Shown piece by piece: positions 1 through 40,130 of a DNA stretch of 40,130 nt. The notes under the pieces were generated by a model. That model did no database searches. It saw only the letters and a list, made by a program, of their open reading frames with translations, and had not been told where the DNA came from. Made by a program: the position numbers and the translations under genes. This DNA is from Minisyncoccota bacterium. Its GTDB lineage: Bacteria > Patescibacteriota > Minisyncoccia > Phycocordibacterales > Phycocordibacteraceae. Location: NCBI GenBank assembly GCA_022841985.1, contig JALHQL010000008.1:1-40130 (forward strand), in the 5' to 3' direction. Positions within the stretch are counted from its first letter, which is position 1. Each line of letters starts with the position of its first letter.

Positions 1-118
1 TACTACCTTCACCACCAACCTCACCCCTGCGCAAGTGGATGCCATCCTCTCTGTCCTTGCATCCTTCGGAGCAGAGCAATCTATCGTTGAGCAGGTGAGG
101 AGGAGTTTGGGGAGGTGA
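1..118 (+). CDS. C-terminal fragment of an unidentified protein
   Basis: An open frame enters from the left edge (first full codon at base 2) and stops at TGA 116-118. The visible 38 residues read TTFTTNLTPAQVDAIL and then an amphipathic, basic tail (SFGAEQSIVEQVRRSLGR). The pattern LTPAQVDAILSVL..FGA resembles C-terminal tails I associate with CPR peptidoglycan-binding-like or cell-surface proteins, but that is recollection and no domain is visible. The main part of the gene lies outside the window. Confidence 0.5.
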   Translation, partial: TTFTTNLTPAQVDAILSVLASFGAEQSIVEQVRRSLGR

Positions 119-199
119 GAAATGAATTTCAAAAAATGGGATTCTGTTCAACACCGAGTGTTTTTGACGCTACCCCTTACTCTGATTCATAAGGAATGC

Positions 200-205
200 T
201 AGAGT
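200..205 (+). promoter_or_regulatory. -10-like hexamer TAGAGT of adk
   Basis: TAGAGT lies exactly six bases before the ATG at 212, which would put the transcription start on the A of the start codon. A TTGACG at 164-169 is too distant to be its -35. The same TAGAGT sits seven bases before gatC at 37797. Confidence 0.4.
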
Positions 206-211
206 GGACAG

Positions 212-775
212 ATGAAAAAGCCTATCGTATTTTTTATAGGAAAGCCGGGGAGCGGGAAGGGTACGCAAGCAAAGCTTTTAGCAGATATCACAGGCTGGCC
301 TGTCGTCGGTACGAGTGGCGGTATGCGCGAGCTTGTAGCGGAAGGTGGCACTGTCGGACACAAGATACGGGAGACGATGGACACAGGTCTTCTTATGCCG
401 TATTGGGTCGCTTCGTATATTTACCTCAAGACCTTATTTGGTATTAAAGAAGACAGTAACGTAATTTTTGATGGCACGAGTCGTACGCCGCCCGAAGCCG
501 AGATTGTCGCAGAATCGCTCAAGTGGTTCGGGAGACCTTACTACCTCTTTTGCCTGAACGTTCCCGACGAGGAAGTTCATAAGCGCATCGGTATACGGAA
601 AGAGACAAAAGTACGTAAAGATGACGAGTTTATTGGAAAGCGACTTGAAGAATACTACGCAAATACTGAAAGAGCGATCGATTTCTATCGAAAGACAGGC
701 ATGCTTACCGAGATTGACGGGCATCGTCCAATCGAAGTCGTTGCGGCGGAGATTAAAAATATCCTCAAGTTGTAA
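212..775 (+). CDS. adk: Adenylate kinase (short, lidless form)
   Basis: Converts ATP + AMP to 2 ADP in the cytoplasm. The 187 residues start with a clear P-loop at 10-18 (GKPGSGKGT), followed by the AMP-binding part (TSGGMRE 34-40, D57-G59, FDGTSRT 87-92) and the C-terminal KRLEEYYANT and IDG motifs (143-170). The usual DGFPRT motif is DGTSRT here. Only about 12 residues (RKETKVRKDDEF) stand where longer kinases have a LID domain, so this is a short-LID form. The ATG at 212 fits the P-loop position and a -10 box at 200-205. Its TAA overlaps the ATG of map by one base, so the two are coupled, as adk-map often are in ribosomal-protein regions. An NMP kinase of other specificity is possible but less likely. 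Confidence 0.85.
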   Translation: MKKPIVFFIGKPGSGKGTQAKLLADITGWPVVGTSGGMRELVAEGGTVGHKIRETMDTGLLMPYWVASYIYLKTLFGIKEDSNVIFDGTSRTPPEAEIVAESLKWFGRPYYLFCLNVPDEEVHKRIGIRKETKVRKDDEFIGKRLEEYYANTERAIDFYRKTGMLTEIDGHRPIEVVAAEIKNILKL

Positions 776-1539
776 TGACTATAAAAAACGACATCGAGCG
801 CGCGAATCTCATCGAAGCTGGGAAGCGTCTTGCTGCCGTACTTGCAATACTTCGCACGAAAGTCGCTCCTGGAGTGACAGCCGAAGAGCTCGATGATACT
901 GCAGAGCAGATGATTCGCGACGGAGGTGATACACCCTGTTTCCTCGGCTATACGCCCGAAGGTGCGCAGCATCCGTATCCTGCATCACTCTGCGTCTCAA
1001 TAAATGATGAGGTCGTGCACGGCATTCCGAATGAATCGGTAAAAATTTTAAAAGAGGGCGATATCGTGGGGCTCGATCTCGGTCTTATGCATAATGGCAT
1101 CATTGTTGATGCGGCTATTACCGTGCCGGTGGGAAAGGTGAACGAGGAGACAAAGAAGCTTCTTGTCGCGACTGAACAAGCGCTTGCTGTGGGTATCGTG
1201 CAAGCCGTTCCAGGGAATCATATAGGCGATATTTCATACGCTATTCAGAAAGAGATCGAAAGCGCAGGCTTTAAAGTGGTCAAAGAACTCGGTGGACATG
1301 GAGTCGGCGAGTTCGTCCATGAGGAACCTTTCATCCCTAACTTCGGTCGCCCGGGCAAGGGAGAATTACTCAAAGAGGGCATGGTGCTCGCTCTTGAGCC
1401 TATCTCGACCGCTGGTAAGGCAGCAGTTATCCTCGCTTCTGACGGATACACGTATCGAACCAAAGATGGTTCACGTTCCGCCCACTTCGAGCACACTATA
1501 TTGATTGAAAAGGGCGGAGCGCATATTATTACCGAATAG
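775..1539 (+). CDS. map: Methionine aminopeptidase type I
   Basis: Removes the initiator methionine from new proteins. The 254-residue chain is a type Ia form without N-terminal extension. All five metal ligands of the pita-bread fold are visible: D101, D112, H175, E208 and E239. The substrate-contacting histidines are H82 (in VHG) and H182. These sit at a nearly constant offset from the Escherichia coli enzyme, so the fold looks intact. The start is set by the TAATG overlap with adk. No terminator follows; ndk begins 42 bases on. Confidence 0.95.
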   Translation: MTIKNDIERANLIEAGKRLAAVLAILRTKVAPGVTAEELDDTAEQMIRDGGDTPCFLGYTPEGAQHPYPASLCVSINDEVVHGIPNESVKILKEGDIVGLDLGLMHNGIIVDAAITVPVGKVNEETKKLLVATEQALAVGIVQAVPGNHIGDISYAIQKEIESAGFKVVKELGGHGVGEFVHEEPFIPNFGRPGKGELLKEGMVLALEPISTAGKAAVILASDGYTYRTKDGSRSAHFEHTILIEKGGAHIITE

Positions 1540-1581
1540 TCGCCATACGTGCTCATCATCTGGCGTATTAATTTTTTACCC

Positions 1582-2187
1582 ATGGCACATCCTAAAACAG
1601 AAAGAACGCTCGTTATCGTCAAGCCTGATGGCATCCAGCGCGCACTTATCGGGGAGATTATTAAGCGTTATGAACGTACGGGACTTAAGCTTGTTGCGAT
1701 CAAAATGATTATCCCGACTGAGGAGATGATCGAGGAACACTATCTTCTCGATCCGGACTGGAAGAAAGCTGTCGGTGAGAAAGCAATCGCAAGCTACGTG
1801 AAGAAAGGAGAGAAGCCGCCCTCGTCTGATCCAATCGAAGTGGCGGACAGTGTCGTCGTGAGTTTGAAAAAATACATGTCGAGTGGCCCCGTTATCGCAA
1901 TGGTTTGGGAGGGCGGTCATGCGGTTGAGTCGGTACGAAAGATTACAGGAAGCACTGAGCCTCGGAGCGCAAACGTAGGCACAATCCGTGGAGATTTTGT
2001 CCTCGATTCATATCAAATGGCAGATAATGACACTCGTGCTATTCGCAATCTTATACATGCCTCTGGTTCAGTTTCCGAAGCAGAGAAAGAAATTCCGCAC
2101 TGGTTTAAGCCCAATGAAATAATGAAATATCGTGTGCCGCACGAGGCCACTCTCTACAATGCAGATATGAGAGATATTCTCGGGTAG
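1582..2187 (+). CDS. ndk: Nucleoside-diphosphate kinase with internal insertion
   Basis: Transfers the gamma phosphate between nucleoside tri- and diphosphates through a phosphohistidine. Residues 10-18 (LVIVKPDGI) hold K14, and NLIHASGSVSEAEKEI (157-171) holds the catalytic His159. The SGPV..MVWEG and GSTEP..A..GTIRGDF motifs are present. At 201 residues it is about 50-60 longer than the usual 140-150: one insert of roughly 40 residues lies at about 55-95 before KKYMSSGP, and a shorter one at 142-154 before the catalytic histidine. The usual HGSDS is HASGS. I chose the ATG at 1582 over an in-frame GTG at 1549 because the family starts with KPERTL-like sequence right after it. A TAATTT lies seven bases upstream. 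Confidence 0.88.
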   Translation: MAHPKTERTLVIVKPDGIQRALIGEIIKRYERTGLKLVAIKMIIPTEEMIEEHYLLDPDWKKAVGEKAIASYVKKGEKPPSSDPIEVADSVVVSLKKYMSSGPVIAMVWEGGHAVESVRKITGSTEPRSANVGTIRGDFVLDSYQMADNDTRAIRNLIHASGSVSEAEKEIPHWFKPNEIMKYRVPHEATLYNADMRDILG

Positions 2188-2203
2188 TTCTCCACAGGGT
2201 CAT

Positions 2204-2222
2204 TTGACAAGGGGTGTATAGT
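2204..2222 (+). promoter_or_regulatory. Promoter of the structured RNA
   Basis: TATAGT at 2217-2222 is a good -10 box and predicts a start near 2229, exactly where the closing stem of the RNA begins. A TTGACA at 2204-2209 is only seven bases upstream, too close for a normal -35 spacing, so its role is uncertain. Confidence 0.45.
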
Positions 2223-2228
2223 TAGAAG

Positions 2229-2410
2229 TGGAGCTGTTCTTAAAAACGCAACTTGCCTCATTTTTGGGAGCTTAGTATTTAGGCAGTTTGGTGAAGTCCG
2301 CAAGGAAATCCGAAAACTGCCATTCAGGCACCCACCTGGCAAGATTAAGTTGCTTAATGAGGACGGCTCCGCCCAGCCCCACACTACTTCGGTAATGTGG
2401 GGCTGGGCGT
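2229..2410 (+). ncRNA. Structured small RNA of uncertain class (6S-like or SRP-like)
   Basis: This gene-free stretch folds into one long rod. GGAGCTGTTCT (2230-2240) pairs with AGGACGGCTCC (2360-2370); GCAACTT (2248-2254) pairs with AAGTTGC (2347-2353); GCC/GGC (2255-2257 with 2338-2340) and TGGG/CCCA (2265-2268 with 2331-2334) continue it; GGCAGTTT (2282-2289) pairs with AAACTGCC (2314-2321). The tip is TCC-GCAA-GGA (2297-2306). A 13-bp terminator stem (2371-2383 with 2396-2408) follows at once. A -10 box at 2217-2222 starts it. The rod with bulges and the length of about 180 nt recall 6S RNA. The tip GTCCGCAAGGAA recalls SRP RNA domain IV, but the bases after it do not match AGCAGCC. I cannot decide the class from sequence alone. 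Confidence 0.55.
2371..2408 (+). terminator. Terminator hairpin of the small RNA
   Basis: GCCCAGCCCCACA pairs perfectly with TGTGGGGCTGGGC (13 bp). No clear T-run follows. The next gene's -10 box TATACT begins three bases after the stem. Confidence 0.65.
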
Positions 2411-2416
2411 TATACT
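2411..2416 (+). promoter_or_regulatory. -10 box TATACT of the MBL nuclease gene
   Basis: A near-consensus hexamer lies exactly six bases before the ATG at 2423, predicting a leaderless mRNA. It abuts the small-RNA terminator. Confidence 0.5.
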
Positions 2417-2422
2417 GTGCCC

Positions 2423-3814
2423 ATGTCACTTAGAGTAAGTTTCTATGGCGGAGCGGGGAAGGTGACCGGTTCTAATTTTTTAATTGAAGGCGCTCGTGGG
2501 AAAGTGCTTGTTGATTGCGGCATCGAGCAAGGAGCTGACTTTGTTGCAGGACACATCTACGGACCATTTCCGTACGACGTGAAGAAAATTGACGCGCTCG
2601 TTCTTACGCATGCGCACCTCGATCATGTTGGTCGTATCCCGAAACTTGTGCGGGATGGTTTCCATGGGAAGATATATATGACACCGCCGACAAAAGATCT
2701 TGCCGAACTTATTTTGCGTGACTCGGTGGGTATTCTTTATGACGAAGCACAACGATACAATAGAGCCCCTCTTTATGAGGAGCAAGATGTCGATAGAACC
2801 TTTTCGCTTATTGAAACGCTGGACTATCATACTGAGAAAGAAATTGCCCCAGGACTTTCGGCGTATCTACGGAACGTTGGACACATCCTCGGTTCGGCAA
2901 GCGTACGTATTACAGATGAGGAAGGCGTTACGGTTGCTCTCACTGGTGATATTGGTAACTCACCATCGCCTCTACTGCCAAACTGGGAGGCAGTTCCTGA
3001 TGCGGACGCTCTTGTTATGGAAAGCGTTTATGGCAATAGGAATCATCCGCTTCAGAACAAGCGCATTGCGACCCTGCGCGATAAGCTGAAACAAGCAATT
3101 GCGCGCGGCGGGACTATTCTTATCCCCGCATTCTCACTTGAGAGGACACAGTTGATGCTTTACGAACTTTCGAATTTTTTTACGGAGGGCTCTCTTCCGA
3201 AAATTCCGGTGTTCTTAGACTCCCCGCTCGCGATAAAAGTAACTGCAGTTTACGAGAAGTGGGGACTTACGTACTTTAAGCCAGAGACTGAAGATGAGAT
3301 GAGGCGAGAAGGAAGCATTTTCGAATTCCCGTTTCTCAAAAAAACACCCTCGCGCAATGAGTCGATGGCGATAGAGAAAGTATCTAATCCAAAAATTATC
3401 ATCGCCGGGGCGGGTATGAGTCATGGCGGTCGAATTGGCGGATGGGAGAAGCGTTATTTGCCTGAGTCCACGACGACACTCTTTGTCGTCGGCTATCAGG
3501 CGCCCGGTACGCCCGGTCGACGTATTGTCGAAGGTGCATCTTCGGTACGTCTTGGTGGTACTGAAATACAAATAAAAGCAAAGATAGAAAAGCTTGAAGG
3601 GTGGTCAGCGCATGCCGATCTTGACGGTCTTCTCAAGTTCGCGGAAGCGGCTTTATCTAAAAAACGTCCCAAAGTTATTTTCACCGCTATTGGTGAGCCG
3701 AGTGCGGAGCGATTTCTCGCGCAGCGTATCCATGATTATCTTGGCGCACGTGCCGTTGTCCCCGAGTTGGGACAGACGTGGGAGATCACGAAGGAGTCGG
3801 TAAAAAAGGTATAG
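2423..3814 (+). CDS. MBL-fold/beta-CASP ribonuclease (CPSF/YSH1 type)
   Basis: A 463-residue metallo-beta-lactamase nuclease of the mRNA 3'-end-processing (CPSF73/YSH1) type, expected to cut or degrade RNA in the cytoplasm. Motif 2 is THAHLDH at 62-68, followed by the GHILGSA motif and TGDIG. The beta-CASP part follows with GGTILIPAFSLERTQ, FLDSPLA, the AGAGMSHGGR motif and a C-terminal SAHAD, so all metal-ligand motifs seem present. An in-frame GTG at 2417 would add two residues, but the ATG at 2423 fits the -10 box six bases upstream. It is distinct from the RNase J encoded at 12.1-14.0 kb. Confidence 0.85.
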   Translation: MSLRVSFYGGAGKVTGSNFLIEGARGKVLVDCGIEQGADFVAGHIYGPFPYDVKKIDALVLTHAHLDHVGRIPKLVRDGFHGKIYMTPPTKDLAELILRDSVGILYDEAQRYNRAPLYEEQDVDRTFSLIETLDYHTEKEIAPGLSAYLRNVGHILGSASVRITDEEGVTVALTGDIGNSPSPLLPNWEAVPDADALVMESVYGNRNHPLQNKRIATLRDKLKQAIARGGTILIPAFSLERTQLMLYELSNFFTEGSLPKIPVFLDSPLAIKVTAVYEKWGLTYFKPETEDEMRREGSIFEFPFLKKTPSRNESMAIEKVSNPKIIIAGAGMSHGGRIGGWEKRYLPESTTTLFVVGYQAPGTPGRRIVEGASSVRLGGTEIQIKAKIEKLEGWSAHADLDGLLKFAEAALSKKRPKVIFTAIGEPSAERFLAQRIHDYLGARAVVPELGQTWEITKESVKKV

Positions 3815-3815
3815 A

Positions 3816-3843
3816 TTGCATACCTAAAGAAAGTCGCTACACT
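3816..3843 (+). promoter_or_regulatory. Promoter of the pterin dehydratase gene
   Basis: TTGCAT (3816-3821) and TACACT (3838-3843) are separated by 16 bases. The ATG follows six bases after the -10 box, so the mRNA would be leaderless. Confidence 0.5.
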
Positions 3844-3849
3844 TTGTGT

Positions 3850-4098
3850 ATGAATAAAGACTGGACTGAAGAGAATAGCGCACTCCAAAAAACTTTTGAG
3901 TTCCGTGATTTTAAAGAAGCACTTATATTTGTAAATAGGGTAGGGGAGATTGCCGAACGTATGCAGCACCATCCGGACATAGGCATCAAGGATTATAGAA
4001 ACGTATTTGTTTCAACTTCAACTCACGATAACGGTAGTACGGTAACAGTTAAAGATCGAGAGCTTGTAAAGGAAATTGATAAAGTTTTTGTCTCTTGA
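3850..4098 (+). CDS. 4a-hydroxytetrahydrobiopterin (pterin-4a-carbinolamine) dehydratase family
   Basis: The 82 residues match the PCD/DCoH family: W5, then FEFRDFKEALIFVNRVGEIAE, the HHP active-site triplet (40-42) and THD (58-60) followed by an acidic ID near the end. The family dehydrates pterin-4a-carbinolamine in tetrahydrobiopterin recycling. No aromatic amino-acid hydroxylase is seen in the window, so the substrate here is unknown; in many bacteria the protein is proposed to act on other pterins or folates. A longer frame from 3778 exists, but the ATG at 3850 matches the family's length and the promoter. DUF1653 starts four bases after the stop, suggesting one transcript. Confidence 0.85.
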   Translation: MNKDWTEENSALQKTFEFRDFKEALIFVNRVGEIAERMQHHPDIGIKDYRNVFVSTSTHDNGSTVTVKDRELVKEIDKVFVS

Positions 4099-4102
4099 GT
4101 GC

Positions 4103-4327
4103 ATGAATTTAAAACTGGGTATATACGAGCACTATAAAAGCGGTAAGAAGTATCGAGTAATCAGCATGGCGAAACATAGTGAGACGTTGGAAGACATGGT
4201 TGTATACGAAGCACTTTATGAAAACGAGATGTCAAAGCTTTGGGTGAGGCCTCTCTCGATATTTCTAGAAGAAGTAGAATTTGAAGGGAAACGAATTCCA
4301 CGATTTACATATCTGAGTGAAAAATAA
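4103..4327 (+). CDS. DUF1653 family protein
   Basis: A 74-residue protein with the DUF1653 pattern: GIYEHYKSGKKYRVI, the AKHSETLEDMVVYEALY block, then LWVRPLSIFLE and a terminal PRF. The family's role is not established; it forms a small single domain and is soluble here (no membrane segment). The ATG at 4103 is chosen because the family starts about here; an in-frame ATG at 4076 would overlap the previous gene. It is the last gene before a strong convergent terminator. Confidence 0.85.
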   Translation: MNLKLGIYEHYKSGKKYRVISMAKHSETLEDMVVYEALYENEMSKLWVRPLSIFLEEVEFEGKRIPRFTYLSEK

Positions 4328-4335
4328 ATCCTGAA

Positions 4336-4369
4336 ACTAAAACCGCCCCTTTCGAGGCGGTTTTAGTTT
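4336..4369. terminator. Bidirectional terminator
   Basis: AAACTAAAACCGCC and GGCGGTTTTAGTTT form a perfect 14-bp stem with A-rich and T-rich ends. It can stop both the DUF1653 transcript (plus) and the infC-rpmI-rplT transcript (minus). Confidence 0.85.
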
Positions 4370-4371
4370 TG

Positions 4372-4695
4372 TTAGACGACTTGTTTCGCGATGCGGGCAA
4401 AGACCTCAGGGTGCTCGGAAGCGAACTGAGCGAGGACTTTGCGGTCGAGCGCAAAACCAGTCTTTTTTAACTTCGAAATGAAGGTACTGTACGACTTATG
4501 GCCGTTCTCACGGACAGCGGCATTCAATCGGACAATCCAAATTTGGCGGAATGTAGTCTTCTTGTCGCGACGGTGCGCAAATGCGTAGCGGCCCGCGCGC
4601 ATGAGCGCTTCGTGTGCATAGCGCTCCTTTTTAGAGCGTACACCACGGTAGCCTTTAGCTCTTTCGAGAACATTCTTACGGCGTTTCTGCGCCAT
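4372..4695 (-). CDS. rplT: 50S ribosomal protein L20
   Basis: A 107-residue basic protein of the large subunit, needed early in assembly through binding to 23S rRNA. It begins MAQKRRKNVLERAKGYRG and contains RRDKKTTFRQIWIVRLNAA, the typical L20 sequence. The start at 4695 is set by a strong Shine-Dalgarno AAAGGAGG at 4700-4707; a longer frame from 4719 is not needed. It is the last gene of infC-rpmI-rplT, with a 50-base gap after rpmI. Confidence 0.95.
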   Translation of the reverse strand: MAQKRRKNVLERAKGYRGVRSKKERYAHEALMRAGRYAFAHRRDKKTTFRQIWIVRLNAAVRENGHKSYSTFISKLKKTGFALDRKVLAQFASEHPEVFARIAKQVV

Positions 4696-4745
4696 TACTC
4701 CTCCTTTAATTCTTGTCATACAAAAATGGTTACGAGCTAAATTAA

Positions 4746-4937
4746 TTACGCACCAGTGCCTGGGAGGAAGCGGCGGCGGACGCTTTTCGTCAAAGTAATC
4801 GCAACAGGACGACGCTTACCGCTGCGCTCGGATCCGCTTGCTTTCGCATTGAAATGGTTCTGACCTTTTGCACGCGCCATGAGCTTGCCATTGCGCGTTA
4901 CACGGATTCTCTTTGAATATGATTTATTGATTTTCAT
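4746..4937 (-). CDS. rpmI: 50S ribosomal protein L35
   Basis: A 63-residue, strongly basic protein of the large ribosomal subunit, with the L35 pattern SYSKRIRVTRNGKLMARAKGQNH and a C-terminal RRRFLPG. Its ATG overlaps the TGA of infC by four bases (ATGA), so translation is coupled. The order infC-rpmI-rplT is the standard one. Confidence 0.93.
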   Translation of the reverse strand: MKINKSYSKRIRVTRNGKLMARAKGQNHFNAKASGSERSGKRRPVAITLTKSVRRRFLPGTGA

Positions 4938-5491
4938 TTTTTTGTTTTTGACTCCTTCTCGCGTTTTGCTTGCGCTACAAGGTCTCGCTCGATAACTCCG
5001 GCGAAACCCTTCGGGCTCCTCGTCACCGGCTCTGCAACCTTATAAGCATAAGGAATAAGCTTGAGGAATCGCTCGAGGCGTTCCTTGAGGAACTCCTCTC
5101 CCATGCCTTTGTAGCGGCCTTTGAGGAAGAGCTCGGCGCGTACCCGGTGGCCTTCAGCGAGCCATTCAGCTGCCTTTTTCGCCTTGAGGCCCATATCGTG
5201 GTCGCCGGTACCCACCTTGATCTGAACTTCCTTTGTCTCGGACACCTTGACCTTGGCTTTTACCGCCTTTTCCTTCTTGCTACGCTCGTACTCAAATTTA
5301 CCATAATCCATGATCTTCGCAATGGGCGGGACGGCCGAGGGCGAGATTTCGATGAGATCGAGCCCTGCCGTCTTAGCTGCCGCGAGTGCTGCGTCAAGCG
5401 AGAGTACGCCTAAATTGCTTCCGTCAGTACTAATAACGCGCAACTCTTGCGCGCGGATCTCGTTATTTATGCGAAGACGTTCGGTAGCCAC
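4934..5491 (-). CDS. infC: Translation initiation factor IF-3
   Basis: Binds the 30S subunit, prevents premature joining of 50S and checks the start codon. Of 185 residues, 1-75 form the N-domain (INNEIRAQELRVI, LDLIEISPSAVPPIAKIMDYGKF) and the rest the C-domain (KEVQIKVGTGDHD, RAELFLKGR). The start codon is GTG at 5491; the unusual AUU start of enterobacterial infC is not seen. Upstream, TTGCGC and TACAGT are spaced 18 bases apart with the -10 thirteen bases before the start, so the leader is only a few bases long. There is thus no room for the long L20-binding leader known in Bacillus. Confidence 0.93.
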   Translation of the reverse strand: MATERLRINNEIRAQELRVISTDGSNLGVLSLDAALAAAKTAGLDLIEISPSAVPPIAKIMDYGKFEYERSKKEKAVKAKVKVSETKEVQIKVGTGDHDMGLKAKKAAEWLAEGHRVRAELFLKGRYKGMGEEFLKERLERFLKLIPYAYKVAEPVTRSPKGFAGVIERDLVAQAKREKESKTKK

Positions 5492-5504
5492 TGGAAGTAC
5501 ACGT

Positions 5505-5534
5505 ACTGTAGCATGAAAATACTAGATAGCGCAA
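5505..5534 (-). promoter_or_regulatory. infC operon promoter
   Basis: On the minus strand TTGCGC, an 18-base spacer and TACAGT (5510-5505) precede the infC GTG by 13 bases. Confidence 0.45.
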
Positions 5535-5563
5535 TATTTCTCGCAGGTCTAGTTCCTCTGTGC

Positions 5564-6475
5564 TCATTTTGAAATCTGGTTTGGATTGGAGAGGACTATC
5601 TCAGTTCTCCCCTGGTAGGAGGAAATTTTTCCGGTAAGAATGATAGTTTCCCCTTTGTAGCGAGAAAGATCGCCGAATTTCTTTGCATCGTCAGCGAATA
5701 TGACACCTGAGAATGGACATGTTTTGTAGTTTTTACAGAAATCAAGAAAGATAGTGCCACTCTTGGATGTGTAGGCTGTAACTAGGACGCCGCGCACGGA
5801 GGCGTACTCGCCGATATGCGCGGCTGCTTGCGTGTAGTCAATTATTCCAATGGAAACAGACGCGGCCGCTTTTGCGGCCGCGTTGCCTTTGTAGGCGTCG
5901 AACAATCGTTTCAATATGTTTTCGTATGCTTGTCGAAGTGCCGGGTCGGTGCCGATTTCAATAATTTCATCGTTTATAGTCGTCGCAGATCGGGTCCAAT
6001 TGTAACTGCCAAATATATATGCTTTTTCTGTCACGAGGAGCTTGATATGCATGATGCCGTTTCCGGTGGCATGTTTCTCGGTCACGATTGGAATACCTGC
6101 GGCACTCATCGTAGCGATAATGGGAGCTCCGTAACTGTTGCTGCTTTGTTTGGAATCCACAATCCCTTTCACATCAATGCCGCGTTTCTTCGCTTTAACA
6201 AGCGCCTCTGCAACGTTTGGAAGGGTAAACGTATAAATCGCAAAGTAAATATATTTTTCGGCGTCGTCGATAAGAGCAATGAGTTCCTGATCATTTTGTT
6301 TCGCGTCGAGACTGTAGATGATGCGTGTTGTGCCCGCCTGCGGCGCCGAAACGGTTTGGGCAGGAATGTGCACATGTGCACTTTCTGTACCGCTGCCGCC
6401 CGCCATATATCCGGTGCCTCCGGCCGCAAAAGCGAGAACGAGCGCAGTGATCGCGCGAACCATTTTTGCATGCAT
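5564..6475 (-). CDS. Secreted or anchored PLD-family nuclease with C-terminal OB-like domain
   Basis: A 303-residue protein. Residues 5-28 (MVRAITALVLAFAAGGTGYM) are a signal peptide or anchor, so it acts outside the membrane. Residues 50-190 are a single phospholipase D/Nuc-like domain with H143-x-K145 in IMHIKLLVTE; the usual aspartate of HxKxxxxD is E150, and GSYNWT follows. Single-HKD members of this type are usually dimeric nucleases. After an alanine-rich linker, residues about 210-303 (GEYASVRGVLVT...GRTEIVLSNPNQI) look like an OB-fold nucleic-acid-binding domain. A role in handling imported or surface DNA is an inference. The frame extends further upstream, but that part runs antisense to the exonuclease gene; the ATG at 6475 is right behind the signal peptide and a -10 box. 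Confidence 0.8.
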   Translation of the reverse strand: MHAKMVRAITALVLAFAAGGTGYMAGGSGTESAHVHIPAQTVSAPQAGTTRIIYSLDAKQNDQELIALIDDAEKYIYFAIYTFTLPNVAEALVKAKKRGIDVKGIVDSKQSSNSYGAPIIATMSAAGIPIVTEKHATGNGIMHIKLLVTEKAYIFGSYNWTRSATTINDEIIEIGTDPALRQAYENILKRLFDAYKGNAAAKAAASVSIGIIDYTQAAAHIGEYASVRGVLVTAYTSKSGTIFLDFCKNYKTCPFSGVIFADDAKKFGDLSRYKGETIILTGKISSYQGRTEIVLSNPNQISK

Positions 6476-6482
6476 GTCGTCT

Positions 6483-6490
6483 AGTATACT
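6483..6490. promoter_or_regulatory. Palindromic shared -10 box for divergent genes
   Basis: AGTATACT is its own reverse complement. Read plus, TATACT (6485-6490) lies six bases before the exonuclease ATG at 6497. Read minus, TATACT (6488-6483) lies seven bases before the nuclease ATG at 6475. The two start codons are only 21 bases apart. Confidence 0.55.
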
Positions 6491-6496
6491 GTGCTT

Positions 6497-7195
6497 ATGG
6501 CGCTCGTATTTGACATAGAAACGGTCGGCGAGTCGTGGGACGCACTCGACAAGACGACCCAACACAATCTGTCGTGGTATCTGCGTGAGTCGTCGAAGAA
6601 TCAAGAAGAATACGAATACGAGATGAAAGAACTTAAAGAGGGCATGGGACTTTCTCCCCTGACTGGTTTTATCGTTGCAATTGGTGTGTACGACAGTGAA
6701 CGAGAGAAAGGTGCGGTTTATTTTTCCGCTCCTGGCGCAACTATAGAAGCGAGTGAAGAAAACAGCATCAAATACGAAGTGATGGACGAGAAGGAAATGC
6801 TTGAACAATTTTGGAAAGTTGCCGCGGTTTGCGCGGAATTTGTCTCGTTCAACGGACGTAGTTTCGATGCTCCTTTCCTCGCTATTCGCTCGATGGTACA
6901 TAATGTTGTCCCGACAAAAGATTTGTTGAGCAATCGCTATCTTTCCATGCAGCGAGGAGCCACACACATTGATCTCATGGATCAACTCACTTTTTATGGG
7001 GCTGCGCGTTTCCGCAAGAGTTTGCATCTCTTCTGTCGTGCGCTTGGCATACAAAGTCCGAAAGCATCTGGGACCACCGGCGATGATGTCGCGACTCTCT
7101 ATAAAGAGAAGAAATATCTCGATATTGCTCGCTACAATGCCGGCGATCTCTTTGCTACTGCCGCACTCTACAAACGTTGGGTGAGTCTTCGATAA
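6497..7195 (+). CDS. DEDD-family 3'-5' exonuclease (PolB-exonuclease-like)
   Basis: A 232-residue stand-alone exonuclease. Exo I is FDIET (D6, E8), Exo II is SFNGRSFDAPFL (D124) and Exo III is YNAGDLFATAALY (Y213, D217), the four acidic residues of the DEDDy class. This matches the predicted 3'-5' exonucleases related to the proofreading domain of family B polymerases. The substrate, DNA or RNA, cannot be told from the sequence. ATG at 6497 is preferred to GTG at 6491 because of the -10 box. It is divergent from the PLD nuclease, so the two nucleases may be expressed together. Confidence 0.8.
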   Translation: MALVFDIETVGESWDALDKTTQHNLSWYLRESSKNQEEYEYEMKELKEGMGLSPLTGFIVAIGVYDSEREKGAVYFSAPGATIEASEENSIKYEVMDEKEMLEQFWKVAAVCAEFVSFNGRSFDAPFLAIRSMVHNVVPTKDLLSNRYLSMQRGATHIDLMDQLTFYGAARFRKSLHLFCRALGIQSPKASGTTGDDVATLYKEKKYLDIARYNAGDLFATAALYKRWVSLR

Positions 7196-7205
7196 CGATT
7201 ATAAT
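7177..7205 (+). promoter_or_regulatory. msrA promoter
   Basis: TTGGGT (7177-7182), a 17-base spacer and the consensus TATAAT (7200-7205) precede the ATG by six bases: a standard promoter with a predicted leaderless start. Confidence 0.6.
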
Positions 7206-7211
7206 AGCAGT

Positions 7212-7691
7212 ATGGAAAAGCAAGAGAAGGCAACATTTGCAGCAGGATGCTTCTGGGGGGTGGAAGCATCATTTCTGTCTGTGACGGGAGTAGTAGATGC
7301 GATTTCAGGATATACCGGTGGGCATGTCGAAAGCCCAACCTATGGACAGGTGTGTGAGGGCACTACTGGGCATGCTGAAGCAGTCGAAGTGTTCTTTGAT
7401 CCAAAAAAAGTTTCGTACGAAACGCTCGTGAAGAAATTTTTTACACTCCATGATCCTACCCAGATGAATCGACAGGGACCGGACGTTGGCGAACAGTATC
7501 GCTCAGTTATTTTCTATCACTCGCAGGAACAAAAAGAGATTGCTGAGAAAATTAAGCGAGAACTTGCTTCAAACTATTTACCAAAAACTATAGCAACATC
7601 AATCGAACCAGCTCAGGAATTCTTTAAGGCGGAGGAGTATCACCAACGCTATGCCGAAAAAAATCCCGGTCGCGTTGTCTGCCATATATAG
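7212..7691 (+). CDS. msrA: Peptide-methionine (S)-S-oxide reductase
   Basis: Repairs S-oxidised methionine. The 159-residue chain carries the active-site motif GCFWG with C13, the YTGGH and GHAEAVEV blocks, HDPTQMNRQGPDVGEQYRS, and a C-terminal cysteine (VVCHI) that could act as resolving residue. No signal peptide, so cytoplasmic. It faces msrB tail to tail; the two stop codons touch with no base between them. Confidence 0.96.
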   Translation: MEKQEKATFAAGCFWGVEASFLSVTGVVDAISGYTGGHVESPTYGQVCEGTTGHAEAVEVFFDPKKVSYETLVKKFFTLHDPTQMNRQGPDVGEQYRSVIFYHSQEQKEIAEKIKRELASNYLPKTIATSIEPAQEFFKAEEYHQRYAEKNPGRVVCHI

Positions 7692-8057
7692 TTAGCCTTT
7701 TTTCTCAAAATCAAGACACACCGAATTAATACAATAGCGTTTCCCGCCTTTCTCAGCAGGACCGTCATCAAATACATGACCCAAATGCCCTCCGCAGTTT
7801 TTGCAGAAAACTTCTGTTCGGTGTGAGTTGTGAGAATCATCGGGACGAGTACCAATATGTTCTGCGACCGCCGGGTCGGTAAAAGATGGCCAGCCGGTGC
7901 CCGAATCGAACTTCGCATCTGAGCTAAATAAGGTGGTGCCGCAGGCTCGACACGTGTACATACCCGCCTCGTGATTATCGACATACTTACCAGAAAAAGG
8001 AACTTCGGTCCCTCCTTCCCGCATCACTCGATGTTCCTCCGGAGTTAATTTTTTCAT
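7692..8057 (-). CDS. msrB: Peptide-methionine (R)-S-oxide reductase
   Basis: Repairs the R-epimer of methionine sulfoxide, complementing msrA next door. Of 121 residues, C36/C39 (CRAC) and C85/C88 (CKNC) are the zinc site, DSGTGWPSF is conserved, and RYCINS holds the catalytic C109; C114 nearby is an extra cysteine. Unlike several other proteins in this window, its zinc cysteines are intact. The ATG at 8057 lies six bases after TATGAT. Confidence 0.95.
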   Translation of the reverse strand: MKKLTPEEHRVMREGGTEVPFSGKYVDNHEAGMYTCRACGTTLFSSDAKFDSGTGWPSFTDPAVAEHIGTRPDDSHNSHRTEVFCKNCGGHLGHVFDDGPAEKGGKRYCINSVCLDFEKKG

Positions 8058-8063
8058 TTGTCC

Positions 8064-8069
8064 ATCATA
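8064..8069 (-). promoter_or_regulatory. -10 box TATGAT of msrB
   Basis: On the minus strand TATGAT precedes the msrB ATG (8057) by exactly six bases. The identical hexamer and spacing occur before pilD at 32478. Confidence 0.5.
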
Positions 8070-8147
8070 GCATTCAAAATTTTGTTTCCCGAACGCGCAT
8101 TCAAGGGACTATTCTCCATTACAAAGAACAACTGCTTGAATTAGAAG

Positions 8148-8873
8148 TTAGAGAATCACTTGACTATCGAAAAGGTGCTCGACTGGAATATTTGGATCAT
8201 TGAAATGATCAATAATCCATCGAGCGATATCTTCTGGCTGGACCGCTTGGGCACGTTTCTCCTCGGTATCAAGTAAATCACGATTATCCAGAGTGTTAAC
8301 GATCGCCGGTTGAAGATCAGTCGCTCTCACCATGCTTTTCTCAAGTTGAAGTTCGTGGCCCATCGCGAGTATAAACTGTCGTGCGGCTGCTTTCATCGGA
8401 CCGTAACTCAAGTTGCCTACAAGCTCACGCCGAATCGCCGCGTGTGAAGATATGTTAATGATAAGTCCCGTATCTCTCTCGGTTTGCCTGAAAAAGCGTT
8501 GGGCCGTAAAGGCGGCCACCAGGGTAGGTAGGAAGAGCGATTCGAAATGCCGCAGTGCAAGATCACGAGCTTCATCGGGCTGATTTTTAATCGAGAGTCG
8601 GTCCCATCGTCCCGCGGTAATGACTACGGCATCGACATGGCCGAAGGTATTTTGAGCGGTCAAGAGTAGTTTTTCCACCATAGCTGGCTTGGTGGCGTCA
8701 GTTGTCACCGCGAGCGTTCGATCCGTGCCAAGTTTTTTTGACAGAACCTCAAGTTTCTCAGATGTTCGTGCGGATAACACTATGTTAGCGCCCGCTTCAT
8801 GGAAAACCCGCGACAAGACACTGCCAATGTTACCGCTCGCGCCAATCACGATGATTGTTTTGCCTTGTATCAT
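8148..8873 (-). CDS. Short-chain dehydrogenase/reductase
   Basis: A 241-residue classical SDR that should use NAD(P)H in the cytoplasm. The Rossmann glycine motif is GASGNIG (11-17), followed by the NAG-like TAG (86-88), S142/S143 and the catalytic Y157-x-x-x-K161. The second Rossmann strand ends in SAR (34-36), a basic residue that may favour NADP. The substrate cannot be read from the sequence. The start is supported by AAAGGAG (8885-8879), five bases upstream, and by TATACT at 8904-8899, so this gene has a short leader rather than a leaderless start. Confidence 0.85.
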   Translation of the reverse strand: MIQGKTIIVIGASGNIGSVLSRVFHEAGANIVLSARTSEKLEVLSKKLGTDRTLAVTTDATKPAMVEKLLLTAQNTFGHVDAVVITAGRWDRLSIKNQPDEARDLALRHFESLFLPTLVAAFTAQRFFRQTERDTGLIINISSHAAIRRELVGNLSYGPMKAAARQFILAMGHELQLEKSMVRATDLQPAIVNTLDNRDLLDTEEKRAQAVQPEDIARWIIDHFNDPNIPVEHLFDSQVIL

Positions 8874-8967
8874 GCCGTCTCCTTTATTTTATCAGAGAAG
8901 TATATACCTGTTCTGCGGGCAAATAATTAGTTGCGTATAGGTATCTTAGCGCGTATTCTAGGCATTA

Positions 8968-10137
8968 ATGAAGCACGTCTTGACCGTTCTTCTTCTTGTG
9001 GCATTCCTGTTGCCCATGAGCGCATTTGCGGCAAATTCACCATCTTCTTTTTCCGCTGCACGCGCGCTCTTGTCCGCGAGTTCTTCACCAGGGAATGCAT
9101 ATGCAGCAGGCGTATCGGTCGTGCTTACGGCACCAGTCGCGGGGGACTTCTCGGCTTTTGGCGGATCAGTTGTTACTGCGGCAAAAGTATCGGGCGATGA
9201 ACTTCTTGTTGCCGGTTCAATAAGTTCTCGTGCAAAAATTTCAGGAGATCTTCGGGTAATAGGGGGAAGTATTAACATCGGGGAATCAGTCGCGGGTGAT
9301 CTTGCTGCTTTCGGTCTCTCTGTATATAACGCTGGTCGCGTCGCGGGGAGTATTTTCATTATCGCCGCAAATACTACTTTGACCAACGGTGCTTCCGGCC
9401 CAGTCACTATTTATGGTAATAATATTTCACTCGCTGGCGATTTTGCGGGCAACGTTGATATTGTTGCGAGTGGCCGAGTCACTCTTGCGGAAAACACCAT
9501 TATCCGGGGGAAACTTTCCTACGAGACGCCCGAAAAGGCAGGAATTCCCGCATCCGCAAAGATACTCGGGGGAGTCAGCTATACAAATGCTTCCTATCTG
9601 CCTGATATCGGGACTTCGCGTATACTCGCGCTCGTGAGTGTCGGTTTCTTCCTTTTCGTTCGTATCCTGGGAGCGCTCATCCTCGCAGGACTTCTAGCCG
9701 GTCTTTTCCCGAGGCTTGCAGAAGCAGTTGTCGAACGGGCCTATGCCGAGCGTGCGCGGAGTATTCTGCTTACGATGCTGCTTGGGTTTGCGATACTTGT
9801 CGCAGCGCCAATCCTTATTTTGCTGCTCGCGGTTACGTTCGTCGGTATTGGTCTCGCGCTCCTGCTCTTTCTTATGTACGTCTCTTTGGTACTTTTTGCG
9901 CTGCTCTACGCAGGCATTCTGCTCGGCAGCATGTTTGCCCGCCGATTTGCAAAGCGGGAGACAGTGCTGTGGCGCGACGGAGTGTTTGGTATGCTGGCAC
10001 TCTCGCTTATCGCGCTAGTGCCAATCATTGGTCCTTTCATAGTGTTCTCTCTGGCCGTCTTTTCTGCAGGCGCTCTTCTCCTCATTTTTTTCAATTTCGC
10101 CTTCCCACATGAAGATCGGACGTCTGAAATGCTCTAA
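8968..10137 (+). CDS. Secreted-domain polymer-forming (bactofilin-like) membrane protein
   Basis: A 389-residue protein. Residues 1-21 are a signal peptide ending SAFAA. Residues about 45-185 are a glycine- and valine-rich series of short beta repeats (GDFSAFGGSVV, GDELLVAGSI, GDLRVIGGSI, GDLAAFGLSV), the pattern of a polymer-forming beta-helix related to bactofilin/CcmA. Residues about 210-380 hold five or so hydrophobic segments (FLFVRILGALILAGLL, LLGFAILVAAPILILLL, ALLLFLMYVSLVLFALL and others). The likely topology is an outer-face beta-helix tied to a membrane domain, perhaps a shape or envelope scaffold; the function is inferred. TATTCT lies eight bases before the ATG. nth begins nine bases after the stop. 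Confidence 0.7.
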   Translation: MKHVLTVLLLVAFLLPMSAFAANSPSSFSAARALLSASSSPGNAYAAGVSVVLTAPVAGDFSAFGGSVVTAAKVSGDELLVAGSISSRAKISGDLRVIGGSINIGESVAGDLAAFGLSVYNAGRVAGSIFIIAANTTLTNGASGPVTIYGNNISLAGDFAGNVDIVASGRVTLAENTIIRGKLSYETPEKAGIPASAKILGGVSYTNASYLPDIGTSRILALVSVGFFLFVRILGALILAGLLAGLFPRLAEAVVERAYAERARSILLTMLLGFAILVAAPILILLLAVTFVGIGLALLLFLMYVSLVLFALLYAGILLGSMFARRFAKRETVLWRDGVFGMLALSLIALVPIIGPFIVFSLAVFSAGALLLIFFNFAFPHEDRTSEML

Positions 10138-10146
10138 GACGCACCA

Positions 10147-10812
10147 ATGGCATCAAAATATGTAGAGAGGGAAAAGCGTGCGAAAGGAATAGTTTCGTAT
10201 TTGAAAAGGACGTATCCAATTCCGAAGAGCGAGCTCGTGCATACGACACCGTTTCAATTTGTTGTTGCGGTAATACTCTCAGCACAATGTACTGATAAGG
10301 CGGTAAACAAATTGACGGCGAATCTTTTTAAGAAATATAAAACGCCTCGCGACTTTGCAAATGCAAAGCCGGCAATTTTTACAAAAGAAATTTCCTCGGT
10401 CACCTTTTTTCGTAATAAAGCAAAAGCGATTATCGGCGCGGCGAAAGAGATACAATCGCGACACAAAGGAGTCGTGCCATGCACCGAAAGGGAACTGGTC
10501 GAATTGCCTGGTGTGGGCTACAAGACAGCACATGTTATTCTCGGCGAACTCTATGGCATCTGGGAAGGTATTCCAACTGATACACATGTGAAGCGTTTCG
10601 CGAAGCGATTCGATCTGACTGACAATACTGATCTCACAAAAATCTCAAAAGATCTTGAAGCACTTATTCCAAAAAAAGATTGGAAATATGTAAACAATGG
10701 TCTCGTTCTGTATGGCCGTTACGTGTGTCCCGCCCGCCCGCATGACTGTGTTAGGCATTCTCTTACGAAGCTCTGGCCGTCCGCCGCGCTGCGTTGGCCG
10801 AAAACGAAATGA
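10147..10812 (+). CDS. nth: Endonuclease III homologue with broken Fe-S motif
   Basis: A base-excision repair glycosylase/AP lyase of the HhH-GPD family that removes oxidised pyrimidines. Of 221 residues, the helix-hairpin-helix is LPGVGYKTA (120-128) with catalytic K126, and the catalytic aspartate is D145 in TDTHVKR. The usual iron-sulfur loop is Cx6Cx2Cx5C; here C194 and C201 remain but the third and fourth positions are H204 and W210, so a normal 4Fe-4S cluster is not expected. Its TGA overlaps the ATG of mutY (ATGA), so the two repair genes are coupled. Confidence 0.9.
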   Translation: MASKYVEREKRAKGIVSYLKRTYPIPKSELVHTTPFQFVVAVILSAQCTDKAVNKLTANLFKKYKTPRDFANAKPAIFTKEISSVTFFRNKAKAIIGAAKEIQSRHKGVVPCTERELVELPGVGYKTAHVILGELYGIWEGIPTDTHVKRFAKRFDLTDNTDLTKISKDLEALIPKKDWKYVNNGLVLYGRYVCPARPHDCVRHSLTKLWPSAALRWPKTK

Positions 10813-11606
10813 ATATATTGCACTTCCGTAAAATTGTTTGGACACATTACAAAAAATATGGACGCCATGAACTACCGTGGCGGAAAACGAAAGACCCATA
10901 CAAAATCCTTGTTTCGGAAGTGATGTTGCAACAAACGCAAGTGGAGCGGGTGATTCCTTTTTATATAAATTTTCTGAAGAAGTTTCCGACGACATATCGA
11001 CTTGCCGATGCTCCGCTCTCTGATGTGTTGAAAAGCTGGCAAGGACTCGGCTATAATCGTCGCGCGAAGATGCTTCATGCCGCCGCAAAAGCGCTTCGCG
11101 TAACAAGGTCTGATTCTGTTGCGGAGCTGGAGAAGTTGCCGGGCGTTGGGCCATACACTGCTCGCGCTGTGGCGGCTTTTGCTTACAATCAGAATGTTAT
11201 CGTGATTGAAACGAATGTTCGTACCGCAGTCATGCATCATTTCTTTCCGAATGAGAAAAAAGTTTCGGATGCAGAGATAGAAAAAATACTCATAGAGGCG
11301 TTGCTAAAAGGGAAGGCTCGAGAGTGGTACAGCGCACTTATGGATTATGGGAATTATCTGAAGCGTTCAGGAATTTCGCTCAATAAAAAAAGCGCCCTGC
11401 ATACGAAGCAATCGAAATTTGCTGGGTCTTTGCGGGAAGTGCGCGGTGCAATCGTGCGTCTTCTTGCTCGAAAGTCGGCTTCGCCGGCGAGCATTATGAA
11501 ACTCTTTGATGTTTCGCGTCGCGCACAATTACTTGAAGCCCTAGAGGCGTTATGTGAGGAAAGTCTGATAAAGAAAAAGGGCACAAGGTACTCTCTTGTA
11601 GATTAA
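10809..11606 (+). CDS. mutY: MutY-like adenine DNA glycosylase lacking the Fe-S cluster
   Basis: Expected to remove adenine mispaired with 8-oxoguanine. Residues 31-50 (YKILVSEVMLQQTQVERVIP) carry the MutY-specific glutamate E37, and LPGVGPYTA (110-118) is the HhH. Two departures are clear: the catalytic aspartate of DGNVKRV is glutamate (E134 in VIETNVRTAV), and the region after MDYGNYLK contains none of the four cluster cysteines. A winged-helix-like tail (residues about 205-265) stands where MutY has its NUDIX-like domain. At 265 residues it is shorter than the usual 340-360. The start at 10809 follows from the ATGA overlap with nth. Confidence 0.82.
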   Translation: MNILHFRKIVWTHYKKYGRHELPWRKTKDPYKILVSEVMLQQTQVERVIPFYINFLKKFPTTYRLADAPLSDVLKSWQGLGYNRRAKMLHAAAKALRVTRSDSVAELEKLPGVGPYTARAVAAFAYNQNVIVIETNVRTAVMHHFFPNEKKVSDAEIEKILIEALLKGKAREWYSALMDYGNYLKRSGISLNKKSALHTKQSKFAGSLREVRGAIVRLLARKSASPASIMKLFDVSRRAQLLEALEALCEESLIKKKGTRYSLVD

Positions 11607-11612
11607 AAAGAA

Positions 11613-11648
11613 AAACTGGGCGGAAGACATAAAGTCTCCACCCAGTTT
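11613..11648. terminator. Convergent terminator after mutY
   Basis: AAACTGGGCGGA..GAC pairs with GTC..TCCACCCAGTTT. On the minus strand the stem is followed by TTTTTCTTTTT, so it best serves the zinc-ribbon gene, but it can also stop the nth-mutY transcript. Confidence 0.75.
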
Positions 11649-11653
11649 AAGGA

Positions 11654-11833
11654 CTAAGCGGATTTGAGAATTTCGCGTCGGGCGGGAGATAGAGGGCTTA
11701 TAGAAAATTTTTTCCCGCATTTCCCGCAGGTAGCTTTCGTACTTCCATGTTCAGGGGGTCTTCGGCGTGATTTTCCGCAGGGACATGATACAAGAAGTTC
11801 TTCCTCTTCAGTGTTGCGGTCTTCTTTTGTCAT
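11654..11833 (-). CDS. Small zinc-ribbon-like protein
   Basis: A 59-residue protein not assignable to a named family. An acidic start (MTKEDRNTEEEEL) is followed by SCPCGKSRRRPPEHG and ATCGKCGKKFSI: two cysteine pairs (CPC and CGKC) about 17 residues apart that could bind zinc, around a basic patch that could bind nucleic acid. The start at 11833 is chosen for its strong Shine-Dalgarno AAAGGAGG (11849-11842). It has its own sigma-70-type promoter and terminator, so it is an independent unit. Confidence 0.65.
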   Translation of the reverse strand: MTKEDRNTEEEELLVSCPCGKSRRRPPEHGSTKATCGKCGKKFSISPLSPARREILKSA

Positions 11834-11903
11834 CAGCGATTCCTCCTTTATGAAATAATCGTCAAGTCTCAAAAACGATGAACTTATTTTCTGTCTGTAT
11901 GCA

Positions 11904-11931
11904 TTTATAGAGCATCTGATTTGAGAGTCAA
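11904..11931 (-). promoter_or_regulatory. Promoter of the zinc-ribbon gene
   Basis: On the minus strand TTGACT (11931-11926), a 16-base spacer and TATAAA (11909-11904) form a good promoter. It predicts a leader of about 65 bases ending in AAAGGAGG, in contrast to the leaderless genes nearby. Confidence 0.65.
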
Positions 11932-11980
11932 GTGGCGTGGGTGTGAACGGTGTGTAATCCCCCAAGATTTTTTAGAGTTA

Positions 11981-12119
11981 CAAACGAAACGCAGCGAGGT
12001 TTTCCTCGCTGCGTTTCGTTTGGAGTCTTTTGTTACTACCAAACGGGCAAATGAAGAAGAAATTTCGATTTTATTCTTCCGGACAAGCGCTGGTAGTAAG
12101 CTTTTTCTGCAAAGCTTAC
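11981..12119 (+). repeat. Three-hairpin repeat, copy 1 (after RNase J)
   Basis: H1 is a perfect 19-bp stem with TTTT loop (11981-12022) that can also act as terminator. Core A reads TTACTACCAAACGGG (12033-12047). H2 pairs 12053-12063 with 12068-12079 around TTCG. H3 pairs GTAAGCTTT (12096-12104) with 12110-12119. The stop codon of RNase J (12116-12118) lies inside H3. An extra inverted pair ACTACCA/TGGTAGT (12034-12040, 12091-12097) encloses H2. Confidence 0.75.
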
Positions 12120-14050
12120 ATTCCGATTAGCACTGGAATTACCATCGGCGCTTTGTTGGTGCGTGCGAAGAGGAAGCCGGCTAGAACGTCGGTTAGATTA
12201 TTCTTCACGTAGTCAAGATCAATCGGATTCATATTGCTGGTTGAATCCTCAATCGTTTTCTTTATGAGAATTCGCGCCTCGTTGAGAAGGCTCTGTGATT
12301 CGCGCAGGTAGATGAAGCCGCGACTAATAATGTCGGGCGACTTGCGCAACTTACCGGTCTTCAAGTTCACGCTCGCAATGATGACGAACATGCCGTCTTT
12401 CGCAAGCGATTGGCGATCGCGGATGACAACTTCTTGTATATCGCCAATAGTGAAACCATCGACGACCATCGGGGCGGAAGGTACTTTCTGTTTGTGCACA
12501 TTCATCCGCACGCCATCTTCGATGTCAATGACCGTTCCATTGTCCGGGATGATGATGTTCTCGCGTGGAAAACCAGACTGCTCGAGCGCCTTCGCATGGC
12601 AGGTCGTCATGGATCGGTAGCCATAGGCAGGCATAAAGAATTTTGCATTCACCTGCTTGTTGATCCAGACGAGCTCGCCGGTGTTGCCGTGGCCGGTCGA
12701 GTGGACGTCGCTTGAGCGATAGTGGATAAGCGTGACGTTGTGTCGGTAGAGATTGTCTTTGAGTTTTTGCACTGACATCTCATTGCCCGGGATGACGGAG
12801 GAGGAGAGCACAATCGTATCGCGCTCGTTCAATGTGATGTATTTGTGTTGCTTGGTCGCGATGCGCATGAGCGCAGCAAATTCTTCGCCCTGCGCTCCGG
12901 TCGAAAGGATGACGATTTTATCTGGCGGATAATTGCCGATATCTTGCGCGGAGATGAGGGTATCTTTCGAAATCTTGAGGAGTCCGGCTTTTTCGGCAAT
13001 CTCGAGATTATTTTTTATAGAACGGCCTTCAGTCACGATCTTTTTGCCGAGTTTTTCTGCGGTTTCTATGATGTGCATCATACGTTCGAATTGCGATGCA
13101 AATGTGCCGATGATGAGACGGCCGGACACCGTCTTGATGATGTCTTCCAAAGTCTGGATGACGCGCTTTTCGGGGATGGAGAATCCGTCCTTTTCAGCAT
13201 TGGTCGAGTCGGCGATGAAGAATATATTCTTATCTTTTGCAAGATTGCCCCAAGTCTTCACTTCGCGTTCAGTCGGGATACCGTCATTATGGTCGAGTTT
13301 GAGGTCGCCCGTGATGACGACATTGCCTTGCGGCGTTTCGATCGAACAGCCCATCGAGTCTGGAATCGAGTGCGTAACGGGGAAGAATTTCACGCGCGTA
13401 TTCCCGATCACGACCGACTGGCCGACTTCCACGACGTTCATTTCTGATTTCGGTACGTCCGGGTATTCTTCCTGCCGGCGCTGAATCATGATCGAGGTGA
13501 TTTTTTGTGTGTAGATCGGTGGCGTATTGAAACGCGGCAGAATAAAAGGAATGCCACCGATGTGGTCGAGATGGCCGTGCGTGATAATGACGCCTTTCAC
13601 GCGGGCGGCGTTCTTTTCGAGATATTTGGTATTCGGAAGGATGTAATCAACCCCGGGAGAGGTATCTTCGGAGACGAACTGGAAGCCTGCGTCGAAGACG
13701 AGAATATCGCCAGTCGCGCCGATTTCGACAGCAGTCATGTTGCGGCCGACTTCTTCAACGCCGCCAAGCGGAATGATGCGAACCGTGGTTGGTCCGGGCT
13801 GTTCGGGGAAGTAGTCGATAGGACGAACTGTGCGCGTTGATGTGGCGTTCGGGCGGCGAAGTATCCGTTGGATACGGCGCGAAGCGCCGCCGGGACGTGA
13901 AGCTCCTCGATGATCTGCACGACCACTGCGCTCGCGACTTCCTGAGGAGCGAGCGTGGTTCGGCTGTACTTCGCGTCCTGGTCTTGCTGCGGATACCGGG
14001 TTCTCTTTTTGGATTTCCGGTGCTGGCGCTGGTGCGGGTGCTGAATTCAT
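12116..14050 (-). CDS. rnj: Ribonuclease J
   Basis: A 5'-3' exo- and endoribonuclease of the MBL/beta-CASP class, central to mRNA turnover and rRNA maturation. The 644 residues begin with about 85 of low complexity, rich in Pro, Ala, Arg and Gly (APAPAPAPEIQ, RGASRPGGASRR), probably a disordered RNA-binding tail. The catalytic core starts at RIIPLGGVEEVGRN (91-104) and has THGHLDH at 157-163. PVTHSIPDS, ITGDLKLDH, GTFASQ and the C-terminal HSTGHGNTGEL motif follow. The last codons (GM, stop) run into repeat copy 1. No clear -10 box is seen upstream, so it may be read with the solute-binding gene 82 bases away. Confidence 0.93.
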   Translation of the reverse strand: MNSAPAPAPAPEIQKENPVSAARPGREVQPNHARSSGSRERSGRADHRGASRPGGASRRIQRILRRPNATSTRTVRPIDYFPEQPGPTTVRIIPLGGVEEVGRNMTAVEIGATGDILVFDAGFQFVSEDTSPGVDYILPNTKYLEKNAARVKGVIITHGHLDHIGGIPFILPRFNTPPIYTQKITSIMIQRRQEEYPDVPKSEMNVVEVGQSVVIGNTRVKFFPVTHSIPDSMGCSIETPQGNVVITGDLKLDHNDGIPTEREVKTWGNLAKDKNIFFIADSTNAEKDGFSIPEKRVIQTLEDIIKTVSGRLIIGTFASQFERMMHIIETAEKLGKKIVTEGRSIKNNLEIAEKAGLLKISKDTLISAQDIGNYPPDKIVILSTGAQGEEFAALMRIATKQHKYITLNERDTIVLSSSVIPGNEMSVQKLKDNLYRHNVTLIHYRSSDVHSTGHGNTGELVWINKQVNAKFFMPAYGYRSMTTCHAKALEQSGFPRENIIIPDNGTVIDIEDGVRMNVHKQKVPSAPMVVDGFTIGDIQEVVIRDRQSLAKDGMFVIIASVNLKTGKLRKSPDIISRGFIYLRESQSLLNEARILIKKTIEDSTSNMNPIDLDYVKNNLTDVLAGFLFARTNKAPMVIPVLIGM

Positions 14051-14132
14051 AACGATTGATTAGTTAGTTGGATAAGATTGTTAAATTAAAACTGGAACCC
14101 GTACGAAAATAAATGATCTGGAACGACACTCG

Positions 14133-15872
14133 TCAGTGCGATGAAGCATCGCTTGCGAAAAATGGCCAGACGGCATCAGTCTTCCTGTACCACGACGCGA
14201 TCGTTGCGAAGCGATCAGAAGGGGTGATGATTTGCGGGAGAATCACACCCTTAAGATCGTCCGGTACCGCGTACGTGAAGTTCGGAGCATACATAAACGC
14301 AGCTGGGTACTCTGCAGCAATGATAGTTTCAATTTTCTGAAGGTTCGTAGCGCGTATTCTCTGATCGGTTGAGCCGCGCGCTTCCTCAAGAAGGGCATCA
14401 ACAGTCTTATTCGCATACAAAGAGATATTAAGACCTGGATCGTTACGCCCCTGTGAATGCCAGAAAGCATAGAGATCCTGATCGCGGTCTATCACCATGC
14501 CGTACAAGAGTGCTTCATACTTGCGGGGACGAATGACATTTTGCAAAAGATCGCCTGGCTCGTAGAGTTCGATATCGGTAGGAATACCGAGTTGTTCCCA
14601 GTCTGCTTTTGCCGCGCTCGCGACATTTTTCAACTCGGGTACGTTTGAGGTGCGTATAGTGATACGGTCCAGTGTCTGTTTAGCGCCTGTATTTTTCCAT
14701 GCGCGCGCAGATCCATCATAAGTCCATCCTGAAGCTTTCAGCACGTCCGCGGCCGCAGCTATCGGGTCGTCCGATTGCGGGATTTTCGTTTGCACTACAT
14801 TTTTACCGGGTGGCACAGGGCCTATAATCGCGGTCGCATATCCGTCAAGAACCGTATCGACGAGAGTTTTTCGGTTAATCGCGAGTGAAAGTGCCTTGCG
14901 TACTTCTGTACGCGCGTACACTTGCTTTTCGTTTGAGTTAAAGAATACGCCGAATACGCGGGCATACGGTGCAGTCAGTACTCCATTCGTCGAAACGCCA
15001 TGCACGCTTTCTACCGATCCATTTGCGAGAGCTCTTGTCAGATCTTCATTTCGTGAATAGAAGTTGAAATGAATGTTGTCGAGATATGGTCGACCAAGCA
15101 CATAGTATGGATTGTAAACAAAAGATACTCTTTTAATCAGTCCGGACGCATCGCGCGAGACGTTTGCAACCTTGAAGGGCCCGCTGCCCACAGGATTTGT
15201 TTGAAGATTAGAAAAAGGGAACTCTGCATTCGACATATTCCTCCAGAGTCGTGCGGGCAGAATTCCCAAAGTAGTAAGACCTAGAAAGGGAGCATACGGC
15301 TTGGGAAGCGTGAAGCGTACGGTATGTTGGTCAATCATTTTGACGCTCACTCCTGACCAATTTGAATAGACAGGGCTCTTAATCGCGGGGTTTTGTGCTT
15401 TCTCCACAGTGAAGATGACATCGTCGGCCGTGACAAGCGTACCGTCCGAGAATTTTGCATTTTTGCGTAGAGTAAAGTCATACGTCTTACCATCACTGCT
15501 GACGGTGTAATTCTCCGCAAGCACAGGCACGAAAGAACCGGTGCCGGAGAGGCCCATAAGTCCAGCGTACGCGAGACTCGAAAGATCTCTGTCGACATCA
15601 CTGATAGCAAGAAGCGGATTTATAAATTGCGGACTCCCAACTGCGCCCTCGGTTAGGCTTCCGCCATAAGTCGGCACTTGTACAAGGAATGATTGTTCGA
15701 GCGCGTAGAGACTCGCGAGAGAAGCGATACCGACAAGAGTCGCAAGCGCATAGAATAAAATGCGGTCGCCGGGTGAGAAAGAAAGCATTCGTTTGTGCAC
15801 GCGTTCGAGCAAGAGAATACTTCGTGAACGCTTGAGCCGCTCCATCAATGTGTCGCTGTCCAGATCGTTCAT
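14133..15872 (-). CDS. Membrane-anchored family 5 (peptide-type) solute-binding protein
   Basis: A 579-residue extracellular solute-binding protein of the oligopeptide/nickel class (SBP_bac_5). Residues 1-37 are cytoplasmic and basic, and a membrane segment lies at about 38-60 (ILFYALATLVGIASLASLYAL). The binding domain follows, with GSLTEGAVGSPQFINPLL, SDGKTYDFTLRKNAKFSDG and VRKALSLAINRKTLV. It has a transmembrane anchor, not a lipoprotein cysteine. No permease or ATPase for it is adjacent, so the transport partner is unknown. Its ATG overlaps the TAA of secG by one base (TAATG). Confidence 0.85.
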   Translation of the reverse strand: MNDLDSDTLMERLKRSRSILLLERVHKRMLSFSPGDRILFYALATLVGIASLASLYALEQSFLVQVPTYGGSLTEGAVGSPQFINPLLAISDVDRDLSSLAYAGLMGLSGTGSFVPVLAENYTVSSDGKTYDFTLRKNAKFSDGTLVTADDVIFTVEKAQNPAIKSPVYSNWSGVSVKMIDQHTVRFTLPKPYAPFLGLTTLGILPARLWRNMSNAEFPFSNLQTNPVGSGPFKVANVSRDASGLIKRVSFVYNPYYVLGRPYLDNIHFNFYSRNEDLTRALANGSVESVHGVSTNGVLTAPYARVFGVFFNSNEKQVYARTEVRKALSLAINRKTLVDTVLDGYATAIIGPVPPGKNVVQTKIPQSDDPIAAAADVLKASGWTYDGSARAWKNTGAKQTLDRITIRTSNVPELKNVASAAKADWEQLGIPTDIELYEPGDLLQNVIRPRKYEALLYGMVIDRDQDLYAFWHSQGRNDPGLNISLYANKTVDALLEEARGSTDQRIRATNLQKIETIIAAEYPAAFMYAPNFTYAVPDDLKGVILPQIITPSDRFATIASWYRKTDAVWPFFASDASSH

Positions 15873-16108
15873 TATCCTACAAGAAGGAAGTTTGCTATCG
15901 CTGCGAGCACGAGCATGATCGCAATACCTATTGTCGCATTGAATAGAAATTTCTCGGCGCCTCTGCGCTTGTAAAACGTCGACGCAAAATTATCGCCTCC
16001 GAAGGCTCCGCCGAGGGTCGAACCGCGCTGTTGGAGCACGATACCGACAATGAGGAGTATTCCGAGGACAATTTCTGCGTACGGTAGTGCCGGTACGAGT
16101 GCCTCCAT
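15872..16108 (-). CDS. secG: Preprotein translocase subunit SecG
   Basis: A 78-residue membrane protein of the SecYEG channel. Two hydrophobic segments (EIVLGILLIVGIVLQQ and ATIGIAIMLVLAAIANFLL) flank the conserved loop RGSTLGGAFGG and the FxxRRGxEKFL-like stretch, which is diagnostic. I take the ATG at 16108, because translation from GTG at 16135 would add a short basic leader out of keeping with the family. An inverted repeat TACCCT/AGGGTA (16112-16125) lies directly before the start. Repeat copy 2 sits about 60 bases upstream. Confidence 0.88.
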   Translation of the reverse strand: MEALVPALPYAEIVLGILLIVGIVLQQRGSTLGGAFGGDNFASTFYKRRGAEKFLFNATIGIAIMLVLAAIANFLLVG

Positions 16109-16111
16109 CTG

Positions 16112-16125
16112 TACCCTACAGGGTA
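16112..16125 (-). promoter_or_regulatory. Short inverted repeat before secG
   Basis: TACCCT-AC-AGGGTA has 6-bp arms and overlaps the likely -10 region of secG (TAGGGT on the minus strand). It could be an operator, but nothing else supports that. Confidence 0.3.
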
Positions 16126-16165
16126 GCATGAGCACTTAATGAGGCGCAAGTATGGAAGCTGAATG

Positions 16166-16279
16166 CAAGAGAGCAAAGCCGCTCTTGTTACCGGCATTCC
16201 CCCAGAAGAATGAAGTGAAGAATCCCTCCTTCATTCGCTCATTCGGTAGTAAAAGCTCGTCATTGTTACGTAGAATGAC
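16166..16279 (-). repeat. Three-hairpin repeat, copy 2 (upstream of secG)
   Basis: In minus orientation: H1 GTCATT/AATGAC (16279-16259), core A TTACTACCGAATGAGC (about 16252-16237), H2 GAATGAAG/CTTCATTC (16236-16208), a G-rich stretch replacing core C, and H3 CAAGAG/CTCTTG (16187-16166). It is the most diverged copy, yet each hairpin is kept. It is the only copy not at a stop codon. Confidence 0.55.
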
Positions 16280-16342
16280 CTATTGGGTTGTTATTCCCGT
16301 TGCAAATCAAACGAAGCATTCTGGCCGATTCCAGTAAAAAAT

Positions 16343-16367
16343 AAGCTCCCCGTTAAGCGGGGAGCTT
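16343..16367 (-). terminator. Terminator of the 49-residue membrane protein gene
   Basis: AAGCTCCCCG and CGGGGAGCTT form a 10-bp stem; on the minus strand it is followed by ATTTTTTA. Confidence 0.85.
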
Positions 16368-16376
16368 GTGGTGACA

Positions 16377-16526
16377 TTATTCTTTCTCAACAGAGACGAG
16401 ACCCTGTCTCTTTACATTTCCTGGCTTTCTCTTGTTTTTCCGTAGTTCTGGCGGAACAGGACGGATTACTCTCGCGGCTATCCCGATTACTGCTATTATC
16501 GCAGCGAGAGTTAATATAACCTCCAT
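16377..16526 (-). CDS. Small single-span membrane protein, 49 residues
   Basis: A short gene with all expected signals. On the minus strand TTGACA-17-TAGGAT gives a promoter, GGAGG stands about eight bases before the ATG at 16526, and a 10-bp terminator follows the TAA (16379-16377). The protein starts MEVILTLAAIIAVIGIAARV, one membrane helix, then VIRPVPPELRKNKRKPG and a basic tail, which should stay in the cytoplasm. I recognise no family. It lies divergent from groES and upstream of secG. Confidence 0.7.
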   Translation of the reverse strand: MEVILTLAAIIAVIGIAARVIRPVPPELRKNKRKPGNVKRQGLVSVEKE

Positions 16527-16580
16527 ATATTGCCTCCTCCATCACCAGGTTAAGTGCTTAAAGTCTGTATTCTATTCTCT

Positions 16581-16609
16581 ATCCTAACATACTTGATTAA
16601 AATTGTCAA
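16581..16609 (-). promoter_or_regulatory. Promoter of the 49-residue protein gene
   Basis: Minus-strand TTGACA (16609-16604), a 17-base spacer and TAGGAT (16586-16581): one of the two best sigma-70-like promoters in the window. Confidence 0.7.
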
Positions 16610-16613
16610 TAAT

Positions 16614-16642
16614 TTGCAGGAAAACGACATTCTCTCTATACT
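16614..16642 (+). promoter_or_regulatory. Upstream groES promoter
   Basis: TTGCAG (16614-16619), 17 bases, TATACT (16637-16642). A second -10-like TATTAT (16680-16685) lies eight bases before the groES ATG, so two starts are possible. I see no CIRCE repeat, so HrcA control is not indicated. Confidence 0.55.
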
Positions 16643-16693
16643 CATCATACCTGTGCGGCAAGGGCCTGTTTATTCATTATATTATAGAACGCT

Positions 16694-16999
16694 ATGGCAA
16701 AGAAATTTCAAATTACGCCGCTCGGCGATCGCATTGTGGTGAGACCTTCGGAGAAAGAAGGAGAAAAGAAACTCGCCTCCGGTATCATCATTCCCGAAAC
16801 GATAGACAAGGAGAAACCAGCAAAAGGTAAGGTGGTTGCTGTTGGTCCAGGTAAGTTTGAAGAAGGGAAGCATGTACCTATGCAGGTAAGGGTTGGCGAT
16901 ACAGTACTTTTCAGCAAATACGGCTACGACGAAGTAAAGATCGAAGGTGAGGAGTATTACATCCTTTCCGAGTCCGGTATTCTCGGTATCCTGAACTAA
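16694..16999 (+). CDS. groS: Co-chaperonin GroES
   Basis: Heptameric lid of the GroEL folding chamber. The 101-residue protein shows ITPLGDRIVVRPSEKEG, KLASGIIIPET, GKVVAVGPG and a C-terminal GEEYYILSESGILGIL, all typical. It lies 42 bases before groEL. No Shine-Dalgarno is visible; the -10 box eight bases upstream suggests a nearly leaderless mRNA. Confidence 0.96.
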   Translation: MAKKFQITPLGDRIVVRPSEKEGEKKLASGIIIPETIDKEKPAKGKVVAVGPGKFEEGKHVPMQVRVGDTVLFSKYGYDEVKIEGEEYYILSESGILGILN

Positions 17000-17029
17000 A
17001 CTATCTCCTATAAAACCTATTCCCTATAA

Positions 17030-18676
<1,647 letters not shown>

Positions 18677-18700
18677 TTTCCCGTTTATTCATTAGTAGCG

Positions 18701-18706
18701 TATTAT
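18701..18706 (+). promoter_or_regulatory. -10-like TATTAT of the efflux operon
   Basis: TATTAT lies eight bases before the ATG at 18715, the same arrangement as before groES. Confidence 0.35.
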
Positions 18707-18714
18707 CGTTAGTA

Positions 18715-20226
18715 ATGCGTTTCCTCTCAGAATACCTCATACTTCCTCGGTGGCGCTATACTCTCGGCGCTCTCGCTGTCCTTACTCTAGGGGGCTATTT
18801 CTATTTTGGACAGGGCACGAGTCTTGGAGCGACACTTTTGATCACACAAGGTGATTTCAGAAAACAAATAAGCGTATCAGGTACCGTTACAGCTGCTCAA
18901 AATGTCGATCTGGGGTTTGCAACCAACGGACGCATTGCGGGCATCTATGCGAAGGTAGGGGAGTATGTCGAAGCGGGCAGAATCCTTGCGGAGACGGAGA
19001 ATGGCGATCTTATTGCAGAGGTTGCACGGAAGCAGGCTGCACTCGCACAGGCTGAAGCGAGTCTTGCTTCGCTCAAGGTGGGTACGCGTTCCGAGGAACT
19101 TGCGGTCGCCTCTATCGCAGTAACGAATGCGCAAGCGGCGCTTGTCAATGCGATACAGAGTGCGTATACCGTTTCCGATGACGCGGTGCGTAATCGAACG
19201 GATATTTTTTTCACGAATCCGCGTACGAATCCGAAGCTTCTATTTACGGTCGCAAATGTAGAGTTAGAGACAGCAGTCGTAAATGGTCGTATTGCGGTAG
19301 AGGCAGTGCTTGCGAATTGGGCGATTCTTGTTGGGAAACTTTCAAATTCGAATGCCGCTGATTTGGCACAACAAGCATTTGCTCACATTGCGCAAGTCTC
19401 AACGTTTCTCGCGGACGCAAATGCCGCGATTAATCAGGGTATTCCGAATCAGACGATTTCTGCAGCGACCATTTCTTCCTATGCAACGACGCTCGCTACT
19501 GCGCGAGCAAATGTAAACAGTATTGCTACAGCGCTCACGACAAGCATCGCTACTCTGGATGCGGCAAGAAGCACTCTTGCTCTTAAACAGGCTGGCTCAA
19601 CGAGCGAAATCATTGCTGCGCAAGAGGCAGCGGTGGCAGTGGCGGCGGCTGATATTCGTTCTGCACAAGCTAAGCTCGCAACAACGCGCGTCGTCGCACC
19701 ATTTCCCGGGACCGTGACACGTATGGACGCAAAAGTCGGTCAGATTATTTCGCCAACTGTTTCAGGAATCTCTCTACAGAGCAACGGTATCTTTCAGATT
19801 GAAACGTATATTCCTGAGGTGATTATTGATCGTGTTGCACCGGGGAATCTGGCGACTACAACACTCGATGCCTACGGTTCCTCGGTTGCTTTCCCTGCGA
19901 CGGTCGTTGCGGTTGATCCGGCAGAAACGATGAAAGATGGAGTACCTACCTACAAGACGACACTTGCTTTTCTCAAGGCGGATCCGGCAATCAGAAGCGG
20001 TATGACCGCGAACGTCACGATAGTGACTGGTACGCTTCGTGATGCGATTGTTATTCCCGCTGGTGCTGTGGGTAGTAGGGAAGGTGTACGATACGTATCT
20101 GTCGTTGAACATGATAAGGCCGTCTCGCGAATTGTCACCACAGGTCCTTCTCCCGCGCTTGGACAGACGCACATTCTCTCGGGACTTTCCGCTGGTGACG
20201 TTATTTTGTTAACGCCGGCGCTCTAG
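18715..20226 (+). CDS. Membrane fusion (HlyD/MacA-type) protein
   Basis: A 503-residue periplasmic-adaptor-type protein. One membrane segment lies at about 16-33 (TLGALAVLTLGGYFYFG). A split lipoyl/barrel-sandwich domain follows (VSGTVTAAQNVDLGF, and TRVVAPFPGTVTRMDAKVGQ near residue 330), with a long alanine-rich helical hairpin between the halves. A beta-barrel and a membrane-proximal domain (RSGMTANVTIVTG) come last. It starts a three-gene unit with an FtsX-like permease (3-base gap) and an ABC ATPase. The hairpin is longer than in typical MacA proteins. In a cell lacking a classical outer membrane its partner outside is unknown. Confidence 0.85.
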   Translation: MRFLSEYLILPRWRYTLGALAVLTLGGYFYFGQGTSLGATLLITQGDFRKQISVSGTVTAAQNVDLGFATNGRIAGIYAKVGEYVEAGRILAETENGDLIAEVARKQAALAQAEASLASLKVGTRSEELAVASIAVTNAQAALVNAIQSAYTVSDDAVRNRTDIFFTNPRTNPKLLFTVANVELETAVVNGRIAVEAVLANWAILVGKLSNSNAADLAQQAFAHIAQVSTFLADANAAINQGIPNQTISAATISSYATTLATARANVNSIATALTTSIATLDAARSTLALKQAGSTSEIIAAQEAAVAVAAADIRSAQAKLATTRVVAPFPGTVTRMDAKVGQIISPTVSGISLQSNGIFQIETYIPEVIIDRVAPGNLATTTLDAYGSSVAFPATVVAVDPAETMKDGVPTYKTTLAFLKADPAIRSGMTANVTIVTGTLRDAIVIPAGAVGSREGVRYVSVVEHDKAVSRIVTTGPSPALGQTHILSGLSAGDVILLTPAL

Positions 20227-20229
20227 CGC

Positions 20230-21486
20230 ATGTTCTCTCTCCTTAATATTCGCGTCGGTTTCTATCTCGCCGTACGACAGCTTCGCCGTGCGAGCCTGTG
20301 GACTACGGGGCTCATCGTTTTTGTGATGCTCCTCACATTTCTTAATCTCGTTGTTGTGACAGGGATTCTTGTCGGGCTCATTGAGGGCATCAACGAAAGC
20401 TATCGTACTCAGTATACTGGCGACGTAATTCTCTCCGAGCTCCCGACGAAAAATTATATAGAAAATACACCGAGCGTCATTGCATTCATCAAAACTTTGC
20501 CGCAAGTGTCGATGCTGACCGAGCGGTATCAGTCGGGCGGCACTATAGAGGCAAACTATCTCACGCGCACGAGTGACACGGAAAAACCGAATGCCACCGG
20601 CGCGCAGGTGATCGGCATTAGTCCAGAGTCTGAAAATGCATTCACAGGCCTTTCGTCAAAGATAATCGATGGATCGTATCTTGAAGAGGGTGATTATGAT
20701 CAGATTCTCGTCGGGCATTATTTGCTTGCGAAGTATGCTTTTGGTGATCAGCCGGGACTTACGCCGCTTACCGACGTCGAGCCCGGTACAAAAGTGCGGC
20801 TCACTATAAATGGGTCTACACGCGAAGTGGTTGTGAAGGGTGTCATAAAAAGTAAAGTCGGTCTGTTAGCGACGAGTATTTTTATGCCGGCCTCTGAACT
20901 TCGAACTCTTATGGGGCGTACCGATCAGAATGTCGCACAGATTGCGGTGCGTCTTACTCCGGGATCTGATTCGGACGCATTTAAAAATCTTCTTCTCCGG
21001 AGCGGTATAGGGGAAAAGGCAAAAGTACAGACGTTTACTGATTCCATCCCGAATGGCGTTGCTGATATTAAGACTACGTTTGCCATGCTTGGGAATGGGT
21101 TTAGTTCCATCGGACTTGTTGTGGCGGCGATTACTATCTTCATCGTCATTTTCATCAATGCGATTACGAGACGAAAATTCATCGGTATCTTGAAAGGCAT
21201 CGGCATCTCGGGTCAGGCGATAGAAATTTCCTACATCTTCCAGTCTCTTTTCTACGCGAGTATCGGTTCTGCAATAGGACTTCTCATTCTGTATGGAGTA
21301 CTCGTACCCTTGGTTGCAGCACACCCGATTGATTTTCCCTTTAGTGACGGTATTCTCGTCGCGCCTATTGATGGCACGGCTATACGAATCGGGCTACTCG
21401 TCCTCACGACTGTCATCGCGGGGTATCTTCCATCACGCATGATCGTGCGCAAGAATACGCTCGATTCTATCCTTGGCCGTAATTAA
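20230..21486 (+). CDS. FtsX-like ABC transporter permease (MacB/LolE type)
   Basis: A 418-residue permease. It has one N-terminal membrane segment (LWTTGLIVFVMLLTFLNLVVVTGILV, about 25-50), a large extracytoplasmic domain (about 55-270), then three segments (GLVVAAITIFIVIFINAI, FYASIGSAIGLLILYGVLVPLV, IRIGLLVLTTVIAGYL). The short SILGR-like end is typical. This is the mechanotransmission fold of MacB, LolCE and FtsX. Together with the neighbours it should export or extract a substrate not readable from sequence. Confidence 0.87.
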   Translation: MFSLLNIRVGFYLAVRQLRRASLWTTGLIVFVMLLTFLNLVVVTGILVGLIEGINESYRTQYTGDVILSELPTKNYIENTPSVIAFIKTLPQVSMLTERYQSGGTIEANYLTRTSDTEKPNATGAQVIGISPESENAFTGLSSKIIDGSYLEEGDYDQILVGHYLLAKYAFGDQPGLTPLTDVEPGTKVRLTINGSTREVVVKGVIKSKVGLLATSIFMPASELRTLMGRTDQNVAQIAVRLTPGSDSDAFKNLLLRSGIGEKAKVQTFTDSIPNGVADIKTTFAMLGNGFSSIGLVVAAITIFIVIFINAITRRKFIGILKGIGISGQAIEISYIFQSLFYASIGSAIGLLILYGVLVPLVAAHPIDFPFSDGILVAPIDGTAIRIGLLVLTTVIAGYLPSRMIVRKNTLDSILGRN

Positions 21487-21489
21487 TCT

Positions 21490-22161
21490 ATGATTGAAGT
21501 TAAAAATCTCGTTAAGGCGTTTAAAGATGGTCCGATTGAAACTCGGGTATTAAAAGGCATCGACTTTACGGCAGCTGATGGAGAATTCATTGCAATTATG
21601 GGTCGTTCGGGAGCGGGGAAGAGTACTCTCCTTTATCAGATATCGTTATTAGATGAGCCAACATCCGGCGAGATACGTATTAACGGTAAAAATACTCGCG
21701 TGATGAGCGAACACGAGAAGATGTTATTTCGTCTCGAGGAATTTGGTTACGTTTTCCAGGATTACGCTCTTCTTCCTGAACTTACGGCGCTTGAGAATGT
21801 CGCCCTACCGCTCTATATGCAGGGTATCTCGCGTGTTGCAGCAGATGCAAAGGCAAGGACAGCACTCGAACGCGTCGGTCTCGGGAAACGTCTCGACAAT
21901 CTTCCGAGTCAGCTTTCTGGTGGTGAGCAGCAACGTGTTTCGATTTCGCGCGCCATTGCACATACCCCAGATGTTTTATTTGCCGATGAGCCGACTGCAA
22001 ATCTCGATAAAGAATCTTCCGCGACCGTGATGAGTATTTTCAAGGAGCTTCACAAGGGCGGGCAGACCATTATTATGGTGACACATGAAGAAGAATTCTC
22101 GAGGTTCGCTGAGCGTATTGTCAAACTTGATGATGGAAAAATCGTTTCAGACGCTCGCTAA
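21490..22161 (+). CDS. ABC transporter ATPase (MacB/LolD type)
   Basis: A 223-residue ATPase that powers the permease encoded three bases upstream. Walker A is GRSGAGKST (38-46), the Q-loop is VFQDYALLPEL, the signature is LSGGEQQR, Walker B is VLFADEPT and the switch histidine is in VTHEEEF. It is the last gene of the efflux unit; a terminator follows at 22219-22253. Confidence 0.93.
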   Translation: MIEVKNLVKAFKDGPIETRVLKGIDFTAADGEFIAIMGRSGAGKSTLLYQISLLDEPTSGEIRINGKNTRVMSEHEKMLFRLEEFGYVFQDYALLPELTALENVALPLYMQGISRVAADAKARTALERVGLGKRLDNLPSQLSGGEQQRVSISRAIAHTPDVLFADEPTANLDKESSATVMSIFKELHKGGQTIIMVTHEEEFSRFAERIVKLDDGKIVSDAR

Positions 22162-22218
22162 TTTTGAGTTCTACACAGAGGGTTTCCAAAATATCTAGAA
22201 AAGAGTCATACTATGGGG

Positions 22219-22253
22219 AGCGGATACCACTAATCCCGCTTTAACCATTTTTA
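22219..22253 (+). terminator. Terminator after the efflux operon
   Basis: AGCGGAT pairs with ATCCCGCT (one bulged C) and is followed by TTTAACCATTTTTATT. Confidence 0.6.
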
Positions 22254-22262
22254 TTCATCTGT

Positions 22263-22508
22263 ATGAAAGGATTGCACATAACAGAGTTCATCCTCGTGAT
22301 TGTCGGCGGTATCAATTGGGGTCTTGTTGGTCTCGCGGGTCTCATGGGTGCTGCCGATTGGAATGTCGTACACATGATTCTCGGTTCATGGCCATCGGTT
22401 GAAAGTCTCGTATATGTTCTCGTCGGTCTCTCGGCAGTCCATCTTATGATTGCGCATAAGAGTGCTTGCAGGCACTGTGAGGTTTCAGGTTCGGGAATGG
22501 GAATGTAA
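22263..22508 (+). CDS. DUF378 family membrane protein
   Basis: An 81-residue protein with two membrane segments and the DUF378 pattern: ILVIVGGINWGLVGLAGLMG and SLVYVLVGLSAVHLM. The family's function is unknown. The tail carries a cysteine pair (ACRHCEVSG) and then GMGM. Its TAA (22506-22508) lies in H3 of repeat copy 3, and the sequence around the stop (GGAATGTAA, then CTTTGCAGA) is nearly identical to that at the end of RNase J. Confidence 0.82.
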   Translation: MKGLHITEFILVIVGGINWGLVGLAGLMGAADWNVVHMILGSWPSVESLVYVLVGLSAVHLMIAHKSACRHCEVSGSGMGM

Positions 22509-22654
22509 ACTTTGCAGACAAAGTTTGCTCCCTGTGCTCGTTCGGAAAAGAGAAATCAGAATCTCTCTTTCGTCCTACTCGCCTGACAGTAAACTCAGGT
22601 TCACGCAGAAAAGAAACCGCGGCGCATATGCGCCGCGGTTTCTTTTCTGCGTGA
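22506..22654 (-). repeat. Three-hairpin repeat, copy 3 (after the DUF378 gene)
   Basis: In minus orientation: H1 is a perfect 54-bp palindrome (22654-22601); core A reads TTTACTGTCAGGCGAGT (about 22592-22576); H2 pairs AAAGAGAGAT with ATTTCTCTTT (22570-22547) around TCTG; core B/C is CCGAACGAGCACAGGGAG; H3 is AAACTTTG/CAAAGTTT (22526-22507). H3 contains the DUF378 stop codon. Confidence 0.75.
22601..22654. terminator. Perfect 54-bp palindrome, likely bidirectional terminator
   Basis: Bases 22601-22654 equal their own reverse complement; the central part is GCGCATATGCGC and the flanks AAAAGAAACC/GGTTTCTTTT give a T-rich arm in both directions. It forms H1 of repeat copy 3. Confidence 0.7.
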
Positions 22655-22672
22655 GGTCCCCTCTATAAAATG

Positions 22673-22706
22673 AAAGAGCGCCGTACCAGGAGGTCGTGCG
22701 CTCTTT
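22673..22706 (-). terminator. Terminator of the unknown gene at 22.7-23.2 kb
   Basis: AAAGAGCGC (22673-22681) pairs with GCGCTCTTT (22698-22706). On the minus strand TTTCATTTTATAG follows. Confidence 0.7.
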
Positions 22707-22724
22707 GCTACAGTCGATTACGTA

Positions 22725-23204
22725 CTAGACAGACATAGCCAGCTGTCTCTCGAAGTATTCTTTCGCCTCTTCCGCGACTCCCTTGTCGATAACAAGAGCG
22801 TCGATGAGTTTAGGCATCCAAACAAGTATGGATGCCTCCACCAAAGGTCCAGTTCCCGCGCATTCACAGATGGCGATTCGCAACAAGTCCACCACGCCCA
22901 TCGCCGTTTTTTGTTGCCCAGCTGATTCGAGGATCTTTCGGTAAAGGCACATCTTAAAGTAAGGATCTTTATTCACTTCCAACAGGCGTTCGAACAGGAC
23001 TTTCTCCGAAGGTAATGCGATAGAGTTGTGATGCATGCGATTCTCCTTTGTTGAAATTGAAAGGTTTTCCTCTTGGGATGTCTCTGCGGGTAATGAGGGC
23101 GGCTCTTTCTTATGAGCGCCGCTAGTGAACAAATCAGACTCGCCAGGAGCAGCACCGCACAAATGTTTGAGCAACAGGGGACCCATTTCGGCCGGGTTCC
23201 TCAT
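22725..23204 (-). CDS. Unknown protein, 159 residues
   Basis: I recognise no family. The N-terminal 55 residues are polar and low in structure (APGESDLF, KKEPPSLPAETSQEENLS). The remaining 100 look like an all-alpha domain (ALPSEKVLFERLLEV, YFKMCLYRKILESA, GVVDLLRIAICECAGTG, MPKLIDALVIDKGVAEEAKEYFERQ). The start at 23204 is chosen for GGAGG eight bases upstream and a promoter at 23306-23278. A second, equally strong signal, AAAGGAG before an in-frame ATG at 23036, marks exactly the start of the folded part, so a shorter 103-residue product could also be made. No membrane segment. Confidence 0.6.
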   Translation of the reverse strand: MRNPAEMGPLLLKHLCGAAPGESDLFTSGAHKKEPPSLPAETSQEENLSISTKENRMHHNSIALPSEKVLFERLLEVNKDPYFKMCLYRKILESAGQQKTAMGVVDLLRIAICECAGTGPLVEASILVWMPKLIDALVIDKGVAEEAKEYFERQLAMSV

Positions 23205-23277
23205 AGGTAGTACCTCCATCTCTTTAGATTGAATGTGCTGTTTTTGAACCACAGTAGCTCAAATAAACTCTGCTGCC

Positions 23278-23306
23278 ACGGTAGCATGTTTGCTTGTAAA
23301 TGTCAA
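23278..23306 (-). promoter_or_regulatory. Promoter between tRNA-Ser and the unknown gene
   Basis: Minus-strand TTGACA (23306-23301), a 17-base spacer and TACCGT (23283-23278). It begins four bases after the tRNA 3' end. Confidence 0.6.
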
Positions 23307-23309
23307 TAG

Positions 23310-23398
23310 CGGATGGGGAGGGATTCGAACCCTCGATACGATTTTACTCGTATAGCGAGTTAGCAACCCGCCGCACTAGGCCTCTATGCGACCCATCC
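23310..23398 (-). tRNA. tRNA-Ser (GCU)
   Basis: The minus strand folds as a class II tRNA. The acceptor is GGATGGG/CCCATCC with discriminator G; the anticodon stem-loop is GCGGG-TTGCTAA-CTCGC with anticodon GCU (reads AGC/AGU); a long variable arm follows (ATACGAG..AATCGTAT) and the T arm is GAGGG-TTCGAAT-CCCTC. CCA is not encoded. It lies 21 bases after the comF stop and is probably transcribed with comF. Confidence 0.95.
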
Positions 23399-23419
23399 TT
23401 ACATCGCACAGTACCAAAT

Positions 23420-24037
23420 TTAATGAGCGAGAGCGAGCGGGACGATGTATTTCGCACCCGCTTGTGAGAGCGCATCAATAGCGGCTTGGAGTGTCGCGCC
23501 GGTGGTAATGACGTCGTCTACCACTATATACGTGCGCGAAGGGTCGACAGGACCTATCGCTTTGAATGCTCCGCGCATATTTTCTTCACGCTTATGACGC
23601 GGAAGCGAGACCTGAGAGGCTGTTTCGCGTGTTCGTTCGAGAATCGTCGTGTCGATCGAAATATCGAGACCATTGACCGCACATTGCAAGATGTCTTCAA
23701 TTTGATTAAATCCGCGTTCTGCACGCCGTTTCTTGCCGAGCGGTATAGGGATGATGATGGGTTTATGAAATTCTTTGTTGTTGTCGCATAGGTATTTGGT
23801 GAGCGAGGCTGCGAGGAGTGTAAAAGCGTGTTCAGTACCGTGGTATTTTGCTTCATGAATAGCCGAACGGACTAAAATGTTGTGAAAGGGTAGTAGTATC
23901 GCTGTCTCCGGTCTCGTGAGAGGTGCCATCCTCGAGTTCATGAGGGCGAGAAACGTACCATGAGAGACATTGTGTAATGTGATTTCATCTGCTCTGGGAG
24001 GAAAGAGGAAATTAAACCAGTGCCGTATCAGCATCAT
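23420..24037 (-). CDS. comF: ComF-family phosphoribosyltransferase-like protein
   Basis: A 205-residue protein. The PRPP-binding loop YIVVDDVITTGAT is at about 170-182, preceded by IPIPLGKKRRAERGFNQIE, the ComF pattern (PVPLHxxRxxxRGFNQ). In other bacteria ComF is needed for DNA uptake during transformation. The N-terminal zinc-finger cysteines of many ComF proteins are absent. It is divergent from pilM with only 14 bases between the start codons, which would fit a joint role with the type IV pilus in DNA uptake (inference). Confidence 0.85.
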   Translation of the reverse strand: MMLIRHWFNFLFPPRADEITLHNVSHGTFLALMNSRMAPLTRPETAILLPFHNILVRSAIHEAKYHGTEHAFTLLAASLTKYLCDNNKEFHKPIIIPIPLGKKRRAERGFNQIEDILQCAVNGLDISIDTTILERTRETASQVSLPRHKREENMRGAFKAIGPVDPSRTYIVVDDVITTGATLQAAIDALSQAGAKYIVPLALAH

Positions 24038-24039
24038 GG

Positions 24040-24049
24040 TAGTATTATC
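24040..24049. promoter_or_regulatory. Overlapping divergent -10 boxes for comF and pilM
   Basis: Plus: TAGTAT (24040-24045), six bases before the pilM ATG at 24052. Minus: GATAAT (24049-24044), six bases before the comF ATG at 24037. The whole space between the two genes is 14 bases. Confidence 0.45.
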
Positions 24050-24051
24050 TC

Positions 24052-25149
24052 ATGTCGTTTCTTGATTCACTCTTTGCAAAAAAGGAGAAGAGCGTTCTTG
24101 GTGTTGATATCGGTTCTTCGTCATTGAAGGTCGTACAGCTGCGCAAAGAACACGGACAAGCGGTGCTCGAAACCTATGGCGAACTAGCACTCGCTCCGTA
24201 CAGCGGGGGAGAGGCGGGACAAGCGACGAGTCTCTCTGCCGAGCAGATTACTGAATCCCTAAAAGACCTATTGCGCGAGGCAAAAGTGACGACCACTAGT
24301 TGCGGCGTCTCGATACCGTTCTCACGTTCTTTACTTACACTCGTTAGTCTGCCGTATCGCTCCGACCCGAAAGAGCAAAAAACGATCATTGAGCTTGAAG
24401 CGCGGAAGTATATTCCAGTAGCTGCGAGCGAGGTGCAACTCGATTGGTTTATTGTGCCCACAGAGGAGCCAAAGTCTCCCCAGAAGGAGAGTCCCTCGAT
24501 TGCTGGCCAAGGGGGGAAAAAGGTTGATGTGCTTCTTGTAGCAGTTCATAATGATGAATTGTCGTTGCTGCAGAGTGTTGTTACCGGTTCAGGACTCTCT
24601 GCGAGCTTTTACGAGATTGAGATTTTCAGCACTATCCGCGCGGTGATTGAGAATTCAGTAAAACCAATCATGGTGCTCGACATCGGAGCGTCTTCGACGA
24701 AGACATATGTCATCGAACATGGCGTCGTAGCGCTTTCACACGCTATCAGTACCGGGAGCCAGGATATTACTCGTGCCATATCAATTTCTGGTAATGTTTC
24801 TATCGCCCAGGCTGAGGTTCTGAAGAAAAAGGAAGGTCTCGGGGACGGGGGCGCTCTTGGATCACCCGAACTCGTTTTTTCACGCATTTTTTCGGAAGCA
24901 CGGCGCGTTCTTATACAGTATGAGACGATGCATAAAAAATCGATCACCTCTATCATCCTTACCGGCGGCGGTGGGGTTACTAAAGACCTTAGTGCGTACG
25001 CAAAAAGTATTTTCTCAATTGATGTGCGTGTCGCGGATCCTTTTGCGAAAACCGAAGCCCCGGCTTTCATGCGGTCGGTCCTTGAAGGTATCGGCCCCGA
25101 ATTCTCGGTTGCGGTGGGTCTTGCAATGCGGAAGCTCGATGAAATTTGA
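24052..25149 (+). CDS. pilM: Type IV pilus assembly protein PilM
   Basis: An actin-like (FtsA-type) cytoplasmic ATPase that links the PilN/O ring to the motor. The 365 residues show the phosphate-1 motif GVDIGSSSLKVVQL (17-30), the PYRSDPKEQKTIIELEARKYIP block typical of PilM, phosphate-2 MVLDIGASSTKTYV and adenosine motif LTGGGG. It starts a plus-strand pilus locus of about 11.7 kb. Start by the -10 box six bases upstream. Confidence 0.92.
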   Translation: MSFLDSLFAKKEKSVLGVDIGSSSLKVVQLRKEHGQAVLETYGELALAPYSGGEAGQATSLSAEQITESLKDLLREAKVTTTSCGVSIPFSRSLLTLVSLPYRSDPKEQKTIIELEARKYIPVAASEVQLDWFIVPTEEPKSPQKESPSIAGQGGKKVDVLLVAVHNDELSLLQSVVTGSGLSASFYEIEIFSTIRAVIENSVKPIMVLDIGASSTKTYVIEHGVVALSHAISTGSQDITRAISISGNVSIAQAEVLKKKEGLGDGGALGSPELVFSRIFSEARRVLIQYETMHKKSITSIILTGGGGVTKDLSAYAKSIFSIDVRVADPFAKTEAPAFMRSVLEGIGPEFSVAVGLAMRKLDEI

Positions 25150-25232
25150 ATGACGCAGAATGTTACGCGTGTGCCTGCCGGCGATTAAAAAGTTTTGCAC
25201 AGATGCATCGCTCTGCGCTTGCGTAAGTAGCG

Positions 25233-25238
25233 TATACT
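25233..25238 (+). promoter_or_regulatory. -10-like TATACT before pilN
   Basis: TATACT lies nine bases before the ATG at 25248 and four before another in-frame-less ATG at 25243. It follows a 98-base gap after pilM, suggesting a separate pilN start. Confidence 0.35.
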
Positions 25239-25247
25239 GAAAATGAA

Positions 25248-25874
25248 ATGCTTCCTCCCACGATACCGACATCGTTCGTTCCGCATTCCTCGGGTGCTAC
25301 GACGCATCGGCTCCGTAGTGATTTAAGTAACGTATTCGGCTTTTTCGCATATCTTGTTCTTGGTAGCGTGTTCGCGATGGCAATCGGGGTCTTTTTTTAT
25401 GGCCGTATTCTTGCGGATATTAAATCTGGCAAAGATGCTGAATTAGCGAAGGCCAAGGCAACGATAGAATTAACAACTGTCGATAACTTTGTCAGATTGC
25501 GCAATCGTCTTGAATCTGGCGCAACACTTCTTAACAACCATACTGCGTTTTCAGGATTCTTTGCGTTACTCGAGACCTTGATGCCATCTACCGTTCGTTT
25601 TCTGTCGCTGCGTCTTGCCTTAACTGATACAAAAGGAGTGAAGGTTGAAGGTACCGGTATCGCCAAAAGTTTCAATGCTCTCGCAGCTGCATCAGCGTCA
25701 TTTGCTACCGACGGACGTATAAAGGACGCTGTTTTTTCGAATATCGTCGTAAATTCAAAAGATAATTCAGTTTCTTTTGCTCTTACTGCGACACTCGACC
25801 CAAAGATCATCGCATTTTCACCAACCGCTTCCGCTGTCCCGGAAAAAACAGCCTCAACCACCCCCATATTATGA
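25248..25874 (+). CDS. pilN: PilN-like pilus assembly protein
   Basis: A 208-residue bitopic protein. A cytoplasmic N-terminus of about 28 residues precedes one membrane helix (VFGFFAYLVLGSVFAMAIGVFFYG, about 29-52), then a coiled-coil stretch (KDAELAKAKATIELTTVDNFVRLRNRLESG) and a ferredoxin-like domain. The layout and the position between pilM and pilO fit PilN; the sequence itself is poorly conserved. It overlaps pilO by four bases (ATGA). Confidence 0.75.
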   Translation: MLPPTIPTSFVPHSSGATTHRLRSDLSNVFGFFAYLVLGSVFAMAIGVFFYGRILADIKSGKDAELAKAKATIELTTVDNFVRLRNRLESGATLLNNHTAFSGFFALLETLMPSTVRFLSLRLALTDTKGVKVEGTGIAKSFNALAAASASFATDGRIKDAVFSNIVVNSKDNSVSFALTATLDPKIIAFSPTASAVPEKTASTTPIL

Positions 25875-26428
25875 TACATGACCGCATTCTTCCTTTGTTC
25901 GCGCTTATGATCGCCGCCGGCATATTTCTTTCCTATGTGAATCCGACATGGTCCGGGCAAATAGCTGAAACAAAAGCTGATATTGTTTCTAACGATCAGG
26001 CTCTTGCGGCAGCGAGCGCATATGCGACGCGACAAAATACGCTTGCCGCCGCACGCAATGCCATCGATCCCGAAAATCTCACGAGACTCTCTGCCTTCTT
26101 GCCCGACTCGGTCGATAATGTCGGGCTCATTTTGGATCTGAATGCGCTCGCGGCGCGTTCAGGGCTCTCTCTCTCAAATATTGACGTAACAAAAAATGCT
26201 GTGGAAAGTCCGGATGCTTTCGGCGCGTTGCCAGTCGCTCGGGAAAATCCGACTGGCTCAATCGATCTTTCTCTCTCTGCAATCGGTACCTACGCGGCGC
26301 TTCAAACATTTCTTATTGGAATAGAGAAAAGCATACGACTTCTCGATGTCCAAGAGATTACCGTAAGAGGTTCCGATACGGGACTCTACACCTTTCAGAT
26401 GAAGCTCCGCATCTATTGGCTCCGTTAG
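25871..26428 (+). CDS. pilO: PilO-like pilus assembly protein
   Basis: A 185-residue bitopic protein. A membrane helix lies at about 6-23 (ILPLFALMIAAGIFLSYV), followed by a coiled coil (ETKADIVSNDQALAAASAYATRQNTL) and a small alpha/beta domain with LLDVQEITVRG near the C-terminus, as in PilO. It should dimerise with PilN to form the inner-membrane alignment ring. Gene order and the ATGA overlap support this. Confidence 0.78.
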   Translation: MIHDRILPLFALMIAAGIFLSYVNPTWSGQIAETKADIVSNDQALAAASAYATRQNTLAAARNAIDPENLTRLSAFLPDSVDNVGLILDLNALAARSGLSLSNIDVTKNAVESPDAFGALPVARENPTGSIDLSLSAIGTYAALQTFLIGIEKSIRLLDVQEITVRGSDTGLYTFQMKLRIYWLR

Positions 26429-26441
26429 GAGTGGAGTATTA

Positions 26442-26447
26442 TATATT
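26442..26447 (+). promoter_or_regulatory. -10-like TATATT of the PilP-position gene
   Basis: TATATT is six bases before the ATG at 26454; TTGGCT lies 18 bases further upstream. Confidence 0.4.
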
Positions 26448-26453
26448 TGCACT

Positions 26454-26747
26454 ATGAAATCAAACGCAACACTTTTTATCGTCGCTACTCTTGTAGTTGG
26501 AGCAGTTGCTTATTGGTACTTTTTCACCGGAACAGGGAATCAGCCCTCTTTGACTGTGAGCGCATCGGAAAACGCAGCGCAAACAGAATTCAAGACGCTC
26601 ATCAACGAGCTTCCTGTTTCTTTTGATACCAACATCTTTTCAGATGTGCGTTTCAACGCGCTTGTTGATCTTACGACGCAAATCTCTCCAGAGTCCCTTG
26701 GTCGTCTTGATCCCTTTGCTTCCATCCAAGGTATAACCGCAAAATGA
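26454..26747 (+). CDS. Small membrane-anchored protein at the PilP position
   Basis: A 97-residue protein with an N-terminal membrane helix (LFIVATLVVGAVAYWYFF, 7-24) and a short polar exterior part ending LGRLDPFASI. In many pilus loci this slot holds the lipoprotein PilP, whose N-terminal region also contains an RDPF-like segment; here there is no lipobox and no C-terminal beta domain. A minimal PilP substitute that binds PilN/O is an inference from place and topology only. Confidence 0.6.
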   Translation: MKSNATLFIVATLVVGAVAYWYFFTGTGNQPSLTVSASENAAQTEFKTLINELPVSFDTNIFSDVRFNALVDLTTQISPESLGRLDPFASIQGITAK

Positions 26748-26750
26748 GTA

Positions 26751-28544
26751 ATGAATCTTCTTGGATTATTTGTTGATAAAGGATTCCTTGCCGCTAGCGA
26801 TCGTGCTGCAGTCGAGGTTGAACTTGCAAAGAAGCGACCACTCGCCGATGTACTTTCCGAAAGGGGAGTCTCGCTTGCGAGTGCTCTTGAAGAAGTCGGT
26901 AAAGCATACGGGATTCCTGCTCGCATTCTCGGCGATCCTCCTGCTTCACATACGGTATTTACGTATGTCCCGGTTGATTCCGCTCGCCACTATGGGTTTG
27001 TACCACTCGATCTCGTAGATGGCGCACTCGAGATCGGCATTGTTGATCCTGATAATATCGAGGCGCTCGATGCACTGCAGTTCATCTCGGGTAAGATCGG
27101 TATCCCCTATAAAATTTTCCTCATCACGAAAGAGGATTTTGATCGTGTACTCGAGGCCTATAAAAATCTTTCAGGCGAAGTCGGCAAAGCGCTTTTTGAG
27201 TACGAAACGTCCGCCGTACCTCTTTCTGCCGGAGCTCATTCGTCTCCCGGTGTGCCTGGTGGTGCGGCCGGAGATTCGCTCACGTCTATCGATGAAACAC
27301 TCAATCTTTCTGGCCCGAGCGAAACATTAAAGGAGGATGCGCCGGTGACAAAAATGGTTTCAACCATTTTGCGGTACGCGATTGAAGGACACTCGTCAGA
27401 TATCCATATCGAACCTATGCGGACGAAGACACGGGTTCGTTTCCGTATGGATGGCGATCTCCATACCTCAATCGAACTGCCGGCAAAAGTGCATGAGGCC
27501 GTTGTCGCGCGCGTAAAGATTCTTGCAAAACTACGTCTCGATGAAAAAAGGAAGCCTCAAGACGGTCGTTTCTCAGCAAACGTTGGAAACCATCGGATTG
27601 ATTTCCGTATCTCTACTTTCCCGACGGAAAACGGGGAAAAGGTTGTGATGCGTATTCTCGATCAATCAGATGCAACGGCGACACTCGAGTCGGTCGGTCT
27701 TTCAGCCGCTCAGCTTGTCGAGATTCGTGAAATGATGAAAGTCCCGTATGGCATAATCCTTATCGCTGGACCAACCGGTTCGGGCAAGTCAACGACGCTC
27801 TTCACAATGCTCTCCGAGCTTGATCGCGAGACGGCAAATGTCGTTTCGCTCGAGGATCCGGTCGAATATGAGATTGCTAATGTGTCGCAGAGCCAAGTAC
27901 GGCCGGAGATAGGTTACACGTTTGCCAATGGGCTGCGGTCCATCTTGCGTCAGGATCCGGATGTTATCATGGTCGGCGAAATTCGAGATAAGGAGACTGC
28001 GGTACTTGCGGTGCAAGCGGCCCTTACTGGACATCTTGTCTTTTCCACCATACATACCAATACTGCAGTCGGTGCCATTCCGCGCCTTATCGATATGGGT
28101 GTTGATCCATTCCTTATCGCCCCGACATTGGTTTCTGTCATCGGACAGCGTCTGGTTCGGAAATTGTGTGAAGATGGGGGAAAGCCCTTTCCGATTACCG
28201 ACAGCATCAAGGCATCTCTTGATCAGCAATTTTCCGATCTGCCGGAGGAATATCGCCGCACGTTACCGCCGTTCAAAGAGTTCTATCGTGCCGTTGGAAC
28301 CGCCGAGTGTCCGAATGGTACGCGCGGTCGTCTGGGCGTTTTTGAAATACTGCGCATGAATAAAAAACTTGAAGAAGTCGTACTCAAAAATCCTGTCGAG
28401 GAAAAAATTTATGCCGCGGCGCGTTTGGGCGGCATGCTTACTATGCGCGAAGATGCCATCATCAAGGCTCTCTCGGGGATGATACCTTTTGAAGACATTA
28501 ATACGCTCGGTGGAGATCTTTTCCCCGAAGGGGACGTAGCTTGA
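26751..28544 (+). CDS. pilB: Type IV pilus extension ATPase PilB
   Basis: Hexameric ATPase that drives pilin insertion. The 597 residues contain an N-terminal MshEN/T2SSE_N domain (1-140), a linker rich in Gly, Ser and Ala (155-180), then the GspE core: Walker A GPTGSGKST (340-348), the Asp box (VVSLEDPVE), and the Walker B/His-box region with VGEIRDKETA and LVFSTIHTN. The zinc motif is halved: LCEDGG and ECPNGT keep only the first cysteine of each CxxC pair. The start is three bases after the previous stop. Confidence 0.93.
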   Translation: MNLLGLFVDKGFLAASDRAAVEVELAKKRPLADVLSERGVSLASALEEVGKAYGIPARILGDPPASHTVFTYVPVDSARHYGFVPLDLVDGALEIGIVDPDNIEALDALQFISGKIGIPYKIFLITKEDFDRVLEAYKNLSGEVGKALFEYETSAVPLSAGAHSSPGVPGGAAGDSLTSIDETLNLSGPSETLKEDAPVTKMVSTILRYAIEGHSSDIHIEPMRTKTRVRFRMDGDLHTSIELPAKVHEAVVARVKILAKLRLDEKRKPQDGRFSANVGNHRIDFRISTFPTENGEKVVMRILDQSDATATLESVGLSAAQLVEIREMMKVPYGIILIAGPTGSGKSTTLFTMLSELDRETANVVSLEDPVEYEIANVSQSQVRPEIGYTFANGLRSILRQDPDVIMVGEIRDKETAVLAVQAALTGHLVFSTIHTNTAVGAIPRLIDMGVDPFLIAPTLVSVIGQRLVRKLCEDGGKPFPITDSIKASLDQQFSDLPEEYRRTLPPFKEFYRAVGTAECPNGTRGRLGVFEILRMNKKLEEVVLKNPVEEKIYAAARLGGMLTMREDAIIKALSGMIPFEDINTLGGDLFPEGDVA

Positions 28545-28557
28545 CGCTTAGGCGTAG

Positions 28558-28563
28558 TATACT
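28558..28563 (+). promoter_or_regulatory. -10-like TATACT of the response-regulator gene
   Basis: TATACT lies eight bases before the ATG at 28572, in the short gap after pilB. Confidence 0.4.
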
Positions 28564-28571
28564 ATTTAACA

Positions 28572-29000
28572 ATGGCTTCTCGCATCTATATTGTAGATGA
28601 TGATCGATTTCTTCTTGATCTTTATGCAATCAAGTTCAAGAATGCAGGGTATGAGGTGACAGCGTTCGGTTCGGGTGAGGATCTTCTGTCTGCCCTGAAA
28701 AAGACAGGCGCTGCCATGCCCGACGGTATCTTGCTCGACCTGATCATGCCGGGTATGGGCGGATTCGGGGCACTTGAAGTGATACGAAAGGAACATCTTG
28801 CCAAGGATTCAAAAATAATCATTCTTTCAAATCAGGGTCAAGATTCCGATATTGAAAAAGCGAAGAAGTTTGGCGTTGATGGGTATATTGTCAAAGCGTC
28901 CGCAATTCCTTCTGAGGTGTTTACTGAAACAATGCGTATTATTAAGGGAAATGCGTCCACACCGAATGCATCTAATACCAATGGGAAACCCCGTTCATAA
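28572..29000 (+). CDS. Single-domain response regulator in the pilus locus
   Basis: A 142-residue receiver domain with no output domain. Acidic pocket DDD (9-11), phosphorylation site D56 in LLDLIMPG, switch serine in ILSNQ and the lysine in YIVKAS are all present, so it should be phosphorylated. The last 15 residues are polar (GNASTPNASNTNGKP). It lies between pilB and pilT with its own -10 box and ends two bases before pilT, which suggests a CheY-like input to the two pilus motors. No histidine kinase is in the window. Confidence 0.88.
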   Translation: MASRIYIVDDDRFLLDLYAIKFKNAGYEVTAFGSGEDLLSALKKTGAAMPDGILLDLIMPGMGGFGALEVIRKEHLAKDSKIIILSNQGQDSDIEKAKKFGVDGYIVKASAIPSEVFTETMRIIKGNASTPNASNTNGKPRS

Positions 29001-29002
29001 TT

Positions 29003-30064
29003 ATGGCTGCTGATACTCGTCTTGCGGAACTGCTCGATGTCGTCGTCAAAGAAGGCGGCTCAGACCTCCATCTCGCCGCTGGCAGGGTGCCGATGCTTCG
29101 CGTATCGGGCGCGCTCGTGCCGCTCAGCAAGTACTCACCGCTCACGGGCAAAGAGACCGAGACAATGTTGCACAGCATCGTGTCTGAAGATCGTTGGAAG
29201 TCTTTTGAAGAAAATCAGGCCATTGATCTATCCTACGCGCATAAAACAGATACGCGGTTTCGCATCAATGGCTATCGTGCGCAAGGAACGATCTCACTCG
29301 CGCTTCGGCTTATTCCGCATGCTGTCCGCACCTTTGCCGAGCTGAACCTCCCCTCCGTACTTGAGGTATTTGTGCAGCGCAAACAAGGTTTCTTTCTCGT
29401 GGTGGGACCAGTGGGGCATGGGAAATCGACCACCCTTGCTGCGATGATCGATCGCATCAACGATTCTCGCGCTGAGCATATTCTCACTATCGAGGATCCG
29501 GTCGAATATCTTTTCATACCGAAGCAATCACTCATTCATCAACGGGAAGTGCATGTCGATACGCGCGATTTCCATACCGCGCTGCAAAGCACCTTCCGCG
29601 AAGACGTCGACGTGATCATGGTCGGCGAGATGCGTGATTATGAAACGATCTCTTCGGCAGTCACTGCGGCCGAGACCGGACATCTAGTCCTTTCAACACT
29701 TCATACCAATAGCGCGTCGCAGACCATTGACCGCATTATTGATATGTTTCCAGCCGAACAGCAGAGTCAGGTGCGTGTACAGCTCGCGGGTTCGCTCATA
29801 GGTATTTTCTCACAACGACTCATACCTCGAATCTCAGGCGGGCTTGTTCCAGCGTATGAGCTTCTTATCAATAATAATGCAATAAGCACTCTCATTCGCG
29901 AGGCGCGCACTCATGAGATTAATTCGGTTATCCAAATCTCTTCGCAGGAGGGTATGATTGACTTGGATCGTTCTCTTGCGGAATTGGTACGTCGTGGAGA
30001 GGTGACGGTTGAACATGCGTACGAACATGCGATGGATCCAAAAACTTTCGAACGCTATCTTTAA
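29003..30064 (+). CDS. pilT: Type IV pilus retraction ATPase PilT
   Basis: A 353-residue motor that depolymerises pili. It has the PAS-like N-domain (DVVVKEGGSDLHLAAGRVPMLR), Walker A GPVGHGKST (residues about 135-143, where most PilT have GPTGSGKST), the Asp box TIEDPVEYLF, GEMRDYETI, STLHTNSA and the C-terminal AISTLIREARTHEI in place of AIRNLIRE. The retained LIRE core supports PilT and retraction rather than a second PilB. It is followed by pilC after three bases. Confidence 0.93.
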   Translation: MAADTRLAELLDVVVKEGGSDLHLAAGRVPMLRVSGALVPLSKYSPLTGKETETMLHSIVSEDRWKSFEENQAIDLSYAHKTDTRFRINGYRAQGTISLALRLIPHAVRTFAELNLPSVLEVFVQRKQGFFLVVGPVGHGKSTTLAAMIDRINDSRAEHILTIEDPVEYLFIPKQSLIHQREVHVDTRDFHTALQSTFREDVDVIMVGEMRDYETISSAVTAAETGHLVLSTLHTNSASQTIDRIIDMFPAEQQSQVRVQLAGSLIGIFSQRLIPRISGGLVPAYELLINNNAISTLIREARTHEINSVIQISSQEGMIDLDRSLAELVRRGEVTVEHAYEHAMDPKTFERYL

Positions 30065-30067
30065 CTC

Positions 30068-31273
30068 ATGTTATTTACCTACCACGCTATTGATCAAGAT
30101 GGTCACGAACGAGAGGGAACTATCGAAGCACCCTCGCAGGAAATTGCTGTCTCCGCGCTGCAGCGTCGCAGTCTCATCATATCGGCAATTGCATCCGCCG
30201 AGAAGCATTCGCTGCTTAATTTCGATCTCTCATTTCTCGGAAGAGTTTCCAATAAAGATATCGTTATTTTCTCGCGGCAGGTAGCGACCTTGTTTGAGGC
30301 ACAGGTATCAGTGCTCCGTGCTTTTCGTCTCCTTGCCTCCGAAGTCGATAACAAACAGTTTGCAACTATTCTTGCTGTCGTGGGAGATGATATTCAGGGC
30401 GGCAGTTCCCTGAGCAAAGCTCTTGCTCGTCATCCAAAAATCTTTACGTCGTTCTATGTAAACATGGTCCATGCAGGAGAGGAATCGGGGAAATTGCCAG
30501 AGACGTTTGTGTATCTTGCTGACTACCTCGATCGATCGTATGAGCTTGTCAGCAAGGCCGAAAACGCGCTCATTTACCCTGCCTTCATCATCACGATCTT
30601 CTTTGGAGTGATGGCGCTTATGCTTTCACTCGTCATCCCGAAGATTACCGCCGTTCTGATTGATTCCGGTCAAGAGATACCATTCTACACCGCTATCGTC
30701 ATCGGCCTCTCGAACTTTATCGTTCAGTACGGTATCTTCTTGTTCATTGGTCTTGTCGCCGGCGGCTTCTATCTATGGCGGCTCAAGAAGACTGCCCAAG
30801 GCAAATTTATTTTTGATAGTTTGAAACTCCAGGTTCCCTTTATCGGCGATCTCTACAAGAAGCTGTATCTTTCTCGAATCGCGGACAATTTTTCCACTAT
30901 GCTTCTCTCCGGCGTCTCGGTTGTTGAAGCTCTCGATATTACAAGCTCGGTCGTGGATAATGCCGTCTATACGAACATACTTACGGCGGTTAGTATGGAT
31001 GTAAAGGGCGGAATCTCCATCTCGGACTCTTTCGATAGACATCCGGAGATACCGAGCATCATGGTCGCAATGACGAAAGTCGGTGAGGAGACAGGCGAAC
31101 TCAGTAAAATGCTCACAACGCTCGCCAAATTCTATAATCGCGAAGTGACAAATGCGGTCGACACGCTTGTCAGTCTCATTGAGCCGGCTATGATTGTGCT
31201 TCTTGGTCTTGGCGTGGGTACTCTTCTTGCAGCAGTGCTTATCCCGATTTATAATCTTGCGGGGGGTATATAG
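30068..31273 (+). CDS. pilC: Type IV pilus inner-membrane platform protein PilC
   Basis: A 401-residue platform that passes motor force to the pilin. Two T2SSF repeats are visible (FSRQVATLFEAQVSVLRAFR and ADNFSTMLLSGVSVVEALD), with membrane segments around AFIITIFFGVMALMLSLVIP, IVQYGIFLFIGLVAGGFYL and IVLLGLGVGTLLAAVLIPIY. Its TAG (31271-31273) shares a base with H3 of repeat copy 4. Confidence 0.93.
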   Translation: MLFTYHAIDQDGHEREGTIEAPSQEIAVSALQRRSLIISAIASAEKHSLLNFDLSFLGRVSNKDIVIFSRQVATLFEAQVSVLRAFRLLASEVDNKQFATILAVVGDDIQGGSSLSKALARHPKIFTSFYVNMVHAGEESGKLPETFVYLADYLDRSYELVSKAENALIYPAFIITIFFGVMALMLSLVIPKITAVLIDSGQEIPFYTAIVIGLSNFIVQYGIFLFIGLVAGGFYLWRLKKTAQGKFIFDSLKLQVPFIGDLYKKLYLSRIADNFSTMLLSGVSVVEALDITSSVVDNAVYTNILTAVSMDVKGGISISDSFDRHPEIPSIMVAMTKVGEETGELSKMLTTLAKFYNREVTNAVDTLVSLIEPAMIVLLGLGVGTLLAAVLIPIYNLAGGI

Positions 31274-31397
31274 AAAGCTCGCAGAATCGAGCTTTCTCCC
31301 TGCGTTCGCTTCGGACAAATAAGCGAGGATGCTCATTTGTCGCTCAGCTCGCTTGGTAGTAACGAGGCTATCCACACCCCTGTTTCCGCAAAAGCCT
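31271..31397 (-). repeat. Three-hairpin repeat, copy 4 (between pilC and the pilins)
   Basis: In minus orientation: a weak H1 (GGCT/AGCC, 31396-31366), core A GTTACTACCAAGCGAG (31363-31348), H2 ACAAATGAGC/GCTTATTTGT (31340-31315), core B/C CCGAAGCGAACGCAGGGAG, and H3 GAAAGCTCG/CGAGCTTTC (31296-31273). H3 starts on the last base of the pilC stop codon. It fills most of the 166-base gap before the first pilin. Confidence 0.75.
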
Positions 31398-31439
31398 TTC
31401 TAGGCGTACAATTCAGCCATTAGCAAAATATAAATAATT

Positions 31440-31904
31440 ATGTACAAAAATCGTTCCCAAGGTTTCACTCTCATCGAATTGCTCGTCGTTATCGCTATCA
31501 TCGGCATTCTCTCGGCCGTCGTACTTGCATCGCTTAATACCGCCCGCACAAGAGGTAACGATGCTGCCATCCAGTCCAACCTCGCAGCCATCCGGACACA
31601 AGCCGAAATCTACTACGGAAGTACCGGAGGTAATACGTATGGTGTGGCACAAACCACAGCAGGTTCTTGTGCTGCGCAAGCTAACACTATTTGGGCTGAC
31701 TCTACGATTGCAAGATCGATTACGGCCACTGAAGTTACAAATGGTGCTGGCACCGTCGTTTGTAATAGCAGTCCGCAAGCCTATGCAGTCTCGTCTGATC
31801 TTCTGTCGGGTATAGGCGGCAACATGTTCTGGTGTGTCGATAGTACAGGCAACGCGAAATCGTTAGCAGCAGCACTTGGCGCGGGTGTTACGGCTTGCCC
31901 ATAA
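31440..31904 (+). CDS. Type IV major pilin, paralogue 1
   Basis: A 154-residue prepilin with a short leader (MYKNRSQG) cut before F9 by PilD, then FTLIELLVVIAIIGILSAVVL with E5 of the mature chain. The globular part is small and rich in Gly, Ala, Thr and Asn; cysteines at GSCAA, VVCNS, FWCVD and TACP could form two disulfides. TATAAA stands five bases before the ATG. It is followed after 30 bases by a paralogue whose first 105 bases are strongly similar at DNA level. Confidence 0.9.
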   Translation: MYKNRSQGFTLIELLVVIAIIGILSAVVLASLNTARTRGNDAAIQSNLAAIRTQAEIYYGSTGGNTYGVAQTTAGSCAAQANTIWADSTIARSITATEVTNGAGTVVCNSSPQAYAVSSDLLSGIGGNMFWCVDSTGNAKSLAAALGAGVTACP

Positions 31905-31934
31905 TCACGGTTTTGAGAAATAGGGTTCGAAAAC

Positions 31935-32423
31935 ATGACAAAACTACGAGGCTTCACTCTCATCGAATTACTCGTCGTCATCGCCATCATAGGAGTACTC
32001 TCGGCCGTCGTACTTGCATCGCTCAATACAGCTCGCTCGAAAGGCAACGATGCTGGTGTGAAGGCGAACCTCAATGCAGTGAACGTCCAAGCAGCGCTCT
32101 ATCTCTCGGACAATGCCAATTCTTATGGTACGTTCGACGACGGCGCTGGTGCTGCTGCAGCTTGTCCAACCTCTGGTTCCGGGTCTGTCTTTCATGATAC
32201 GACCATCATGAGAGCAATTGCTGCCGCTCTGTTGGATTCCTCCGGCGGTTCAGCTACATGTCTCTCGACAAACGTCGATTACGCGGTTGCAGTGTCGCGA
32301 CCGGCAGAGGTCGCTACAACGACCTCAACGTATTGGTGTATCGATAGTGGCGGAAGTCGTTGCGGAGTCAATTCAAACGCTTTGACCGGAGCTTCGTGTG
32401 GTGCGTGTGTGACCTCTCTATAG
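31935..32423 (+). CDS. Type IV major pilin, paralogue 2
   Basis: A 162-residue prepilin with leader MTKLRG, then FTLIELLVVIAIIGVLSAVVLASLNTAR. As in paralogue 1, the C-terminal half has paired cysteines (AACP, ATCLS, YWCID, SRCGV, SCGAC). The globular parts of the two diverge while the helix is conserved, so both could share one fibre or be alternative pilins. A strong terminator follows at 32446-32476. Confidence 0.9.
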   Translation: MTKLRGFTLIELLVVIAIIGVLSAVVLASLNTARSKGNDAGVKANLNAVNVQAALYLSDNANSYGTFDDGAGAAAACPTSGSGSVFHDTTIMRAIAAALLDSSGGSATCLSTNVDYAVAVSRPAEVATTTSTYWCIDSGGSRCGVNSNALTGASCGACVTSL

Positions 32424-32445
32424 AGAGTAAGGTAAGTGTATAGCA

Positions 32446-32476
32446 CAGAAACCCGCGGCTCCTCCGCGGGTTTCTG
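32446..32476 (+). terminator. Terminator of the pilin pair
   Basis: CAGAAACCCGCGG (32446-32458) pairs perfectly with CCGCGGGTTTCTG (32464-32476). The -10 box of pilD starts two bases later. Confidence 0.75.
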
Positions 32477-32477
32477 C

Positions 32478-32483
32478 TATGAT
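32478..32483 (+). promoter_or_regulatory. -10 box TATGAT of pilD
   Basis: TATGAT is exactly six bases before the ATG at 32490, right behind the pilin terminator. Confidence 0.5.
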
Positions 32484-32489
32484 GGGTGC

Positions 32490-33248
32490 ATGGTTCTGTT
32501 ATTTTCTATCGGATTCTTCTTGCTTGGCGCGATTGTTGCGAGTTTCGTGGGAGTCGTCGTCGCGCGACTCAACACCGGAGAGAGTTTCCTTATCGGCCGC
32601 TCACGTTGCGATGCATGTGCCGAACCGCTTAAGTCTCAGGCTCTTGTGCCGATCCTTTCCTATTTCGTTTCAGGTGGGAGGGCACATTGTTGTGGCGCGC
32701 GCATTTCCGTGTATGCCCCTCTGATGGAATTCTTACTCGGCGGACTTTTCGTGCTCGCGTATCTGGTACTCGATCTCGTAAGTGCGCTTCCGTTCATGCT
32801 TCTTTCACTCGCAGTACTGCTTGCGCTTGTCCTCTATGATCTGCTGCATCAGATACTGCCATTTCCGATGCTCGCTGCATTTATCGTGTCGGCGGCCATC
32901 ACGGGTTTCTTGTCGGCATATTCAGTACCCGCTTTCGTGGATACGCTTCTCGTTGCGCTCCTTATTGCGGCGAGTCTCGCGCTTATTCATGTCCTATCTC
33001 GCGGCCGAGCAATGGGTCTTGCAGATGCTCCGCTTGTTTTCGGACTAGCGCTCCTTGTCGGTCCCGCAGCTCTTTCCGGATTTGTTTTTTCATTCTGGAT
33101 CGGGGCTGTTATTGGGATAGTCATATTGGCGCGAAGGCCACGAGGCTCTAGAATGGGAGTTGAGGTGCCGTTTGCGCCCTATCTCGCGGCTGGTTTCCTC
33201 CTTGCTTACTTTACCCAATGGAACCCCTTCATCCTCATCATCGGTTAA
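32490..33248 (+). CDS. pilD: Prepilin leader peptidase PilD
   Basis: A 252-residue polytopic aspartic protease that cuts prepilin leaders after glycine and may methylate the new N-terminus. The N-terminal part has CDAC and HCCGARIS; the second pair is CC preceded by AH, whereas the family has GxCxxCGA, so the zinc site is altered. The two catalytic aspartates are in YDLLHQILP and GLADAPL. About seven membrane segments follow. ATG at 32490 is preferred over an upstream GTG (32436) that would run through the terminator. Confidence 0.9.
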   Translation: MVLLFSIGFFLLGAIVASFVGVVVARLNTGESFLIGRSRCDACAEPLKSQALVPILSYFVSGGRAHCCGARISVYAPLMEFLLGGLFVLAYLVLDLVSALPFMLLSLAVLLALVLYDLLHQILPFPMLAAFIVSAAITGFLSAYSVPAFVDTLLVALLIAASLALIHVLSRGRAMGLADAPLVFGLALLVGPAALSGFVFSFWIGAVIGIVILARRPRGSRMGVEVPFAPYLAAGFLLAYFTQWNPFILIIG

Positions 33249-33991
33249 CCCTGTCTTCAGGGTTGGCTACCAAGCGAGTGAGACAAAAGAAAAATTCTGA
33301 TTTTTCTTTTGCGAACGAGCGGCGGGAGCAAATCCGGCGCAACGCCGGATTTACGCTGATTGAAATGACCGTAGTGTTGGCGATTATCGTTGCTATTACC
33401 GGTCTTATACTGACTAACCAGACCTCTTTTAATAAAACACTTGTCCTTGCAAATACTGCATACGATATAGCACTTACATTGCGATCATCGCAGACTTATG
33501 GTCTCGGCAGTCGTGCATTTGGCGGGGCAGTAAATATGGGGTACGGTCTGCATTTTGCAATAACATCACCCGAGTCGTTTACGCTCTTCGCTGACGTTTC
33601 TCCAGCCCCGAGTCCTTCTAATTGTCATGGTCTGCCGGCTGGTGGCCAGAATTCTCCTAATGCGAAACGTGGAGATTGTGCATACAATGATCCTGCTCTT
33701 GAAAGAGTTAAGGACTATAACCTCGAGAACGGTGTGTATATACATGATTTATGCATGTATAACTCCAACAATTGGACTTGCACGTATGCGCATGACGGAG
33801 CTTCCGGAGGGGTATCCTTTCTTGATATTGTTTTTGCACGGCCTAATCCCGATCCGTTTATAGATGGACGTACAAATAGGAGAGCGTGTATTACCATTTC
33901 TTCGCGTCAGGACAGTTCCCATCGCCGTTTTATCTCGGTGACGGAGTCGGGACAGATAAATGCAAATGCTTCTTCATGTCCAACACTATGA
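33218..33991 (+). CDS. GspH/FimT-like pseudopilin with repeat-derived leader
   Basis: A prepilin-like protein with the class III signal GFTLIE at 44-49 and helix MTVVLAIIVAITGLIL. The body (about 180 residues) ends with a block around RRACITISSRQDSSHRRFISVTESG, typical of GspH/FimT-like minor pilins that prime the fibre. The leader is unusually long: 44 residues from the ATG at 33218 (overlapping pilD by 31 bases) or 24 from GTG at 33278. Most of it (ATKRVRQKKNSDFSFANER) is encoded by repeat copy 5. The true start is uncertain. Confidence 0.8.
   Translation: MEPLHPHHRLTLSSGLATKRVRQKKNSDFSFANERREQIRRNAGFTLIEMTVVLAIIVAITGLILTNQTSFNKTLVLANTAYDIALTLRSSQTYGLGSRAFGGAVNMGYGLHFAITSPESFTLFADVSPAPSPSNCHGLPAGGQNSPNAKRGDCAYNDPALERVKDYNLENGVYIHDLCMYNSNNWTCTYAHDGASGGVSFLDIVFARPNPDPFIDGRTNRRACITISSRQDSSHRRFISVTESGQINANASSCPTL
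33246..33352 (+). repeat. Three-hairpin repeat, copy 5 (pilD stop into pseudopilin 1)
   Basis: The best-formed copy. H1 AACCCTG-TCTT-CAGGGTT (33247-33264) overlaps the pilD TAA (33246-33248). Core A is GCTACCAAGCGAG. H2 is a perfect 11-bp stem around TCTG (33285-33310). Core B/C is GCGAACGAGCGGCGGGAG. H3 is AAATCCGGCG-CAA-CGCCGGATTT (33330-33352). Cores and H2 are translated in the pseudopilin frame. Confidence 0.8.
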
Positions 33992-34599
33992 AAAATAAAA
34001 CTCTGCCTTCAGAGTTTGCTGTCAAGCGAGTCAAGCGTTTCATGCGTGCGACCGAGGCGAGCGCCGGGAGAAAAGCCGTCCGCGGATTTACCCTCATCGA
34101 AATTATCGTGGCGGTCGGGCTTTTTACTGTTGTAATGACGCTCGCTTCAGGTGCCTATCTCATCATAATAAATGCTAATCGACAGGCCCAGAGCGTCGCG
34201 ACTGGCATTAACAATCTCTCTTTTGCACTTGAGACTATGACGCGCAATATTCGCACTGGCACGAACTACGGATGTCCCATAGCCGGGAGCGATTGTCCGA
34301 GCGGGGGCAGCAGTTTTCAATTTACTAATAGCGATGGTGTGCTAGTTACATACAGTCGTTCCGCAGCGTCCGCAATTCAAGAAACAAAAGTTGCCGCAGT
34401 AAGGACACTTACGGATCCCTCGGTGAGCGTATCTTCTCTTGTATTCTATGTGTCTGGTACTGCCACGAGGGCATCAGGTGACTATCGACAGCCGCGAGTT
34501 ACCATTGTTGCCTCGGGTACAGTTTCTTCGGGACCGGGAAGACCGCCCGAATCCTTTACTATTCAAACTGGTGCGACCACGCGTGGTTCTGATATATGA
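33988..34599 (+). CDS. Minor pilin (PilW/GspJ-like) with repeat-derived leader
   Basis: A 203-residue prepilin-like protein. The start overlaps the previous stop (ATGA at 33988-33991). The leader is 33 residues up to G33, then FTLIEIIVAVGLFTVVMTLASGAYL with E5. The body contains ALETMTRNIRTGTNY and a late SLVFYVSGT, the pattern of PilW/GspJ-type subunits. The leader section AVKRVKRFMRATEASAGRKAVRG is encoded by repeat copy 6 and aligns with the leaders of its two neighbours. Confidence 0.83.
   Translation: MKNKTLPSEFAVKRVKRFMRATEASAGRKAVRGFTLIEIIVAVGLFTVVMTLASGAYLIIINANRQAQSVATGINNLSFALETMTRNIRTGTNYGCPIAGSDCPSGGSSFQFTNSDGVLVTYSRSAASAIQETKVAAVRTLTDPSVSVSSLVFYVSGTATRASGDYRQPRVTIVASGTVSSGPGRPPESFTIQTGATTRGSDI
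33998..34089 (+). repeat. Three-hairpin repeat, copy 6 (inside minor pilin leader)
   Basis: H1 AAACTCTG-CCTT-CAGAGTTT (33998-34017), seven bases after the upstream stop. Core A is CTGTCAAGCGAGT. H2 is reduced to GCGTTTCATGCG-like remnants. Core B/C is GCGACCGAGGCGAGCGCCGGGAG. H3 (34072-34089) has one mismatch. The whole copy is read as protein. Confidence 0.7.
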
Positions 34600-35282
34600 G
34601 TATGAAAGGATTCACAGGGTTCACTACCAAGCGAGTAAAACAAGAAGAAAATTCCAATTTTTCTTTTGCGACCGAGGCGTGCACCGGGAGAAAATCCGTC
34701 CGCGGATTTACCCTCATCGAGGCTCTAGTTGCCGTTACTATCGTCACTTTTGCGGTCACGGGACCATTGTTTACCGCAAATCGTGCGATTGTTGCCGCAC
34801 AGAATACCCGTTTGCAACTCACTGCCTCATACTTGGCACAAGAAGGTGTTGAGTACGTGCGCGCGATGCGGGACGATACGTATCTTGCCGCATATCAAAG
34901 GGGCGGCCCAAATGTTTCAAGAGACGCATGGAGCGAGTTTATTAATGGGCTGAGCGCGGGATCAATTACCCAGTGTCGCACAGATACCTGTATGCTCGAT
35001 CCTACTCTCCCTATGGGCGTGGGAGCGATAGGGAGTAATAATTCACTTCAGACCTGTTCGGGGTCATGTGCTCGTCTCTATATAGCAAACAACGGAACGA
35101 GCAATATCTACACTCCACGCACGGATCTTGGTGGCACTATCACTCCTTTTACACGTACGATACGAGTGGATGATATTTTGACAGACACTAACGATAAACG
35201 CATTGTTTCTACCGTGTCATGGAATTTTCACGGAACCCCATACTCAATGACGATTACGGATCATCTTACGCCATGGCAATAA
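34596..35282 (+). CDS. Minor pilin (PilV/GspI-like) with repeat-derived leader
   Basis: A 228-residue prepilin-like protein starting in the ATGA overlap with the previous gene. The leader has 37 residues (to G37), then FTLIEALVAVTIVTFAVTGPL, with the A.EALVA pattern common in PilV/GspI subunits. AQEGVEYVRAMRDD and the late IVSTVSWN are also seen in that class. Cysteines at TQCRTDTC and QTCSGSC may pair outside the cell. The leader section TTKRVKQEENSNFSFATEA is encoded by repeat copy 7. Confidence 0.83.
   Translation: MSMKGFTGFTTKRVKQEENSNFSFATEACTGRKSVRGFTLIEALVAVTIVTFAVTGPLFTANRAIVAAQNTRLQLTASYLAQEGVEYVRAMRDDTYLAAYQRGGPNVSRDAWSEFINGLSAGSITQCRTDTCMLDPTLPMGVGAIGSNNSLQTCSGSCARLYIANNGTSNIYTPRTDLGGTITPFTRTIRVDDILTDTNDKRIVSTVSWNFHGTPYSMTITDHLTPWQ
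34610..34709 (+). repeat. Three-hairpin repeat, copy 7 (inside minor pilin leader)
   Basis: Only the right arm of H1 remains (CAGGGTT, 34615-34621). Core A is CACTACCAAGCGAGT. H2 pairs 34642-34653 with 34656-34667 (10 Watson-Crick and two G-T pairs). Core B/C is GCGACCGAGGCGTGCACCGGGAG. H3 is AAATCCG/CGGATTT (34692-34709). Confidence 0.75.
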
Positions 35283-35785
35283 AAAAAGAACAAGGGGGGT
35301 TTGCACTTCTTATAGCTGTCATCTTCATGTCAGTGATGCTGACTCTTGGTCTTGCGCTTGGTTCGCTCGGCTACAAGCAGCAAGTACTCGCCTCTGCGGC
35401 CATAGAATCACAACATGCATTTTATGCCGCCGACGCGGCGCTTGAGTGCGCTCTCTATGCCGACCAGCAGCTAAATCTTTTTGCGAATCCTGGAGCACCC
35501 AGGCCCTCAGAGGCACCCAGGATGATGTGTGATGGCATTCTCGCAACTTTTCTACCAGCCTTTCCTGACGGTATAATTTCGTGGAGTGCTGCTCGATGGG
35601 TAATTACTATGCGTCTCTCGCTTGATTCGGGAACGCGCTGTGCAGATATAACTGTGGATAAACGGACACCTGCACCGGGTACGACCTATATATTCTCGCA
35701 AGGGTATAACGTCTCGTGTGCGACAGTTACTGCGGCCTCGGGCGACGCACGCTTTTCGTCGCGCGGCCTCAACATTAGTTACTAG
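35273..35785 (+). CDS. PilX-like minor pilin without Glu5
   Basis: A 170-residue protein overlapping the previous gene by ten bases. It starts MAIKKEQGGFALLIAVIFMS: a short leader and GFALLIAVI in place of GFTLIE, so position 5 of the mature chain is not Glu. Loss of Glu5 is known in GspK/PilX-type tip subunits. The ADAALECALYADQQ stretch matches PilX-type proteins (AEAALxxA). It closes the pilus operon and, unlike its three upstream partners, has no repeat-derived leader. Confidence 0.8.
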   Translation: MAIKKEQGGFALLIAVIFMSVMLTLGLALGSLGYKQQVLASAAIESQHAFYAADAALECALYADQQLNLFANPGAPRPSEAPRMMCDGILATFLPAFPDGIISWSAARWVITMRLSLDSGTRCADITVDKRTPAPGTTYIFSQGYNVSCATVTAASGDARFSSRGLNISY

Positions 35786-35795
35786 TTCTCAGTAG

Positions 35796-37796
<2,001 letters not shown>

Positions 37797-37802
37797 TAGA
37801 GT
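37797..37802 (+). promoter_or_regulatory. -10-like TAGAGT before gatC
   Basis: TAGAGT lies seven bases before the gatC ATG at 37810, overlapping the base after the ligA stop codon. Confidence 0.3.
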
Positions 37803-37809
37803 GCGAAAT

Positions 37810-38103
37810 ATGGCAACGACTGAAGAAGTAAAGAAGCTCGCAACGCTTGCACGGATTAAGCTCGCTGATGCTGAACTCGAGAAATTTACGGGAGAATTCG
37901 ATACGATTCTTGGCTATGTGGGACAACTCGAAAAACTTAATCTCCCGCAGAATGTAGGTGGGGAGAAGCCGCCTCTGCGTAATATTATGCGTAAAGACGG
38001 TGATTCGCACGCGCATGCTGCGCATACCGAGAAACTTGCGGAGCAGTTTTCCGCACGAGAAGGCAACGCCCTTAGAGTAAAGCAGATCATCCAACATGAC
38101 TAG
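37810..38103 (+). CDS. gatC: Aspartyl/glutamyl-tRNA amidotransferase subunit C
   Basis: A 97-residue structural subunit of the GatCAB complex that makes Gln-tRNA(Gln) and/or Asn-tRNA(Asn). EEVKKLATLARIKLADAELEKFTGEFDTIL is the typical helical start; R.D and an A..F.V-like end (EQFSAREGNALRVKQII) follow. ATG at 37810 is chosen because the family starts with this helix. gatA overlaps its end by eight bases. Confidence 0.93.
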   Translation: MATTEEVKKLATLARIKLADAELEKFTGEFDTILGYVGQLEKLNLPQNVGGEKPPLRNIMRKDGDSHAHAAHTEKLAEQFSAREGNALRVKQIIQHD

Positions 38104-39523
38104 ACTGAATGAGATGACGATAGTCGAGGCAGCCCGCGCGCTTCGCGCGCGGGAATGCACGGTCCGCGAGCTCTGGGATGCCTGCATTAAAGCGATTGAA
38201 GAAAAGAATCCGGAACTCCATGCGTATCTGGAAATTTTCCCTGCAGACGATGCTGCGATAGCTGCTGCACAGAAACGTATTGATAACGATGGTGAGAAAG
38301 CTCCGCTTCTCTGCGGCATTCCTCTTGCCATAAAAGACAATATTTTAATAGAAGGGAACATCGTGAGTGCAGCATCGAAGATGCTCGAGAATTATCGCGC
38401 CACTTACGACGCGACTGTCATTTCAAAACTGAAAGAGCAGGGTGCGCTTTTTCTCGGGCGCACCAATATGGACGAATTCGCCATGGGTTCTTCGACCGAG
38501 CATTCCGCTTTTGGGAAGACACTCAACCCGCACGATATTTCACGCGTACCCGGCGGCTCTTCTGGCGGCTCTGCCACGGCTGTTGCCGCGCATCTCGCGA
38601 TTGCCGCTCTTGGTTCCGATACCGGCGGTTCCATCCGCCAACCAGCCGCGCTTACGGGACTTGTGGGTCTCAAGCCCACCTATGGTGCCGTCTCTCGTTC
38701 AGGTCTCATCGCAATGGGCTCGTCGCTTGATCAGATCGGTCCACTCGCGAAGTCGGTCTCAGATGCCGAAATTCTTTATGATGCGATACGCGGCAAAGAC
38801 ACTCTCGACGCTACAAGTATTCCAGAGGGTCTCTATGAAGAGCGAAAAGTTCCACAGCAGTTCCGTATAGGCGTCCCCTGGCATCTTCTTCGTGAAGGGG
38901 TAGATGCAGATGTGCTCGCAGCTTTTGAAGCGATGCTTAAGAGGCTTACTAACGCGGGGCATTCGCTCGTTGATATCGAATTGCCGACAAGTTCGCATGC
39001 GCTTGCCGCGTATTACGTCATCATGCCAGCTGAAGTCTCGACCAATCTTGCACGGCTCGACGGGATTCGCTACGGACATTTCTCAAACGGGAAGACGCTG
39101 CTTGATGACTATATTAATTCTCGCACTGAAGGTTTCGGAGAGGAGACTCGCCGTCGCATACTGCTCGGCACGTTTGTGCTCTCCTCAGGCTATATCGACG
39201 CATATTATCGCAAGGCGGATGCAGCTCGCGCAGTATTACGTCGCGAATATAGGGACGCATTTGAAAAAGCAGATATCATTGCCTTCCCGACGACGCCTTC
39301 TCCGGCATTCAAATTCGGCGAAAAGAGCGATCCGCTCTCGATGTATCTAGAAGACATCTTTACCGTCACTGCAAATCTTACGGGTATGCCAGCGATTTCT
39401 GTGCCGATGGGAACAGTCGTGCGCGATGGAAAAAAACTTCCCGTCGGTATTCATTTCACGGCACCGCATCAAGCAGAGAGCGTTCTTTTTGCTTGTGGAA
39501 ATGCAGTGGAGAAAGCTTTTTAG
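38096..39523 (+). CDS. gatA: Aspartyl/glutamyl-tRNA amidotransferase subunit A
   Basis: The amidase subunit of GatCAB, which frees ammonia from glutamine and passes it to GatB. The 475 residues show the amidase-signature triad K80 (PLAIKDN), S155 (VPGGSSGGSA) and S179 (SDTGGSIRQPA), at nearly the same numbers as in well-studied GatA proteins. It is full length. gatB is not in the window, so it must be elsewhere. Confidence 0.96.
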   Translation: MTRLNEMTIVEAARALRARECTVRELWDACIKAIEEKNPELHAYLEIFPADDAAIAAAQKRIDNDGEKAPLLCGIPLAIKDNILIEGNIVSAASKMLENYRATYDATVISKLKEQGALFLGRTNMDEFAMGSSTEHSAFGKTLNPHDISRVPGGSSGGSATAVAAHLAIAALGSDTGGSIRQPAALTGLVGLKPTYGAVSRSGLIAMGSSLDQIGPLAKSVSDAEILYDAIRGKDTLDATSIPEGLYEERKVPQQFRIGVPWHLLREGVDADVLAAFEAMLKRLTNAGHSLVDIELPTSSHALAAYYVIMPAEVSTNLARLDGIRYGHFSNGKTLLDDYINSRTEGFGEETRRRILLGTFVLSSGYIDAYYRKADAARAVLRREYRDAFEKADIIAFPTTPSPAFKFGEKSDPLSMYLEDIFTVTANLTGMPAISVPMGTVVRDGKKLPVGIHFTAPHQAESVLFACGNAVEKAF

Positions 39524-39539
39524 AGGCGTACGCTCCGCG

Positions 39540-39545
39540 TATACT
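39540..39545 (+). promoter_or_regulatory. -10 box TATACT of the last gene
   Basis: TATACT lies eight bases before the ATG at 39554, 16 bases after the gatA stop. Confidence 0.4.
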
Positions 39546-39553
39546 AAACACAC

Positions 39554-40130
39554 ATGCCCGCAAATCAAGTAAATATCGAATATTGGTTCCGTCTCCTCTA
39601 TGAATGTATATATGGTACTTGTTATGACTCTGTTGATTTTGCCACACTCCTTGCACTGATCGAGCATCTTTGGTTTTGGGTGGTCATTGTCGGTTATGCT
39701 CTTTCCGCCTTAGGGTTCCTCATTATTATGTATGCTACTATGCGTCTTTTTAATCTGCGCGAACGTGAAGAATTGCTTTATAGCACGCCCCTCGTCTCGC
39801 CGGAGTCGAAAAGAGAAGTGTCATCGCGTTGGCAGCATATTGAATCGCTCGCCGGCGGGACGAGTATGAGCGAGTGGCGCGAGGCAATTATTGAGGCCGA
39901 CATCATGCTTGACGATGTGTTGACGCAACAAGGATATGTCGGAGAGGGCGTGGGAGAGAAACTAAAATCTGCCGATTCAACTAATTTCCATACGCTGCAG
40001 GATGCATGGGAGGCGCACAAGGTGCGCAATCAGATTGCGCACGAAGGCTCCTCTTTCAATCTTTCCGCAGAGCTTGCACGGCGCACCATTGCGCGTTTCG
40101 CTGCCGTTTTCCGTGAATTTAAAGCCATTT
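39554..40130 (+). CDS. Membrane protein with HEPN-like motif (partial, runs off the window)
   Basis: An open frame of 192 codons that continues past the right edge. Residues 1-35 precede a membrane helix at about 40-62 (WFWVVIVGYALSALGFLIIMYATM). A cytoplasmic, helical domain follows with ASIIEADIM-like EAIIEADIMLDDVLTQQG and, near the visible end, HKVRNQIAHEG. The spacing RNQIAH fits the R-x4-H motif of HEPN domains, and the preceding helices fit their fold. HEPN proteins are often RNases or nucleotide-binding, but others are inactive, so the role is open. No toxin or antitoxin partner is visible in the window. Confidence 0.6.
   Translation, partial: MPANQVNIEYWFRLLYECIYGTCYDSVDFATLLALIEHLWFWVVIVGYALSALGFLIIMYATMRLFNLREREELLYSTPLVSPESKREVSSRWQHIESLAGGTSMSEWREAIIEADIMLDDVLTQQGYVGEGVGEKLKSADSTNFHTLQDAWEAHKVRNQIAHEGSSFNLSAELARRTIARFAAVFREFKAI

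Follow-up and report, generated by a model that had tools for sequence, protein, structure and literature searches.

Palindromic elements translated within prepilin leaders, and a probable landing site at the Phe-Thr codons of the processing site in Patescibacteria

The window, that is the whole stretch of 40,130 nt analysed here (contig JALHQL010000008.1 of a Minisyncoccota bacterium; source genome 671 kb, 98% complete), carries a pilus cluster made up of an ATPase and membrane genes, two pilin genes with short leaders, an A24-family prepilin peptidase and three consecutive pseudopilin genes with long leaders. The pilin genes (31440..32423, + strand) have the ordinary leaders MYKNRSQG and MTKLRG and no repeat. 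The peptidase gene (32490..33248, +; PF06750, E = 2.3e-22) lies directly upstream of pseudopilin gene 1 (33218..33991, +), which is followed by gene 2 (33988..34599, +) and gene 3 (34596..35282, +), each of the last two overlapping the stop codon of its predecessor by ATGA; for gene 2, an alternative in-frame ATG exists at 33976. The leaders of the three genes comprise 44, 33 and 37 residues, namely MEPLHPHHRLTLSSGLATKRVRQKKNSDFSFANERREQIRRNAG (33218-33349, +), MKNKTLPSEFAVKRVKRFMRATEASAGRKAVRG (33988-34086, +) and MSMKGFTGFTTKRVKQEENSNFSFATEACTGRKSVRG (34596-34706, +), each continued by FTLIE, with the mature part of the gene 1 product beginning at the Phe codon at 33350. The Pfam N_methyl motif (PF07963) directly follows the leader in all three genes (residues 40-64 in gene 1), and the criterion for a class III signal, a G|FTLIE-type motif followed by the hydrophobic N-methylation segment, is thus met three times out of three. 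Removal of the three leaders by the A24 peptidase is presumed, cleavage being inferred and not observed; the data consist of metagenome-assembled genomes without expression or proteomic data. Among named relatives, the closest with the same leader peptide are assemblies of Kaiserbacteria, Nomurabacteria and other Parcubacteria.

The long leaders owe their length to a repeat, referred to below as element 1. It is a unit of 84 nt (28 codons) in which two covarying hairpins are combined with tandem G-A motifs, laid out as CTACC-AA-GCGAGTGAG-(stem-loop)-CGAACGAGC-GCA-GGGAG-C-(stem-loop ending in TTT)-AC, where GCGAGUGAG facing CGAACGAGC can be read from the sequence as two tandem G-A steps between Watson-Crick pairs. 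Since an exact DNA pattern proved too strict across relatives, a covariance model (R1) was built on ten copies. In its alignment 89.6% of the cells are paired and 15 pairs have changed on both sides; the covariation score was reached by none of 500 shuffles, and shifting the pairing by 1-3 columns destroyed the signal. The model matches exactly seven copies in the window and 28 in the genome, one of the latter being the reverse strand of copy 5 (about 27 copies). The element is present in 61 of 93 congeners, and recognisable relatives of it turned up in 24 of the 380 genomes taken from across the phylum; an Rfam search of all repeat copies returned no match. The genome contains seven N_methyl matches, and only the three pseudopilins above bear the repeat; the short-leader pilins starting at 31440 and 31935 gave no match to R1.

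Four of the seven copies lie apart from the leaders. Copy 1 (12036..12119, +; 66 bits, fold z = -2.37) is intergenic, beside a terminator-like hairpin; copy 2 (16165..16249, -; 40 bits) is diverged; copy 3 (22505..22589, -; 83.5 bits, fold z = -2.46) is intergenic, beside a 29-nt palindrome; and copy 4 (31273..31359, -; 66 bits), also intergenic, belongs to a second subfamily and follows a pilC-like gene. Several intergenic copies sit just past terminator-like hairpins. The other three are those of the leaders. Copy 5 (33267..33354, +; 92 bits) is full and well folded (z = -5.25) within the leader of gene 1, and its end, TTTAC, provides the Phe-Thr codons of that gene. Copy 6 (34019..34091, +; 30 bits, z = -0.37) is decayed within the leader of gene 2, and copy 7 (34624..34711, +; 58 bits, z = -0.33) is partly decayed within that of gene 3, where it is translated as GFT-TKRV...RGFT-LIE; neither folds better than shuffled sequence. 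The claim of the first-pass annotation that these leaders are in-frame translations of repeat copies 5-7 was borne out by the R1 matches beginning at 33267, 34019 and 34624. One qualification concerns structure: of the three leader copies, only copy 5 is clearly structured. Remains of tandem neighbours precede two of the copies: before copy 5, the hairpin AACCCTGTCTTCAGGGTT (33247-33264, +) is the 3' hairpin of a preceding element and corresponds to the 3' hairpin in the copies of two relatives, G111 and G008 (AAACCCTGTCTTCAGGGTTTAC); before copy 6, the hairpin AAACTCTGCCTTCAGAGTTT (33998-34017, +) folds and resembles the 3' hairpin of the element. Copy 7 reads as a putative chimera of two subfamilies. 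In its 3' half, 54 nt including the FTLIE codons match copy 6 at 94% identity, a similarity that may reflect recombination between the genes.

That the repeat is translated follows from start codons conserved upstream of it. The start of gene 1, ATGGAACCC, is conserved across the genus (MEP/MES...) whether the repeat is present or absent, and the ATGA overlap at gene 3, ATGAGTATGA, is likewise shared by congeners that have the repeat and by those that lack it. A search for an in-frame ATG, GTG or TTG in gene 3 after 34602 found none, and in the orthologous leader of genome G063 no start codon occurs inside the element. The reading frame points the same way: leader copies, chosen for this comparison solely by the presence of LIE codons downstream, are open in 13 of 13 cases and in phase in 12 of 13, compared with 9 of 34 among the other bordered copies (Fisher 5.6e-5). 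This p-value is optimistic, since some of the 13 copies are probably co-inherited. Copies also cross eight non-prepilin ORFs, none of which has a Pfam domain, so that no confident coding insertion outside prepilins was found.

Comparison of orthologous leaders across relatives, a check proposed with the first annotation, showed the site filled in some genomes and empty in others. In G004 (MSMKGFTLIE) and G069 (MSMKKFTGFTLIE) the site in gene 3 is empty, and in G063 it is filled, where the gene reads MKGFT-IKRERQKRNSYFSFANERREQTRLCGFT-LIE. It is similarly filled in G008, G002 and G111, where G111 has two elements in tandem; in G060 three consecutive elements are all in frame, and in G023 a remnant of five codons, FTTKR, is all that is left. 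Filled copies of gene 1 occur in G022 and G008, and further pilin genes are filled on C54 of G060, on C28 of G014 and, in two more cases, in G008. The gene-3 tree requires about six changes to account for the rows with an element, and their grouping as a single clade is rejected (AU p = 0.007). The tree also indicates that the gene 3 copies of G008, G002 and G111 are probably one shared insertion, so the counts are not fully independent. Among 143 leaders of orthologues of the three genes, 71 have at most 12 residues and about sixteen contain a recognisable insert, of four kinds. Leader lengths were based on the first plausible ATG and are perhaps too long in a few cases.

A second, unrelated element occupies the same place. 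Element 2, with ends CCCGTTAGA...TCTAACGGGG, meets the criteria for a miniature inverted-repeat transposable element (MITE), having perfect terminal inverted repeats and a 5-bp target duplication. Where readable, the 5-bp repeats are TTCAC, TTGAC, TTTAC, CTCAC, CTAAC, CAGGC and CGCGC (TTNAC-like). In gene 3 of G014, CCCGTTAGAGAC...GTCTCTAACGGGG lies between two copies of TTCAC, and the near twin G029 is empty. Element 2 was found in 22 of 380 genomes, a reversed control pattern giving no match, and it stands at the identical FT|LIE position in five of them: besides G014, in gene 1 of G007 and G016 and in pilins of G186 and G256, which represent two other families. Whereas G014, G007 and G016 were found without the FT|LIE pattern, the cases of G186 and G256 are no test of position preference, since the search pattern was written for FT|LIE. 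Furthermore, gene 2 of G028 contains, at YT|LIE, a fourth palindrome flanked on each side by TATAC, and the leader of gene 3 in G071 contains a palindrome of roughly 170 nt that is not at FT, which indicates that the position is not always FT|LIE. With filled and empty orthologues and unrelated palindromic elements at an identical position, the earlier view of the leader as a natural landing site is supported.

The borders of element 1 suggest why this position recurs. Border statistics rest on about 82-83 copies, the best-scoring part of all matches, training sequences included. In 82 copies the left border 4-mer is mostly TTAC, CTAC or TCAC (YYAC) and the right end mostly TTAC or TTAT; in leader copies the right border is TTAC without exception (15/15). 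The TTT of the right TTTAC lies inside the 3' stem and is thus part of the element, and the 5-mers at its two borders are often unlike each other, an argument against target duplication for element 1. The Phe-Thr codons of GFTLIE have the form TTYAC and thereby present the target in a fixed frame at each such gene; as the unit has a length of 28 codons and G-F-T is encoded at its end, GFT-LIE is rebuilt downstream of the insert. The first-pass annotation had overlooked this: the Phe-Thr codons would be a TTYAC target, and several elements and families appear to be involved. Because the best-scoring set includes training sequences, the 15 leader copies among 82 give a biased rate, while the 3 of 27 in the source genome are unbiased. 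For these 27 copies and seven prepilin sites, 0.07-0.16 leader insertions were expected by chance and 3 observed (P 4e-5 to 6e-4), with non-coding YYAC sites as background and an assumed non-coding fraction of 8-20%. In gene 2, mature residue 1 is Tyr in relatives (GYTLIE) and Phe here (GFTLIE), in one case; such a change would demonstrate that the FT codons come from the element, but the case stands alone. G081, considered as a second example of the Tyr-to-Phe change, was ruled out on its DNA.

The identity of the element, its in-frame position, the conserved upstream starts, the filled and empty sites, the borders and the occupation of this position by a second element are observations, to which the following mechanism adds inference. 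Element 1 would insert 3' of YYAC and bring its own right end, TTTAC; insertion by transposition is inferred, present-day mobility not being shown. All new residues would then fall upstream of the processing site, in the leader cut by the prepilin peptidase, this removal being likewise inferred. Insertions in leaders would be tolerated and near-neutral, and those elsewhere in genes would be purged, both by inference. Element 2, with its 5-bp TTNAC-like target duplications, would exploit the same FT site. That a palindromic mobile element lands at the Phe-Thr codons of prepilins, rebuilds G|FT-LIE and has its product confined to the removable leader is held with considerable confidence, target preference combined with purging outside removable leaders being the simplest account. 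The wider proposal, that these codons are a phylum-wide TTYAC landing pad for several unrelated elements, with the cleavage site rebuilt and the product removed by the host peptidase, is put forward more guardedly, as somewhat favoured.

Other explanations have to be weighed against this account. The possibility that translation starts downstream, the repeat being only a 5' untranslated hairpin, could draw on a GTG at 33278 within copy 5 and an ATG at 34042 within copy 6. However, a start after the repeat, named at the outset as a finding that would overturn the reading, is contradicted by the absence of any in-frame start in gene 3 after 34602 or inside the G063 element, by pre-repeat starts and an ATGA overlap conserved with or without the repeat, and by leader copies that are open and in phase; hardly any credence is left to it. 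Descent of the long leaders as inherited protein segments, duplicated with paralogous pilins after a one-time origin from an intergenic repeat, would account for the similarity of copies 6 and 7 through their FTLIE codons and for the single insertion that the tree assigns to G111, G008 and G002. Yet the genes affected vary by genome (gene 1 in G022 and G008, gene 3 in G063 and G060, other pilins in G060, G014 and G008), the filled rows do not form a clade, and a second element family behaves alike. Protein ancestry alone, the other finding that would have been fatal, also fails to explain intergenic copies with compensatory changes. This explanation is largely refuted by the empty/filled pairs and is judged very improbable.

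Only slightly more room is left for a functional role of the repeat, whether as an RNA structure or as a charged leader, in the translational coupling, timing or membrane targeting of the pseudopilins. Leaders do remain basic, the ATGA overlaps couple the genes translationally and copy 5 is strongly folded. Nevertheless, about half of the 143 orthologous leaders have at most 12 residues, empty sites are common and unrelated elements occupy the same place; in copies 6 and 7 the fold is lost and the frame open, and G023 keeps its remnant only. The alternative of targeting or translational coupling raised by the first-pass annotation is not needed, given the many orthologous leaders of 5-10 residues. 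A further proposal concerns only the mobiliser and is compatible with insertion at the Phe-Thr codons as preferred here: element 1 might be a repetitive extragenic palindrome (REP) that is moved by a tyrosine transposase of the RAYT type. It finds some support in a G(G/T)AG tag preceding the 3' hairpin (GGAG in 50 and GTAG in 9 of 82 copies), in CT at the left border and in the presence of Y1_Tnp in 58 of 93 congeners, which is associated with that of the element (Fisher 0.013, phylogeny not controlled). Against it, none of the 31 Y1_Tnp loci has a copy within about 1.5 kb, the five Y1 genes inspected each have their own hairpins unrelated to element 1, and the source genome contains a broken Y1 piece only. 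It is therefore regarded as possible though unlikely, and no transposase for element 1 was found at these loci.

The preferred account, insertion of mobile elements into removable leaders, accounts, through inserts, for the wide variation among prepilin leaders in these Patescibacteria, and it carries a caution, since leader lengths and gene starts are easily misannotated in them. In streamlined genomes of about 0.7 Mb with scant intergenic room, mobile repeats would be housed in a translated segment that is discarded. It is predicted that any class III signal whose processing site contains TTYAC can receive elements of this sort. A class removed by a peptidase would thereby be added to the short list of insertions tolerated through removal of their product.

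Among known systems, the nearest precedent is that of the Rickettsia palindromic elements (RPEs), which insert in frame in many unrelated genes, the peptide being taken to stay (PMC10969869, PMC3733652), and have a CGTC tag at one end (PMC3733652). Element 1 has in common with them its in-frame insertion (13/13 open, 12/13 in phase) and the lack of a known dedicated transposase; it differs in that its confident coding copies occur only in prepilin leaders and are expected to be removed, and also in sequence, in phylum and in its ends, CTACC and TTAC, without a CGTC tag. With REP/BIME sequences and their TnpA-REP (RAYT) it shares intergenic hairpins, a GNAG tag, tandem arrays and CT at the border (PMC8266576, PMC3733652), but it is an 84-nt two-hairpin unit with tandem G-A motifs and about 27 copies, not hundreds. 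The criteria for GTAG-tagged REPs are not satisfied, GTAG being the minority tag and Y1 genes being unflanked (0/31). MITEs accommodate element 2 but not element 1, for want of a clear target duplication. Members of the IS200/IS605 family have terminal hairpins, a fixed tetranucleotide beside each end and no clear target duplication. Element 1 has a left border that is mostly YYAC, a right end of TTAC or TTAT, and left and right 5-mers that often differ, the last being reminiscent of such single-strand elements; an autonomous IS200/IS605 partner with the ends of element 1 was not found at 31 Y1_Tnp loci, five of which were inspected. The open-access literature yielded no description of mobile repeats inside prepilin leaders. 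Inteins and IStrons are likewise mobile DNA inside a gene, with an effect that is reversed once the gene has been expressed; they splice themselves, whereas here removal would fall to the prepilin peptidase of the host, which acts on the leader.

Genes 2 and 3, the second and third of the consecutive pseudopilin genes, share 54 nt that match at 94% (window 34047-34100 versus 34667-34720) and span the repeat end together with the FTLIE codons, a match that suggests that these neighbouring pilin genes may have recombined with each other. Palindromes of other kinds also occur in pilin leaders of compared genomes. The gene 3 leader of G071 contains an in-frame inserted near-perfect palindrome of ~170 nt (locus L018, around 1290-1500), the position of which differs from the FT site, i.e. 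the Phe-Thr codons (TTYAC) of GFTLIE. In gene 2 of G028, a palindrome flanked by two TATAC copies lies between GYT and LIE (locus L222, around 1440-1525, minus strand), at the same codon position as the FT site but with Tyr-Thr codons. In G081, N-masking in the stored sequence covers the gene 3 leader almost exactly (locus L024, around 1405-1505).

Genes of ~225 aa encoding Y1_Tnp, the tyrosine transposase domain considered as a candidate mobiliser of the 84-nt repeat (element 1), have nearby one-base-loop hairpins of their own (loci L101, L098, L106 and L097), which are unrelated to element 1 and at some loci flank the gene on both sides; that of L101 reads AAAGTTAGGACATC N GATGTCCTAACTTT. 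The sole Y1_Tnp in the window's genome (G000) is a broken remnant (67 aa, one stop; C2:72380-72562, locus L012). Within the window, a 6S RNA match at 2228-2373 is sub-threshold (29.6 bits versus a gathering threshold of 46.4, E 0.024).

The tandem G-A core of element 1, GCGAGYGAG...CGAGCGAGC, is found with other outer stems in other families of the phylum (loci L181-L202). Elements sharing this core occupy intergenic DNA across Patescibacteria, frequently 3′ of tRNA or gene ends, and apparently constitute a superfamily without known description.
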